Source: Mermis nigrescens
Lineage: Eukaryota; Nematoda; Enoplea; Mermithida; Mermithidae
Reading direction: 5' to 3'
Length of the DNA stretch: 64,000 nt
Assembly: GCA_036768485.1 (NCBI GenBank)
Contig: JAVLUZ010000270.1
Location: forward strand, 372,001-436,000
Shown here: piece by piece, positions 1 to 64,000 of the stretch
Layout: every line of letters begins with the position of its first letter
How positions within the stretch are numbered: the first letter of the stretch is position 1
Notes under the pieces: generated by a model
What the model was told of the DNA's origin: nothing
What the model saw: the letters and a program-made list of their open reading frames with translations, nothing else
Database searches by the model: none
Made by a program: the position numbers and the translations under genes

Positions 1-833
1 AAAAGCTTCCTGCAAATTCATTAATACAATAGCAGCAGTAGAAATCGTTTATTCTATAACTATTGACTATTTACTAAAATTTGCACACTTTACATCTAAA
101 TTTTTTTGGTTTGTTCATCAGTGTACACAGGCATAACCACATGATCTTGGACAGGGGGTTTCTTCACCCTCCAAGAAAAATTTTTCTTCCCCCTTGAAAT
201 TTTTTAACCCCTCAAGAATACGCGACTTTCTAAGAATTCATAAAATTTTATAGAAAAAATACTTTTCGAAGCGTTTTTAGCCATCTACTTGCTCAAAAAA
301 GCCAAATTTTTGGCGCTTCGCACCATAAATTCCAGTTTCGTTTGAATTTTCTTGCAAGAATCAGGCTACAAGTGGCTTAAAATGTTGATGCAGTAATGCG
401 GTTTAGCTCCATGACTCAATATACTATGTATAATATCATGTTTACCGTATTAGTTCAAAACGCATTTGTAGCCCCTTTGAATTTTCTCAAAAACCTAAAA
501 GTTAAATGGACTATAGATTTTGTTCAATTTGCTCGACTTTTTGTTCTTATGCTCTATGTAGAAAGATAAAGCGTCGTCAGAAACGCCGAAACACGATGCT
601 TTTGACGCTCATTCGCTATTCTTGAGCCCAAACAGGAACTTTAAAATTTTAACCCCTCCCCCAATTCCTAAGCTGTGCATGTTTACGTAGTTATAACACA
701 TAGGCGTGGAGATCTGGGACCACATATAGGCAGCACCGAATTTTCGATGCCTGAAAGGAATGAAAATCGTAAATTCAATTGGAGTTCTACCGTGATCTGT
801 GACGACTTTCGGAATCAGGGGTAGGCTCTAAAC
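1..833. other. Intergenic, no gene seen
   Basis: No coding region or recognisable family is visible here. The stretch is AT-rich, with short poly-A/T runs and a fragment near 310-330 resembling the GGCGC-loop-GCGCC hairpin motif found in several repeats of the window. Short open frames lack any protein-like signature. Confidence 0.6.
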
Positions 834-1057
834 CACACGTGGGAGTGGGGGGTTACGCACTCCCCCAGAAGGCCAAATACCCCTCCCTCAGAATTCCATT
901 TTTGAAAAATTTTTCCGCTATCTTCTGAAGCCAATGGATAGTGCTCGATGAGAAACACTGAAGAACCGTGTTTATTCGCCATACCACCAATTTTAGGTCC
1001 ATCTGTTGACCTTTGAAAATTCTTGCAACCCCCCTGATTTTGGTGCTGCTACCTATG
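834..1057. repeat. hAT-like MITE (CAYAC-TGGGC family), copy A
   Basis: The copy begins CACACGTGGGAG and ends with the inverted form CTACCTATG. It is flanked by 8-bp duplications ctctaaac (826-833) and ctctatac (1058-1065), with one mismatch. The interior holds the family core found throughout the window: a stretch ending in agaattc, then tgccaatggatagtgctcgat, a gccataccacca block and a ttgacctttgaaaa block. No coding capacity. The 8-bp duplications and CA...TG ends fit hAT-superfamily mobilisation; that assignment is inference. Confidence 0.8.
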
Positions 1058-1579
1058 CTCTATACCCCCCGTACGTCCATGTTTGGTCTGAACGCCGAAC
1101 AGAATTTCAAAAAAAATCGCTTACTTGGTTTTTTATGCCGGACAGAGCACAAGCGCCGAAAAAACGGGTCTTTTTGCCCCTGCTATAAATTTTTCGACCT
1201 TTGAAAATTTGTGGACCCCAGGATTTCGGCGTAATTTACCAATTAGCAAGTAGGTTAGCATAGCACAAATATCAATAAAGATTTCAAAGGATTGAATTTC
1301 ATGTTCACGGGCGCGCATTTGATCATTTTAAACGGGAACCAATTCCTTTAGAATAAGCATACGAAAAATTTGTATGCAAAATCTAGAGAAAACGTGCTTA
1401 ATAAGTTATCATTATTTCATACGACGAAGCATTTACTTTGAGAACAAAAACAAGTTCACATCTATGAATCTATTTCAGGCTAGCTAAAACAGCACAATCA
1501 ATAAATAACGGGCAAAACGCTTTACATTACAACGAACATACATATGTATCAATCATAACATATGCCGACGGATTATGAT
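1058..1579. other. Intergenic, no gene seen
   Basis: Apart from the tail of a second degraded repeat block (about 1060-1240, with the same 'gaccccaggattt' style ending), nothing recognisable is seen. Short ORFs here derive from the repeat sequence. Confidence 0.5.
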
Positions 1580-2420
1580 TAGGGATCGACCGGAGGTCCA
1601 TTTTTTTCCTCCGGGCCGGAGCCGGAGCTCCGGCCATCATCACCACCGGCTCCGGCCGGAGCCTGAGGACGGAGGCCGGAGGTGAACTTATAATTTTCAG
1701 TGAACTAGAATTTTCACAAGCCGTAAATATAATTCATATGATGTACAGTATAAAGGTTTGTATAGATACATTGCTCATGGATAAGTGAAAGATCTGTAGA
1801 AGTGAATGTTTATTATCTAGCCATGCACTTATACGTTGGGTAATCGAAAAAATCATTTAATTAGCATATTTCTATTTTTAGCTCCAATCTCACCGCTTTC
1901 TCGCTTGCCCTTATTGTCTGGATGCACTTATACTCGAAAAGTACCCAAATAAACATAGCATAAAGAGCTTAGCAATGTGTCTGTATGTACGTATATCTAC
2001 AATCTGTAATAGCTCAAAAAGTAAGTGAGCAGACTACGTCGCACCAAGTTTGTTATTCTGTCACTCGGAAGAGATTTTATCCATTTGTCGCTGAATTAAC
2101 GCGGACTCGGCTCGCTTTGCAATCTGAAATATTCTTGTTCATTATTAAGCAAAATATATGATATGATATTTCACCAATGGTGCATTCACAATGCCACATT
2201 AGTGTTCATATTCACAGCTTCACTTATTAAACCTGAGTTTGTACAAATTCACAAAATAGGCAATCTGAGTGCTAAGCTTCAAAAGAAAAGAAGAGCGTTA
2301 AAGCATTGAATTATTCGGTTCAAAAAACCTCCGGCCTACGGCCCCTTTTTTGTACCTCCGGCCGCCGAAGGACCAAAAAATGGCCGGAGGAGCCGGAGCC
2401 GGAGCTCCGGTCGATCCCTA
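1580..2420. mobile_element. Non-autonomous hAT element, GC-rich inverted termini
   Basis: An 841-bp element beginning TAGGGATCGACCGG and ending CCGGTCGATCCCTA, an inverted pair. Flanking 8-bp duplications are attatgat (1572-1579) and attacgat (2421-2428), with one mismatch. Subterminal regions (1590-1690 and 2325-2410) are rich in ccggagc/gctccgg palindromes and so can fold strongly, in contrast to the AT-rich centre. No transposase is visible. The 7-bp core TAGGGAT is shared with the element at 6160-7404, suggesting mobilisation by one hAT family. Confidence 0.85.
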
Positions 2421-2856
2421 ATTACGATAATTATATATCAAATCAATGCTAAAATCACAATCTGTCAGCTTATTGTCGGAGATGGTTTTTAAAATTTATG
2501 CCCAAACTTGTGTGAAACCGACTATAAAAGCCCGCTTTTAGCTACATACATAATTCATATTGGCATCAAAAATCGCAGAAATTTGCCAAAATAAAATCGT
2601 AGACTCACTTAGTAAGTATTCATTTATGAATAAAGCATAATTGAATCGAATACGGACCTTGTCCGAACCTATGTACTTCTAAATTAGAAGAAGGAAATGG
2701 CGAGTTAACTAATAAGAAAAAAGCCAAATTCCTGTTCATTTCATACCGTAAGCATTTGGTAAAAAATAGGATATACATACGATAAAACCTGCCCACAAAA
2801 CTATTCTTACAAGTGACAACGTAACCACACATGGCGTGTGGGATTCGGGTTAAGAG

Positions 2857-3102
2857 CTTAGGTGGGCGACACCAAAATTCTGGGGGTGCAAGATTTTTCA
2901 AGGGTCAAAAATTGGTTTTAAAATGGTAATATGGTGAAAAACACAATTTTTCAACGTTTCTCATCGAGCACTATGCATTGGCATCGAAAAATTGCGAAAA
3001 GAACAAAAAAATTTCAAAAATTGAATTCTGGAGGGGTATTTTGGTTTCTGGGGGAGGGGTATTCGACCTTCTGGGGGTGCATACCCCCCACGCCCACGTG
3101 TG
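2857..3102. repeat. hAT-like MITE, copy B (reverse)
   Basis: Reverse-orientation copy of the CAYAC-TGGGC MITE, bounded by a perfect 8-bp duplication gttaagag (2849-2856 and 3103-3110). It contains the family core in reverse complement (tttctcatcgagcactatgcattggcatc). Non-coding. Confidence 0.85.
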
Positions 3103-3388
3103 GTTAAGAGTCTCCCTGAATCAGGAAGCCCCTAAAATTGTTTTTCATTCTGGCACGAGTTTTGATGCCAATGGGCAGAGCTTGATGAAAAACGGCCAAA
3201 AATAGTGTTTTTGTCCGTACAATAAATTTTTCGGCGTTTTTTTGTTCTTCGAAGATCTTTGGATGTATGCCACCAATGCTTTAGACAATATTCAACAGCC
3301 AAACGAGTATATGACAAAAGCACACCGGACCAGGGCAGCACTTAAACAGATAATTAAAGCGTTTTCAAATGCATCCATTGTACTCTAT

Positions 3389-3531
3389 CTAAACATCATT
3401 TAACGTGACTGGTATAACTCCGATACCAACTCCCCCTTCATGAGCAATCATAGAAGCGCCAAAACGCCAAACGTCGTAAGTAGCGTCGTAGATCTCCATT
3501 GATGACAAATTGCTTATGCCGTCATAGCCAC
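3389..3531 (-). CDS. Klhl18: Klhl18 coding exon 11 (last Kelch repeat, stop)
   Basis: Acceptor ttgttcag at 3532-3539. The exon completes the split glycine codon of exon 10 and encodes [20 protein letters not shown], then a conserved tail containing [11 protein letters not shown]. The stop TAG is at 3389-3391. This closes the Kelch propeller. Confidence 0.88.
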
Positions 3532-6500
3532 CTGAACAATAATTAGTTTTCCCTTTTTCGCACGATACATAATTTCAGACTGGAGTAATATGTATGATCA
3601 TAAATCCAAAAATAAAAAGAGGAAAAGGCCAACGAAATTCTTCAAACATACAATAAATAATCGAAAAATTATAATTATTGACGACCATATGTACATGGGC
3701 AAGGGGGTTTGGAGAGTATGCAACCCCTCAGAAACCAAAATGCCCCCCAGAATTCAATCTTTGAAATTTTTTTTGTTTTTTTCCGCAATTTTTTGATGCC
3801 AATGGATAGTGCTCGATGAGAAACGTTGGAAAATGGTGTTTCTTCGCCATACCACCATTTTTAAGGCCATTTTTTGACCATTGAAAAATCTTGCACACCC
3901 CTAGAACTTCGGTGCCGCCCACCTATGTATACGACAGTCTCTTTTATATTCATGTTATTCGACCTACTTAGGTTTTGATTAAAATCTCCGGCTATTACCC
4001 ACCCCCATCTAAAAATTTAAGATGCTGCATTTATGTAAACATATCTACTACACTGCTCTAAGTGCGAGTTACCAGCAAACATGCGCACGGTCAAAAGTTC
4101 TGGGAGGGGGCAAAGGGGCTTTTCTTGAGGGAGTGGGAGTAAATGAGTAACTTTTTATCTAATTAATGTCAAAATTTAGTGCTTAATTTATCGTATTTTA
4201 TTTTTAATGAATATTTATGCTTAAATTAGAATGAAGACAAGTAAGAATAAGGGCGATGAAATGATCTGTAACATCAAATATTTAGGTATACAAAATAATG
4301 GAAGATGAACGAATAGAACATTCTGTTGCTAGAAAAATAAGTATTTTTACTTGAAATCATATTGTTAGATGTCGTTTGACACTTTTTCATGGTTCGAGCA
4401 ATAGTTTGAGTCCCAACTTTCAAAACGGCCAGAAGGATGTGCCTTTTGAAAGCTGTGGTACGAGGATACCCCTGTACCCACCTCCCAGTGTGCACGTTAT
4501 GCAAATTACACTACTTGGACAGGACTGCGAAAAAAATTTCGTCGCTATTTTGTATTTATACGTAAGATATAAGCGGAGCAATTATTGTAAAGCTTAAGCA
4601 ATGACTTATTAAGCCTTGTGCTCCACAAAAAATTCGCTGCGATTCATGCTAAACTATGTGCATACATTATTAGCATCTGATGCGAGTAACCACACCGGGG
4701 GTTGTGGAGATGCAATCCCCCCGAGAAACCAAAATAAGCCCCAGAAACCAAAATACCCCCAGAAATCAATGTTGAATTTTTTTGTTTTTTTTCGCAATTT
4801 TTTGATGCCGATGGATGGTGCTCGATGAGAAACGATGAAAAATGGTGTTTTTTCGCCATACCACCATTTTAAGGCCATTTTTCTACCTTTGAAAAATCTT
4901 GCACCCCCCTGTCCAGAATTTTTTGCTGCCCATGTATGCTAGTAACCGTTTCCTAGGGGATCAGCGCTGTGATTGTACGGCTTAGAATCAAACCAAATAT
5001 ACTGTTAGATAGAAAATTCAATACGGAATTTATTGATGTCAAATTAATAATCGGTGTCTACTACCGGTCAGAGAAACAGGTTTCAAACGATCGGGTATGA
5101 ACACAATAAATAAATGTCGATTTTCGAGACTTATCAAAATATTTATCAAGTTTTTGTGCAAAGTTTTACATTAATGTCGAACAGGTCCGATTTCGGGCTG
5201 GGAAAATGTTTTGGGCGTTGGTGAGACAATTTTTGTTCACGTCAAGGCGCCTAGCATGCGAGCTAATGCAACGCGTCAGCTCTTAAGCAATCAGGCGTCG
5301 AATTTCGGGGTAATAAAATTCGGCCCGAGAATTCACTCAATTTGATTGTCGTTGAATCCATTGGAGCAATTCTTTGAGATGAAGTCGAGGGTCAAATACT
5401 TGCCACAAATACGTGGAAAACATTTGGAAAAGTATGGGAAATCGTGGTAACCTGTTTGTTGATTTGTGTTCGTATTCAGATCATTTAAAAGCTGTTTCTC
5501 GCACAAGTGATAGGAACACTGATTATTAATCTGGCATCAATAAATTCCGTTTTAAATTCTCCATCTAATGGTATATTTGGTTCGATACCATGCCAACAGT
5601 TATAGCGCTGACCACACCTGGGCGTGGGGGTTCGGGGGTATGCTCTCCCACAAACCAAAATACCCCTCCAGAATTCAATTTTTAATTTTTTTTGTTTTTC
5701 GCAATTTTTTGATGCCAATGGATAGTGCTCGATCAGAAACATTGAAAAATTGTGCTTTTTTCACCGTATCGCCATTTTTAAGGCCATTTTTTGACCTTTG
5801 AAAAATCTGGCACCCCCAGAATTTTGGTGCTGCCCACGTACGGCGCTGACCCCATAGCAAACCGGTACATAAATGCTTTCTTTGCATTATATTTTCTTGG
5901 TTAGAAATTGATTTCGCTTATTCTCAACAAGCCAGCTAAGCCGGCCCAGTTTCAGATTACGTACGTATGTATGTACAAGACATCCGATCACCATAGATAG
6001 GCGGCATCAAAATTCTGTGGGATGCAATATTTTTTGAAGGTAAAAAATGGCTTTAAAATGGTTGTATGGCGAAAAACACCATTTTTCAATGTTTTTCATC
6101 GAGCACTATCCATTGGCATCAGAAAAACAAAAAAATTTCAAAAATTGAATTCTGGCGGGTAGGGATTTCCCGGTTAACCGGAACCGGCTGGAACCGACCA
6201 TTTTTGGAACCGGAACCGGAACCGAGAACCGATTTTTTTATATTCTAAGAACCGGAACCGGAACCGAGTTTTTGATTTTCTAAGAACCGGAACCGGAACC
6301 GATCTTTTTTGGAGTCGGTTCTCGGTTTTTTAAAATTAGAGTTAAAAATGGAACTTCATAAAATTTAGTGAAGACAAGAAGCAGCAATTCAATCTTTTAT
6401 TACCCAAAAGTTTGCAGACTAAAACTTATTATTGTTATGGGTAAATTATATTTTAAAAACAACAGTCGTTCTGCTTTTTCGCCATGTAGCCTGTTTCTGA

Positions 6501-9500
6501 GAGGGTCGTAAATGATTCCAGCGCAACTGAACAGCTGTTCCAAAGGAACGCTTGTAGCTGGCGCTGCAAGCACGGGCGAATCTAAAGGGGGCGGGGGAGG
6601 AGCGCCCCTTATTTGCCAAAAATATTTGGCGAGATAGAGAATGGATTCATGACCGTACATGTCAAAACGGACCTTGTACAAAAAAACTGCTTCGCGCCAG
6701 AATTCTGATAAAGTCAAAGAATTTTAGTGATTTTTAGCACAAAATTTTCGAAAATTTTAAAAATTTTGAGAAAAAATATTGCGTCAAAAGCGATTTAATG
6801 TTAAAGTATACATTGTAAAACGCCGAAAAAAACTGCTGTTCCGCGCGTTAAGGGCAACATTTTTGGACCTATTTTTGACTGTTTTTGGAAAAAATGGGAT
6901 ACTGCCCTCTTTAGGAAAATCCTGAGATCTGCCACTGGCTGCAAGATACTGCTTAGCTATAAACGCGAGAATCGGCAAATCCTTCGACTTCTTTCCACCA
7001 TTGTAGCAGATCTTCGTCATGAATTAAGCATTTCGATTTCGTATAAGCCTCCAATTTAGAAACACATAGATAATATTCAGTGATTTATAAGTGAATTGTC
7101 AACTAGACGTAAAACTTATTTGAACGTGCAGTTGCCAGATTGAAACGACTTCCTGAATAATTTATCTTTCGATTACATCGTCACATGTTCCGGTGAAGTC
7201 AGGCTATCAAGAGCGTACATACTTTAACACAGGAGGAACCGAGAACCGGAACCGGAACCGACGGTTCCAACTCATGCAAGAACCGGAAGCAGAACCGACG
7301 CGGTTCCAACTTATGCAAGAACCGGAACCGAACCGAAATTCTGTTTTCCAAGAACCGGAACCGGAACCGATTTTTTTGAAAAACCTGGAACCGGAACATC
7401 CCTACATGGCGGGTGGTATTTTGGTTTCTGGGGGTGCATGCATACCCCCACGCCCAGGTGTGCCGATCACTGAGAAAGAAGACCCTTCAATGGTAAGTTG
7501 TGCATAAAACACCATTTTTGAACAAAAATGGTGAAACGTGTCGAACGACTGAAACAAACTAATTACCAGCGATAGCATGGAGTCCGGAAATGAAAACGCG
7601 AGCGAATTTAAATGGATAAAAGTGAAAACATGCATATTAAACAAGATACATAGTTGGTTATGTACATGAAAAGAATACTTAAATATAAAGCAATATAAGT
7701 TAAACATTGATTTACAAAAATAATTTTCTAACATTACCGACTGCGTACAACTTGCCACAGTTGGCCACCAGCGCAACTCTACTTCTTTTGACATTCATTG
7801 GGGAAACGTTTTCCCACTTATCCGTTTCAGGGTTATATCTTTCCACAGTACGCAAAAACTGGCTGCCGTCGTAACCTCCACAAGCATATCTGTGCAAAGA
7901 GTGTAATTTGATTTAAAGTTTTTAAAAGCAAAAATGTGTAAATACTTATAGGCAGGCCCTATACAGAATTCGTCAAGGTGGACTAGTGGTAAGCCGACCC
8001 AACATTTTGGTTTCCATCTCATCAATTTCGTCGAGAGCTTGCGAAAACCGTATTTTTCTATGTTTTCCGAGATGCTCCTCCGTCATACCTGGGCGTGGGG
8101 GTTTGGGGGGTATGCACCACCTAGAAATCAAAATACCCTCCAGAATTCGATTTTTAAAATTTTTTCTGTATTTTTCGCAATTTATTATGCCAATTGATAG
8201 TGCTCGATGAGAAACGTTGAAAAATGGTGTTTTTTCGCCATACCACCATTTTTAAGGCCATTTGTTGATCTTGCGAAAAATCTTGCACCCTCCAGAAATT
8301 TGATGCCGCCCAGCTATGTCCTCTATCCATTAAAATCATAAAAATCGAACTTTCTGAAAAAAATTTTTCCCCTCAGAGAGCTATAAAAAGCGTCGTTTCT
8401 CTTTGCGCTTGGGGCGAAATTATCGAAAACACTTCTTATATGTATATGCTGCCGCAAATTTGAAGTTTTTGTGGAAAAGACCTGCAATTTTTCCACCTTA
8501 CCGTGTATTATCTTACCTTTCATTTTTTTCGGTCAGGGAGGATGGGGCCGCCCCTCTTAATTACGGCCATGTCTATAGGTATCTCAGACAACAACACTAT
8601 AAAGCCACACTCCGCAGACCCTCAGAATTCAATTTTCGACAATTTACGTTTTATCGCCATCTCAGTTTAACGTCTATTGAAATAAACTAAATAACTAAAT
8701 AAATAAAATCATAAAGTCAAAAAATAAAATGCAACTAAAAATAATAATTATAGCATTTTCAAACATATATGTACGTACATCTTTCCATTCAAAGTAGCAG
8801 CTCCTAAACGACAACGACGATTTAACATTGGTTTCACGGTCGCCCAATACCCAGTTTCTGGATCGTAACACTCGACCGAATTGAAAATGCTCATGCCGTC
8901 ATGCCCTCCTACAGACAATACGTCGATATAATGCTAGTAAATTCGGGGAGAGCAGAAAAGCAGACCTAAATTTCTAATTGCGAGCAGTTTTTTATTTTTT
9001 CATATTTTATCAAAAACTAATCGATGTTATAGAATACTTTTCATCAAATATCGAGTACCCACTGATGATGGACTTTAAAACTCGGGGAAGAATGATAGGA
9101 AGCCGACTCTGAGATAGAATCATTGTACACATTTGATCAAAATAATCGACAGTTTCTGGTTGATTTGAAACACTTTTTTCTCAAGGAAAGATATGACTTT
9201 GGTCCGTTTTCGACCATAATTCTGCCGAATGTATTTCTGCCAGATTTTGTCGTTCTGCGGGTCTCTAAACATAAATGTTGCGGCTGGAAATTTCGGGTGG
9301 TGTACCCAGGCCATTTATAGCGAGGGGAGGGTATACGACTACCAATTTTTAGACAAAAAACACCAAAAAACGGCCACGCAATTTTTCCAAAAAGATTTTC
9401 TGGGTCTGGAGAGGATAGAAAGACAACTAACTTGGGTGGGGATCATAAGTGGGCAGCACTAAAATTTTTGGAGGAGATGCAAGATTTTTCACCGGTAAAA

Positions 9501-12500
9501 AATGATCTTAAAAATAATGATATGGCGAAAAACACCATTTTTCAACGTTTCTCATCGAGCACTATCCATTGGCATCAAAAAATTGCGAAAAAAACACACA
9601 AAAAATCAAAAATTGAATTCTGGGGGGGTATTTAGGTTTCTGTGAGTGGGGATATTCAGCTTTCTGGAGAGCATACCCCCAAACCCTCCCCTCCACGACC
9701 ACGTATGGTGGGAATCTACCGTTTCCTTTTCACATGTATAGGTATAGTAGCATAAACCCCGCTTCATGAGCATGTCTGGCTCATACCCAAAACGTAGATT
9801 TTGCCATCGAGTACAGCGACGCCAGCTGCAGATCGTCGGCTTTGTCATATTTCCAACCATTGTCCACCTACGAGTTTGCAAGCAATGAAAAAAACACATA
9901 TGAAAATTTAATTTAGGTTATGCGAATTGACACTTCAAACAGAACAAGCGCGTCATAAGTAACACGCAAAAAACGTGAAAATTTAATCCATTTATCTGGC
10001 CCAGGTGCGCAAGGTAAAATTTTCAGGGAATGAAAATCAAAAGTTTGGAGATACATAGCTAAGCTGCTTTGTAAAAATCGATTTTGCAGCGAAAAAACGG
10101 TAGTATCGCATGGGAGCAATCGTTTTTAAGCATTTGCGGCAAATATATAATCTTATTTTAAATTAAAAAATTGCTGCATATCTAGCGCTTTTTGAAATAA
10201 AACTCAGAAAAAACTACCGCTTATTTCCGAACTCACACAGTACGTTTCTTAGTCCAAAAAGGCTATACAGTCAGTTTTCTAGGCCGAAAAGCCCATATAA
10301 CAATGTTTTTTCCGGCCAAGATGGCTTTATAGCTATAACCGTTTTTCAAAGCACAGAAGAGGAAATAATACTCCCTCACCCTCATGCCCATGCATGATTT
10401 CTGGTAGTTTGAAATGGACAACCATCTTTCCCTCCAAATTATTCTTTTTCTTCGTATGTACACACCATAGAAATTTCTCACTACGTATATATATTACATA
10501 AAATGGCACTTTATGCATTATTTACAATTCGGTAGCAAAAACTAGAGAAAAATTGGATTTACAGCATAATTATTTCAACTTTGCTTACTTTATTAGAAAT
10601 GCACTATTACAAACGTACATATATTTACATACATACATACTTGTCCGATTGGGCATCATAAGACTCAACAGATGATAAAGAAGCTGATCCATCGTATCCT
10701 CCGCCTGAAGATGAAAAATTAAGAAACTGAACGATACATATTTCGGATTGTATAAACTATGAATATCATAACAATGAAATATCATAAATCGTAAAAAACA
10801 TATATTCAAAATTAGACGCAAATAAAATCGCAACGAAATGGCGTGCATAAGTCACTATAAAGAATAGAAAGCTATTTATAACACTTGAAATTTAACACAT
10901 ATGTATGTACATTATATGCATATGCATATACATGTCTACAGGCCCGTAGCCAACATTTCATTTCGGAGGGCGCAAAAGTTTTGAAAGTCATATATCTCGA
11001 GAACCATTTAAGGAAGTAAAAAATTAGGACATTTCCGAACATTTCTCGACAAGCGCTACACAATGGTAAAGGAATTTTTTTAAATTTTATACATTTTTCA
11101 GCTTATTTCATACTCAAACACAGAAGTCTATCGCTTAAACTGTGTGCGCAACTGATTTCTCATCGTCAAGTCCATATACTATTTCTTAACTTTTTGTAGT
11201 ACTCAATTTTTGTGCTTTGCAAAGATAAACAACCAGAAAATTAGCTTGAAGTATCGGAAAAATTTGACATTTTGTCTGAACTATTTAAACGACAAAAATT
11301 TTAAAAATTGAATTCTGTGCGGAGTGGGTATTTTGGCTTCATGGTAGAAATGCCCTTCAGCACTTTTAAATGCCCTTCGGCACTTTTTCATTCCTTCCTT
11401 TGAAGGACCCTTGTGAGAAACAAAGTTTTTTTCGTCTCTCGCAGGGTGCATACCCCCAAATCCCCCACCCCTCACGCCCTCACGCCCAGGTGTGGTGGTA
11501 TCCCCCTTCCACAACTTCTCAGGCCATTTGCGGACCAAAACCTATTGTTGGAATTATGAAAGAGCCCCAAACGATGTCAAACAGTAAAATCTGAAGTATT
11601 TTTCGAGTAGTACTCTGTCCACTCATTCATTCAGACACTTTTTGTCCATTATTTTGTGCGTATTTGATAGTTCGAATCATTCTATTATATTTATTATCAT
11701 TTGTTTTCATGCAAACTTAATCACAAATATTCAATATACAGTAAATTGTAACAGAAATAAAGCATTTTTACGGGTTGTGTAGTGACCGGGGGGGCGTAAG
11801 TAACGACAAAAATATCTAAAAAATCAGCATAAACACATCATTCCAGCGCCATAATTCGCCGTAAAAATTAATCATTTACCCCCCCCCACCCAAGAAAACT
11901 CGGTTTTACCCCCTCCCAGAACTTTTAACCGTGGGCGTCTATGAAAAGGAGACTTCCATTCCAGAAACTATGATTTTTCACCCTACCTGATTTGAATAAA
12001 ATTTTTTTAACCCACCTTGAGGTAGAATTTGATTGCGAAACTAAATAGGAACCGTTGGAACGCAATTACATGTCTATGTTACATGTATGCACTTTCAGTT
12101 TTATCACTAAATTCATGCACTGGATGTATGTAAGTATGTTCCTGTGATATAATAGTCCCAAGAATACATGTATATTATCTGAAGTCCAAATTGAGAACTG
12201 ACTGGTTTATATTTAAGATCCTGGGAGAAAATCCCACATAAAGTTGGCCGCCCCCAACCCCTTCCCAAACTAAATTTTCTACTCTCCCTTCGTAGACTTT
12301 TCAACAAAAACTTGTCTTCTAGGCAATTTCGAATTGATTCTTTGCCCATTTCTGACAAAAGCTAGAAAACCGTTTATAAGACCAAACGACAAACGCGTTT
12401 CTCAAAACCAGAGAATCGAAAGGTGTAGGAGTTGATAGCTATAGAGAATTCTACGCTGAGTGTACGGTAAGATATGTAGCTGAATAATTATTAAGAATCG

Positions 12501-15500
12501 TGACGTATAACATGAGAAACTATTCAGCAAAAATAAAAAATCAAACAAAAATTGAACATATGTGCATAATGCAGCATGTAAATTAAACAAGCTAAAAATC
12601 AAAACATGTTTAGAAATTTGAATGACTATCTCACAGACGTATAAACGATCTCCAATCACTGCGGCCCCCAAGGCGCTTCTTTTGTTGTTCAAAGGGGAAA
12701 CTTCGCGCCAGCTCCTTGTTTCAGAATCAAAAACTTCCACTGTTTTCAGACGCTCGTGACCGTTAAAACCACCAATAGCGTACCTTCGTATTATACATAT
12801 ACACAGGCCCGTAGGCAGGATTTTATTTTGGGGGAGGACAAAAAATTTTGAGAGTCTTGTTTCTCGAGAATTAGCCAACAATGAGGGCATTTTTGAACGT
12901 TTCGGAACGAGCTCTACACAATGGTGAAGAAAAATTTCAAAATAAATTTTTAAAATTTTTCAATTCATTTCATACTCATACTCGTACGCAAAAAATCTAC
13001 CGCTTAAACTAACTGCGCAAATAATTTCAACTGGTTTTAAATCCAGTCCACATACAATGTTTTAACTTTTCATATTTAAACTAAATTCAGCACATGTATT
13101 TCTAAAAAGAAAAAAACCAGAAAACTATGATTCAAAATGTGACATTTTCTCCATGCCTAACTCCAATTTGAACGTTTTTGAAGACCATAACTATATAGGA
13201 ACAAATAATCCGGCGCGCAAAATTTTGCGTTTACTAGCTCAGAGGTATGCAAAAAACCTGTTTTGGCGACATTTAAATGCATGCGAATTTTTCATTTTTT
13301 CTCTGGGGAACTCTTGTGAGAAACTTTTTTTTGGTTTCGGGGTGAGGGGGGGCAACTGCCACACCTGGGCGTTGGGGGTTCGGGGGATATGCACCCCCCT
13401 CCCCGAGAAACCAAAATACCTCCCCAGAATTCAATTTTTAATTTTTTTTGTTTTTTTTTCGCAATTTTTTGATGTTGAAAAATGGTGTTTTTTTCGCCAT
13501 CCCACCATTTTTAATGCCATTTTTTGACCTTTGAAAAATCTTGCACCCCCCTCCCCAGAATTTTGGTGCTGCCCACGTATGACAACTGACCCCCTTGCCC
13601 CCGCTGGCTACGGGCCTGGATATACATAATACGACATTTGATTACAATGAATTCAGCACATGTATGAGTACGCCGTGTAATAAAACGGATAAATTAATAA
13701 CAAATTTAATAATATATGATAAAAAGTAGTTCACTATTATTTAATCCTAAATAGTAAATGATAATCCATTCAAGTTCAAGAGAGGATTTTTATATGCCAC
13801 TTCCACATATGTATGTAGCAACAACTTTGACAAATGTTAAGCTAGATATCAACTAATTACTATATGTAAATTGTAGGAAGTAAAATCGTATTTATTTTGC
13901 TTATTTGGAAGAAATTAATGTCAAAAGTTATAATTTCACGACGCATACATTATTCTTAAAATATCAAATTTAAGTTTACATACATATTTTTTGGTTCCTC
14001 AATAAAGGGAATAACACGTCATTTCGGGGCTGTTCAGGCCGAACAATCTTTGGTACATTTGTGCTATTTCTCCCATCTTTTTGTTTCTTTCATACTAATA
14101 GCAAGCTGCACTTCAACCTCTGTCTTCCTATTTGATTTCTATTTATTTCCTCTACAATTATTATTTTCATTTATTCATTTATTTATTTTTTCTCCGTATT
14201 TTCTCTAACTAACCCCGTTTTCCTTTTTTGTCGTATTAATGACTTCCTGTTATTTGGTACAGTATATTGAAGTGAAGTCTATTGCTCGTTGCATAGGTGC
14301 GCAAGGTCTAACTTTCAGAGGGGGTGAAAACCAAAAATTGATAGGCAGCTAAGATTTTCGGAAAAACGCTTATATAGCCTTTTTGGGCTCAGTAAATGAG
14401 CTATATAGCCTTTTTGGGCTAAGAAAACTAGCTATACGGTCTTTTTGAACTCACAAACATAGCTATATAGCCTTTCTGGACTGAAAATAGCTATTTATGT
14501 AGCCCTTCTGGAGTCAAGAAAATGGATATATGTCCTTTTAAAACTCAGGAAGGACAACTATACTATATAGCATTTCTGAGCTCACATGGTATGTTTCTGA
14601 GCCCGAAAAGGCTATATAGCTAGTTTTCTGTGCCCAAAAAGAATACATAGCTAATTTGCTGAGCCCAAAAAAGGATATATAGCAATGCTTTTTTCGGCTA
14701 AAATGGCTGTACAGCTATCAGTTTATCAGAGCTCAGGGAGGAGTAATACCCCCTCTCAACCCCCTTGCTCTTGTATGGCTCGTTAAACCAATTTGTAAGC
14801 GACTTACTACAATTTTATCAAGTTGAAAGCTTAATCAAAGAACGATTAAAATTTGGCAAATATTGAAAAAATTTATGATACTGAATTAATACTAAAAAAC
14901 GAAAAATTCAAATAAAATAAATGAATTTGATAAATACATATGTCTCGTATATACTTACAGCTTCCCATTCATCACAGTAACACCAACACGCGACCTAAGC
15001 GTTGACATCGGTTCCATAGCGGACCATCGATTTGTAATCGTATCGTATCTACATTAAAAGCTTGCCCTTTCTTTCGATAAAATTAATAAATAATTTTTCC
15101 ATAATTCGGTTTGAATCGCTCAATTCGCTCCAATATTACTTGACATTACATGTAAGATTTACAAGGGTTGGGAATTTCTTTTAACATTCAAGAATAAATT
15201 TCTTTACATTACTTTACATTACTTTACTTTAACATTACATTGAAGCTGAAATCCGGTGTTGCTGATGATAAGGGTTGAGAATTTCTCTTAGTCGTTTTGA
15301 ATTCTTTGAAAACAACTTCTGGCAAAACAAACGATCTTTAGATTTTACATACATAATTGAATAAGCAGGCTGACGTACAAACCCCTGATTACGATCAAAA
15401 GTCTGAAGACGGTTATCAGTAATATACGAAATTGATATAAATTAAAATTATAAATTAATACAAATTATAAACAAGTATATAATTCTACAAATAAAAATAT

Positions 15501-18500
15501 AATTACTCAACAAAAACATAAATATGAATTGAGAATTGTATGTAAAAAAGTGGATAAAAATATGATTGTTCCTGTAATCTATGTAGAAAAATATAAAATA
15601 TAATGAAGAATAAATAAATAAAGAATATAACATATAAAAAGAAAATAAAATACCAAAAAATATAAAATTAATAAATTATAAAAGGCCAACATCCCAAATA
15701 AAGACCTGCTAAATCAAATTGAATTAAACTAAATTACTAGACCTATGGGCATAAACTAGGAATCTAAACATCGCCTGACTAAATTTTGCGAAATTACGCT
15801 TGTAAATTGTGACTTAAAGACGTATTACTGTACTGAACGGAGGAGGTATCCCGAAAAACATAAACTGCTCGTGCTGCCATTAAGAAACGACTAGATTATA
15901 AATACTTGACGACAAATGCATAAGGCGAAATGAGAATGAAAAATCAGGCCGGCATAAAGTTCTTACATAGTATACAAAAGATAAGACTGAAAAATTGTGC
16001 TCAAATGACAATACAAAAAATAAATATTGAATTTGTTTACTTGAAAGTTGAAACGACAGATATGGTAAACACCAAAATACGTACCAATGTAGCAGATTCC
16101 AAGAAATTGGAATTTTTTATAGTTTTATTTTGCCACGAAGACTTATCCTGCATTTTAAGCATCTTAACAAAAGCTTAAGATCAGATGGTACGTACATAAC
16201 TACTACATACATAGTACAGTTATTCTAAAACCGATTTCTCAGTCTTTGATAAGCACCTAACGAACGGTACAGAAGGAATAATAGGTATAGAGGTCGTGCC
16301 GATTTCTCTTTTGAAGTAGCAAGCTAATGCCAAAGTTAATTCGTACTTATGCGACGAATTTACACTTTGTTTACACCAATTGAATAAACTCACAAAATTC
16401 GCTCGAACGCGTAGATTAATTCGCGAATCGTTTACATCAACAAAGAAAACGTAATGCGCTATTGCCCAAATTCATTATAGGAAATTGATTTCTTATTTAT
16501 TTACACCGACTTGATGAGTTTAATCTCACTTTTCCACAGTGCTCAGCGAATCGCCGTTGTTCGTCAGGCCGCCCACTGCGTAAACGTGGCCCAAAATATC
16601 CGTGCAACAGCGAGGTTTCGTACGGAACGAGTGCAACAAAGGGCGCCGCTCGGGCATCAGGTGATAATCTTTCGCCTCGTCTACCAAATCGCGACATTTG
16701 AAACAATTTTTGATAAAATCGTCCGAGGCGATTCGGTCGGTTAGATATTGCGGTTTGAGCAGCGGCAACCGAACGCAAGACAGAAGGCGGGCGACGTGAG
16801 GGCGCCGAGTTTCCGGATCACGATGAACCCATGACATTAGGGCTTCAAAAACCTGACGAATGAAATAATCAATAGCAACCGATAATAATGTATTGTGACC
16901 AGACGTGCACGGGGGTGGGGGTTCGGGGTATGGACCCGCTACAATGGAAAAATGGATAATTTTCTGGGACAAATGATGGAAAAAATTTTTTTCAGAAGTG
17001 CTTCAAATTGACCTCTATTTTTTGGTCCGAAACGGCCACAAAAATTCAATTTTTTCAAAAATCGGGGGGGGGGAGTCAAAAATTTTTCGGCTTTGGGGAA
17101 TGGGGAGACAGTCAACATTGGATGGGGGGTCAAAACTTTCCTGACTTGGGTAGGATGGGGAAGACGACCAACTTTGGGGGGACCCCACTTCCCCTGTTAC
17201 ATGTCTGGGCGTGCGTCAAAAATACCACTTTTTGGCGTTTCTGACAATGCTCTTTCTTTGAGGAACATAGAAACATTCAAAAAACTTCGAACCAAATACA
17301 TGAAAAATCGAGTAAATTGAACTAAAAAAGCTCGTTCCCCACAGAAATATCAGAAGTACATATCATTAAAAAGAAGTTTTTCACAAGTTACTAATTACAG
17401 TAGGACTTTAGACAAAATAATGTAACTGAGTGAATTTCACGTTTAGTGCGAATTTTCATTTGAAAAAAGAAGAAGAATTTGAATTATATTTCAAAATCTC
17501 ACTTCTATGCACTATTGACAAAAAATTTTCCTAACAATGTCAAGACTGAAAAATTTTGATAAATAATTGGACAAACAATAGAAAGTAAAGACATTTCCTA
17601 CAGTTTTCCAGATTTAAACGCAGTTTTGCTCATACATGTAACGGCTCGAAATTTTAGGAGGTATGGTCCCCGGCCATTTTTAGAGGGAGAGGTGGATGAC
17701 TTCCAATTTTTGGACAAAAAAGGCCAAAAAACGCATGAAAAACAACCAAAAATTCAATTTTTTTCCAAAAATCGGGGTATCAAATTTTTTCTGGCTTAGG
17801 GAGATCAAAGGACGTCCGACTTTGGGTAGGGGTTCGCCCATCCCCGTTACATGTCTGGTTGTGCTTACTTGTTCTTCGCTAGCAACGTACAACTCGTCTT
17901 GATTTAATATATTAGCAAGATCATCCGCTTCTACGCTAGCAAATTCTTCGGTCTTAGCAATGGAGCAGAAATGTTTTTGAATAAATCGGTCCGACGACTT
18001 GAGCAATGAATCAAAGCCCAATACCTGGGCGAACTGGCGAATGGGCAAAACATTGTTCAACTGCAGGCCGCCTATTTTATAAGATTTGTGCAACAATCAA
18101 CACCAATGCGATAACTAGAGACCAGATATATTAAGGGCAAAAATAGCAATACAGGGCAAATTTGGGGCAAAAATACCAGAAAAAGGGCAAAATTTAGTGA
18201 AAAATTTACCATATGAAGTTTCGTAATACAACCACACATACTTCTAATTTGACAAACGATTATTAGCATCCATTCAAAAATTTATTTTACGTCAAAAAAT
18301 TTATCTTTTCAACGTTCCTAAATGTAAAATTTTTGTATTAATGAATGTGTTGAATCCAAGTCAAATTTTCAGACTGTTTAGACTGGCTTTCAGCTCGGTT
18401 AAAACTTTCAGAAATGTGCGACTGTTTCTTAGTCGTAAATTGTAATTTGGTGGATATTTACTTGTGACATGCACCCAAAAAAACTGCGTAATCCGGTCCA

Positions 18501-20532
18501 GCGGAAATATAATGGAATCAGTTTTGGAGTTTTACGCAATACTATATATACAACTAATTTTTGCTAACTTTAGACGCATGAGGAAACGAAATACGAACAT
18601 AAATATTTCACTAAGGCCTTTGCTACTTACGCTGTAAAAACTGGCAGCAAGCATCAGTCAAATTATGTATCTGTAGAAAAGAAGCGCCAACCAATAATGA
18701 TTGTACATTCGAATTGGTGATGCGAACGCGACCACAGTAGGAATAGTTTATTAATTGCTCCAAAACGTCGGCGTCCACGCCCTAGAATCAGAAAACATTT
18801 GATCAACATACTGAGAACGCAACCTTTGTGAGGAAAAAATAGCAGAAAACGTCATCGGGCCAAAAGATAGACAAAGCAAAATTATTCGCTTAGAAGAAAA
18901 TTTAGGAAAGAGCCTATTCGCTAATATTCATCACAGCACCATGAAACAGCGTTCTACGGAAGCTTTCAGAATTGTACACACACAGTCGTGTTGCAAAATA
19001 CGGTCTTATTACATAGGAACATAATCAGGAGCAGTGTTTTTATTTAACAAGGTCCGTTTGTACATGTACAAAGATGGTCCCCAAAAGTCTTTGTACATTT
19101 TGTACACACTAAATTTTAGGTACTACAATACGGTACAGTAGCGATTTTAGTGTGGTAAAAACAGAGCTGTTCGACTTTTGGTAGTGTATTTTAGCTAATT
19201 TCTGGGTCTCTGAGAGCAAAAATCACTAAGAATCGTCTTCATTTTTCTTTCTGAGATGCAATTTCTGCCAATATAAAGATATATAGAACACACAATTACT
19301 CATTTCGGCGCAAAGCGCCGAAAAATTTTGCGAATTTCAGAACTTTTTTGCAATTTTTGTCTTCCCTAAAGATCTTTGCACATGTACAAAGACGGTCTCG
19401 AAAAGTCTTTTTACATCGGGTATAACTTTAATTTTCAGCGCTTCGCGACAATAGCTCAATCAAAATGTTCACTTAATATCGTATTTCATTTTTCCGCAAG
19501 ATGAAATTGTTTGCATTTCTTGTATACAAAAAGGTCAAATTCAACTCAAAAGGATAAACTCGTTGAAAATTCCCTGCGCTTCACCTTCAAAAAGCTGGAT
19601 GCTAGAAAAATACGAATGTGAAAATTTTCTGGCGCCCCGCGTTTGATATACATAATTCTTGTGTTGCTTAGTTTCAAAAAGTTAAAATATTGAGTTTAAA
19701 ACGATAAAAATGTCAAAAAATTTCCGACGCGAAAATTTAAAACATGAAAAAAAACTTCGAAATTTTCGCGACCAATCTCTTAAATAAATTCCTGGATATG
19801 GGGTTGAACACAACGATAGGTACCTACATATAAGTCAATACTCTGGCCCTGAGCGGTCGAAAATCTGGGTAGTTTTATCGTTTTTAACTCTAAATTTGGC
19901 TATTAAGAAGACATGGATTATAGAAAAACAGTGAAAATTTTGGGCATTCTACCTGAAAAACTGAGCAAAAAACCTACCTTGACTATCATTTTATTAGGTA
20001 TATACTCTTAAAAAAATTTATTTGTACTTTTGCAGAAAAAGTTTTGAATTTTTAAGGGCCATGTCATACCTACAGATGCCTGTATATACAAGCTTGCGTG
20101 AGTTTAAATTTTTAATCAAATTTTTTAGTTTAAATTTTAAATTTTGCGAATCCTCACCATAGCTACTTTTAGAAAAATATACAGCCGATGTTTCAACATT
20201 TATTGAAGCTCATTAAATTACTTTGGAGCTAGTGTGAAGTATTGAAATTTGTTTATTATTTTGTTATATACCTGTATTGAAATTTCTCGCTGATTACTCT
20301 CAACCATATCACTGGTGAACATGGCATAAAAATAAGGTATTGTCGATGCCAAAACGATTCTATGCGCTGAAAATCTTCTATCGCCGACGACCAATATAAC
20401 ATCACATAATTTTCCGACACGACGAATCTCTTCAAAGCGTGGAAAAGAATTGAAAGGCAAATTGTCATCAGAAAACCAAAGTTGTTCTTCATCATCGTCA
20501 AAGAATAAATTCGAGCTAGCTGTCGAGCTCAT
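3389..20532 (-). CDS. Klhl18: Klhl18-type BTB-BACK-Kelch protein (11 coding exons)
   Basis: Kelch-like substrate adaptor for a Cullin-3 ubiquitin ligase (family knowledge). Coding exons on the minus strand: 20272-20532, 18631-18781, 17869-18071, 16530-16852, 14959-15048, 12635-12783, 10641-10704, 9787-9867, 8779-8908, 7738-7889 and 3389-3531. All junctions are GT-AG and phases match except in exon 8, which has one extra base. The product is about 581 aa: BTB (about 20-135), BACK (about 140-260), then six Kelch repeats (about 290-575). Assignment to KLHL18 rests on the block [19 protein letters not shown] and the last-repeat motif HEGGVGIG. Start chosen at 20532 (MSSTAS); the frame is open a little further upstream without an ATG. 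Introns carry many MITEs. Exon 8 makes it uncertain whether this copy is intact. Confidence 0.9.
3686..3927. repeat. hAT-like MITE, copy C
   Basis: Forward copy of the MITE family with the typical core; ends CATATGTACATGGGC and GCCCACCTATG. The duplication is weak (ttgacgac/tatacgac), so the left boundary is approximate. Confidence 0.65.
4691..4938. repeat. hAT-like MITE, copy D
   Basis: Begins CACACCGGGGG and ends GCCCATGTATG, with 8-bp duplications cgagtaac (4683-4690) and ctagtaac (4939-4946), one mismatch. Contains the family core in forward orientation. Confidence 0.8.
5613..5842. repeat. hAT-like MITE, copy E
   Basis: Begins CACACCTGGGCG and ends CCCACGTACG, with a perfect 8-bp duplication gcgctgac (5605-5612 and 5843-5850). 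A good reference copy for the family consensus. Confidence 0.87.
6400..7020 (-). pseudogene. hAT transposase C-terminal (dimerisation) fragment
   Basis: Remains of a hAT transposase read on the minus strand. The upstream part (about 6940-7000) ends AKQYLAA. The downstream part (about 6405-6575) begins at [12 protein letters not shown] and continues to the leucine-rich end typical of the hAT dimerisation region. The two are split by a 367-bp insertion (6571-6937) that duplicates the target gctgcaag. With no N-terminal half, the fragment cannot encode an active transposase. Confidence 0.8.
6571..6937. mobile_element. Small non-autonomous hAT-like element inside the hAT transposase
   Basis: Flanked by a perfect 8-bp duplication gctgcaag (6563-6570 and 6938-6945). 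The ends CACGGGCGAATCT and AGATCTGCCACTG are an imperfect inverted pair of the form CAGTGGCGGATCT. Related ends occur at 25557 (cagtggcggatctag) and 37789 (gatccgccactg). This is the innermost of three nested insertions. Confidence 0.8.
7738..7889 (-). CDS. Klhl18: Klhl18 coding exon 10 (Kelch repeat 5)
   Basis: Encodes [19 protein letters not shown]... to the next blade strand KLYAVG. Acceptor cacag at 7890-7894, donor gtaatg at 7732-7737. Phase joins exon 9 (AT|A, Ile) and exon 11 (G|GT, Gly). Confidence 0.88.
7890..8778 (-). other. Klhl18 intron 9
   Basis: Contains MITE copy G (8084-8318). The remainder holds no recognisable feature. Confidence 0.75.
8084..8318. repeat. hAT-like MITE, copy G
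   Basis: Begins CATACCTGGGCG and ends GCCCAGCTATG; duplication tcctccgt/tcctctat with two mismatches. Typical family core. Confidence 0.75.
8779..8908 (-). CDS. Klhl18: Klhl18 coding exon 9 (Kelch repeat 4)
   Basis: Encodes [20 protein letters not shown] and the strand ending LNGK. The donor is read as gtacgt (8773-8778), which makes the Ile codon AT|A with exon 10. A donor four bases further on would break the phase. Confidence 0.85.
8909..9786 (-). other. Klhl18 intron 8
   Basis: Contains MITE copy H (9444-9717). Nothing else recognised. Confidence 0.7.
9444..9717. repeat. hAT-like MITE, copy H (reverse)
   Basis: Begins CATAAGTGGGCAGC and ends CCACGTATG; duplication gtggggat (9436-9443) and gtgggaat (9718-9725), one mismatch. 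Reverse orientation core. Confidence 0.8.
9787..9867 (-). CDS. Klhl18: Klhl18 coding exon 8, with a one-base frameshift
   Basis: The exon opens in phase with exon 7 (AA|G, Lys) and reads WTMVGNMTK. The Kelch continuation ([18 protein letters not shown]) then lies in the next frame, so one base is in excess near 9838-9841. Exon length is 81 nt where the flanking phases require 80. Donor gtatga at 9781-9786 and acceptor ctacgtag are intact. Either a polymorphic or inactivating indel or an assembly error; all other exons are clean, which favours the latter. Confidence 0.8.
9868..10640 (-). other. Klhl18 intron 7
   Basis: Holds a fragment (about 10245-10400) of the hairpin repeat seen complete at 14330-14775 (ccaaaaaggctatac and related units). 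Otherwise AT-rich without features. Confidence 0.65.
10641..10704 (-). CDS. Klhl18: Klhl18 coding exon 7 (Kelch repeat 3, short)
   Basis: Short 64-nt exon encoding [19 protein letters not shown]. Acceptor cttcag, donor gtatgt. Phases: completes TGC (Cys) with exon 6 and leaves AA for Lys with exon 8. Confidence 0.87.
10705..12634 (-). other. Klhl18 intron 6
   Basis: Contains the left end of a hAT element at about 10939 (CAGGCCCGTAGCCAAC, the same terminus as the elements at 12804 and 27842) with no matching right end seen, and a truncated MITE (about 11290-11500). The rest shows nothing recognisable. Confidence 0.65.
12635..12783 (-). CDS. Klhl18: Klhl18 coding exon 6 (Kelch repeat 2)
   Basis: Encodes [20 protein letters not shown] and the strand GDRLYVC. 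Donor gtgaga (12629-12634). The acceptor is ...aatacgaag with almost no pyrimidine tract, because a hAT element sits about 12 nt upstream in the intron. Confidence 0.88.
12804..13618. mobile_element. Non-autonomous hAT element (CAGGCCCGTA family)
   Basis: 815 bp beginning CAGGCCCGTAGGCAGG and ending GCTGGCTACGGGCCTG, with 8-bp duplications catataca (12796-12803) and gatataca (13619-13626). Its termini match those of the transposase-bearing element at 27842-35670, so it is a plausible non-autonomous derivative. It contains MITE J. It lies only 12 nt from the 3' splice site of Klhl18 intron 5. Confidence 0.85.
13360..13581. repeat. hAT-like MITE, copy J
   Basis: Begins CACACCTGGGCG and ends GCCCACGTATG; duplication gcaactgc/acaactga (two mismatches). 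Inserted in the hAT element 12804-13618. Confidence 0.75.
14330..14775. repeat. Inverted array of ~35-bp units forming a hairpin
   Basis: The first half repeats a unit around agctatatagcctttttggg about five times. The second half repeats its reverse complement (cccaaaaaggctatatagct) about four times. The transcript or single strand could fold into one long hairpin. A partial copy lies at 10245-10400. Family unknown. Confidence 0.7.
14959..15048 (-). CDS. Klhl18: Klhl18 coding exon 5 (Kelch repeat 1, second half)
   Basis: Encodes [20 protein letters not shown] followed by VGVTVMNGK. Acceptor aatgtag, donor gtaagt. Phase links to exon 4 (AA|A, Lys) and exon 6 (CT|G, Leu). Confidence 0.88.
15049..16529 (-). 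other. Klhl18 intron 4
   Basis: AT-rich. Contains repeated actttacatt words (15195-15245) and a very AT-rich stretch at 15425-15680. No gene recognised. Confidence 0.65.
16530..16852 (-). CDS. Klhl18: Klhl18 coding exon 4 (BACK domain end, first Kelch strand)
   Basis: The largest and best conserved exon. It encodes [20 protein letters not shown], the segment [19 protein letters not shown], and the first Kelch strand [19 protein letters not shown]. Acceptor cgtcag, donor gtgaga (16524-16529). Confidence 0.92.
16853..17868 (-). other. Klhl18 intron 3
   Basis: Two related repeats fill it: a larger block at about 16905-17218 (CAGACGTGCACGG ... TTACATGTCTGGG) and a MITE at 17631-17857 next to the 5' splice site. 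The remainder is unremarkable. Confidence 0.7.
17631..17857. repeat. MITE with CAKACATGTAACGG ends beside a splice donor
   Basis: 227 bp, ends CATACATGTAACGG and CCGTTACATGTCTG (inverted). 8-bp duplications gttttgct (17623-17630) and gttgtgct (17858-17865), one mismatch. On the Klhl18 strand the duplicated bases begin at intron position +4, so the donor GTAAGC of exon 3 is kept only by a few bases. Confidence 0.8.
17869..18071 (-). CDS. Klhl18: Klhl18 coding exon 3 (BACK domain)
   Basis: Encodes [19 protein letters not shown] through [19 protein letters not shown] and ends SEEQ. The acceptor ...aaaatag at 18072-18073 gives phase agreement with exon 2 (C|GC, Arg); the more obvious ctgcag a little downstream would break the frame. 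Donor gtaagc (17863-17868). Confidence 0.85.
18072..18630 (-). other. Klhl18 intron 2
   Basis: AT-rich with a few gggcaaaa words (18130-18190). No feature recognised. Confidence 0.65.
18631..18781 (-). CDS. Klhl18: Klhl18 coding exon 2 (BTB/BACK junction)
   Basis: Too short for routine ORF calling. Encodes [20 protein letters not shown] then [20 protein letters not shown] and CCQFLQ, the conserved BTB C-terminal helices. Acceptor ctag, donor gtaagt (18625-18630). Confidence 0.9.
18782..20271 (-). other. Klhl18 intron 1
   Basis: Contains part of a repeat (about 19033-19435) with the words aaggtccgtttgtacatgta and GGCGCaaaGCGCC, related to 25985-26410 and 35880-36205. The remainder is AT-rich. 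Confidence 0.65.
20272..20532 (-). CDS. Klhl18: Klhl18 coding exon 1 (start, BTB domain)
   Basis: First recognisable exon: ATG at 20532, acidic N-terminus ([14 protein letters not shown]), then the BTB core [20 protein letters not shown] and [13 protein letters not shown]. Donor gtatat (20266-20271) follows ISIQ at phase 0. The 5' UTR and promoter were not located. Confidence 0.9.
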
Positions 20533-20689
20533 ATCGACCACATTAGCATTTCGATTTCCAGCGTCAAGGCACAGCTCTAAAATAATGGGAACGGCATAAG
20601 ACAAAAGGAATGACGACGAAAATGAGTTTTTTAATTTATTTGTTATAAATGGAGGGCGGCTCTAAATGTGGTGAGGGTGTAGCTTTAAT

Positions 20690-21290
20690 TCTTAAAACTT
20701 CTTTTAATGCTATTCAAATTAATCCGCCACCCGCTTTCCGAAATTCTAATAACTGGTATTTTTGATTTGATAGAAAGATCATATTTATTTTGGTTTACCG
20801 ACCCCCTGATTTTGATCTAGCTCATGCTGAAATTTTATGTAGATGTATTGAATGGGCTTGTTCTGTTCCTTTTCCTTTTGTACTCTTAGATTTTAATTTG
20901 CCAAAAATTAATTGGCGGATAAATTCGGTTCCTACTGATAATCTTAATACCCTATTTTTCGACCACTAGTTTGCATCAGTTAATAAGAGAAAATACTCAT
21001 GATAATAATATACTAGATCTTCTCTTTGCATCTGATCAAATTTCTAACGTGAAAGTTGATATTCATTTTTCTAATAGTGACCATAATTCAATTATATTCG
21101 ATTGTCTTTTGATGCCAGTCAAAAATCCTAGATCATTTTTTTCAACTTTCGTAAAGCTAATTTTAATGCGTTAGGCCTTGCATTGTCTCAGATTTCTTGG
21201 CCTTATCTTTTTGATACCTGTTCTATTGTAAATAATATGTACAATTTGTTTGTTGGGGTGCTTCAATCTTTAATTTATGCATTTGTCGAT
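20690..21290 (+). pseudogene. LINE endonuclease-domain relic
   Basis: Broken exonuclease-endonuclease-phosphatase domain of a non-LTR retrotransposon. One frame from about 20781 reads VYRPPDFDL, then DFNLPKINW. After a frameshift near 20960 it continues LDLLFASDQISN and SDHNSIIFD, the catalytic SDH motif of this fold. Further frames give a linker resembling the post-endonuclease region. Frameshifts and stops show it is dead. Likely CR1/Jockey-type; clade not resolved by eye. Confidence 0.75.
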
Positions 21291-21479
21291 TAACTCACCC
21301 AAGCCCATGAAGCGTAAGTATCCCAAATAATTAAAAGAATATTAACTAAGAAACATATGCTCCGGAAGAAACATTAACTTTATCACTCCACTGATACAAA
21401 AATCAAATATAAATCTTTTTGCGAAAAATTGGTTGTTGAAATTAAAAATTTCTCTGCTTCTGAAAAAATTAATCTTCTG

Positions 21480-21905
21480 TCTGACAAATTTGGAATCATT
21501 TTACAAATTTGTCAATAATCGGTGAGAATCATCGCTCTTTTCCACCTCTTCTCATTGACCACAAAATCGTTTCTAATCCTTCAGAAAAATTCCAACATCA
21601 CTCGAGCTGCAAATCGTCATAAACTCACGTTCAGTTATCCGTTCCAATGCTCATCTCAACGACTTTTCCCAAAGATATTTAAATTTGGAACAAGTCATCT
21701 GATGATGTCATCGCTTCTCCTAACGTTGGTTTGTTCAAAAAAGAGCTGCTAAACATTGATTTTACAATTTTATTGTCGGGGCATACCTAGTTGTATCACA
21801 CTCCGTGATCTGTATGTCCTTTTGTTCAGTCGCTGTTTTATGTATTTGTGTTTTACCAATTTCGTGTACTTTTCTGGACAATAAATATTTTCTTGTCTTG
21901 TCTTG
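21480..21905 (+). repeat. LINE-associated 3' segment
   Basis: Ends in a untranslated-looking tail (gtatcacactccgtgatctg ... ttctggacaataaatatttt followed by cttgtcttgtcttgt). The same tail recurs at 22910-23125, which marks it as the 3' end of a repeat family, probably the same LINE. Confidence 0.65.
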
Positions 21906-22037
21906 TATTTGTTTTTGACTTGACTCAATTCGAACCGATTATAAGGCAGCTTTCACCGGATACTACTTGCTGTAGGTATACGTCCTTATAATATGGCTAT
22001 CTTAATACATATGCGGACCACCTACACCAATGCCTAC

Positions 22038-22520
22038 TTAATGGTATGAAACATATCTTGAAAGCACTAATACTAATAATACTAATACTTTATTCGGAAA
22101 AAACACAAGTGATAAAAAAGTCGCAAGGAAAATAAGATAGCATAGTGTAAAAATGCGAAAATGTCCTGGACACACAGGCAAATAGTAAATTGCGTTCACG
22201 TGTACCCGATCAAAAAATTCCCAAAAATCAACCTTTTCCAAATTTCTCTTAAATGTCTCAAGATTTGGAGAATTTCGAATATATTGTGGGAGATCGTTCC
22301 AAATTCTAGCTGATCTACATAGTAGCAAAACAATACTTTTTACAATCAAGTCGAAAATTACCTAAATAGAGCTGATTTGCAAATACATTCCTAGTACGCG
22401 AATGACCGTATTTGTATTGATGATTGACTGGATGATGACTGCGTTGTTCCAGATGTTTTTGTTGACTAACTGTTTGAATTATGTGCTCTGAATAAAAAAT
22501 TGTGCTCAATTCTTTTTTTA
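22038..22520 (-). pseudogene. LINE reverse transcriptase C-terminal relic
   Basis: The minus strand reads YKYGHSRTRNVFANQLYL and, after a frameshift near 22330, RSARIWNDLPQYIRNSPNL and FKRNLE. This is the usual C-terminal tail of CR1/Jockey-like ORF2 proteins. Opposite orientation to the endonuclease relic. Confidence 0.75.
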
Positions 22521-22849
22521 TACAAACAGAACATACTATTATGCCTTAGCTTCGTTCAATAGCGTGTAATTAACACTTGAAAGTTAAAATTCGCATTTTT
22601 CAACTAAAAATTGTGGTTTGAATTAATCAAAAACCAAAAAAACCACACCACAAAAACCACCAAAAACCAAAGCAAAAACCAAAAATTAGAAAATTAAAAT
22701 TTTGAAATCGTGGTTTTTGCCACCACTGGAAAACACCCGTTTAACGGCTGCATTCGAGAAAGGTAAAGACAACAAATTTAGTGCATACAATGATATATTT
22801 CCGAATCGAGGGTTTCTAGCAGCATCAATATCATCCTCTTCTAAAAACT

Positions 22850-23130
22850 AGGTCCTGCTATTTTCACCTCAACGATTTTTCGCAATGCTACCTCAAAATT
22901 TGGAACTCCTTACCTGATCATGTTGTCGCTTCTCCTCTCCTAACGTTTGTTTGTTCAAAAAGAGCTCCTAAACATTTATTTTACGATTTTATTGTTGGGG
23001 CATACCTAGTTGTATCACTTCGTGATCTGTATGTCCTTTTGTTCAGTCACTGTTTTATCATGCATTCGTGTTTTGTCGAATTTTGTGCATTTTCTGGACA
23101 ATAAACATTTTCTTACCTTGTCAAAAAATG
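22850..23130 (+). repeat. Second copy of the LINE 3' tail
   Basis: Repeats the 21690-21900 segment (catacctagttgtatcac, gatctgtatgtccttttgtt, ttctggacaataaa) with small differences. Non-coding. Confidence 0.65.
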
Positions 23131-23509
23131 TTTGATAGCTAAAAATCGTCGGACAGTGATTTGAGTCTTGGACCCTGAGGTAGGGATAATACCCCCTCAC
23201 TCCTCCCTGTGGGAATGTATGGTTGTACGTGTTGTTCATGTTACTGGAGGCTAAACTTGAGAATATGGTAGCAAAGGAGCAAAACGAATACAGCATGCCA
23301 AAATTTTTTGCCAAACTGGTAGAACATGATAAATTGAAGTGCGGAAAAAATTTGTTGAAAATCTGAGCCATACTTGCAAAGTTGCAGGCAACTCTCGATT
23401 TGAGTGTTGGGTGGGACGATTAAACAGCTCGATCCAAGAACTTACACATTTGTCAGAAATGAATAATATGGGCTGAAATTACGGAAGGAAGAATAGCAAT
23501 GAAGGAGAA

Positions 23510-24270
23510 GGCTAAACTTTACTTTATGGTGTGAACGGATAACTTGCAGATGTATGTGGAAAGGAACTACATTGGCTGAAATGAGGAGGACATGCAAAAA
23601 GAAAGTGCGGAAAAAAATTTCATGGAAAACGGACCAATAATGGTGAAGATAGAGTTACGGTACCTACTTAACTTTGTCATAAATGCACTCAGATGCCAGG
23701 CAATATAAGCGAGAATATAAATCTGGATTTAAGGCGCTTCAAAAAGTAGGGCATCAGGAAAAGTCTGTGGCGATGTGAGCAAAAACGATTGAACAAGTTA
23801 CTCCGCATATAGCTACATTAAAGTGGGGTATTTGACAGTTTACCAAAAATGTTCCGAATTTGGGCTAAAAACATATTTTACTGACATTTTCAAGGTCGCT
23901 GATTACGAAAAAATGACTTTTATTGCGCGGAAAAAAATTTTTGTTTTAAAATTTTTAAATTTGAAAAAAACAATTTTTTGCATGTTTTTTTCTGTCATTT
24001 TACTTGATAAGATATGTAAAAATTCAAGTTTCTGCTTAAATGACGCTTAGGCTTAGGCTTAGTGTATCTGAGAAGGTGATTTCGGCTGCTTAGGTCGAGG
24101 TCGCTCCCGCTTAGATCGAGGTATAGATGCTTAGGTCGATGTATAGATGCTTAGGTCGATGTGTAGATGCTCAGGTCGATGTATAGGTGCTTAGGTCGAC
24201 CTAAATTGGATACATGTTATTCTGCATTCCACTGTTTGAATCTTCAAATGGATGGAACTTTGAGATGATC
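23510..24270. repeat. Arm copy 1 of a large repeat with 20-bp satellite units
   Basis: Starts ggctaaactttactttatgg and runs to the array of atgcttaggtcgatgtatag units (24112-24200, four imperfect copies) and the block tgttattctgcattccactg. It matches, in reverse complement, the joined pieces 35679-35875 and 27448-27833. An insert-like stretch (about 23655-23800) is absent from the inverted copy. Confidence 0.8.
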
Positions 24271-24559
24271 CAAAAATGCTGTTTGAATCGTATTTAAGTA
24301 GAAATCTTCAACTGGATGTAAACAATGCTAAAAATAATAAAATTTTAAAAAAAATTTCTTGAAAATTTGTGCAAAAAATTACAAAAAATTTTTCTTCAAT
24401 CTTGGTTTCCGCGCAGTATAATTTAATCTTTTGTAATCTGCGACCTTGAAAATGGTAGAAAAATATGTTTGTAGTAAAAATTGGAAACTTTTGATAAAAT
24501 GCAAAAATTTCTATAAGTGGCTCAAAATGGTGAATGTCGAAGTATGATGTTTGAAGTAC

Positions 24560-25102
24560 CGTAACTCTGTGAGTTTTGTATGGATTTGGTTTATTTCTTT
24601 TTTCAGCGTCTTTTAGTGACACGAAGTATCGTTTTTGCGCAATTGTATGGCAGTTCTGCCGGAATGGCGCAAAATCGGTTCACACCATATTCTTCAAAAA
24701 CTGAGAAGGAAAAAGAAAAAAGGCGCGGAAAACTGTTCGAAATTTTAAAACTTAGAAAAAATTTCATATTTTTTGCATGTTTTTTTCGGTTTTACTTGAC
24801 AAGATATACGAAAATCTAAGTTTTTGCTTCTATTACACTTAGGCTTAGGCCTAGTATATCTGAAAAGGTGTTTCAAGCTGCTTAGGTCGAGGTCGTTCCC
24901 GCCCAGGTCGATGTAATGATGCTTAGATCGATGTATAGATGCTTAGATCGATGTATAGATGCTTAGGTCGATGTATAGATGCTTAGGTCGATGTATGTAT
25001 AGATGCTTAGGTCGATGTATAGATGCCTAGGTCGATGTATAGATGCTTAGGTCGATGTATAGATGCTTAGGTCGATTTATGCTTAGGTCGACGTAAATTG
25101 GC
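24560..25102. repeat. Arm copy 2, with ~9 tandem 20-bp units
   Basis: A diverged direct duplicate of the preceding arm, ending in about nine head-to-tail copies of the 20-bp unit (24905-25090). Its continuation (aattgggtatctacatgtga) is found after 36443, so an insertion of about 11 kb separates the two parts. Confidence 0.8.
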
Positions 25103-25555
25103 AGGGTGGCCACTGGTTTCCCAAAATAAAATTCCCGGGTTTCTTCCGGGTTTCCCGGGTGATTTATGGACAATTTCCAGGTTTTAAATCATGCTTTAAA
25201 CGCACACTATATACGCAGAAGTGTCATGATAAGAACATGAAAAAGGAAAAGGCACAAGCAACCTTTAATCAAACAAATGCAAATACCACACGAAACGTTT
25301 TGGAACAATCATGATTTCTTTTTCAATGATGCTAACGAGTTGTCGATAGCAGTTCTCACAGCCTATAATATAGTACAGTAACGATTTTAGTGTGGCAAAA
25401 CAGGGTTTTCGATCTTTGGTAGTGTGTTTCTGCTAATTTCTGGGTCTCTCACGCCAAAAATTACTAAAAATTGACTCAAAACGACGCAAGGCGCCGAAAA
25501 ATTTGGCATTTTTCCATTCTAAATGCAAATTCTGCCATTTTAAAGATATATAGGA

Positions 25556-26640
25556 TCAGTGGCGGATCTAGAATTTTCTTAAGGGGGGCGGAATCCCAAC
25601 TTTTCCATAAAAAGTCAAAAATAGGTCCAAAAATTTGCTCTTAATGCGCAAAATGCCGATTTTTTTCAGTGTTTTACATTGTATACTTTTACATGAAATC
25701 ACCTGACGCAATATTTTTTCTAAAAATTTTAAAATGTTAGACAATTTTGTGCGAAAAAAATCATTAAATTTCTTTGACTTTAACAAAACTCTGGCGCGAA
25801 GCGCCGAAAAATTTGTGAAATCAAGGCGAATAGACGTCTAGAAGCATGATTTACTGCTTGATTTCCTGTATTTATAGCATTTGATGCGAAACATCGAAAT
25901 TTTTAATTGAAAATAGAAGAAAACTATGCAAAAATAGATGTTAAAATTGTTTTGAAACCTACATGAATGGAAAATGGCCTCCAGGCAGGCAGTGTTTTTT
26001 TGTACAAGGTCCGTTTGTACATATACAAAGATGGTCCTTAAAAGTCTTTGTACATTTTTTACACACAAATTTTCGGATACTATGATATAGTACGGTAGCG
26101 ACTTTAGTGTGGTAAAAGCAGAGTTGTTCGACCTTTGATAGTGTATTTTGGCTAATTCCTGGTTTTACGAGGGCAACAATCATCAAGAATCGTCTTAAAA
26201 CGGCGCGAAGCGCCGAAAAATTCGACATTTTTCCTTTCGAAATGCGATTTCTGCTATTATAAAGATATATAGGACACACAATTTCTCATTACGGCGCGAA
26301 GCGCCTGAAAATTTTGCGAATTTCAGACCTTTTTTGCGGTTTTTGTCTTCCCGAAAATCTTTGTACATCTACAAAGACGGCCCCAAAAAGTCTTTGTACA
26401 TCGGGAAAAATCTTTGCCGAATACAAAAAAACGTGCTTCCATGTCGCCAAGAAAGTAAATAAATGTCATTAATAGGTATCATCCGGCGCGTAGCGCCGGA
26501 AAAAATTTGAGAAGTTATGGTCACTGACGGCCAAAAATCATTGCAAATTGCTTATCCATTCTTTATCTCGCAAAATATTTTTGGCCAATGGGAGGGGGAG
26601 GCGGCCGCACCCCCACCGACCCCACTTAAATCCGCCCCTG
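25556..26640. repeat. Patchwork of hAT-like repeat ends and hairpin motifs
   Basis: Starts with the terminus cagtggcggatctag. It includes the cagtgttttt / gtccgtttgtacata block (25988-26050) and several copies of GGCGC-gaa-GCGCC. It ends near ccgcccctgcat at 26640. No intact coding region. Confidence 0.6.
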
Positions 26641-26649
26641 CATACGACT

Positions 26650-27833
26650 AACAATCACTCATATCGGCGCAAGGCGCCGAAATTTTTAGGAATTTTACAT
26701 CTTTTTACAGTTTTTGTCGGAGTTTCTGAAGAATATGGTGTGAACCGATTTTGCGCCATTCCGGCAGAACTGCCATACAATTGCGCAAAAACGATACTTT
26801 GTGTCACTAAAAGACGCGGAAAAAAATAATAAACCAAATCCAAACAAAAGTCACAGAGTTACGATTCTTCAAACATAATACTTCGACATTTTCACCATTT
26901 TGAGCCACTTTAAGGAATTTTAGCAGTTTATCAAAGGTTTCCAATTTTTACTAATTAATATTTCCTGCCATTTTCAAGGTCGCAGATTACAAAAATTAAG
27001 TTATACTGCGTAAAAACCATGATTAAAGAAAAATTTTTTTGTAACTTTTCGCCCAAATTTTCGAGAAATTTTTTTTAATTTCACTATTTTTAGCATTGTT
27101 TACATCCACTTAAAGATTTCTACTTAAATACGATTCAAACAGCATTTTCGGATTATCTTAAAGTTCCAACCATACGTGGGCAGCAAGAAAATTCTGGGGG
27201 GGGGGGTGCAAGATTTTTTTGAAGGTCGAAAAATGGCCTTAAAAATGGTGGTATGGCGATAAAAACACCATTTTTCGACGTTTCTCATCAAGCACTATCC
27301 ATTGGCATCAAAAAATTGCGAAAAAAACGGAAAAAATTTCAAAAATTGAATTCTGGGGGGGTATTTTGATTTCTGGGGGGGTATTTTGGTTTCTGGGGGG
27401 TGCACACCCCCCAGAGCCCACCCCCACGCCCAGGTAGTGGTTCCAACCATTTGAAGATTCAAACAGTGGAATGCAGAATAACATGTACCCAACTTAGGTC
27501 GACCTTAGCATCTACACATCGACCTGAGCATCTATACATCGACCTAAGCATCTATACATTGACCTAAGCATCTATACCTCGACCTAAGCGGGAGCGACCT
27601 CGACCTAAGCAGCCGAAAACACCTTCTCAGATAAACTAAGCCTAAGCCTAAGCGTCATTTAAGCATAAACTTGAATTTTCACATTATCTAGACAGAAAGA
27701 ACATGCAAAAAATTGTTTTTTCAAATTTAAAAATTTTCAAACAAAATTTTTGTCCGTGAAATAAAAGTTATTTTTTCGTAATCAGCGACCTCGAAAATGT
27801 CAGATACATATGTTTTCAGCCTGAATTCGGAAC
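26650..27833. repeat. Inverted arm copy 3 of the 20-bp satellite repeat
   Basis: Reverse complement of the arm copies at 23510-25102. It carries the inverted array (cgacctaagcatctatacat units, 27500-27600), MITE K, and the sequence interrupted at 27834-27841 by the hAT element, resuming at 35671. Confidence 0.8.
27171..27439. repeat. hAT-like MITE, copy K (reverse)
   Basis: Perfect 8-bp duplication gttccaac (27163-27170 and 27440-27447). Begins CATACGTGGGCAGC and ends CCCAGGTAGTG. Lies inside inverted arm copy 3. Confidence 0.87.
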
Positions 27834-28189
27834 ATTTTTGGCAGGCCCGTATCCAGGGGGGATAGGGGCACGTGCCCCCCCCGAAATTAAATCTGAAGAT
27901 AATTTTTTCCTTTACTCCCCCTTTGGTATTTTGGTAAAAATTGCAAAAACTTTTCGGCGCTTCGCGCCGAACTCATGTTATTAAGCTAATAATGAAGGTT
28001 AGTGTTTTGTGTTTATATGATATTTTGTTCACGAAAGTTAAAATAGCTCCGTTGCGCACCTCCTACTTCATTTCACATTGCTCTTTCTTTTAAGATTGCT
28101 TGCTGCCGTAAACTGACAGCTCACATAAAACGCAATCGTCGATTTACAATGGTTGAAATTTGTTAAGTGAAAACCACAAGGTTCAGCAG

Positions 28190-28245
28190 ACTGTATGTGT
28201 GTGTATGTTGTGTGTGTGTGTTGTGTGTGTGCATGGTCAAGCTCG
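28190..28245. repeat. TG microsatellite
   Basis: Run of tgtgtg with short interruptions inside the 5' part of the hAT element. Confidence 0.85.
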
Positions 28246-28442
28246 CTCAGTCATACTGCATAATATGAACTGAAAAAGAGGTGTATTATGCAAAGCATTA
28301 CTTTCACTCATCTCATCCTACTTCTAACAACGAATGCTGCTTGTTTAATTTTAGTGACAAACTAATGACATCGTCTTTTATCTGAAAATTTACCTTTTTT
28401 TCAGACAAATGTACATAGCTTAGCTAGTCATTTATAATAAGT

Positions 28443-29000
28443 AAAATTACGTCATTTTTTGCGCCAAAACGCCCGAGGATCGAAAATACCGATGATGAAA
28501 ATACAAACGAGTTTTCAAATTGCCACGAATCTAGTGCCTTGATAAACTGTGATGATACGACGATTACTACTACTAGTCCCCATCCTTCAGATGACTTCGA
28601 TGAAGATGAAGGCTCGATTAATTTAGCAGAGAAAAAGGAAGCCTATGCACGGCCTTTTGCAATACCAGAAAAACATAAAGCGACTGCTTTATTTCGATAT
28701 GACATTGCACTCGCCGTTGCCCATAAATCGATAACAGATACCGATCGTCAAGAATTTTTGCTCAATACTTTTAAGCCAGCAGCAGATTATAAATTTATTC
28801 CAGTGATTCGGACTCAAAAAAGCCGGACCATTCAGCGATCATGGTTTGACAAAAACGAAAATCTGGTCTTTAGCCATGCAGAACATGGTCTGTTCTGCAA
28901 ATGCTGTGTACTTTTTCACATGCAATATGTTGGCAAAGGGCGACATCAATCAGTGGGCCAATTCGTCACAACTGCTTACGGAAAATTCAAAGACTTTAGA
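28443..29000 (+). pseudogene. hAT transposase exon: TTF-type zinc finger
   Basis: The open frame reads ITSFFAPKRPRIENTDDE near the start, a basic nuclear-localisation-like patch. At its C-terminal end it carries the TTF zinc-finger region (RSWFDKNENLVFS, CKCCVLFH, GKGRHQSVGQFV). The initiating ATG is not apparent; a frame stop lies at 28425. The likely donor is TTTAGA|gttagt at about 29000. Joins in sense to the exon at 30896. Confidence 0.7.
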
Positions 29001-29103
29001 GTTAGTAAAATAAATATATTGGGCTAATGTTTTTACGACCACGTACGGGTCTGTTGACATCGACTATACATGCACAGCGTGGGATTTATGGAGGGGTGGG
29101 AAC

Positions 29104-29539
29104 CACACATGGGCGTGCGGGGGTCTGGGGAGTCTGGACCATACCTGGGCGTGGGGGGTATGCACCCCCCAGAAGGCAAAATACCCAACAAGAAATGGCG
29201 AATTTTCGAAAATACCCTCCCAGAATTTTATTTTTTTGAAATTTTTTGCTTTTTTTTATGCCAATCAATAGAGCTCGACGAGATACGTTTAAAAATGATG
29301 TTTTTTCGCCATCGCACCGTTTTTAAGGCCAAAAATTTGACTTTTAAAAATTTTCGCACCCCCCAGAATCTTGGTGCTGCCCAGGTATGGTCTGGACCCC
29401 CCAGAATCCGAAAGACCCCACCCAGAATCCGGCGGACCGCGGCGGACCCCCCAGAATGCTATTTTTAGCCATTTTTAAAGCTATTTTTGGCAATTTTTCC
29501 CGGCGGACCCCCCCAGAATTTTGTTGCTGCCCATGTATG
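29104..29539. repeat. hAT-like MITE, outer copy containing a second copy
   Basis: Perfect 8-bp duplication gtgggaac (29096-29103 and 29540-29547); ends CACACATGGGCG and GCCCATGTATG. A second MITE (29140-29389) with its own perfect duplication is nested within it. Both lie in an intron of the hAT transposase gene. Confidence 0.87.
29140..29389. repeat. hAT-like MITE, nested copy L
   Basis: Begins CATACCTGGGCG and ends GCCCAGGTATG; perfect 8-bp duplication gtctggac (29132-29139 and 29390-29397). Younger than the MITE around it. Confidence 0.88.
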
Positions 29540-30895
29540 GTGGGAACCGAAATTTTTTCTAACGATGGCATGTGTTAAAAACACAACTTTAAGCGTTTCT
29601 AACAATGCTGTTTTTTCTAAAATATAAAAACATGAAAAAATTCTTAACTTGAGCAAAATATAGTCAAAAATTGATTGTGTGGCTGAAAGCGCCAAAAATT
29701 TGAAGGGTTTGGACCATCAGATCGCTAAAACCGCTTGACACTTCCAACGATTCTTCTGAAAAATTGTGAATTCGGGGGGAACCCTTAAATCATGGACTTG
29801 CTGACCCCTTCCAGAGAATCAGGCGGACACTAAGAAATCAGTGAACTCCCAAATTGAATTTCTAGTACTATTTTCGGCAATGCGCCCCATCAGACCCCAG
29901 AATTTTTTGCTAACCATCCATGCATGTTTGACTTTATTAGTAAGTAGGTACCTTATTTGATTTGTTTTTACTTCTTGTAATAACGTAAGATCATTTATGC
30001 TCAAGGAGAGGTGTGAAGAGAGGTGTAACCACAGCTGAAGTATCTAAAAAGGTCAACAGATTTAGGTTCATAATGAAATGCATATTTTTTAGTGATGATA
30101 AAATCGACGAAGTATACGTACCTTATTAGTGCAATTCGCGGTAATAAAAAACCTTAGGTTCCCCTTCGTGGTCACTGATGCATCTATATACAGAGGTAGG
30201 TGACATTTAAATAGAAAAATTGTAGTCCAAGGTAAAGCTACAAAGTAATTGTTGGATTTGTAAAAACAAGACAACAGAAAGGCTAAGTTTTACATTAAAA
30301 GCAGACATGCACAGCATGGGAATTCTGGGGGGATGAAACCAAAAATTTTTTTCTAAAGTGCTTTTTTGGGGGCTCAAAAATCATGGGTATGCGTCAAAAC
30401 CAGTGTTTTTTAACGTTTCTGAAGATGCTCTTTCTTTCTAGACGATAAAAACAAAAATTTTCAAATTTAAAAAAATTTAATGAAATTAAAAAAATATAGC
30501 CAAAAATGTCTATTTGGCGCAAAGCGCCAAAAAAATTCACAATTTTGACATGAAAAATGACAAAAATTGCTTAAATCTGAACATTGTCTTAATTTTTCCT
30601 GGAAAAGTGTGAATTCTGGAGGACTGAAAATATTTTTGCCCGGAGTGAAAAGCTTTTTGGGGGAAAGGCGTGAAAGCCCCCCAAACCTCCCCCAAGATCA
30701 TGTATAATTAAAACGTGCCTTTTGGTAAAAAATGAAGTTTTTGAAATAGGTAAAGCAGGGGTTGGAGCTTTTGACCCCGGGGATGGTATATCTGATTCTT
30801 CTTGCCCACACAATGCTGTGGATTTTTTATGAAGCACCGAATAGCCCTTTTTAACCAGACTCATCCCATTGCTTATGATTGAATGCATGCTTTAA

Positions 30896-31075
30896 GGAGG
30901 ACTGGAAAGCCCATGAAAATACGGCATATCATAAATTCAGTGATGAAGCGTCGATGAACTTTCTCCAGAATCATGCTGCCGGATGCACGACAGTCGTTCA
31001 GGCAATTGACAGTACATATAAGGAAGCCGTTCAAAAAAATCGAGAAATGTTGAAAGCTATTTTAAATGTAAGAGC
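30896..31075 (+). pseudogene. hAT transposase exon: HxxxH zinc-finger partner
   Basis: Acceptor ctttaag then EDWKAHENTAYHKFS, supplying the histidines that complete the TTF finger in this family, and NREMLKAILN at the end. Donor gtaaga. Confidence 0.7.
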
Positions 31076-31139
31076 AACATTTTTACATTGCCTATTAAAA
31101 ATAAAACATTTAATATTTTATCTATAAATTCGATCAAAT

Positions 31140-31985
31140 CTAATACTAATGGAAATCATATGATCACTTACTTTAGGATTAAGCTATTTGGTTCAGTGAG
31201 TTAGTAATTAGTCGGGCCGCACACACACGTGGGCGTGTGATGGGGGTTTGGGGGTATGCACCCCCAGAAGTTGAAATACAGCCCGCAGATTACTGTACAC
31301 CCCAGAATGATATTCTTAGCAACCTTTGGCTATTTTTGGCAATTTACCCCAACTAAACCCCCCAGAATTTTCTTGCTGCCCACCTATGGTGTCTGGACAT
31401 AATCTTTATAAATGGTCTTGCAAAATCGAGAATACCACAGCTCAAACTAAATTTCATACAAAAACAGAAGTTCTGTTTATATGCAAATCTTAAAAACGAT
31501 GATGAATTAACATTCTGAAATTATGCACCTATTATTATGGGGTGATGGAGGGGCTGTTATCCGCCTCTGGAGGATCAACCAGACAGGTTTTAGCCGATGA
31601 TTTTGATCTGATAAAGCAATTTTGGCATCATTTTTGATAGCAAAATTATTACAAATGCCAAAATCTTGATCTGCTGTCTTGTTTACCCAAACGTGCTCCA
31701 AATCGAGTCAAAATAATCCAAAAAATAAATTTTTCGACAAAAATTGAATTTTTATAGTTTTTTATTGTTAAAAGCGCTGCAATCGAAAAAACAATTAAAA
31801 ATAGTATATGTTTATATAGGCTATTTTGATCATTTTCATCCTTTAAAGAAAAAATGCACAAAGACCAATTTTCTGTTTTGGATTTTGGGATTTTACCCCT
31901 TGCCGACCATGATGACCTTGTACGCCTACTGCTGAATGTGAATGCAAAAAAGTACATAAAACATGACAGGTTTGCTTTTTTGCAG
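31140..31985. other. Intron of hAT transposase with MITE debris
   Basis: Contains a shortened relative of the MITE (about 31215-31390; CACACACGTGGGCG ... GCTGCCCACCTATGG). Otherwise AT-rich intronic sequence ending ttgcttttttgcag. Confidence 0.6.
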
Positions 31986-32501
31986 GTGCTTCTATTCATT
32001 GCACGCTACGAACTGCCATTGCGTGGCGATCATGATCATGGTCGATTATCCCTAGAAGAGCCAGAAGAAAATGATGGAGTTTTCCGTGGTATACTGCGCC
32101 TGCTTGCCAGATCAGGCGATCAGACTATTTGTACGTTGCTCAAGGCACCTGGAAGCGCGACCTACTTGTCTCCAGCTATACAAAATGAATTGTTGACATG
32201 CTACTCAAATGCTGTTTTACGAAAGATAACAGCAGATGTCAATCAGGCGGGAATGTTTACACTGATTGCTGATGAGACCTCATCATATTCTCGCGAATTT
32301 CTTAGCCTAGCCGTTCGCTATATCAGCAGCAAATCAGAACAAATTGTCGAAAATTTCATAGGCTTCCAGAAAATAAACGAAACATCTGGTGAAATGATCA
32401 GCAATGCACTACTTAGCCGATTGAACGATTTAGGAATAAGCGTTAGTGGATTGATAGCACAGGGATACGATGGTGCGGCAAATATGGCTGGACAAATAAG
32501 A
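31986..32501 (+). pseudogene. hAT transposase exon: DUF4371-like catalytic region
   Basis: Acceptor ttttttgcag. Reads VLLFIARYELPLRGDHDHG, MFTLIADETSSYSR (acidic catalytic-core motif), QGYDGAANMAGQIRG, then donor gtgaga. Strong match to ZMYM1/Tip100-type transposases by motif. This exon has no disruption. Confidence 0.85.
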
Positions 32502-33946
32502 GGTGAGAGAAACTGTTAACAGCAAAAATTTATTTGTTTTTGTAAAAAATAAAAATTCAAGAGCTGTAAGAAAATACAATTTTTGTCATTATAAAAAATA
32601 TAGACAGACAATTGCTGATTCCGGCATGAAACGCCACATATTTTTTGGAAATTTAGTCATGAATAGGTTACCTACCTATTTTTCCAAATACATAATTTAA
32701 TTGAATTTTTGAATATTAATGAAAAATATATTCAATCTTTTGGTGTTTAGAACTTCCTTGATTAAACGTTCTTCTCACATAAAATATTTTGCGATTAACC
32801 TAGCATGATCAATTCTATATTTATTTTTATGTAATCCTAATTAATCTTACTTTTTTATGAGGAAAATACCCATTCATGATTTTATTTCATTATTTTTTAA
32901 TCCTGCTTTGTAAAATTCATATTCGAGTGTTTTTGATTCAAATGTCAAAGATTTTTTTAAATTCACTAAAGTCAAATTGTCGAGTAATATCAAAATAAAG
33001 TGTTTTCTGTCTAAATAGTTCAAAGCAGTGTTGTTTATTCATTATTATGTGATAAAAGTATTACATTGTATCACCTCATCCTTAGTCAAAAAAAGGCTTT
33101 AGAATAACACATTTTACTGGTGCCACATTCATTATATTAATGCAATGTAGATAAAAGAAAAGTGAGTAACCCCATCTTTTAATTCATAAGCTAATCAGTA
33201 TAATTTAATCATTAACCATCTTTAAATTAAATATTAATTATGCCTTATAAATATTTTATGTAAGGCAAAATAAATGAATAAAACTGAGCCGAGGCAAGCA
33301 TGATACAAGTCATATAAAGTTAGCAAATTGGTTTCCAAATGATAAGTAATGGAGCATGCGCCATGTTGGGAGTTGAGGGCACATGTGGGCGTGGGGGTTG
33401 GGGGCATACATGAGCAGCACCAAAATTCTGGGGGTCCGGATGGGGTAAAATGACAAAAAAGTGCCAAAAATAGCAATTCTGGGGGGCCTAGTGGCAATTA
33501 TCGATTTTTGGGAGGTCCGCCAGGTTCTGGAGGATCCAGCCAGACCCCCCACGCCCATGTGTCTTTGGGGGTATGCACCCCCCAGAAGGTCGAATACACC
33601 TAGAAATCAAAATACCCCCATAATTTCTTTTTTTGAAATTTTTTTGATTTTTTTCGCAATTTTTTGATGCCAATGGATTGTGCTTGATGAAAAACATCCA
33701 AAAATGGCGTTCTTTCGCCCTACCACCATTTTTAAGGCAACTTTTTACCTTTGAAAAATGTTGCACCCCCAAATTTTTGATGCTGCCCACCTATGGCTGA
33801 GGGTTTAGATTTAAAAATCTAGAAAGCCCTGTAGAATATAGTAGATCCCAGAATTAGAATTTCGACAGTTTTTTGGTGATTTTTCCCCATGCAGACCTCC
33901 AGAATCTGGTTGGTGGCCATGAATGAGCAAAATGTAAGATTCTGCT
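32502..33946. other. Intron of hAT transposase with MITE fragments
   Basis: AT-rich. From 33405 to 33800 lie two overlapping MITE-family pieces (catacatgagcagcacc ... cgcccatgtgtc and ...gatgctgcccacctatgg) with unclear duplications. Acceptor gctttgcttatag at 33946. Confidence 0.6.
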
Positions 33947-35179
33947 TTGCTTATAGGAGTTCAAGCTCGAATAAAGCAAAAGTGCCCATATGCCGATTAT
34001 TTTCATTGCGCTAGTCATCGTGTAAATCTGGCAGCAACAGATGCAGCAGCAATGTTTCCAATTAGTAGATTGTTAGCTCGTGTTCAAGAAGTAATCGTTT
34101 ACTTATCCGGCAGTCCAAAAAGAGCCGAAATTTTGAAACAAGCTATAAAGGACGTTTGTCCGGAAAGCCATTTAAACCATCTGCCTCAGTTATGCCCAAC
34201 TAGATGGGTTGAAAGACATGAAACTTTGAGCAGTTTCCAGAAGCTTTTTTTGCCAATAACAACGGCTTTGCAACGTATAGCTGAGACCGAAAGTGATAGC
34301 ACGGCGGAAGATCTACTAAATAACGTGTCATCATTTGAAACCCTAGTTTCGCTTCACATAGCTACTATTGCAGCGGGAATATTGCAGCCCCTTTCAGCAT
34401 ATTTGCAGTGTAAATCAACTGACTTAATACGAGCTTTCGACGAAGTAATGATAACCAAAGAAGTACTGAAACTTCAGCTAGAAGATTCAACAAGGTTTGA
34501 CGAAGCATATAATAAAGTGCTTTCATTGAGTCGTGAATTAGGAATTTAAGAAAGTTCACGATTCAGCGAAAAACGACGTCAGCGGCAATCTGTTGCTCTG
34601 TATGGAGAACAGACGATTAGGAACAATATTACAAGAAAGCTTTGCACGATAAATATTTCTCAGCTCTAATCGAGCAAATTCAAATGCGCTTTAATAATCG
34701 GCAGCAAACCGCTTTCAGACTACAATATTTTTTGCCACGATATTTTGAAGTTCTTTCGTTTGCTGCAGTTGAGAAAGCTTTAATACAATATGAAAAATTC
34801 TTTGTTAGATATTTCAGAAACGATGGTCAAACCAGAAATTGAACGATGGAAGCTTAGAATGAAAACTTTTGAGGAAGAGGACACTTTGCCAAATTTGTTA
34901 AAAGTTTTCAGGGAAGACGGAACTTTAAAGACATTCTTTCCAACTGTATTTGTTGCGCTTAGGCTTTTGATAACATTACTGGTGACTACTGCTACTTCTG
35001 AACGGTCATTTTCGACATTAAAACGTATTTTGACGGATTTGCGTAGTTCAATGGTTACTGAACGACTGTCCGCGTTAGCCATTCTTTCAATTCATCAAAA
35101 AGACGCCCGTGAAATAAGCAGCGATGTTGTTATCAATGCATTTAGTGAATCTGGAAAGCGTCGTATTGCCTTACGTTGA
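33947..35179 (+). pseudogene. hAT transposase last exon, disrupted
   Basis: Continues GVQARIKQKCPYADYFHCAS then CPTRWVERHETL, both conserved in this transposase group, and a long helical insertion domain. An in-frame stop occurs at about 34547-34549, then frame changes near 34640 and between 34785 and 34850. The final frame carries the dimerisation motif TTATSERSFSTLKRI and ends at 35179. The protein cannot be made intact. Confidence 0.85.
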
Positions 35180-35670
35180 TTTGCTTATCACATTTTAATG
35201 ATCTTTTTCACTGTTTTTATTATTTTTACTTTTAGTAGAATGGATAGGATTCACTTTTTGTCATGACTAACAAATTAATTAAAATCTACTTATTAACAAA
35301 ATTCCAATGGAGAAATCCTAGCTTAGTACTTCTACAGAATAGTGATTTTTATGACGTTATCAAGACATATTAACGCTTGTATCTCCGCCCAAGTGAAAGC
35401 AATACCGTCCTAAGCGGGAGCGAAATCGACCTAGGCGGGAGTAATACCACCAACATAAACCTACAAAATTACGAAGTTTGAAAAAATCAATAACCATAAA
35501 TCACTACTCTGTAGAAGTGCCCCTGGATGTAGTCAACATTCTCATCATTTATGTTGCCATTTCTTGAAAGAATTTGCGAAATTCATCCTTTGGTTCCCCC
35601 ATATGTTTTTTTAAAAATTTTGGTAGTGTGTGCCCCCCCCCCCCGAAACAAAATCCTGGATACGGGCCTG

Positions 35671-36205
35671 ATTTTTGGTAAACTGTAAAATACCTCACTT
35701 TAATGTAGCTATATCCTGAGTAACTTTATCTTCACCAATATTGGTCCGTTTTTCATAAAATTTTTTTTACGCACTTTCTTTATGCATGTCCTCCTCATTT
35801 CAATCAATATCGTTCCTTTCCCCGTACATCTGCAACTTTTCCGTTCACACCATATAGTAAAGTTTAGCCGTTTTTGTCTTCCCAGAAACAGAGTTGTTCG
35901 ACATTTGATAGGGTAATTTAGATAATTTCTGAGTCTCTAAGGGCAAAAATCACTAAGAATCGCCCTAAAACGGCGCGAAGCGCCGAAAAATTTGACATTT
36001 TTCCTTTGAAATGCAATCTCTGCCATTATAAAGATATAAGAACACAATTATTCATTTCGGCGCCGAAAATTTTTGCGAATTTCAGACCTTTTTTGCAATT
36101 TTAGTCTTCCCAAAAATCTTTGTACATGTACAAAGACGGTCCCGAAAAGTCTTTGTGCGTCGGGAAAAATCTTTGCCGAGTACAAAGAAACACTGTTGCA
36201 AAGAT
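35671..36205. repeat. Remainder of inverted arm and adjoining hairpin repeat
   Basis: 35679-35875 is the distal part of inverted arm copy 3. 35880-36205 is an inverted relative of the 25988-26410 block and ends with aaacactg, pairing with cagtgttttt at 25988. Confidence 0.7.
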
Positions 36206-36442
36206 GTGACAATGGGCGAGAAGAAAAACGGAAATAAATGCTACATGATAAAATATAAAAACACGTAAATTAGTATGATACTAAAAGCGATAAAAAATGT
36301 AACATTGTACTATTAATTCAATATTTTTGGCTTCCAAAAACTGAGTTCAAACTAAATGTCTTGACGAAAATCCCAGGTTTTCCGGGTTTCCCGGAGTGCC
36401 AAAAAATTCCCGGGTTTTTCCCAGGTGAGTGGCCACCCTGAA

Positions 36443-38266
36443 TTGGGTATCTACATGTGATTCTGCATTCAGCTGTTTGAATCTTTTTAACACTTAGGTC
36501 GAGAAGATGCTTGCTTAGGTCGAGAAGAGGCTAATTAACGAAACCCATAGCTTTTGTAATATTGATCATAGAAGGATGAAATTTTTTTCCGCGCTTTCTT
36601 TCAACATGTTCTAAGTACTGAGCAAAAAAAATCCGCTCTTATGAAATTATCTTTTAGTATTTTGAAAGTACCATATTCTTGAGTTACTCCGTGTTACTGT
36701 TGCCCTTTCCCTTTTTTACTGCTGCTCTATTTGATTACAGTAATTCTTATAAGCAATTTGTTATGCGTATATGATATAACTTGCTAAAGTTCAAAATCCG
36801 TCAAAACCTCCAAAAGCGATTAAAATCCGTCACAAAACCCGTCAAAATCCCCTTCCCGTCAAAAACCCGTCAACGCACCCAAAAAACCGTCAATCTGACA
36901 GGAAAAAGGTCACACTTGTAAACACTGCTCTGACGCTCGTCAATGACACAAACTAAAACACAATAATTTAGCATTGCTTTATAATTGCAATCTGTCAGCT
37001 AATTGTCGGAGATAGTTTTGAAATTTATGTCCGAAGTTGTGTGAAACGGACTATAGCCTAAAATAGTTGGCGAGATAAAAAATGGATATGTAATTTGCAA
37101 ATTACCTTTGGCCATCAGTGATCATAATTTCTCTATTTTTTGATGTTTTTAATTTTTAAAAATAAGTATTGTCTGCTTCACATAACTTTGGGCATAAATT
37201 TTCAGAATTTTTGTCGACTGTAAACCGACAGACAGATTACAATAATTATATGTCAGATCAATATCATAATCGCAATCTATCAGCTTGTTGTCGGATATAA
37301 TCTTTAAAATTTATGCCCAAACTCTGTGGAACAGACAGTAAACATAATTTAGGACGTTTATTACTTTCTTGGCGGTCTGGAAGCAAAATTTTCGCCTAAG
37401 GAATAGGTTTTAAACGACTTCAACAGCAGAAATAACTATTTCAGCATAGTTTTTCTATTTTCGAAATTAAATTTTCGATGCTTTGTGCCACAGGAAATCG
37501 AGTTAAATCAAGCTTCTAAACGTCCTTTCGCCTATGTATATTTCACAAATTTTCTGGCGCTCTGCACCTGATTTTCACTAAAATCAAAGAAATTTAATGA
37601 TTTTTCGCACAAAATTGTCGAAACTTTTAGAATTTTCAAAAATAATTTTGGGCTCAAACTACAAATAGAAGTAGACAACAAAAAACGCCGAAAATACGTT
37701 ATTTTGCACGTGAAGGGCACATTTTTGGACTAACATTTTTTTGAATGTTTTTGGGAAAGTCGGGGTACCCGCCCCCTTGAAATAGTCCTGATCCGCCACT
37801 GATTTCAAATACCTACAACGGTGTGCAAAAGTTAATTCCCTGCTCAAGCAAAGAAGAAAGCTACCAGTATTTTGCAAAGCTTGTTGTAGCGGTTTTTGAG
37901 AGTAGCGAAGCGAGTCACATTATGAAAGCTTTTAGATCAGTTTTTGTTGCTGAATGACAATCTGCAAGCCGTAGGCTTATTAGAATGTTCATCTTGATAT
38001 TATGGGTTAGAAAAGACCTGTGGTCATCCTAATATTGCGTAAAATTATGAGGTGATAAATGATAAAATTTAGTGAAACGTTTCTGACTCCGCAGCTAAAA
38101 CTACTTTTACATCGTGCAAGAGGCATTGATAGAGTACATATGTATCGTTTTGGCATTTTAGGAATACTAGCAAAAGGGGAGCCTCACTGTCCGTTTTGCT
38201 AGATCAATCTTTTTTGCAAATGGGTCGCTTCGTTCCTCATTTGCAGAAAAGCTAGATAGTAGTGAC
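36443..38266. other. Intergenic repeat-rich stretch
   Basis: Contains the resumed satellite arm (36443-36530), relatives of the agtctgtttcacac MITE (about 36980-37340) and a cagtggcggatc-type element end at 37789. No gene recognised. Confidence 0.6.
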
Positions 38267-38534
38267 CATACGTGGGCAGCAAAAAAATTCTGGGGGGGGG
38301 GGTGCAAGATTTTTGAAAGTCAAAAAATGGCCTTAAAAATGGTGGTAGGGCAATAAAAACACCATTTTTTGACGTTTCTCATCAAGCACTATCCATTGGC
38401 ATCAAAAAATTGCGAAAAAACGAAAAAAAATTTTCAAAAATTGAATTCTGGGGGGTATTTTGATTTCTGGGGGGGGGGTATTTTGGTTTCTGGGGGGTGC
38501 TTACCCCCAAACCCCCCCCCCACGCCCAGGTGTG
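38267..38534. repeat. hAT-like MITE, copy N (reverse)
   Basis: 8-bp duplications gtagtgac (38259-38266) and gtggtgac (38535-38542), one mismatch. Begins CATACGTGGGCAGC and ends GCCCAGGTGTG. Confidence 0.85.
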
Positions 38535-39476
38535 GTGGTGACTGCTGACCAACGTATGTACTACAGATTTCCGACAACATTAACTATAGGTCTTATGATG
38601 ATCATATGGAAACTAGTAAATTGTGACAAAAGTCAATGTTACAGTATGATTTAATGACGAAATTCTTGTGCGATATTAAGTAATTCGATTACAGTATGCT
38701 TAGATCATAAGAAATTCTTGATTTTACGCTCGATTACATAAAAACCATATTTCGGGAATTCTTTTCTATCTGTTAGCTCACGTGCTTGTGCTCTAAATGT
38801 TAGTTTTATTCGTTCTCTGGGCAAAGTCCGGGAAATATTTAGTTGTAATGACGCAAATTACTTCGATAAGATTCGTTTTTATGAAACCTTCTTCCGTCTT
38901 TACCTTTTACTAAAAAAGAGTATTTAGTCACGCTTGTTTTAATGTTAATTAGCCAATCGGAAATCGTGTTACCGTAATTCTACCGTAATCTCGTCCAATA
39001 GAATTATTCTCCACCTTTTTCGCGAAAGTATAAAATATCTGTGCTTTATCATTTTGGTCTTTGTCTCTTTCCGGCAAAACCGGGGTTTAAACTTTCTCGA
39101 GTGCTCGGTGCTACGTACATAATTATTCATTTACATTATTATTCGACAAATAAAAAGCGTAACTGCAAACCATCGTAATCCTAATTGCTGAAATAGTTCG
39201 GTTACAAAATGCTCAGATGAAACAAAAAAGACGAATATACTTCGGGATTGTGGATTATTAAGGATGTAAAAGGAGGGGACTAAAGAAAAAGCTACCTATG
39301 TACACATATGCCTAAGTCGCAAAATCTGCTAAAAATCAGACTTTCTCTGAGCAACGCAAAAAATCGAAGTATATTCTGCGGCCTGCAGATTGAAATAAAC
39401 TTTCGAACCTAAAAAACGATTGAAAAAGCAGCAAGTTAGCTATGCAGTAGCTATGGGAAATTAGATGGAGTAAGCT

Positions 39477-39731
39477 ATAGTCTGTTCTATTCCAAACGAC
39501 CCATTTTTGCTTCGAGGCTTATTATGGTAGCATAATATTTTATGGTTTAGTTTGTTGCGGCAGTTTGTTAGATGCGTCATGTTAAGCAAAGCACTTTAAA
39601 TATCAATAAGAAACTTTAAAGCAATCAGCCGCTATGAGAGAATAAGTGAAGAAGCCAATTTGTGCAGTGAAAAACTAATACAGTAATAAGACTTTTGCGA
39701 AAATGGGCCGTTTAGAATAGAACAGACTACA
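39477..39731. repeat. MITE with tatagtctgttctattcc ends
   Basis: About 255 bp with inverted ends tatagtctgttctattccaa / ttagaatagaacagacta, followed inward by paired gacccatttttgc and gcgaaaatgggcc. Sits in the loop of the foldback repeat. Confidence 0.75.
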
Positions 39732-40194
39732 GGAGAGACTTTGCAATCCAATTAGGAAATGGCGAAAATCAATGCATTCAAGACAATCAAAAAAATTGTT
39801 GGTTTAAAACAGTAGGAAACGCGTAAGTTTATGTGAAACAGACTACACGTAGGTTCATTTGCATGCCCACAACGATTGTGTGCACTAATCAATTGTCGCC
39901 GGGCTTGCTTGCTATAATGCTCATGATGACAAAATAAAACAACTTTAAATACAATTGCAGTTAGTTTTCTATAATTACGATACGGCGGAGCAAGTCAGCG
40001 TTGCAACTTGCAAGCAGTTCACAGAAGTGTATATTTTAGATTACTCTCGTATGTGAAGCATTGAAAATTATTTAAAGAAGGTTACATTTTTTTAGAGACC
40101 GCTGAATATACTAAGATTTTTAGCGTTGCTAGAGAAAGTCTGATTTTTAGCAGATTTTGCGACTTTAGGCAAATACATAGGTAGCTTTTTTCTA

Positions 40195-40363
40195 TAGTCT
40201 GTTTCACACAACTTCGGTCATAAATTTGAAAACTATCTACGGCAATAAGCTGACAGATTGCGATTATAGCATTGATCTGATATATAAATATCGTAACCCT
40301 CGGCCTGCTGTCGACGAAAATTCTTAGAATTTATGAAAGAAGTTATGTGAAACAGACTATAGT
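40195..40363. repeat. MITE with tatagtctgtttcacaca ends
   Basis: About 168 bp, nearly palindromic, with ends tatagtctgtttcacaca / atgtgaaacagactata. Related copies at 63549-63705 and, decayed, at 2440-2525 and 36980-37340. Confidence 0.75.
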
Positions 40364-40659
40364 TTACTCCTTTTACATCCTTAATAATCCACAATTCCAA
40401 GTATATTCATCTTTTTTGTTCAATCGGAATGTTTTTCTTTGTTAGTAATCTACTTTTAATTAGCATGATTTGAGTAAATCAGTCGGTAAATACATACGGT
40501 AACATGCCACAATAATGACAGCAGTCAAAGAACGTGGAAAACAATATTGTTCTGAACATCAGCATTATCTTTTTTAAACAAGATTACCTTACCTTATTCA
40601 AAAAGATTGAAGGTTTTCAGCATAAACTTTGCGCAAAAATTAAGTGTTAAGAATACTAA

Positions 40660-41830
40660 CGCTCAGATTCGTAATCCTAGCGTGACATGGAACATTTTGA
40701 AAAAATTAAGCTTTCGCAAAGCTCTGCAACTAAATTTAATTTTCAGTGTAAATTTTACATAAGTACTAGGTGCAAAGAAAACATGCAGTCAAATTCGTAA
40801 TCCTGACCTTACGGATTATATTTAAAACGAATTCACGTTTTCAAACGCTCTCGAAGTAAAATAAATTTTTAGTATAAATTTCACACAATATTAATAAATG
40901 AATAGTGCGAACTTTACACAACTACTGGTTGAAGAGAAAAATAACAGTCAGATTCGTAATTCTGACGTTACATACAACATTTTTTAAAAAATAAGCTTCC
41001 CTAATGCTCTAGAAGTGAAGTTAATTTTCAGAGTAAACTTTTAAACAACTTTCGGTAGTTGAGAAATTTAATAGTCAGATTTGTAATCCTGACATTACGT
41101 GAACATTTTGAAAAAATTTCATGTTTTTAAATGTTTTCGAAGCAAAATAGATTTTTAGTGTAAAATTTGCAGTTCTACAATAAATCAATAGTGTAAACTT
41201 TACACAAGTAATGGTTGCAGAGAAATCTAACGGTCAGATTTGTAATCCTTACCTTACGGAACATATTTTGAATAAAAATTCACATTTCGCAACGCTCTGG
41301 ATATAAAATGAATTTTTAGTGTAAACCTTACACACTGACAATAAATGAATAGTGTAAACTTTACGCAACTATTGGGTACATAGAAAACTTATTGTCAGAT
41401 TTGTAATCACCTTACGGAACATATTTTGAACAAAATTCACGTTTTCCAACGCTCTGAAAGTGAAATAAATTTGTAGTGTAAATTTTACACAAAAACAATG
41501 AATGAATAGTGCGAACTTTACACAACTACTGGTTGTAGAGAAAATAACAGTCAGATTCGTATTTCTGACGTTACATTCAACATTCTGAAAAACAATTAAG
41601 CTTCCGCAATGCTCTAGAACTGAAGTTAATTTTTAGTGTAAACTTTACACAGCTACTGGGTGTAAAGAAATTCAATAGTTAGATTTGTAATCCTGACATT
41701 ACGAGAACATTTTGAGAAAAATTCATGTTTTACAATGTTATGAAAGCAAAATTAATATTTAATGTAAACTTTGCAATTCTGCAATAAATCATTAGTGTAA
41801 ACTTTACACAAGTATCACCTTAATGTTGGA
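40660..41830. repeat. Minisatellite, about eight ~150-bp monomers
   Basis: Each monomer starts near tcagattcgtaatcctgac and ends near gtgtaaactttacacaa. Starts are seen at about 40664, 40789, 40946, 41072, 41233, 41395, 41550 and 41677. Spacing alternates between about 125 and 160 bp, suggesting a dimeric higher-order unit. The Polinton is inserted just beyond it in related sequence. Confidence 0.8.
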
Positions 41831-42050
41831 ACTTTACACTTCCATAAATAAGTCAGCTTAGAGTGTAAAGAAATGCGACCAAGTGCAATGTGTAACCATT
41901 GACATGTGCCTTATTTTTAAAATAGTTCGCATCATTTAATTCATAAGCGGAGTAGTTGACGAGCAAAAAATAGGCAAAACGTGTTTTTTCACCTCAGAGT
42001 TTAAACTTTACATCATTAGAAATAACTCTGTTTTGAGTCTAAAGAAATGC

Positions 42051-42056
42051 ATCCAA
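42051..42056. other. Polinton target-site duplication, left
   Basis: atccaa, identical to 52169-52174. Six base pairs is the duplication size characteristic of Polintons. Confidence 0.92.
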
Positions 42057-42709
42057 AGTAGTAAGGCGTGGGTCCCTAGGGAGCAATGCTATAACATAGC
42101 CTGTGCTATAGCATAGGCAAGGACGTTAAAATCTGCGCCCTGGCTTTTCTCAGGGCGCAAGAATTGGGCGTGCCTGGACCTGCCCGGGGAGGGGGTGCGT
42201 CCAGCCCAGGGCCAGGGGCCCAGGGCCAGGGAGAGGAAATTTCCATGGGTAACCCCGGGTGTTATTACCCAGGGGGTTATTACCCCGGGGGTTATTTTTG
42301 AAGAGGCGTAAGTCAAGAACCAGCGGTCGGATCGGGCTCAAATTTTCAGAGTATATTAGGTATATGTTAGACATGCTATGCACAGAATTTCAGCGCGCAG
42401 CCTACAGTATACCAATTTACTTTACACTTTCTCATATAGTACTCTAACTTTAGGGATAGAGGGCGGATTTAGCTCAAACTTCCAGGGTAAGATATATAAA
42501 TTGTTGCTGCGCTATGTACAAAATTTTAGCGCGCAACCTACAGTATACCAATTTTTTACAATGCTCCCAGGAAAAATTGTGTGCACGCGCTCAGGCAGGG
42601 GCCCAGAGTCAGATGGGGGACACTACCGCTACTTTACACCGCTGTATGATCGTTCGTGATGCATAATATTCTCTTGCTTGCTCGCTGAAATGTTGCCACA
42701 GATTAGCTA
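42057..42709. repeat. Polinton terminal inverted repeat, left (653 bp)
   Basis: Reverse complement of 51385-52168. The outer 250 bp is GC-rich with ccaggggcccagg and ccccggg palindromes; the inner part has two copies of a unit of about 135 bp (core agaaagtgtaaagtaaatt ggtatactgtagg). The right repeat has three such units, accounting for the length difference. The innermost 65 bp is an inverted copy of coding sequence from the [YC]FW 3 fragment. Confidence 0.92.
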
Positions 42710-42712
42710 GAA

Positions 42713-43485
42713 TTAGGGCATTTTTGTAATCAGGTTATAATGATTATTAGCAGTGTGCAACTGAATCACCTTGGCAGCTTTAGGTCCTTCAAAAAACAAA
42801 ACATTGCCATGATATATTTTTATTTGGAACTCTGGCACCAAAGCATTTTGAATTTTCTCTACAGCTTCAAGCCCATATTTATCTTCATAAATGCTAAGAT
42901 TAGCTTTGTGCATCAGTTCTAATGCTAGCTGTCTTTGTATGGTGTGCCGCATCTTATCTCCTTTTCTTATAGACTCCCATTTTGGGCTCTTTTCTAGCTT
43001 TGCTATTCCTGTTACAACAGCTCGAGGTAGGGATAAATTATCATTTGAGGTGATTTCAATATATCCACCTCCATTTTTACAAAACTCCCTCAAATCAGGT
43101 TCAAGGCCAGTTCCGGTTTGTTGTTTTTTGTCAATAATAACTATTTTGAAAGCTATGTCCTCGCTTAAGCAAAACTCGTTCTTAGACTGGGCTACATTTT
43201 CAATAATGCTCAAAACCTTGTCAGCATTTATATACTCACGTTGAGTAAATGGAACTAATACAGGCGCATGAAGGCACGGTTGTCTAATTTCAATACCTAC
43301 CAAAGAGTCAGGAGGACAGTCATGCAACATCTGCTTGATAGCTTCCTCAAAAATCTGCTCAAAGACCTCAAACAGATTAGGGCATTTCTTAAACCGCAGC
43401 AAAAATGCTCTTGCAGTTGTCTTAAACCTACGAACAAAAATCTCTGGGAACTCATGGGTACTTCAAAGTATTTATTCAGATCCAT
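42713..43485 (-). pseudogene. Polinton DNA polymerase B, N-terminal fragment
   Basis: Only the amino-terminal region of the protein-primed family B polymerase remains, with recognisable Polinton PolB blocks (EIRQPCLHAPVLVPFTQREY, NDNLSLPRAVV, DKMRHTIQRQLALELM). A likely ATG lies at 43485, 37 nt from a TATA box, but its frame differs from the main frame, which is open from about 43465; a frameshift therefore lies near 43455-43470. The frame stops at 42713-42715, three bases from the terminal repeat. The exonuclease and polymerase domains that should follow are absent. A replication enzyme would have to come from elsewhere. Confidence 0.85.
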
Positions 43486-43522
43486 TTTTAATGTAAGAAC
43501 TTTATGGAGTTATACTTGCCCA

Positions 43523-43533
43523 TATTTATAGAC
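43523..43533 (-). promoter_or_regulatory. TATA box for PolB
   Basis: GTCTATAAATA on the minus strand, 37 nt before the ATG at 43485. Faces the box at 43546 in a divergent pair. Confidence 0.75.
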
Positions 43534-43545
43534 ATACAATCAAAA

Positions 43546-43558
43546 TCTATAAATACTA
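43546..43558 (+). promoter_or_regulatory. TATA box for the zinc-ribbon ORF
   Basis: TCTATAAATACTA, 50 nt before the ATG at 43606; consensus form of the element-wide motif. Confidence 0.78.
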
Positions 43559-43605
43559 ATAATGGTCTACTGTTTAAATACTCTTTTTAGTACGATAAGG
43601 AGAAA

Positions 43606-43935
43606 ATGGAAGAAATCAGGGAAATCCAAAAGCGTCTTTTTCTGGATGAGGAGAAGAAGCCATATGGCCGGTCCATCAAACCGGCCATCGAGCTATGTGG
43701 GAGGAACTTGGATCGGCCCATGTACTCCCTAATGATCCAGCTTTGCTATTTTTGTCAGAAAAATAGTTCTGAAAGGGACTTTTTCGAAACAAATTCTGGC
43801 AGGTGGTACTTGAATATCCAAATGTGCCCTAGGTGCAGCGAGTTTAATAGAGCCATGCAGGAAGCGGGCAAAAGAGTGCTGAAGCGCTATTCTGATCAGC
43901 AGGCTGAGGAGGAAAAGGCCAAAACAGCCTACTAA
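43606..43935 (+). CDS. Small zinc-ribbon protein (109 aa), function unknown
   Basis: Not recognised as a named Polinton gene. Visible features: a charged N-terminus (MEEIREIQKRLF), one CxxC pair (CYFC, about residues 47-50) and a second (CPRC, about 74-77) 23 residues later, and a basic/acidic helical C-terminus. This spacing fits a treble-clef or zinc-ribbon fold. Such ribbons occur in transcription factors as well as in many DNA-binding proteins, and the element also encodes a TBP. A role in transcription is only a hypothesis. Own TATA box 50 nt upstream; TAA immediately precedes the next TATA box. Confidence 0.7.
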   Translation: MEEIREIQKRLFLDEEKKPYGRSIKPAIELCGRNLDRPMYSLMIQLCYFCQKNSSERDFFETNSGRWYLNIQMCPRCSEFNRAMQEAGKRVLKRYSDQQAEEEKAKTAY

Positions 43936-43946
43936 GTCTATAAATA
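43936..43946 (+). promoter_or_regulatory. TATA box for [YC]FW protein 1
   Basis: GTCTATAAATA directly after the stop of the preceding ORF; 49 nt before ATG 43996 and 25 nt before ATG 43972. Confidence 0.75.
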
Positions 43947-43971
43947 AGGGTGCGCGTTAGGTATATTATAT

Positions 43972-44322
43972 ATGCAGCTTTTAAAAAAAGAAAGCATGTC
44001 TTCACCCGGTGAACTAGCGTACCATCATTTTATCCGAAAGCTTATTGAAAAAGCTAACAATCGCTACTTGAGCGTCAGAAATGTTCAAAGCATAGGCTCC
44101 TGTTTCTGGGGTTACATGAGCGATGCGTTTAAAGAGGAACAGCGCGAAATTGATAAACGCGAAGCGTTTTGGATTTTTGCATTGAGACTGAAAGCAGCCA
44201 TTTTAAACAAGGATGTTGATTCTTTGTGTGGCTTGTATGCGGCTTTTGATCAAAATGGAAAGAACATGTGGGAAAACATGTATGATAACTGTATTTTGCA
44301 ACAAGTAAATCGTTTGTTGTGA
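43972..44322 (+). CDS. Small [YC]FW-motif protein 1 (108-116 aa), unknown
   Basis: Start either 43972 or 43996 (MSSPGELAYHH). A helical small protein with the segment IGSCFWGYMSDAFKEEQ, then a second helix region and an aromatic C-terminus (MWENMY). It aligns by eye with the ORFs at 45547-45867 (IGDYFWPKMSNQYRQ) and 51180-51485 (LGRYFWSKLNAEYKQ): the same ([YC])FW-x2-[MLF] core at the same distance from the N-terminus and similar total length. Three diverged copies in one element point to an expanded family. No function is known to me; not an enzyme by any visible motif. Confidence 0.72.
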   Translation: MQLLKKESMSSPGELAYHHFIRKLIEKANNRYLSVRNVQSIGSCFWGYMSDAFKEEQREIDKREAFWIFALRLKAAILNKDVDSLCGLYAAFDQNGKNMWENMYDNCILQQVNRLL

Positions 44323-44459
44323 ATTTACAGTAAAATGTGCGTTTTCGAAAAACGCAGGCTCCCGTTGCTCTTAACCTCCACGTGGTGGGAGCCGGAAACG
44401 ATCCGTTTGATCGGCCAATAAGAGCATAAATATTAAGGAATAAAATAAAAAATGTAAAA
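44323..44459. other. Intergenic region with hairpins before the integrase
   Basis: Contains an imperfect palindrome tgcgttttcgaaaaacgca (44338-44356), then a GGCTCCC ... GGGAGCC stem (44357-44363 with 44387-44393) enclosing the palindrome ccacgtgg. Could act in RNA 3'-end formation of the upstream gene; this is inference. Confidence 0.55.
44424..44434 (+). promoter_or_regulatory. TATA-like box for integrase
   Basis: GCATAAATATT, the most diverged of the boxes, 27 nt before the ATG at 44460. Confidence 0.6.
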
Positions 44460-45519
44460 ATGGATAAATTGTTGACAAAATTATATTATGACCCTCAAAC
44501 TGGGTATACGGGGGCGAATCAACTTTTTGCTCGAGTGAAAAAGGTGCGCCCAGCTAGCAAAATTTGAAAAGGTAAAAGCATGGCTGGAAAAGCAACCCAC
44601 GTATACACTACACAAACCTGCAAAGAAACATTATTCACGTAACAAGGTAATCGTTAGCGGGGTTGATGAGCAGTGGCAAGCAGATTTGGTTGATCTACAA
44701 TCGTTAGCCGACCACAATCATAATTTTAAGTACCTACTCAATTGTATTGATATTTTCTCAAAGTACGCATGGTCAGTGCCACTTAAAACAAAAACTGGTA
44801 AAGAAATTATCGCATCTTTTCAGAAAATTTTCAAATCGTCGGGCCGTAAACCATATAAACTGCAAACGGATCAGGGAACTGAGTTTACAAACAAGGAATT
44901 TCAGCAATTTTTGAAATCTCAATTTATTGACTTTTTCACGACCAAAAGCGAAATGAAAGCTAGTATTGTTGAGCGGTTTAATCGTACGCTTAAGGAACGC
45001 ATGTGGCGGTATTTCACTAAAAAGAATACATTTAAATATATTGACATTTTACCCGATTTGCTTAAAAATTATAATAATTCTTTTCATAGGACCATTGGTA
45101 CATCCCCTGCTAACGTTACCTATAAAAACGAAAGAGAAATTTTAAACAAAGCATTCAGAATTGATAAACCGAACGTTGTTTTTAAATTTGATATTGGTGA
45201 TAAAGTTCGTATAAGTAAAGTGAAACGCACATTCGAAAAAGGATTCTGGCCCAACTGGACCGAAGAATATTTCATTGTTAAGGAGAGGTTTGCTCGCACA
45301 CCACCCGTTTATACTCTCGAAGATCAAAAGGGGGAAAAATTAGAGGGTGTTTTCTACGAAACCGAGTTGCAGAAAATTATTTCAAAATCAGATGATTTAT
45401 TCGTGATTGAAAAAATTATAAAAATTCGTAAAAAAGGCAAGAAAACTGATTATTTGGTGCGCTGGAGAGGCTACCCGCCTAAATTTGACTCGTGGGTTTC
45501 TGATATTGTAAAGCTATAA
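44460..45519 (+). pseudogene. Polinton integrase (retroviral-type, chromodomain), one frameshift
   Basis: Catalyses integration of the element. ATG at 44460 gives the conserved N-terminus MDKLLTKLYYDP ... TGANQLFARVKK. The frame meets TGA at 44565-44567; the rest lies in the +1 frame, so there is a single +1 (or -2) shift within 44556-44566. Downstream are the DDE core residues (D in WQADLVD, D in QTDQGTEF, E in SIVERFNRT) and a C-terminal chromodomain (FVIEKIIKIRKK, YLVRWRGYPPKFDSW). The TAA stop lies inside the next gene's TATA box. Probably an inactivating indel; stop-associated +1 frameshifting cannot be excluded. Total about 350 aa. Confidence 0.9.
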
Positions 45520-45525
45520 ATAGTA
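45513..45525 (+). promoter_or_regulatory. TATA box for [YC]FW protein 2
   Basis: GCTATAAATAGTA; overlaps the integrase stop codon (45517-45519) and lies 24 nt before ATG 45547. Confidence 0.75.
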
Positions 45526-45546
45526 AGTTAAATCTTAAGATCAAAA

Positions 45547-45867
45547 ATGGAGTCTATTGGTCAGTGTTTTTTCAATCATATTCTACATCGTTTATCACAA
45601 TACGCACATTTGTCTAATGATGCCATTGGTGATTATTTTTGGCCAAAAATGAGCAACCAGTATAGGCAAACATTGCTTAAATTTGATGATCATGCTATTT
45701 TGAGCTTCTCAAAGTTTATCAGAAAACGCCTGAAAAAGGGCGATCTTTGCCTGCTGTTCAACTTGTGGGAATTTTTAAGCCCTGAGGCTAGGTTTTACTT
45801 TGCGAACCTCCACACAAAAATCATTGATGAACACATAACTTCATCCATGTCATCAGTATTGATCTAA
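45547..45867 (+). CDS. Small [YC]FW-motif protein 2 (106 aa), unknown
   Basis: Second member of the element's small-protein family. N-terminal helix SIGQCFFNHILHRLSQYAHL, core AIGDYFWPKMSNQYRQTLLK, then a basic segment FIRKRLKKGD and an aromatic tail FYFANLH. It resembles the 51180-51485 fragment more than copy 1. Its stop is followed at once by a 22-bp tandem array that separates it from the convergent TBP gene. Function unknown. Confidence 0.72.
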   Translation: MESIGQCFFNHILHRLSQYAHLSNDAIGDYFWPKMSNQYRQTLLKFDDHAILSFSKFIRKRLKKGDLCLLFNLWEFLSPEARFYFANLHTKIIDEHITSSMSSVLI

Positions 45868-45868
45868 A

Positions 45869-46133
45869 AATTTGCAAAGTTTGGAATATTTTTTGTAAAG
45901 TTTGGAATATTTTTTGTAAAGTTTGGAATATTTTTTGTAAAGTTTGGAATATTTTTTGTAAAATTTGGAAATAATTTTACATGCTTAAGCATAGTACTTT
46001 TGTAAAGTTTGGAATATTTTTGTAAAGTTTGGAATATTTTTTGTTAAGTTTGGAATATTTTTTGTAAAGTTTGGAATATTTTTTGTAAAGTTTGGAATAT
46101 TTTTGTAAAGTTTGGAATATTTTTGTAAACTTT
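45869..46133. repeat. 22-bp tandem array between convergent genes
   Basis: About eleven copies of tttgtaaagtttggaatatt with small length changes, broken once at 45975-46005. It fills the whole space between the stop of the ORF at 45547-45867 and the stop of the TBP gene (46140). Very A/T-rich; could insulate the two convergent transcripts. Confidence 0.9.
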
Positions 46134-46139
46134 GAAATA

Positions 46140-46658
46140 TTATGTATCTAACCTGCATTTCTCAAGCATTGTCGAAACTATTTTATATGCTCTGTGCAAC
46201 TCATGCTCCTGTTTTGCACCTGTAAGGATCAATTTTCCGCTTGTGAACAGCAAAAATGTTATATTTCTGAATTTGTATATTAAGCCAGGAAACAATTCCA
46301 CTTCATACATGCATTTTCTTTTCACCAGCTCATAAAATTCGCAAAGATTAATGCGGAACCCTAAATTAGCAGAGCCTACAAACATATGGGGTTTCACCTT
46401 TAAATCATCACTCCTAGCATTTAATGCATCTACAGCTGCTTTTATAGCACTTTCACCATCTTTCACTGTTTTGGCTCCAACACATACAATTTTACCTGAT
46501 TTGAAAATCAGTAATGTTGCCTGAGGTAGTCGAAATACAATTCCTGGAAATCTCAAATAATTGTATTGTGCGGTCTTTGGTAATTTCTGGTATATTTCTT
46601 CGAGGTTAAGCGTATGGGGCAGTGCTGTAGTCAGTAAAATATTTTGTATAGTCACCAT
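46140..46658 (-). CDS. TATA-binding protein (TBP) homologue, 172 aa
   Basis: TBP is the saddle-shaped DNA-binding factor that nucleates transcription at TATA boxes. This protein spans a TBP core with its two direct repeats: lobe 1 RFPGIVFRLPQATLLIFKS then GKIVCVGAK (residues 36-63), and lobe 2 ELFPGLIYKFRNITFLLFTS then GKLILTGAK (121-149). The motif VGSANLGFRINL (94-105) joins them. The four phenylalanines that kink TATA DNA are present (F37, F52, F123, F138). Both lobes carry FPG, a symmetry more like archaeal TBP than animal TBP. Start set at 46658 (MVTIQ), 29 nt from a minus-strand TATA box; an upstream in-frame start at 46718 would pass through that box. No introns; inside the Polinton between two element genes. 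Confidence 0.93.
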   Translation of the reverse strand: MVTIQNILLTTALPHTLNLEEIYQKLPKTAQYNYLRFPGIVFRLPQATLLIFKSGKIVCVGAKTVKDGESAIKAAVDALNARSDDLKVKPHMFVGSANLGFRINLCEFYELVKRKCMYEVELFPGLIYKFRNITFLLFTSGKLILTGAKQEHELHRAYKIVSTMLEKCRLDT

Positions 46659-46661
46659 TTT

Positions 46662-46671
46662 TCTATAAATA
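46662..46671 (+). promoter_or_regulatory. TATA box for the packaging ATPase
   Basis: TCTATAAATA, 32 nt before ATG 46704. Lies in the 5' leader of the divergent TBP gene. Confidence 0.78.
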
Positions 46672-46685
46672 CTTCCTGATAAACT

Positions 46686-46697
46686 TATATTTATACC
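46686..46697 (-). promoter_or_regulatory. TATA box for TBP
   Basis: GGTATAAATATA on the minus strand, 29 nt before the TBP ATG at 46658. Interleaved with the ATPase box in a 45-bp bidirectional promoter. Confidence 0.75.
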
Positions 46698-46703
46698 TAA
46701 AAC

Positions 46704-47366
46704 ATGATGTTCCAACATCCTTTCACCTGCCTTGTTTCAGGACCAACAAAGTCAGGCAAAACAACATTTGTCAAGCGATTAATTGAGAATAGAGCATGCC
46801 TGATTGATACTAAAATTAAAAAGATTTGGTGGTGCTTCGCAGAAAATCAGCCTCTTTATAAAAAATTAAATGATGTTTCATTCATAGAAGGGCTTCCTGA
46901 TTTTAATTACCTAAAACAATTTAGTCATGTGCCTCAACTTTTGATTCTCGATGATCTTATGCAACAGAGCAAGGGTAATGCCCAGATTGTGCAACTTTTT
47001 ACAAGGAGTTGTCATCATTGGAACATTAGCATTATACACATTGTTCAAAACGTTTTCTTTGATGGTCTAAGAACTTCACGCATCAACTCTGATTATATAG
47101 TTTTATTCAAACACCCTGCTGATCAGTTACAGGCACAAATGCTTTCCAGACAGCTCTATCCTGCCAACGCTAAATATTTTCTAGAAGCTTATTCTGATGC
47201 TACTTCTCAGCCACATGGTTACCTTTTAATTGATCTAACTCAAAATGCTAGAGATGAGCTGAGGCTTAAAACAAATATTTTTAGCAGGCATCCAACTGTT
47301 TATATGCAGAAATCTATAAATACTAGTAGAGATATTGTGACAAAAAAATGGGTAAAGAACGATTAA
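46704..47366 (+). CDS. FtsK/HerA-type DNA-packaging ATPase (220 aa)
   Basis: Genome-packaging motor of the Polinton/adintovirus virion. Walker A GPTKSGKT at residues 13-20 and Walker B LLILDD at 79-84, followed by a sensor-like segment (IIHIVQNVFFDG, with Q and N in the usual position). Length matches the A32-like ATPases of this group. The C-terminus QKSINTSRDIVTKK is encoded by the TATA box of the next gene, so coding and promoter overlap. The next ORF starts 19 bases before this stop. Confidence 0.9.
   Translation: MMFQHPFTCLVSGPTKSGKTTFVKRLIENRACLIDTKIKKIWWCFAENQPLYKKLNDVSFIEGLPDFNYLKQFSHVPQLLILDDLMQQSKGNAQIVQLFTRSCHHWNISIIHIVQNVFFDGLRTSRINSDYIVLFKHPADQLQAQMLSRQLYPANAKYFLEAYSDATSQPHGYLLIDLTQNARDELRLKTNIFSRHPTVYMQKSINTSRDIVTKKWVKND
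47313..47325 (+). promoter_or_regulatory. TATA box for the 116-aa core protein
   Basis: TCTATAAATACTA inside the ATPase coding end, 25 nt before ATG 47348. Confidence 0.78.
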
Positions 47367-47698
47367 CACGCAATATTGGTTGTTTACATCTCCTAAGTCA
47401 AGCAAAAAAACCTCAAAGAACCGCTATTATAAATACTGCCAGCAAAGATCAAATCCTTTGTCTCTGTGACTGTGCAAACAACTTTCTGAATGGTAATATT
47501 CCTTTCGATAAAAAGGATATAAATAAACTTCGAAGATATCAGAATCAAATTAGATACCTGGCAAACAATAAGCAGGCGACTACAAAACAAAAGAAAGATA
47601 TTATAATACAGGAAGGTGGTTTTCTTCCTCTTTTACTTACTCCCATACTTACAATAGCTGGTAGTTTATTAGCTGATGCAATAGCTGGTAGAAAATGA
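47348..47698 (+). CDS. Small basic virion-core-type protein with hydrophobic tail (116 aa)
   Basis: A basic lysine-rich protein (KKDINKLRRYQNQIRYL, KQATTKQKKDI) ending in a glycine-leucine hydrophobic tail (GGFLPLLLTPILTIAGSLL). This architecture is common next to capsid genes in Polintons and adintoviruses, where related ORFs are compared with the adenoviral core peptide; the role (DNA condensation or membrane action) is inferred. Its TGA overlaps the ATG of the following gene (ATGA, 47695-47698). Confidence 0.75.
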   Translation: MGKERLTRNIGCLHLLSQAKKPQRTAIINTASKDQILCLCDCANNFLNGNIPFDKKDINKLRRYQNQIRYLANNKQATTKQKKDIIIQEGGFLPLLLTPILTIAGSLLADAIAGRK

Positions 47699-48261
47699 AA
47701 CATACTGAAAAAATGATTCTTATACCCGCTGAAATCAGCGAGCGGACTAAACCTATTGATGTTGTGCTAGATTCCTTGGATAATGAATTGCAAAAAGTTT
47801 TGCATAGCAAACGTATAGCTCCTGAAATAAAACTCATGAAATACAATCAGGTGCTTAACAGATTTAAACGACTATATGAACAAAAGCAGCAGCCATATAG
47901 AGCTAGTATAGTTGACAATACAAAGAATGCATTGAGTGATGAAGATGTGCTTGTTGGTATGCCAAAAAATCAGATCCCAAAGGCAAAACTCCTTCTTCAC
48001 TACATTCGTACAAACCCATTTATTGAAATTGAGCCTAATGGTGAGCTTGTGATAGATGGCAATAGAATTGAAGGCTCAAACATTACAGATTTAGTTAATG
48101 ATCTTGCACGTGAGCGTAAGAAAATAAGCAGGCACCCTGGCACAAAAGAATTGCTGAAAGTGTTTAATCGTACAAATGTTCCACTGGAAAGTATAGTAAA
48201 TAGACAAGGTAAGGAGATTTTCGCTGCAGGTGGGGAATTCGACTGGGATGAAAGTCTATAA
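47695..48261 (+). CDS. Conserved Polinton virion-associated protein (188 aa)
   Basis: Resembles an uncharacterised protein commonly found beside Polinton capsid genes. It has an N-terminal helical half (VVLDSLDNELQKVLHSKRIA, KYNQVLNRFKRLYEQ) and a second domain IRTNPFIEIEPNGELVIDG followed by SNITDLVNDLARERK. No catalytic motif. There is no TATA box of its own; it begins in the ATGA overlap with the preceding ORF, suggesting termination-reinitiation. Its stop lies in the next TATA box (CTATAA). Confidence 0.78.
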   Translation: MKHTEKMILIPAEISERTKPIDVVLDSLDNELQKVLHSKRIAPEIKLMKYNQVLNRFKRLYEQKQQPYRASIVDNTKNALSDEDVLVGMPKNQIPKAKLLLHYIRTNPFIEIEPNGELVIDGNRIEGSNITDLVNDLARERKKISRHPGTKELLKVFNRTNVPLESIVNRQGKEIFAAGGEFDWDESL

Positions 48262-48267
48262 ATACTT
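48255..48267 (+). promoter_or_regulatory. TATA box for the 149-aa core protein
   Basis: TCTATAAATACTT; overlaps the stop codon of the preceding gene; 38 nt before ATG 48303. Confidence 0.78.
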
Positions 48268-48302
48268 ATCACATATAATTTATTCAAAACAAAATTACAA
48301 AA

Positions 48303-48752
48303 ATGCACGTTCAATTCAATTCTAACGATTACAACATTTGGTTGGACTACTACACAGGGCAGGCTGCCCAAACAGGCTATGGGTTGGAAGGGTATAAAGG
48401 CATCCCATACCAGCGGGGCGTAGGTCTTGGCAGTTTTTTCCGTTCGCTTTTTAGAATGGCAGTCCCAGTTTTGCAGTCAATTGGTAAGCGAGTTGGAAAA
48501 CATGCTCTAGTTGCAGGTTCAAACATAGCGTCTGATTTGGCCCAGGGAAAACCGCTTTTTGAGTCTACTAAAGAACACTCAAAGCGAGAAGCTGCTCAAT
48601 TGTTTGATGAAGCCTCTCATGCCCTTCAGCAGCAGCAAGGAGAGGGTCTTGGTAGCCGCCCAAAGTCTATAAATACTAGCATGATAGATGCTTTTTCAAA
48701 ACAAAAAAATGGCTCTCGTAAACGGAAAATCTATCCCCAGTACCAAGACTGA
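48303..48752 (+). CDS. Amphipathic minor virion protein (149 aa)
   Basis: The N-terminal part leads to a conserved glycine-aromatic and amphipathic segment, IPYQRGVGLGSFFRSLFRMA then PVLQSIGKRVGKHALVAG, a pattern seen in small virion proteins of Polintons and adintoviruses and reminiscent of membrane-active adenoviral minor proteins. The C-terminus is basic (GSRKRKIYPQ). Residues KSINTS near the end are encoded by the TATA box of the major capsid gene. The last 44 nt overlap the major capsid ORF. Function inferred from position. Confidence 0.72.
   Translation: MHVQFNSNDYNIWLDYYTGQAAQTGYGLEGYKGIPYQRGVGLGSFFRSLFRMAVPVLQSIGKRVGKHALVAGSNIASDLAQGKPLFESTKEHSKREAAQLFDEASHALQQQQGEGLGSRPKSINTSMIDAFSKQKNGSRKRKIYPQYQD
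48666..48678 (+). promoter_or_regulatory. TATA box for the major capsid protein
   Basis: TCTATAAATACTA inside the preceding ORF, 33 nt before ATG 48709. Confidence 0.8.
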
Positions 48753-50001
48753 ACTGGACCTTTTTACGGTCCCTCCTACTCAAGTAGTGATAAAGCGTGG
48801 TTTTTGGCATGAAATTCAACCTACAAATCCTATTACTAATGAGGGACCATATGAATTTAGAGTACCTCCTGATCCACATTACATTCAGCTCAATAAAAAC
48901 TACATTTACATGCTACTGAGAATCAAAAAACCAGTAGTTGCTGCTGGAGCAGCAGTGCCTGACTATGCGCCTATCAATCTTATTGGTAAGACTTTCTTTA
49001 AGCAGGTAAAATGCTTTTTAGGAGGCAAATTAGTTTTTGACAGCTCTGATAAATATGCATATAGATCGTATTTTGAAACCGAATTAAATTATGGGTATGA
49101 TGCCAAGCATTCGCATTTGCAATCTGCGCTGTACTTTCACGAAGGTGGAAGTGATGTTGACACAAAAGACAATGAAGCTTTCAAAAAACGTTCAAAAATG
49201 TTCAAAGATGAAAATGTTGTGGAAGTTGCGGCCCCACTGCACATTGACATGTTCTTGCAAGACAGATATTTAGTTAATTTTACCGATTTCCGCCTAGAAT
49301 TACACAGAAATAATAATGCATTTGTTTTGCAGTGCTTTGAGGATGTCAGCCTTGACTTGAAAGTCTCACAAATGAAATTTTTTATTCGAAAAGTTGAGGT
49401 TTTGGACACTGTGAATTTAGCTCTTGAGCAAACAATGCTTTCCTATACAGCAAAATATCCCATAAGGAGAGTAGCTTTGACTAATTTGCACATTTCAAAT
49501 CCTGCTAGAGAAACGCCCAATTATACATTGTTTACTGGTCAGCTGCCTAGGCGTATAGTGTTTGCTTGTGTTGAAGGCAGTGCTTATCGAGGCAATCTAG
49601 CAAAATCGCCTTTCAACTTCAAACCGTTCAGCATAAATGATGTAAAAGTAACGTGTGGAGGTATAACGTATCCTGCTTACCCACTCAGCATTTCATTTAA
49701 ACATGACAGGTACTTGCAAGCCTATACTCAGATGTTTGATGCATTAGATATTGGGCATGAAGGTAATTTTATTAGCAGAGAAGATTTTAAAACAAGTCAC
49801 TGCTTCTTTGTGTTTGATTTGACTCCTGATGCGGATGATGGAGGACACTGGGACCTAGTTCGTGAAGGAACAACAAGCATCGCTGTTAGGTTTTCTGAGA
49901 ATTTACCCGATTCTGGCATTGAAATCATTATATATGCTGAATTTGATAACTTAATAATGATTGATAAAAACCGAAACACGTTTCATGACTATGATGCATA
50001 A
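48709..50001 (+). CDS. Polinton major capsid protein, double jelly-roll (430 aa)
   Basis: Matches the Polinton major capsid family, often left in databases as F54H12.2-like uncharacterised proteins: PYEFRVPPDPHYIQLNKNYI, YFETELNYGYDAKHSHLQSA (diagnostic LNYG-DAK block), HIDMFLQDRYLVNFTDFRLE, and a second beta domain ending in IIIYAEFDNLIMIDKNR. Length is typical for a double jelly-roll hexon-like subunit. Start set at MALVNGKS (48709), 33 nt from its TATA box; the frame is open for seven more codons upstream without an ATG. The protease ORF begins two bases after the stop. No frameshift. Confidence 0.93.
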   Translation: MALVNGKSIPSTKTELDLFTVPPTQVVIKRGFWHEIQPTNPITNEGPYEFRVPPDPHYIQLNKNYIYMLLRIKKPVVAAGAAVPDYAPINLIGKTFFKQVKCFLGGKLVFDSSDKYAYRSYFETELNYGYDAKHSHLQSALYFHEGGSDVDTKDNEAFKKRSKMFKDENVVEVAAPLHIDMFLQDRYLVNFTDFRLELHRNNNAFVLQCFEDVSLDLKVSQMKFFIRKVEVLDTVNLALEQTMLSYTAKYPIRRVALTNLHISNPARETPNYTLFTGQLPRRIVFACVEGSAYRGNLAKSPFNFKPFSINDVKVTCGGITYPAYPLSISFKHDRYLQAYTQMFDALDIGHEGNFISREDFKTSHCFFVFDLTPDADDGGHWDLVREGTTSIAVRFSENLPDSGIEIIIYAEFDNLIMIDKNRNTFHDYDA

Positions 50002-50003
50002 AC

Positions 50004-50420
50004 ATGAACACTATTGAAATATTCAAAATTCTCAAACATAATAATACATTTGCAGGCGTTTTCCCAATAGATCGTCTGCCACCTATAAGAACCTACCCTG
50101 CGGCTCTAGTTGTAAATTTGGACCCCAGTGAGGAACCAGGATCACACTGGATCGCAATTTATTTTCAAAATAAGAAGCATTGTAACTATTTTGACAGCTA
50201 TGGCTTAGAACCACCTGTGCAATTGCATAAATACATTTCTGATAATGCGCTCTCATTTACATACAATAATATGCGAGTACAAGAGCTTTTCTCAATCAGC
50301 TGTGGTCATATGTGTATCTACTTTTTGGTCTGCATGAGCAAAGGCATAAGTTTCACAAACATTGTTCTATCTATGCGCAGTGAAAAAATTTATAAATATT
50401 TCAATAAACTAAGGTTATAA
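50004..50420 (+). CDS. Adenain-like cysteine protease (138 aa)
   Basis: Capsid-maturation protease of the Ulp1/adenain clan. The catalytic set is visible: H48 in PGSHWIAIYF, D64 in NYFDSYG, Q93, and C100 in ISCGHMCIYFL. Shorter than adenovirus protease, as usual for Polintons. It starts two bases after the major capsid stop and has no TATA box, so it probably depends on the capsid transcript. The TATA box of the next gene is embedded in its 3' coding end (KIYKYF). Confidence 0.92.
   Translation: MNTIEIFKILKHNNTFAGVFPIDRLPPIRTYPAALVVNLDPSEEPGSHWIAIYFQNKKHCNYFDSYGLEPPVQLHKYISDNALSFTYNNMRVQELFSISCGHMCIYFLVCMSKGISFTNIVLSMRSEKIYKYFNKLRL
50389..50401 (+). promoter_or_regulatory. TATA box for the minor capsid protein
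   Basis: TTTATAAATATTT, 26 nt before ATG 50425, within the protease coding end. Confidence 0.72.
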
Positions 50421-50424
50421 AAAA

Positions 50425-51204
50425 ATGGATATGAAACAGTTTTACATAACGCTTCCGAGCAATTCACAAGAAACAAATACTGCAGCCACATTTGTTACCA
50501 ATCTGCCTAGACAAATCGCATTAACTGGTGACTGGGAGGTTGGGTTAGCTGAAATAATTTATGCAAATACATGGCACAATGTTGCCGAGGAGCAGAATAT
50601 GATACAGTTTTATGACATCAAAAACAATGTGCGACAAAAATTGCTTATTCCTCGAGCAAGATATTTAAATATACATGACCTCATCCAAACCATGAGGAAT
50701 GGAATAAAAACGGTTAGCCAAATAGACAAATTTGATTACATGCAATATTTTGGCATAAAGTATGATGAAAATAGGAAATTTTGTAACTTAACAATCAATA
50801 CTGAATATATTCAAAGTGTAAAGCTGACAAAGCATTTAATGTATATGCTAGGATTTCTAGAGAGCCAGCTTAGCAATATAGATTATACTGTAAAAAAAGA
50901 ATTAAACATAGTTGCGCACCATTCACCCGACATGCTAGGTGGAATGCACAACTTTTACGTATATTGCGATATAGTTGAGCCTCAAATCGTTGGAAATGTT
51001 TTTGCACCGCTTCTGCAGGTTGTGAATATAGAAGGAAAATATATGGATATTGTTAATCACGCATATATTAGTCCACATTATATACCTGTGCTCAAAAAAT
51101 CATTCAATACCATTGAAGTGAACATTAAAAGTGATCAAGATAAACCTGTGCCTTTTGAATTTGGCAAAACAATTGTTAAAATGCATTTCAGGTATCGGCT
51201 ATAA
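50425..51204 (+). CDS. Polinton minor capsid (penton) protein, single jelly-roll (259 aa)
   Basis: Starts MDMKQFYITLPSNS and contains the family block FVTNLPRQIALTGDWEVGLA, then beta-strand-rich sequence ending KTIVKMHFRYRL. This arrangement and length match the Polinton minor capsid protein that caps the five-fold vertices. Intact. Followed by the broken third [YC]FW copy, whose open frame overlaps its last codons. Confidence 0.9.
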   Translation: MDMKQFYITLPSNSQETNTAATFVTNLPRQIALTGDWEVGLAEIIYANTWHNVAEEQNMIQFYDIKNNVRQKLLIPRARYLNIHDLIQTMRNGIKTVSQIDKFDYMQYFGIKYDENRKFCNLTINTEYIQSVKLTKHLMYMLGFLESQLSNIDYTVKKELNIVAHHSPDMLGGMHNFYVYCDIVEPQIVGNVFAPLLQVVNIEGKYMDIVNHAYISPHYIPVLKKSFNTIEVNIKSDQDKPVPFEFGKTIVKMHFRYRL

Positions 51205-51485
51205 ACATTTTATTATCACACCTGCTTCGCCTGAACAGCGTATCCGCCTTTGCCTTAGGCAGATACTTTTGGTCTAAGCTCAATGCTGAGTACAAACAAA
51301 GTTTAGTAGAAAATGATGCTGAGGCTATCAGCAATTTTACCAAACTTGTCAAACAATGTTTCACTTTTCGTGATTTGCCTACCGTAGCTAATCTGAGGCA
51401 ACATTTCAGCGAGCAAGCAAGAGAATATTATGCATCACGAACGATCATACAGCGGTGTAAAGTAGCGGTAGTGTCCCCCATCTGA
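51180..51485 (+). pseudogene. Small [YC]FW-motif protein 3, truncated and fused into the terminal repeat
   Basis: No ATG follows the frame opening at 51180. Recognisable sequence starts near 51207 (ILLSHLLRLNSVSAFALG) and has the core LGRYFWSKLNAEYKQSLVE and tail FSEQAREYYAS. It aligns with the ORF at 45547-45867 over about 80 residues. From about 51385 on, the coding sequence lies inside the right terminal inverted repeat, and the frame ends there at a TGA (51483-51485). Lacks a start and a TATA box, so probably not expressed. Confidence 0.75.
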
Positions 51486-52168
51486 CTCTGGGCCCCTGCC
51501 TGAGCGCGTGCACACAATTTTTCCTGGGAGCATTGTAAAAATTGGTATACTGTAGGTTGCGCGCTAAAATTTTGTATATAGCACACCTTATATATCTTAC
51601 CTCTGAAAGTTTGAGCTAAATACGCCCTATAGTTCTCGAAATATAGTACTATATGAGAAAGTGTAAAGTAAATCGATATACTGTGGGTACTTACTCCAAA
51701 TTTTTGTAATAATTCACAAATAGGGTATTCACCCTACTCTGAAAATTTCAGCTAAATCCGCCCTATAGTTCTTGAAATATAGTGCTATACGAGAAAGTGT
51801 AAAGTAAATTGGTATACTGTAGGCTACGCGCTGAAATTCTATGCGTAGCATGCCTCGCCTATATACATCATACTCTGAAAATTTGAGCCTGATCCGAGTG
51901 CTGGTTCTTGACTAACGCCTCTTCAAAAATAACCCCCGGGGTATTAACCCCTGGGTAATAACACCCGGGGTTACCCATGGAAATTTCCTTCTCCCTGGCC
52001 CTGGGCCCCTGGGCCCTGGGCTGGACGCGCACCCTCCCCGGGCAGGTCCGGGCACGCCGATTCTTGCGCCCTGAGAAAATCCAGGGCGCAGATTTTTACG
52101 TCCTCGCTCTATGTTATAACACAGGCTATGTTATAGCATTGCTCCCTAGGGACCCACGCCTTACTACT
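51385..52168. repeat. Polinton terminal inverted repeat, right (784 bp)
   Basis: Inverted counterpart of 42057-42709, with one extra internal unit of about 135 bp (three copies of the gagaaagtgtaaagtaaa block). Ends ...CCCACGCCTTACTACT. The inner 70 bases match the left copy with a single difference, so the repeats have been homogenised recently, although the middle sections have diverged. Confidence 0.92.
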
Positions 52169-52174
52169 ATCCAA
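52169..52174. other. Polinton target-site duplication, right
   Basis: atccaa, identical to 42051-42056. The sequence beyond (gggcaatgtgtaagcc ... gtgtaaactt) resembles the left-flanking minisatellite, showing the insertion target. Confidence 0.92.
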
Positions 52175-52323
52175 GGGCAATGTGTAAGCCTTGAGACTTA
52201 CTTTATTTTTATAATACTGCGCACTTTCTGATATATAACCGGCGCGGTTGACATACTGAAAAATGGGAAAACGAGTTTTTTTGCGTCCACCTCCAGAGTG
52301 TAAACTTCAAAACGCCAGAACTA

Positions 52324-52863
52324 TAGTCTGTTTCATTTATTCGAGAGCTTTTTAGTCAATTCTTTTAAGGGCTACAGTAAGATAAACAAGACGAATTACT
52401 GTACCTTGGCAGATCAGCTCAGTGAGGGCGATTGGCTAGAATTCTTCCATTTTTAATGCACTAATACGCCAAAATAAATTTGATTTAGGAATTTAATCAG
52501 TGCTGGGACATACTACAGTAAGTGCGCTAAACAAAAAGCTATCGGCTAGAATCGAACCCGGGTTGCTTCGACTACAAGCAAGAGGTTTTACCACTGAGCT
52601 ATGCGGGAGTTCGCGGCGTTTCTTAACATCTTAGTCGATTATGTTTAAAAAGTTGACTCAGGATATGATGAATGCGCGATTTTTAGTCAATTGAATTGCT
52701 GGAAGACGAGAATAAATTATGCCGCAAAAATGTTGTTGAAAAATCCGTCTTTACTACATAGCTATAGTGAGATCTAGCGACCTACAGTAAATAAGAAAGA
52801 AGGGGTTACTGTAACCTCCGAAAACATTTGCTGAAAAAGCTCTCGGATAAATGAAACAGACTA
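52324..52863. repeat. 540-bp MITE with tagtctgtttcatttat ends
   Basis: Inverted ends tagtctgtttcatttattcg and cggataaatgaaacagacta, then paired gagagcttttt / aaaaagctctc. Contains a tRNA-like segment (52537-52612). May use a TA target. Shares its outer 'tagtctgtt' with the smaller MITEs at 39477, 40195 and 63549. Confidence 0.8.
52537..52612 (-). other. tRNA-like segment inside a MITE
   Basis: The minus strand shows an A-box-like tagctcagtggtaaaacc, a perfect 5-bp anticodon-type stem (tgctt/aagca around gtagtcg) and a B-box-like gggttcgattc. The T-stem and acceptor stem do not pair, so it is unlikely to be a functional tRNA; more likely a tRNA-derived internal promoter. Confidence 0.55.
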
Positions 52864-53344
52864 ACCTCTGTATTGATCTTAAATGAACGCGGTCAACTTC
52901 ATCGTGTAGCCCTTGAATCCTAGTACATTTCTGTAAATAGATTTTTAGGGAACTTCTATACAAAAAATTTAGCAGACATAAAAATGTCGAAAACTCGATC
53001 AAAATGTGTCTTTTCACCCCCATATTTTCGCACTCCTTACACTCAAACTCGTGAACTATTGCAAAATTCAAAAAAACAAAAAAAATAGTTAGAGGATTTT
53101 GTCTTCTACAATTCTCTAGGTGAGTTGTGTACAAGCTGAGCAAGAAAACTGGCAGAAGTGTATATATGTTATAACGTTAAGCCACATTTTACACCTTCTT
53201 TATACAGCCGGTATTGAGTTTAAACAAAAACAAAAAAAGGGTTTGTCCCGTTATAACTTTAGCGGGTATACATATGTTGGGGTACCCAAGTATATTATAG
53301 GTACGCGATAACGCGTTACCTATGATAATTGAATAGATTTACAA

Positions 53345-54885
53345 ATTGCTCGTCTAGCAATCGCTCGCCCAGCAATTGCTCGCCCAGAAATTGCTCGCCC
53401 AGCAATTGCTCGCCACAGCAATTTCTCGCCCAGCTATTGCTGCTCGCCCAGCTTTTGCTCGCCCAGCAATTGCTCGCCCAGCAATCGCTCGCCCAGCAAT
53501 TGCTCGCCCAGCAATTGCTCGCCCAGCAATTGTTCGCCCAGCAATTGCTCGCCCAGCAATTGCTAGCCCAGCAATCGCTCGCCCAGCAATCGCTCGCCCA
53601 GCAATTGCTCGCCCAGCAATTGCTCGCCCAGCAATTGCTCGCCCAGCAATTGCTCGCCGAACAATTGCTCGCCAATCACCAACAATAGGTAGCCATACGA
53701 TTACTATCTGAGCAATTGCTCGCCATTGAATTGATCACATGGGAACCGCTCCCTAAGCATTGTTGCTCTCATTTATTTGAATCAGCGATTGTCATTCTAA
53801 ATTGGAATCATATAAATCATATACGCTATAAAAATGGAAGGTGTGTTAACTCCAATGGTATAATTAAGTACAATTCAGTTTTGCTGTGATGTTGCATACA
53901 TTTGCGCTCATACATTTATCTAGGTATAGATTGTTTCGTTTTTGGTAGGAAAGAGAGAAGAAGCAGTAGTTTCAGTTTGAAAGTATTCATTTTTAGTGTA
54001 CTAAAATGATTTTTAAATCCTTTAATCTGAATTTTCAGTTTTAATGCACTCAATAAAGTAGACAGGTGCTCGCCACCGCCATGCGATTGCTCGCCAATCA
54101 CCTGTGATTAGTCGAGAAATGCATTTTTAAGTTTTTTCAAATTCGTTCTATCAGATACAAGCAAAGTAATTCAAGTCGAAAATTTTTCCGAAAACTAAAT
54201 TGTACTTAATTACACAATTTTGTTCAGACCGGATGATTAAAAGATCCGAGCACGGTCAATTTTTGGAAGGAACGCAGTACTATGTTTATAGCGTTCCGAT
54301 ATAGAATGACTATTGTTGATTCGAAGAAAGGAGAAGCAACAATGCTTATGGAGCGATTCCCATGTGATCGATTCACTGGCGAACAATCGCTCAGCAAGTA
54401 ATAGTTCGGCTAGCAATGGTGATTGGCGAGCAATTGTTAGGCGAGCAATTGTTCGTAGAGCAATCATTTGGCGAGCAATTGCTGGGCGAGCAATTGTTGG
54501 CGAGCAATAGTTGGCGAGCAATTGCTGGGCGAGCAATTGCTGGGCGAGCGATTGCTGGGCGAGCAATTGCTGGGCGAGCAATTGCTGGGCGAGCAATTGC
54601 TGGGCGAGCAATTGCTGGGCGAGCAATTGCTGGGCGAGCAATTGCTGGGCGAGCAATTGCTGAGCGAGCAACTGCTGGGCGAGCAATTGCTGGGCGAGCA
54701 ATTGCCGGGCGAGCAATTGCCGGGCGAGCTATTGCTGGGCGAGCAATCGCTGGGAGAGCAATTGCTGGACGAGCAATTGCTGGGCGAGCAATAGCTGGGC
54801 GAGCAATTGCTGGCGAGAAATTGCTGGGCGAGCAATTGTTGGCGAGCAATTGTTCTCGAGCAATTGTTGGCGGGCAATTTTCCGC
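53345..54885. repeat. Foldback element with 15-bp tandem-repeat arms
   Basis: Left arm 53345-53735: about 26 copies of gcccagcaattgctc. Right arm 54370-54885: about 33 copies of the reverse complement gagcaattgctgggc. The unique sequence just inside the arms is also inverted (gatcacatgggaaccgctcc at 53733-53752 against 54342-54365; agcattgttgct). The loop (about 53830-54280) is AT-rich and non-coding. Resembles Foldback (FB) elements in architecture. Confidence 0.85.
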
Positions 54886-54899
54886 ACACGGCTAAAATA

Positions 54900-55640
54900 G
54901 CGTCAAAACTACAGTATTACATAGTCTCTGGTCAATTTGAAGCACTTTTGAAGAAAATTTTCAGTTTTCATCCCTTTTTTGCCTTCATTTTGCCTTATTT
55001 TACAGAGAAAATTTTCAATTTTTACATTCTGGGTGGTCACCACCCAAACCTCCCCCACCTGCATGTCTGGTCCTAACTGTCCCGCTGTGCCAACCATACA
55101 TGCACAGCACGACCGGTTTGAAGAAGGAGTTTTAGCAAAAAATGACCTCAAAAAGGGGTATGAATGTTAAATAGCTTGAAAACTACGCTAATCCACTGTT
55201 TCTGTCTATTTCTACCTAAGTTGTACGTACGTGCAATTATTTTATGATCAAACGGAGCGTTTTAAAAGATTGGGATGCACAACTACTTCGTAGTTCACTT
55301 CCGCCGCATAGTCCATAATTGCTACATATGTATGTACGTTGTATACTTCGGACAGGCCTGTGTTCAGGATTTGTTCTAAGTGGGAGGGGGTAAAGCCAAC
55401 ACAAAATGGTATTATATCTCGGAAAGTTCGCTGGGATAGTTAATAGCAACCGCATTCTCCGACGTTTCTCGCCGGAAAAACAAGATATTAAAGCAATGTC
55501 TTTTATTATATTTATTTCTTATTATTGTTTACTACATTTTCTTAAGTTAAACGGGAACCCGTATAAGTTCTATGTTTCAAATGTACATCCGCCTGCTTTA
55601 AAACGCACTTCTTATATTAGCGATTGTAACTATTGTTGGT
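54900..55640. other. Intergenic with a repeat block
   Basis: 54915-55110 is related to the intron-3 repeats (agcacttttgaagaaaattttc; acctgcatgtctggtcc). Otherwise nothing recognised. Confidence 0.5.
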
Positions 55641-55850
55641 ATTGCTGGGACAGTGGGACTGTTGGGACGATGTAGATATTGATATTAGTTGTGCTCTTGG
55701 ATTTGGTTGGGCTGTTGGGATTATTGGTGGGGCTGTTGGAACGGTGGGGCTGTTGGGATTGGTGGGGCTGTTGGGATCATTGGTGGAGTTGTTGGGGCTG
55801 TTGGGACGGTGGGACTGTCGGGACTGGTTAGACTGTTGTGACATCACCAA
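55640..55850. repeat. GT-rich minisatellite
   Basis: Irregular repeats of ctgttggga / ggtggggctgttgggac. Open frames across it are repeat artefacts. Confidence 0.8.
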
Positions 55851-55864
55851 ATATTCCATCATCA

Positions 55865-58748
55865 CCAGCTTCTCAAGATTTCAGTTTAATGTTTGAAATT
55901 CCCGCACGAGTTATTTGCGGCGCAAATCGTGCAAAGACTATCAATGTGCTTTCGTTTTGACAGACCATATTATCTATGTAAATAGCTTAACTCTTGAATT
56001 TGTGTTTGAATGGCGGAAAAGTTTTTATCCTAGTTCAGTCTTTTATGCGAATTTTTGCCAGTTTTCTTTCAATTGATGATAATCAATGCCATCAGTGGGC
56101 ACTTTCTTATCCTTGTTTGTTTTCATTTTAAGAATGTCCGCTAATTTCAACAAACGATTGCTTTGTTAAATAGTCGAAAATAAGTGTTTTGTCCGGAACT
56201 TCAAAATTAGCAAAATGTAGAGACATGAATATCAAGGTGTTACAGTTGTTTCGTCAGGAATAATATTACTTCTTTCTGCCCTATTTTTGTCCATCAACTA
56301 AAGTTGTGTCGGGTCTATGTGTGTAACGTGTACCCGATCTCAATTCTATACGACATGTTAGCTGGATTTGCATCTCCCGAGAATAGAAATGTGCTCATGC
56401 GCTACTCTAAAATAACGTGGGCCATAAAGCTTTCCGGCCGGTAAGGATGCTCAGGTTATTAGAGCATGTTACAAAGTTAAAAGCTGCAAACGAGGCTTGT
56501 GTGTAGCTTATATGTGCTGTTTGTATAGGTATACAATGTACATTGATAGTACATATCTACCTCCCAGCCTACGTTGTTGTGTTTTCCGAAAAGTATTCGA
56601 CTATAGCAGAAAATTTAGCATATTTTCAAAATAAGTTTTGCTTCTTTAGCACTTACATATATAGGTAGCTAGCAAAAATACGAATCTTTCTCTAGTTTGA
56701 CGAATAAGCAATAAAAAATCGATGAGGCATTGAAGCTTATGCAAGCCCACCCGTCGCCTCCCAACTTACAACTTCATTAATAGATCGATTTGGCGCAGCC
56801 GAAATGAATTCGGTTGCATCCTTCGTCTTTTATTCTTTGAATTCAGTTTTTAATCGTACTTATGTGAATTGCTTTTACTCAGATTTGATGCCTTCTAAGC
56901 TGCCAAAAATTTTCTTGAAATGCTCAATTTGAGGCAGCGTGCGCTTTTTACATTACATAAAAACTTTTGCTTTTACGTCCAAGACAATAATTACTTTTGC
57001 AGTTGTTGTTCAATTATAATTTTAAAAATAGCATTGATCAGTGCAGTTCATATGTTCTGAGAATAGAACGTCAGAAATTGAAGAACACGATTTCTTTTCA
57101 GAGCTACTTGCGAAGCCGAGGGCGGTTTTATGTGATGCAACGTTAAGAATGAGAGCGGCGGTGGTGGTATCCATACGATAAGGTGAGTTTTTAAAATCTC
57201 AAAATAATTTGAAATTGATAAAAACAATGATGAATTTTTGTGTTGACCGTTTAATTGAAATAATAAATATTGTTTTAAAGATGTATTTAATGAATTTAGA
57301 ATTGGCAATTTTGACGAAGTTATAAGATAGCGAGAATGCATTGCAATGAATGAACAGAAGTATTCATTATTTATCATTATAAGTGATAAATTTATATTAT
57401 TAAAAACAGCAATGAATTTGGCTCAAAGTCAGCTCAAAGAAATAAAGATGATAAACTAATGAAAAGACATAACAATAAGGCTATAAACTAAACAACAAGA
57501 ATTTTCTAAATTATCTTATCTGAAATGTGAAGTGTGGTCAGGATGATGGAAAAAATAATTCTAAAGTGAAATGTTCTCACGATTGTAACATGACTTTCCT
57601 CAACAAAAATGTTCCTGACTAAATTTTCCTGTTTTAAAACGTTGCTGGGACAAACGCTCGCTAGGAAAGATCCCCTTTGCATCCAAGACTATACAGCATT
57701 GATGAGCAAAGCAATAATATTTAAAGACTCGTAATTTGTAGCCGTTTTCTTATATTCTTGAAGGGATTCTGTTCGGTATTTAGCGGGTAATATGAGACTT
57801 ATGTGACATCACCCAAGTAGTAACTATATACAAAGTTTGGTAAGAGAAGCCAAATTTTTAAATTTCGATCTTGTATAGAATAGTTAGGAAGAGTATGAAC
57901 ACTGCCATATGATGAATATATGAAGTAACCTAGGCTTTTGCGGATCAAATCTGATCCGATTCGGGTTTGATCCGCAAAGAGCAAGTCCGATGGATAAAGG
58001 AGCCCACGGAGCCCAACTAAAATTTCAGATGAATAAATCATGTCTTCTGTGCATCGCTTAAACTAATCTGCACATTTACCATCCAGCTGTCATATTCAGA
58101 AAATAGGTTCGATTACCCTCCGGAGACGCTCAATAATACTAGTTCAATGAATTTTGAATTTTTACATGATTCGCATATCAATTATCAGGTGGCCCCACAT
58201 TGAAAAAACAGGGTTCTATTACCTGCAAATGCAAATATGTAGTATCTTTTCTTGGGAACTTTTCATCGCAAAATGCTTTTACGAAATATCATTTTTGTAA
58301 CAGGACCATTCTGTAACGTTTTGCTGGAATCTTTTGTTGTGATCGTTTTGTCAAACAATTTTTTGCAGATCTTTATCATCAGTAGCGTAGCTGGCCTTCT
58401 GAATTCAGGGGGTGGGCGAAAAGTTTGAAGTTGGATATCTCATCTACTACTTATAGACAAACAAAATTAATGGTATTCTTGAGCTTTTCTCAGCAATATC
58501 TTCAAATTAAAAAAAAAAAAATTCAAAAATTTAAGTTGATTTCAATTAAATTAAACAAATATGTCGTACATAAATAAATAAAGCGCAAAGCGCCTAAAAC
58601 TCTTAAGTTTTTAGCTCAAAAAGTGTGCCAGAATTTATTCTAGCGGTCTTTCGGATACGCCTTCAGTACTTCCAAAATTTGAGGAACTAGTCCCCCTACC
58701 CCCACCCCTCACATCCCTGTTTATCAATGCTATATTTTTATATCGCAG
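55865..58748. other. Intergenic, no gene recognised
   Basis: AT-rich, with a repeat at 58385-58715 (agtagcgtagctggccttc ... gcgcaaagcgcc ... ccacccctcacatccc) whose left end recurs at 61458. No supported gene. Confidence 0.55.
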
Positions 58749-60098
58749 GTAAATGGAACAATGAGATGACATTAGGACTTGTGTGCCCAAAGCCCCGACT
58801 AGATAATATTTTTGGGGCTCGAATGAGCATGCTGACGCCGGCTAATCTTTCCAGTAAGGTCGACTCATTCTTAACGGAGAAGCAAGAACAGGTAGAATGT
58901 ACTTTCATTGATTTGGAAGAATACTGCGAATGTAGCGAACGGTCGATCGTTTCAATCTTGTTCAAATGGTCGATAGCCGGATCGCTTTTTTTGCTCAGCC
59001 TAATTTCACTTTTTTACTTATCCTATTACGTTTGTTCGAGGATAATTCGACGAATAATAGGGGCAAAGAGAAAAGGTCCGGAATATCTGAACCAAGCTAA
59101 CGAATTGGACTTAAAATACGTGCAAGGTACTCTTACAAGAGGGGCTGAGGTAACTTTTCAAGATAATTCTAGACGGGACACATGCGATACAGTTATACGA
59201 GACGGGTCAAGAAATTTCGACCAAATAAGCCTCAGAATAACTACGGACGTTAATCGACCTGGGCTTGAAATTAGGCTGAATGCTACTCCCTTGCTAACCG
59301 CAAAAGACGTTTGTGTCTGTGCAGCATTCGTCGACGAATCATCAAAAAATTGTTGTGTCGAAGTTAAGGTTCACCCTTCTATTACGTATGGAAAAGCCAC
59401 AAGTTATACAATCGCGGCGAAAACGGCACAAAATTTTCGAAATTCCGACTATTTCATTACTGTAGAACCGATCGTATTGCCTACCAAAGATAAAGAGTTC
59501 GCTTTGTGGAAGCTTCATTTCGAAGAAGTTTGGGTAAAGTTCGAACATCGTAACGCAAAGTTTCAAAATAGCGAAACGAAAGTTCGGTTATTGTTATGCG
59601 AACAATTCGAAAATTGTCAAAAAGATTGTAATTTGAAATTTTTGGACACAGAAATTCTACGAGTTCCTGAAGATAAGCGCGCCGCATTCAAATCAGATTC
59701 ACAAAAGAGTACGGATGTTACGCAGAGAGAAAGTTTTTATTTAATGATCAACTTCGCTGATATGAACAAAAATAACAGGGAAGATATTGCGGAAATAGTT
59801 CTTCAGCCTTTACACCAAGATACTTTGCAAAAAGACGATCAAATATTCGGGCAAGCTGTGGGAAAGGCTAATTTTATCGATGGAAAAGCGAATTCAGCCG
59901 ACGAGAAACATCATATCATAATTCAGTCTGATGCAAATCAAATCGGATCAGATCAAAATCAACTCACTCAACAAATGCTGGAAAAAATGGGAAGTAGCGA
60001 CGCGGATTTGAGCGAATTGGACGCCGATAATACAACTGCACCCGAAATAGAAACCGTGTTTGAGGCAGAAATGGAAGAAGAACATCTAGGCACCGAAG
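58749..60098 (+). CDS. Unrecognised single-pass membrane protein, main exon
   Basis: Not assigned to a family. Either begins at ATG 58727 or, more likely, is an internal exon after an acceptor ...tatatcgcag (58748). A short N-terminal part with several cysteines (CTFIDLEEYCECS) precedes one strong transmembrane helix (WSIAGSLFLLSLISLFYL) and a basic stop-transfer patch (SRIIRRIIGAKRKG). About 330 residues of soluble domain follow, beta-rich and cysteine-containing, ending in an acidic tail (ADLSELDADNTTAPEIE). Donor gtactt at 60099. Consistent coding over 1.35 kb with no stop supports a real exon. A receptor-like or adaptor role cannot be inferred. Confidence 0.72.
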
Positions 60099-60998
60099 GT
60101 ACTTAATTATGATGTACTTTCGCTCAACTATATTCGACAAGTTAATCCCTCGAATTCGAAACTGGAAATCTTATAATTTTTAAAATTAAATTTACATGTT
60201 GTTAAATATTTGAAAAGATCAATTCTCGTTTAATATGCTCGTAAAAGCTTTAAACAGATCCCGTATCTGATTGCCAAAATTTTTTATGTTGATTACGATT
60301 TGGTAATGTCGATTGTTGCACGCGTGGCGCACAAACTATGGATCACTGATGCCCCTATCGATTTTTGTACTTCTGTTAGATTAAGAAAGAAGGAATCCTT
60401 GCATGTTTTTGTAAATCTGAATTTCGAACGGCTTCTTTGAACATCTATTGCATCCCGTTTTTCTTCGGACACCACATCCGAGTACATATATACAAATTCT
60501 ATACTTTAGTATTTACAGATGGAACAATCTTCAATCCTTAAATTGCTGAAATTTCGTAACCTGCATTCTTTCAAGACTTTATTTTGTTTTTATAAAAATA
60601 AGTTTTATTTTAAAACTTTATTTTATCGATTATTGATAGTGAGTGATCCAATGAACTAAACGTCGCTTTGACAAAATTTTGTTGAACAATTTGGGAAATT
60701 CAGATGTGATGTATACAGTTTTATTATGGTTCCTTTCATGACAAAAGAATAATTTTCTAATCTTGTTTTGCTTTAAATAATATTCAAAACTTCCTATTAG
60801 CATCTAGTTTGTACAGCTTTTATTTTACGGGCTAAAATCGCAACATAATGCGATTAAAAGTCGCCAAAGTCCCTCAATTTATAGAAAGAATTTACTGATC
60901 GTTGTTAAAAATGGTAGGAAAATATTTTTTAAAGTCTTTGTTGAATAATTGTATGCAAAAATGCTTTGCATATTGATTGATCAATTTTTGAAATTAAG

Positions 60999-61271
60999 AA
61001 TTCTTATCTGATACCGAAGTGGAAGTAGAAGCAACTATTTTTCTGGCACAAAAGTTCGACGACGAACAAGGAGATACGAAAAGCCAGTGTCAAGTTCATG
61101 TATTGAAAAGCGACGAAAACAGAGTCTCTAGCCCCGTAATTAGTATAGCTCACGTATTAAGTTTGTTGAAAGCCGGTCTCTATGACCAACTGCCCTCCGA
61201 ACTAGACACTCTAGACGCCGTGGCTGCTATTATGCGCGAAGCCGGTTTGGAATCCAGCAATTTAATATTTG
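60999..61271 (+). CDS. Second exon of the membrane protein gene
   Basis: Acceptor ...aaattaag then phase-matched FLSDTEVEVEATIFLAQ, QCQVHVLKSDENRVSSPVIS and a helical end LDTLDAVAAIMREAGLESSN. The phase (G|AA) agrees with the donor at 60099. Continuation into a tiny third exon is proposed (61429-61436). Confidence 0.65.
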
Positions 61272-61428
61272 GTATTTTCAAAATATTTTTAAACAGTCTT
61301 TAGACAAACAATAACAGAAGAATTCGATAAATTTATTTTTGTTTATCTTTAAAAATTGGTAATCTGAAAAAATTGTGCCCTAGAAACTTGTTTTGAACAA
61401 TAAAAATTTTCATTTGTTCTTCTTTCAG

Positions 61429-61436
61429 CGTACTAA
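61429..61436 (+). CDS. Possible terminal micro-exon (Ala-Tyr-stop)
   Basis: After donor gtattt at 61272, the acceptor ttcttctttcag ends at 61428. The phase-matched reading is G|CG TAC TAA. The strong pyrimidine tract makes it plausible, but it is only a proposal; reading through 61271 gives an alternative ending (...FKIFLNSL). Confidence 0.4.
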
Positions 61437-62032
61437 ATGCAGGCACACACATATAGCTGGGCTGGCCTTCCGAATTCAGGTGATGAAAATTTTGAACTCA
61501 GATACCTCGACAGCTACTTAGTACTAGACAAGCAAAAATAATGGGACTTACTTTTGAGAGTTTCTTGACTCTATGCGAAAAGAAATTAGAAACTTTTACT
61601 GTATTCCAATCATATGAAAGAACATACCGTTCGAAACAGCAACACAAATGATGGCCCAATATTCTATCCAAGATCGACTCATCTTATCTTTTTAAAATAT
61701 CTTGCCTTGCTATTATGATAATGAATAAACTAATCTTGGGATCTGCCAGGGAGTTTTGTCGGGTCAAACATACTGAAAAATTAGTGTAAATGCTAATCCA
61801 CAGCTTTTGGTCAATTTCAAGCATTGATAAATAAAATTTTTCATTTTTTATCTTCATTTTGTATTATTTTTCCCAGAAAACTCTATTTATTTTATCCCGG
61901 GAGAGCCCTCTTGACCCCAAGCTTTCCGCGCGCATGTCTGGGGGTGAACTTCCTCCTCTTGACCTAGTTGTAAGGTGAAGGAAGGTACAGCTTCTAAGGT
62001 GATCACAACCACTACCTACGAGTAGTGCACAA
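61437..62032. other. Intergenic repeat block
   Basis: Contains a repeat starting about 61458 (ctgggctggccttccgaattcagg) related to 58390, and ending near gcgcatgtctgggggtg (61930). No gene seen. Confidence 0.5.
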
Positions 62033-62182
62033 CACACATGGTCGTGGGGGTTGAGGGGAGTTTACACCCAGAACCTTAAAACCCCTCGCAAAAATTGATA
62101 AACCTAGAACTACATTCTTGGTACTATTTTTGGCAATTTTACCCCATCGGACCCCCCAGAATTTGGTTGCTGCCCATGTATG
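62033..62182. repeat. Short derivative of the hAT-like MITE
   Basis: 150 bp, begins CACACATGGTCG and ends GCCCATGTATG; duplications gtgcacaa (62025-62032) and gtgctcaa (62183-62190), one mismatch. Lacks the usual core. Lies about 19 bp upstream of the TATA box of the next gene. Confidence 0.8.
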
Positions 62183-62201
62183 GTGCTCAACCGCTGCCTA
62201 G

Positions 62202-62208
62202 TATAAAA
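62202..62208 (+). promoter_or_regulatory. Candidate TATA box
   Basis: tataaaa about 200 nt upstream of the signal-peptide exon ATG (62410); the only good TATA match in that interval. Confidence 0.45.
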
Positions 62209-62409
62209 CTGCCGTCACTCACGACCGCTTTTTGGAATTTGTCTGATATGCAAGGCGAATGAAAGAAATAAAAGTAGTGCTGATTGAATTTTCTCTGTTT
62301 GATCGTAGACAATTCTAGATTGTAAAATAAAAAAACCATTATTTTGCATTTATCCACGGAAGACGAATTGAATAGGAATCAAACTAGTAGTAGACTGAAT
62401 TCGTGGAAA

Positions 62410-62553
62410 ATGCGCTACAGATTTATGATAATGTTCTTTTTAATTGTTCAAGGTATTGACTACACAGCTAGTAACAAGTATCAGGGGGACCAGTGCTTTG
62501 GCGGCAAGTCGTTGCATTACATCGAAGACGGCGTATTGAACCCTTATCAGCAG
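62410..62553 (+). CDS. First coding exon of a putative secreted protein
   Basis: ATG 62410 begins MRYRFMIMFFLIVQGIDYTA, a typical signal peptide, followed by SNKYQGDQCFGGKSLHYIED and GVLNPYQQ. A good donor CAG|gtaaac follows at 62554. Later exons are not in the window or not recognised. Family unknown. Confidence 0.6.
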
Positions 62554-62723
62554 GTAAACGTGAGATTATTAATATTATTATTATTAATTATTAATTATTT
62601 TTAAGAATCCCAAAGAAATTGTGCATACTGTAAGACATTCTCAGTAAAAAATAGCAGCTGCTTTCGAAGCATTTGTATGAAATGTTTTCTGAGCTTAGAA
62701 AAACAGATAATTAAAAGGATATA

Positions 62724-63319
62724 CAGGGTGTCCCACGTATCTATCGACACTTTGTTATTCGAAATGACGTTTCAAGTTTTTGTCAGATTCTAATAGAATT
62801 TTAACGCAATATAAAGCAAATACTTCAATTTGATTAACTCGTCATTTTTAATGCATCATACGTTATTATTAAAAATTATATTGAAATTAATATGGCGTAT
62901 TCTATTCACGATCTTTGGATGGGACGTGGATGTATGAACATCCCTTGGCCCCCTCGATCACCGGATTTGACACCGTGTGATTTTTTCTGTGGGGCTTTAA
63001 TAAGTCCCAATTCTTAACATTATGACCGGCGAACATTCAGGTGTTGAATGAACACATCATTGATGCTTTCCAGCAAGTTGCTGTTAAAATAAAAATGAAA
63101 CTTTTATTAGAATATCGCGAAGGTTAGTTCGAAATGCAAGACAACAATGGTGATCGTACTGAGATGTATGGCTCATTAAGCATCGAAGCTGTTACAAGAA
63201 AGTTTTGTCGAAAAAGTATGGCGGTTTATTTATATTTTGGAACAGTTTTGTTTAAGATGGATAACAATAACCGATATGGCGATAAAAAGTAAACTGTCGT
63301 TGGATACGTGGGACACCCG
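62724..63319. mobile_element. Mariner/Tc1-type relic
   Basis: Ends CAGGGTGTCCCACGTATC and, inverted, GATACGTGGGACACCCG, each next to TA. Inside (about 62915-62990) a frame reads NIPWPPRSPDLTPCDFF, the conserved mariner motif holding the last catalytic aspartate. At about 596 bp the element has lost most of the transposase. Confidence 0.85.
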
Positions 63320-64000
63320 TACGATAGGAGATCCATACGGCCATTCATCAAGACCGTTTCCACACGATTTACTTTTCTTTTAGCTGATCTAGTAGATGTT
63401 TTTATCAACAAAAAGACTAAAATTATATGTAATCTCCTGAAAAAGGGAAGATTCTTGTGATTCTGAGGCAGGCCTGCTCATTAACAGGGTATTACTCAAA
63501 TTGTAAGGATATACTTGCTATGCCATGCATATTGTGAATCGGCGATCTATAGTCTGTTCCACACAAGTTTGTGCATAAATTTTAAAAAGTATGTCAGACA
63601 ACAAGCCGACAGATTGTGATTATCATTGATTTGATATAAATCCGTCGGCTTACCTTCGAAAAAATTCTTAAAATTTATGCTCAAACTTATGTGAAACAAA
63701 GTTTTAGCTTTCACTATGCTTTACAAATTATCAGCCATTCGCATCCGAAAAACGATTTTTAATCACAATTTTATCATATTCTCTGCGAAAGTATCTTCAA
63801 ACTGTAAGGAACTAAAATTATATTATAGCTTTATCGTATTTATTTAATTCTAGAGCAGGGCGGATTTAAGGGGCGGTAACCAAAAATATTTGGTGAGATG
63901 AAGGATGGACATGCGTTTTGCAATGATTTTTGGCCATCGAACATCATAATTTGTCAAATTTTTTCGGCGGCCGGATTATACCTATTTATTAAATTTATTC
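63320..64000. other. Window end with a MITE
   Basis: 63549-63705 is a copy of the tatagtctgtt(t/c)cacaca MITE. From 63855 a gggcggatttaagg repeat end begins and runs off the window. No gene recognised. Confidence 0.6.

Follow-up and report, generated by a model that had tools for sequence, protein, structure and literature searches.

A TATA-binding protein gene and a shared TATA box in a Polinton-type element of Mermis nigrescens

The window (the whole stretch of 64,000 nucleotides of Mermis nigrescens DNA analysed here) contains a Polinton-type element that encodes a TATA-binding protein (TBP). New is the observation that one exact TATA box, TATAAATA, lies upstream of most genes of this TBP-bearing element. 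We suspect, with a probability of about 0.66 and by comparison of sequences, that a working element TBP drives the element genes from their own TATAAATA boxes together with host TFIIB and RNA polymerase II (Pol II). Among the matches listed in the open-licence literature, no report of a transposable element carrying a TBP was found; two papers that mention both Polintons and TBP deal, in the portions available, with mirusviruses or with elements putatively derived from them.

The element and its TBP gene

The element spans 42057-52168 (10,112 bp) and has a 6-bp target-site duplication, ATCCAA, at both ends (42051-42056 and 52169-52174). Its terminal inverted repeats (TIRs) start AGTAGTAAGG; the left one occupies 42057-42709 (first letters AGTAGTAAGGCGTGGG) and the right one 51385-52168. 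Genes on the plus strand include an integrase with rve and chromodomain matches (44460-45519; 55.2 and 36.3 bits in Pfam), the N-terminal frame of which is broken in the window copy, a packaging ATPase of FtsK/A32 type (46704-47366; Pox_A32, 23 bits, cut-off 22.8) and an adenovirus-type protease (50004-50420; Peptidase_C5, 24.3 bits, cut-off 21.3). A probable double jelly-roll major capsid protein is encoded at 48709-50001 (+), its match to PF21738 (16 bits) falling under the cut-off of 27; a relative in L151 (L- and C-numbers are locus and contig labels) reaches 20.4 bits. The remaining plus-strand frames are orf43606 (43606-43935), a 109-aa protein with two CxxC pairs whose homologues adjoin the TBP in families C and D (see below), orf43972 (43972-44322, 116 aa), orf45547 (45547-45867, 106 aa), orf47348 (47348-47698, 116 aa), orf47695 (47695-48261, 188 aa), orf48303 (48303-48752, 149 aa), orf50425 (50425-51204, 259 aa, with FYITLPSNS close to its start) and orf51180 (51180-51485, 101 aa), which extends into the TIR. 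Three related proteins of about 100-116 aa thus occur in one element, orf51180 being a paralogue of orf45547 and orf43972 a weak one (E 0.001), and they have kin in other TBP-bearing families. Comparison with PHROGs gave weak matches to unnamed families, and no TFIIB homologue was found among the element ORFs scanned with Pfam (all but orf51180).

On the minus strand, a 249-aa ORF at 42713-43462, with its frame broken near the start in the window copy and with no Pfam match, presumably resembles the N-terminal part of a Polinton PolB. Apart from this PolB-N-like ORF, PolB is absent from the 10.1-kb element by Pfam scan and ORF reading. The original assignment to the Polintons is borne out with one qualification: the TIRs, the 6-bp duplication, the integrase, the ATPase and the protease support it, and PolB is absent from the window copy. 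Because of this absence we name it a PolB-less Polinton-type element, which needs help to replicate. The PolB-N-like ORFs of the window and of L043 (467-1258, minus strand) end within a few residues of each other and have a dN/dS of 0.18, as if the ORF were retained as a stand-alone gene. Elsewhere in the window there are hAT-like transposase remnants, recognized by eye, at 31854-35179 (DUF4371 match at 31854-32519), and long 15-bp tandem repeats at 53316-54895 with several open frames on both strands and two inverted arrays.

Between orf45547 and the ATPase gene, and opposite in orientation to the virion module, 46140-46658 (-) encodes a two-lobed TBP of 172 aa, as judged from its translation, its Pfam match, selection and the tree. 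The PF00352 profile matches the ORF in two stretches (142.5 bits, E 3.7e-42, cut-off 22.9), and among proteins of solved structure the nearest to it in sequence is 1mp9 (E 1.8e-28). The original prediction had described an ORF with both TBP lobes at this place, all four TATA-intercalating Phe (F37, F52, F123 and F138) and an FPG motif in each lobe, and every one of these features is present in the translation and alignment. The strand motif, given there as GK-[VI]-x-GAK, actually reads GK-[IL]-x3-GAK in both lobes, and two residues of the usual strand loop are deleted in both. An alternative upstream ATG at 46718 would extend the protein to 192 aa; alignment with five relatives places their start at the Met of the 172-aa form, with a TATA box 34-45 nt before it. 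Directly 3' of the gene, a 21-bp sequence is tandemly repeated 13 times (45871-46141), and this repeat is also found at the TBP copy of L046.

The window TBP belongs to family A in the scheme given below. The second intercalating Phe is Ile in one of five family-A rows (L046). The central-strand Asn is a common TBP feature outside the Pfam definition, and its loss bears on function, not on family membership. It is present in lobe 1 of family A, and in lobe 2 it is replaced by Met or Leu in all five rows, the position being Asn in all 48 cellular, archaeal and viral rows; with this replacement, DNA contact may differ in family A. The lobe-2 Asn is retained in mobile families C and E-H, and family D has Met. 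The stirrup E-x-E-L of TBP contacts TFIIB. This contact agrees with the available parts of PMC7221094 and PMC12529657. E-x-E-L is found in four of the five family-A rows and its Leu in all five; the same Leu occurs in eukaryotes (20/20 rows), and the position holds Gln in archaeal (19/19) and viral (9/9) rows and Ile in families D, F and H. In the first-lobe helix region, the mean number of basic residues is 2.8 in family A, 5.0 in eukaryotes, 4.9 in archaea and 2.4 in viral TBPs. Fewer basic residues in this helix may weaken contacts with TFIIA, NC2 and Mot1.

Copies, selection and phylogeny of the element TBPs

Searching the genome (523,963,438 bases in 860 contigs) with the window TBP gave at least 150 matches (150 scored of 2,243 candidates), so that the ORF is present in other copies of the family; by hand count, 119 of the 150 lack internal stops and 31 have them. 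The ATPase gene adjoins the TBP gene in all 30 close copies, window copy included, and the opposite side is occupied by orf45547 or the integrase in 29 of the 30. Gene order at L130 is the same as in the window over 4.5 kb at a DNA identity of about 79%, and TBP is also found next to the ATPase in subfamilies with a DNA similarity of about 80%.

The 30 best copies were picked by protein similarity and their low dN is therefore biased, so the claim of selection rests on divergent pairs. Between the window and L130, L139, L043 and L044, dN/dS is 0.105, 0.146, 0.147 and 0.151, respectively, and it is 0.172 between L130 and L139; dS in these five family-A comparisons is 0.95-1.29. Values of 0.21 and 0.30 were obtained for the window against L045 and L046, 0.14-0.26 for pairs among L043-L046, 0.131 for a family-D pair and 0.115 for family B. 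Two pairs of almost identical sequences, with few changes between them, gave 0.26 and 0.72. With dN/dS of 0.10-0.30 among divergent copies, the element TBP is under purifying selection, which together with the constant ATPase neighbour upholds the view that it is a true element gene.

Several features of other copies are worth recording. Protein identity between L043 and the window is 74-80% for the left genes (PolB-N-like, integrase and TBP) and 91-98% for the right genes, a gap that suggests that modules recombine. TBP copies in opposite orientation occur 1.6-4.6 kb apart on C61 (36478189/36482811), C814 (153384/155001), C48 (21247929/21251532) and elsewhere, and L129 shows one such pair. 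At L046, L127 and L128, a TBP of family A, together with the tandem repeat on its 3' side, lies in a different backbone with PolB-like pieces, an integrase fragment (37%) and TIR-like ends about 8.3 kb apart. The ORFs near TBP copies that we take to be PolB-like (L046/L127 and L150) were named by motifs and have no Pfam match.

A PF00352 search of the genome (150 scored of 2,551) found the host TBP as two exons without stops on C73, plus many other frames. Fifteen loci and the window fall into at least eight TBP families, which we label A-H. Neighbourhoods were read for families A, B, C, D, E and H, and six of the families were found next to genes of this or other Polintons. TBP neighbours are an orf43606-like protein and an F-box protein in family D, orf43606-like and F-box-like proteins in C, an orf45547-like protein and an F-box protein in E, PolB-like ORFs and an orf51180-like protein in H, and capsid, protease and orf50425-like genes in B. 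The F-box recurs beside TBP at L148 (646-1494, minus), L149 (3764-4666, minus) and L133 (2173-2505, plus) in families C, D and E, the calls being made by Pfam in D and E and by eye in C.

For the phylogeny, archaeal rows of the alignment comprised 17 of 80 fetched loci plus two proteins, and viral rows nine of 12 loci. The partial sequence EUK_p9 and ELEM_L045 were removed from the first tree; the second tree was built without these and nine long or redundant rows and included 10 of the 15 new TBP loci and five of the 12 viral loci; a further seven rows were left out of the third, which included 10 of the 120 listed database matches. The C20 tree unites families A, C, D, E, F, G and H in a single clade (95/87, 12 rows). 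Its sister is a group of eukaryotic TBPs, family B and the host TBP (97/98), and archaeal and viral TBPs lie apart from the mobile and eukaryotic side (100/98). Membership of family B in the mobile clade was rejected, as its long branch falls with or beside eukaryotic TBPs. Animal TBPs are joined by the host TBP but not by the element TBP, which makes a recent capture of the host TBP unlikely, as had been proposed. The AU tests, run on an earlier tree that did not include the other mobile families, rejected none of the placements (animals, represented by TBPL2 and Adineta rows, p 0.19; rows p7/p15/p20, p 0.30; archaea, p 0.21).

Six database proteins join the mobile clade in the third tree (99/91, 18 rows), three with the source 'jgi' and three with 'lgn', which are taken to be metagenomes and Logan. 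Among the matches listed from protein databases (best 120 of 2522 and of 2594), none has more than 44% identity to the window TBP. IMG/VR yielded no relatives of the capsid, the PolB-like piece, the integrase or the mobile TBPs. Kinship with the IMG/VR TBP contigs (L001-L012, contig parts) was rejected, the best tblastn match to other element genes having an E value of 0.29.

TATA boxes of the element and its relatives

Exact TATAAATA is found 32-58 nt before the ATG in 10 of 13 element genes; orf51180, which has no box, was left out of the 13 starts, and the starts of the integrase, the PolB-N-like ORF and the capsid gene were chosen by us. On the left side of the element, the boxes lie at 43523-43530 (-), -45 of the upstream ATG taken as the start of the PolB-N-like ORF, and, on the plus strand, at 43548-43555 (-58 of orf43606), 43939-43946 (-33 of orf43972) and 45515-45522 (-32 of orf45547). 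The 45-bp divergent spacer between the TBP and ATPase genes holds two of them, one for the ATPase (46664-46671, plus, -40) and one for the TBP gene (46688-46695, minus, -37). The others, all on the plus strand, are at 47315-47322 (-33 of orf47348, within the ATPase coding sequence), 48257-48264 (-46 of orf48303), 48668-48675 (-41 of the chosen capsid start, 48709) and 50391-50398 (-34 of orf50425). The box is missing at the integrase, which has CATAAATA at -35, at orf47695 and at the protease.

In 2,000 dinucleotide shuffles, the mean number of genes with TATAAATA was 0.27 and the maximum three, and a de novo search returned TATAAATA as the commonest 8-mer upstream of the element genes. The 10.1-kb element has 12 such sites, compared with seven in the 53.9 kb outside it; before other ATGs, the box occurs in 7 of 363 cases within the element and 12 of 1,884 outside. 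Boxes aligned between the window and its relatives are exact in 7/7 (L130), 5/5 (L044), 5/5 (L043) and 7/8 (L045) cases, against a background of 24%, 25%, 44% and 55%, respectively, for all aligned 8-mers.

Among the Polinton loci of this one genome, which form the comparison set, we distinguish lineage I (window, L043, L044, L045, L130, L155 and L156) from lineage II (L151, L153, L154 and L157). The contrast was drawn for the ATPase, orf47348, orf48303, capsid and orf50425 genes at starts with enough upstream sequence, the lineage-II counts covering the last four of these genes. Lineage I has TATAAATA at 28 of 28 starts and TATAAAAG at none, whereas lineage II has TATAAATA at none of 13 and TATAAAAG at nine; the remaining four are orf50425 starts with neither box (0/4). 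Fisher values for this contrast are 5.7e-11 and 2.0e-6, and are descriptive because the sequences are related: the contrast represents one evolutionary split, and the values overstate independence. Neither box is found at orf47695 and the protease, in 10 and seven cases, respectively.

The TBP gene itself has TATAAATA in six of six lineage-I loci and in two of four lineage-II loci, where TBP-B follows the orf50425-like gene in all four (its frame is broken in L157); none of the four L151 starts of family B has TATAAATA. L156 and L158 represent a lineage-I element with boxes and with no TBP within the 8.7 kb read, which may use the TBP of other elements or of the host, or carry its own beyond the 8.7 kb. 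At 18 starts outside the main set (other families and L046), TATAAATA occurs at six, all at -34 to -45: the orf43606-like gene of family C, the F-box genes of D and E, the orf45547-like gene of E, the orf51180-like gene of H and the TBP gene of L046. Upstream of the TBP genes of C, D, E, F, G and H it was found in none of six. At L149, L150 and L151, the TBP genes of families B (L151), E and H are preceded by TATATAAG or TATAAAAG at a distance of about 37-47 nt. Some neighbour genes in E and H carry TATAAATA, unlike their TBP genes, and an early/late split is possible.

Proposed role of the element TBP and comparison with known systems

From the kept stirrup, the few TFIIB matches in the genome (PF00382, four exon matches at two to three loci with all 10 candidates scored; not amplified) and the fewer basic residues of the first-lobe helix, we infer the following scheme. 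The element TBP would bind the element's own TATAAATA boxes and, via its kept stirrup, recruit host TFIIB and Pol II, so that the integrase-side and virion genes, the TBP gene included, would be switched on as one regulon. The changed first-lobe helix may let the element TBP escape some host control of TBP. The suggestion, made originally, that the element directs its own transcription finds indirect support in the shared TATAAATA boxes. Several findings count against the scheme: the L156/L158 element has boxes and no TBP in the 8.7 kb read, the TBP genes of six families (C-H) lack TATAAATA, the box occurs at only six of the 18 starts outside the main set, two of four TBP-B genes in lineage II carry it, lineage-II orf50425 has neither box, and the lobe-2 Asn is replaced in family A.

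TATAAATA and TATAAAAG both belong to the strong TATA sequences of eukaryotes, and TATAAATA-like sites are also bound by canonical TBPs, so the host TBP could read the element boxes. The element TBP might then act as a decoy or competitor, keeping TFIIB or TFIID partners away from host genes, or it might damp element expression. In favour of this, the genome has stop-free exons of a canonical host TBP, and the L156/L158 element has boxes and no TBP in the part read; however, most of the four Phe and of the stirrup acids are retained, although a pure decoy could do without them, and orthologous boxes differ between two lineages with different TBPs. We consider this explanation unlikely. TBP bends DNA and its gene is divergent from that of the packaging ATPase, which would suit a structural protein that acts in replication, packaging or integration and not in transcription. 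Such a role explains neither why the genes have a TATA box in common, at much the same distance before their start codons, nor why the TFIIB stirrup is kept, and we regard it as very improbable.

We know of no helper virus for this host, which counts against the idea that the boxes are tuned to helper-virus machinery, as virophage promoters are to a giant virus, and that TBP is a separate accessory gene; that the TBP gene has the same box in all six lineage-I loci with a TBP also argues against it. This idea seems to us quite improbable, even with the need of the PolB-less window copy for replication help and the giant-virus late promoter motifs that virophages and EMALEs carry (PMC10945749, in the part available). 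The stops inside the match in 31 of 150 copies (hand count) would fit a passenger copy of a host gene, functionless for the element. The evidence of selection (dN/dS 0.10-0.30 among divergent copies) contradicts this reading, which is also hard to square with at least eight TBP families, six of them beside genes of this or other Polintons, and we give it almost no credence.

A broader version of the reading in which the element TBP drives element genes can be put forward only tentatively, at somewhat below even odds. Polinton lineages would run private core-promoter codes, TBP-A with TATAAATA and TBP-B with TATAAAAG, each controlling a capsid and packaging regulon and borrowing only TFIIB and Pol II from the host; most of these TBPs would represent an old mobile lineage beside the cellular eukaryotic TBP, present in other sequence collections as well.

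Of the eukaryotic initiation factors, TBP is to our knowledge the most universal. Should the element boxes indeed be read by the element TBP, they would offer a small natural example of joint change in a core-promoter factor and the promoters that it serves, and TBP-TATA specificity and coevolution would be directly testable. It suggests a route by which a virus-like transposon could activate virion genes without a viral RNA polymerase, and raises the question of how so many extra TBP genes affect host transcription.

Like cellular TBP (PF00352), the element protein has two lobes, four intercalating Phe, the lobe-1 Asn and the E-x-E-L stirrup. It differs in its lobe-1 FPG, the two-residue loop deletions in both lobes, the lack of the lobe-2 Asn, fewer basic residues in the lobe-1 helix (mean 2.8 versus 5.0) and its position in a separate clade. 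The element resembles Polintons/Mavericks in its TIRs, 6-bp duplication, rve integrase, A32-type ATPase, adenovirus-type protease and capsid-like gene, and departs from them in the TBP gene, the uniform TATA boxes and the lack of PolB in the window copy.

Virus-encoded TBPs provide another comparison. According to the accessible text of PMC10132985, TBP occurs in 59% of mirusvirus genomes, and almost all dsDNA viruses with a TBP also have TFIIB, according to that of PMC7221094. As in these viruses, so far as those texts describe them, a virus-like DNA genome bears a TBP with the DNA-binding Phe; unlike in the TBP-bearing dsDNA viruses of PMC7221094, TFIIB is not amplified here, and the element is 10 kb long and integrates. 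The IMG/VR viral TBPs, from contigs without an assigned virus group, fall with archaea, whereas the element TBP does not. In the available part of PMC12529657, KSHV ORF24 replaces TBP on late promoters, reads TATTWAA within a six-protein complex and has no acidic residues for TFIIB. The likeness to this account lies in a viral factor in the place of TBP at promoters with one common TATA-like box; the element TBP, in contrast, retains the TFIIB acidic residues, and its promoters carry TATAAATA. Finally, promoter motifs vary with element type here as they do in virophages and EMALEs, but where their motif matches that of a giant virus (PMC10945749, as far as its available text goes), in this case the TBP is encoded in the element itself.
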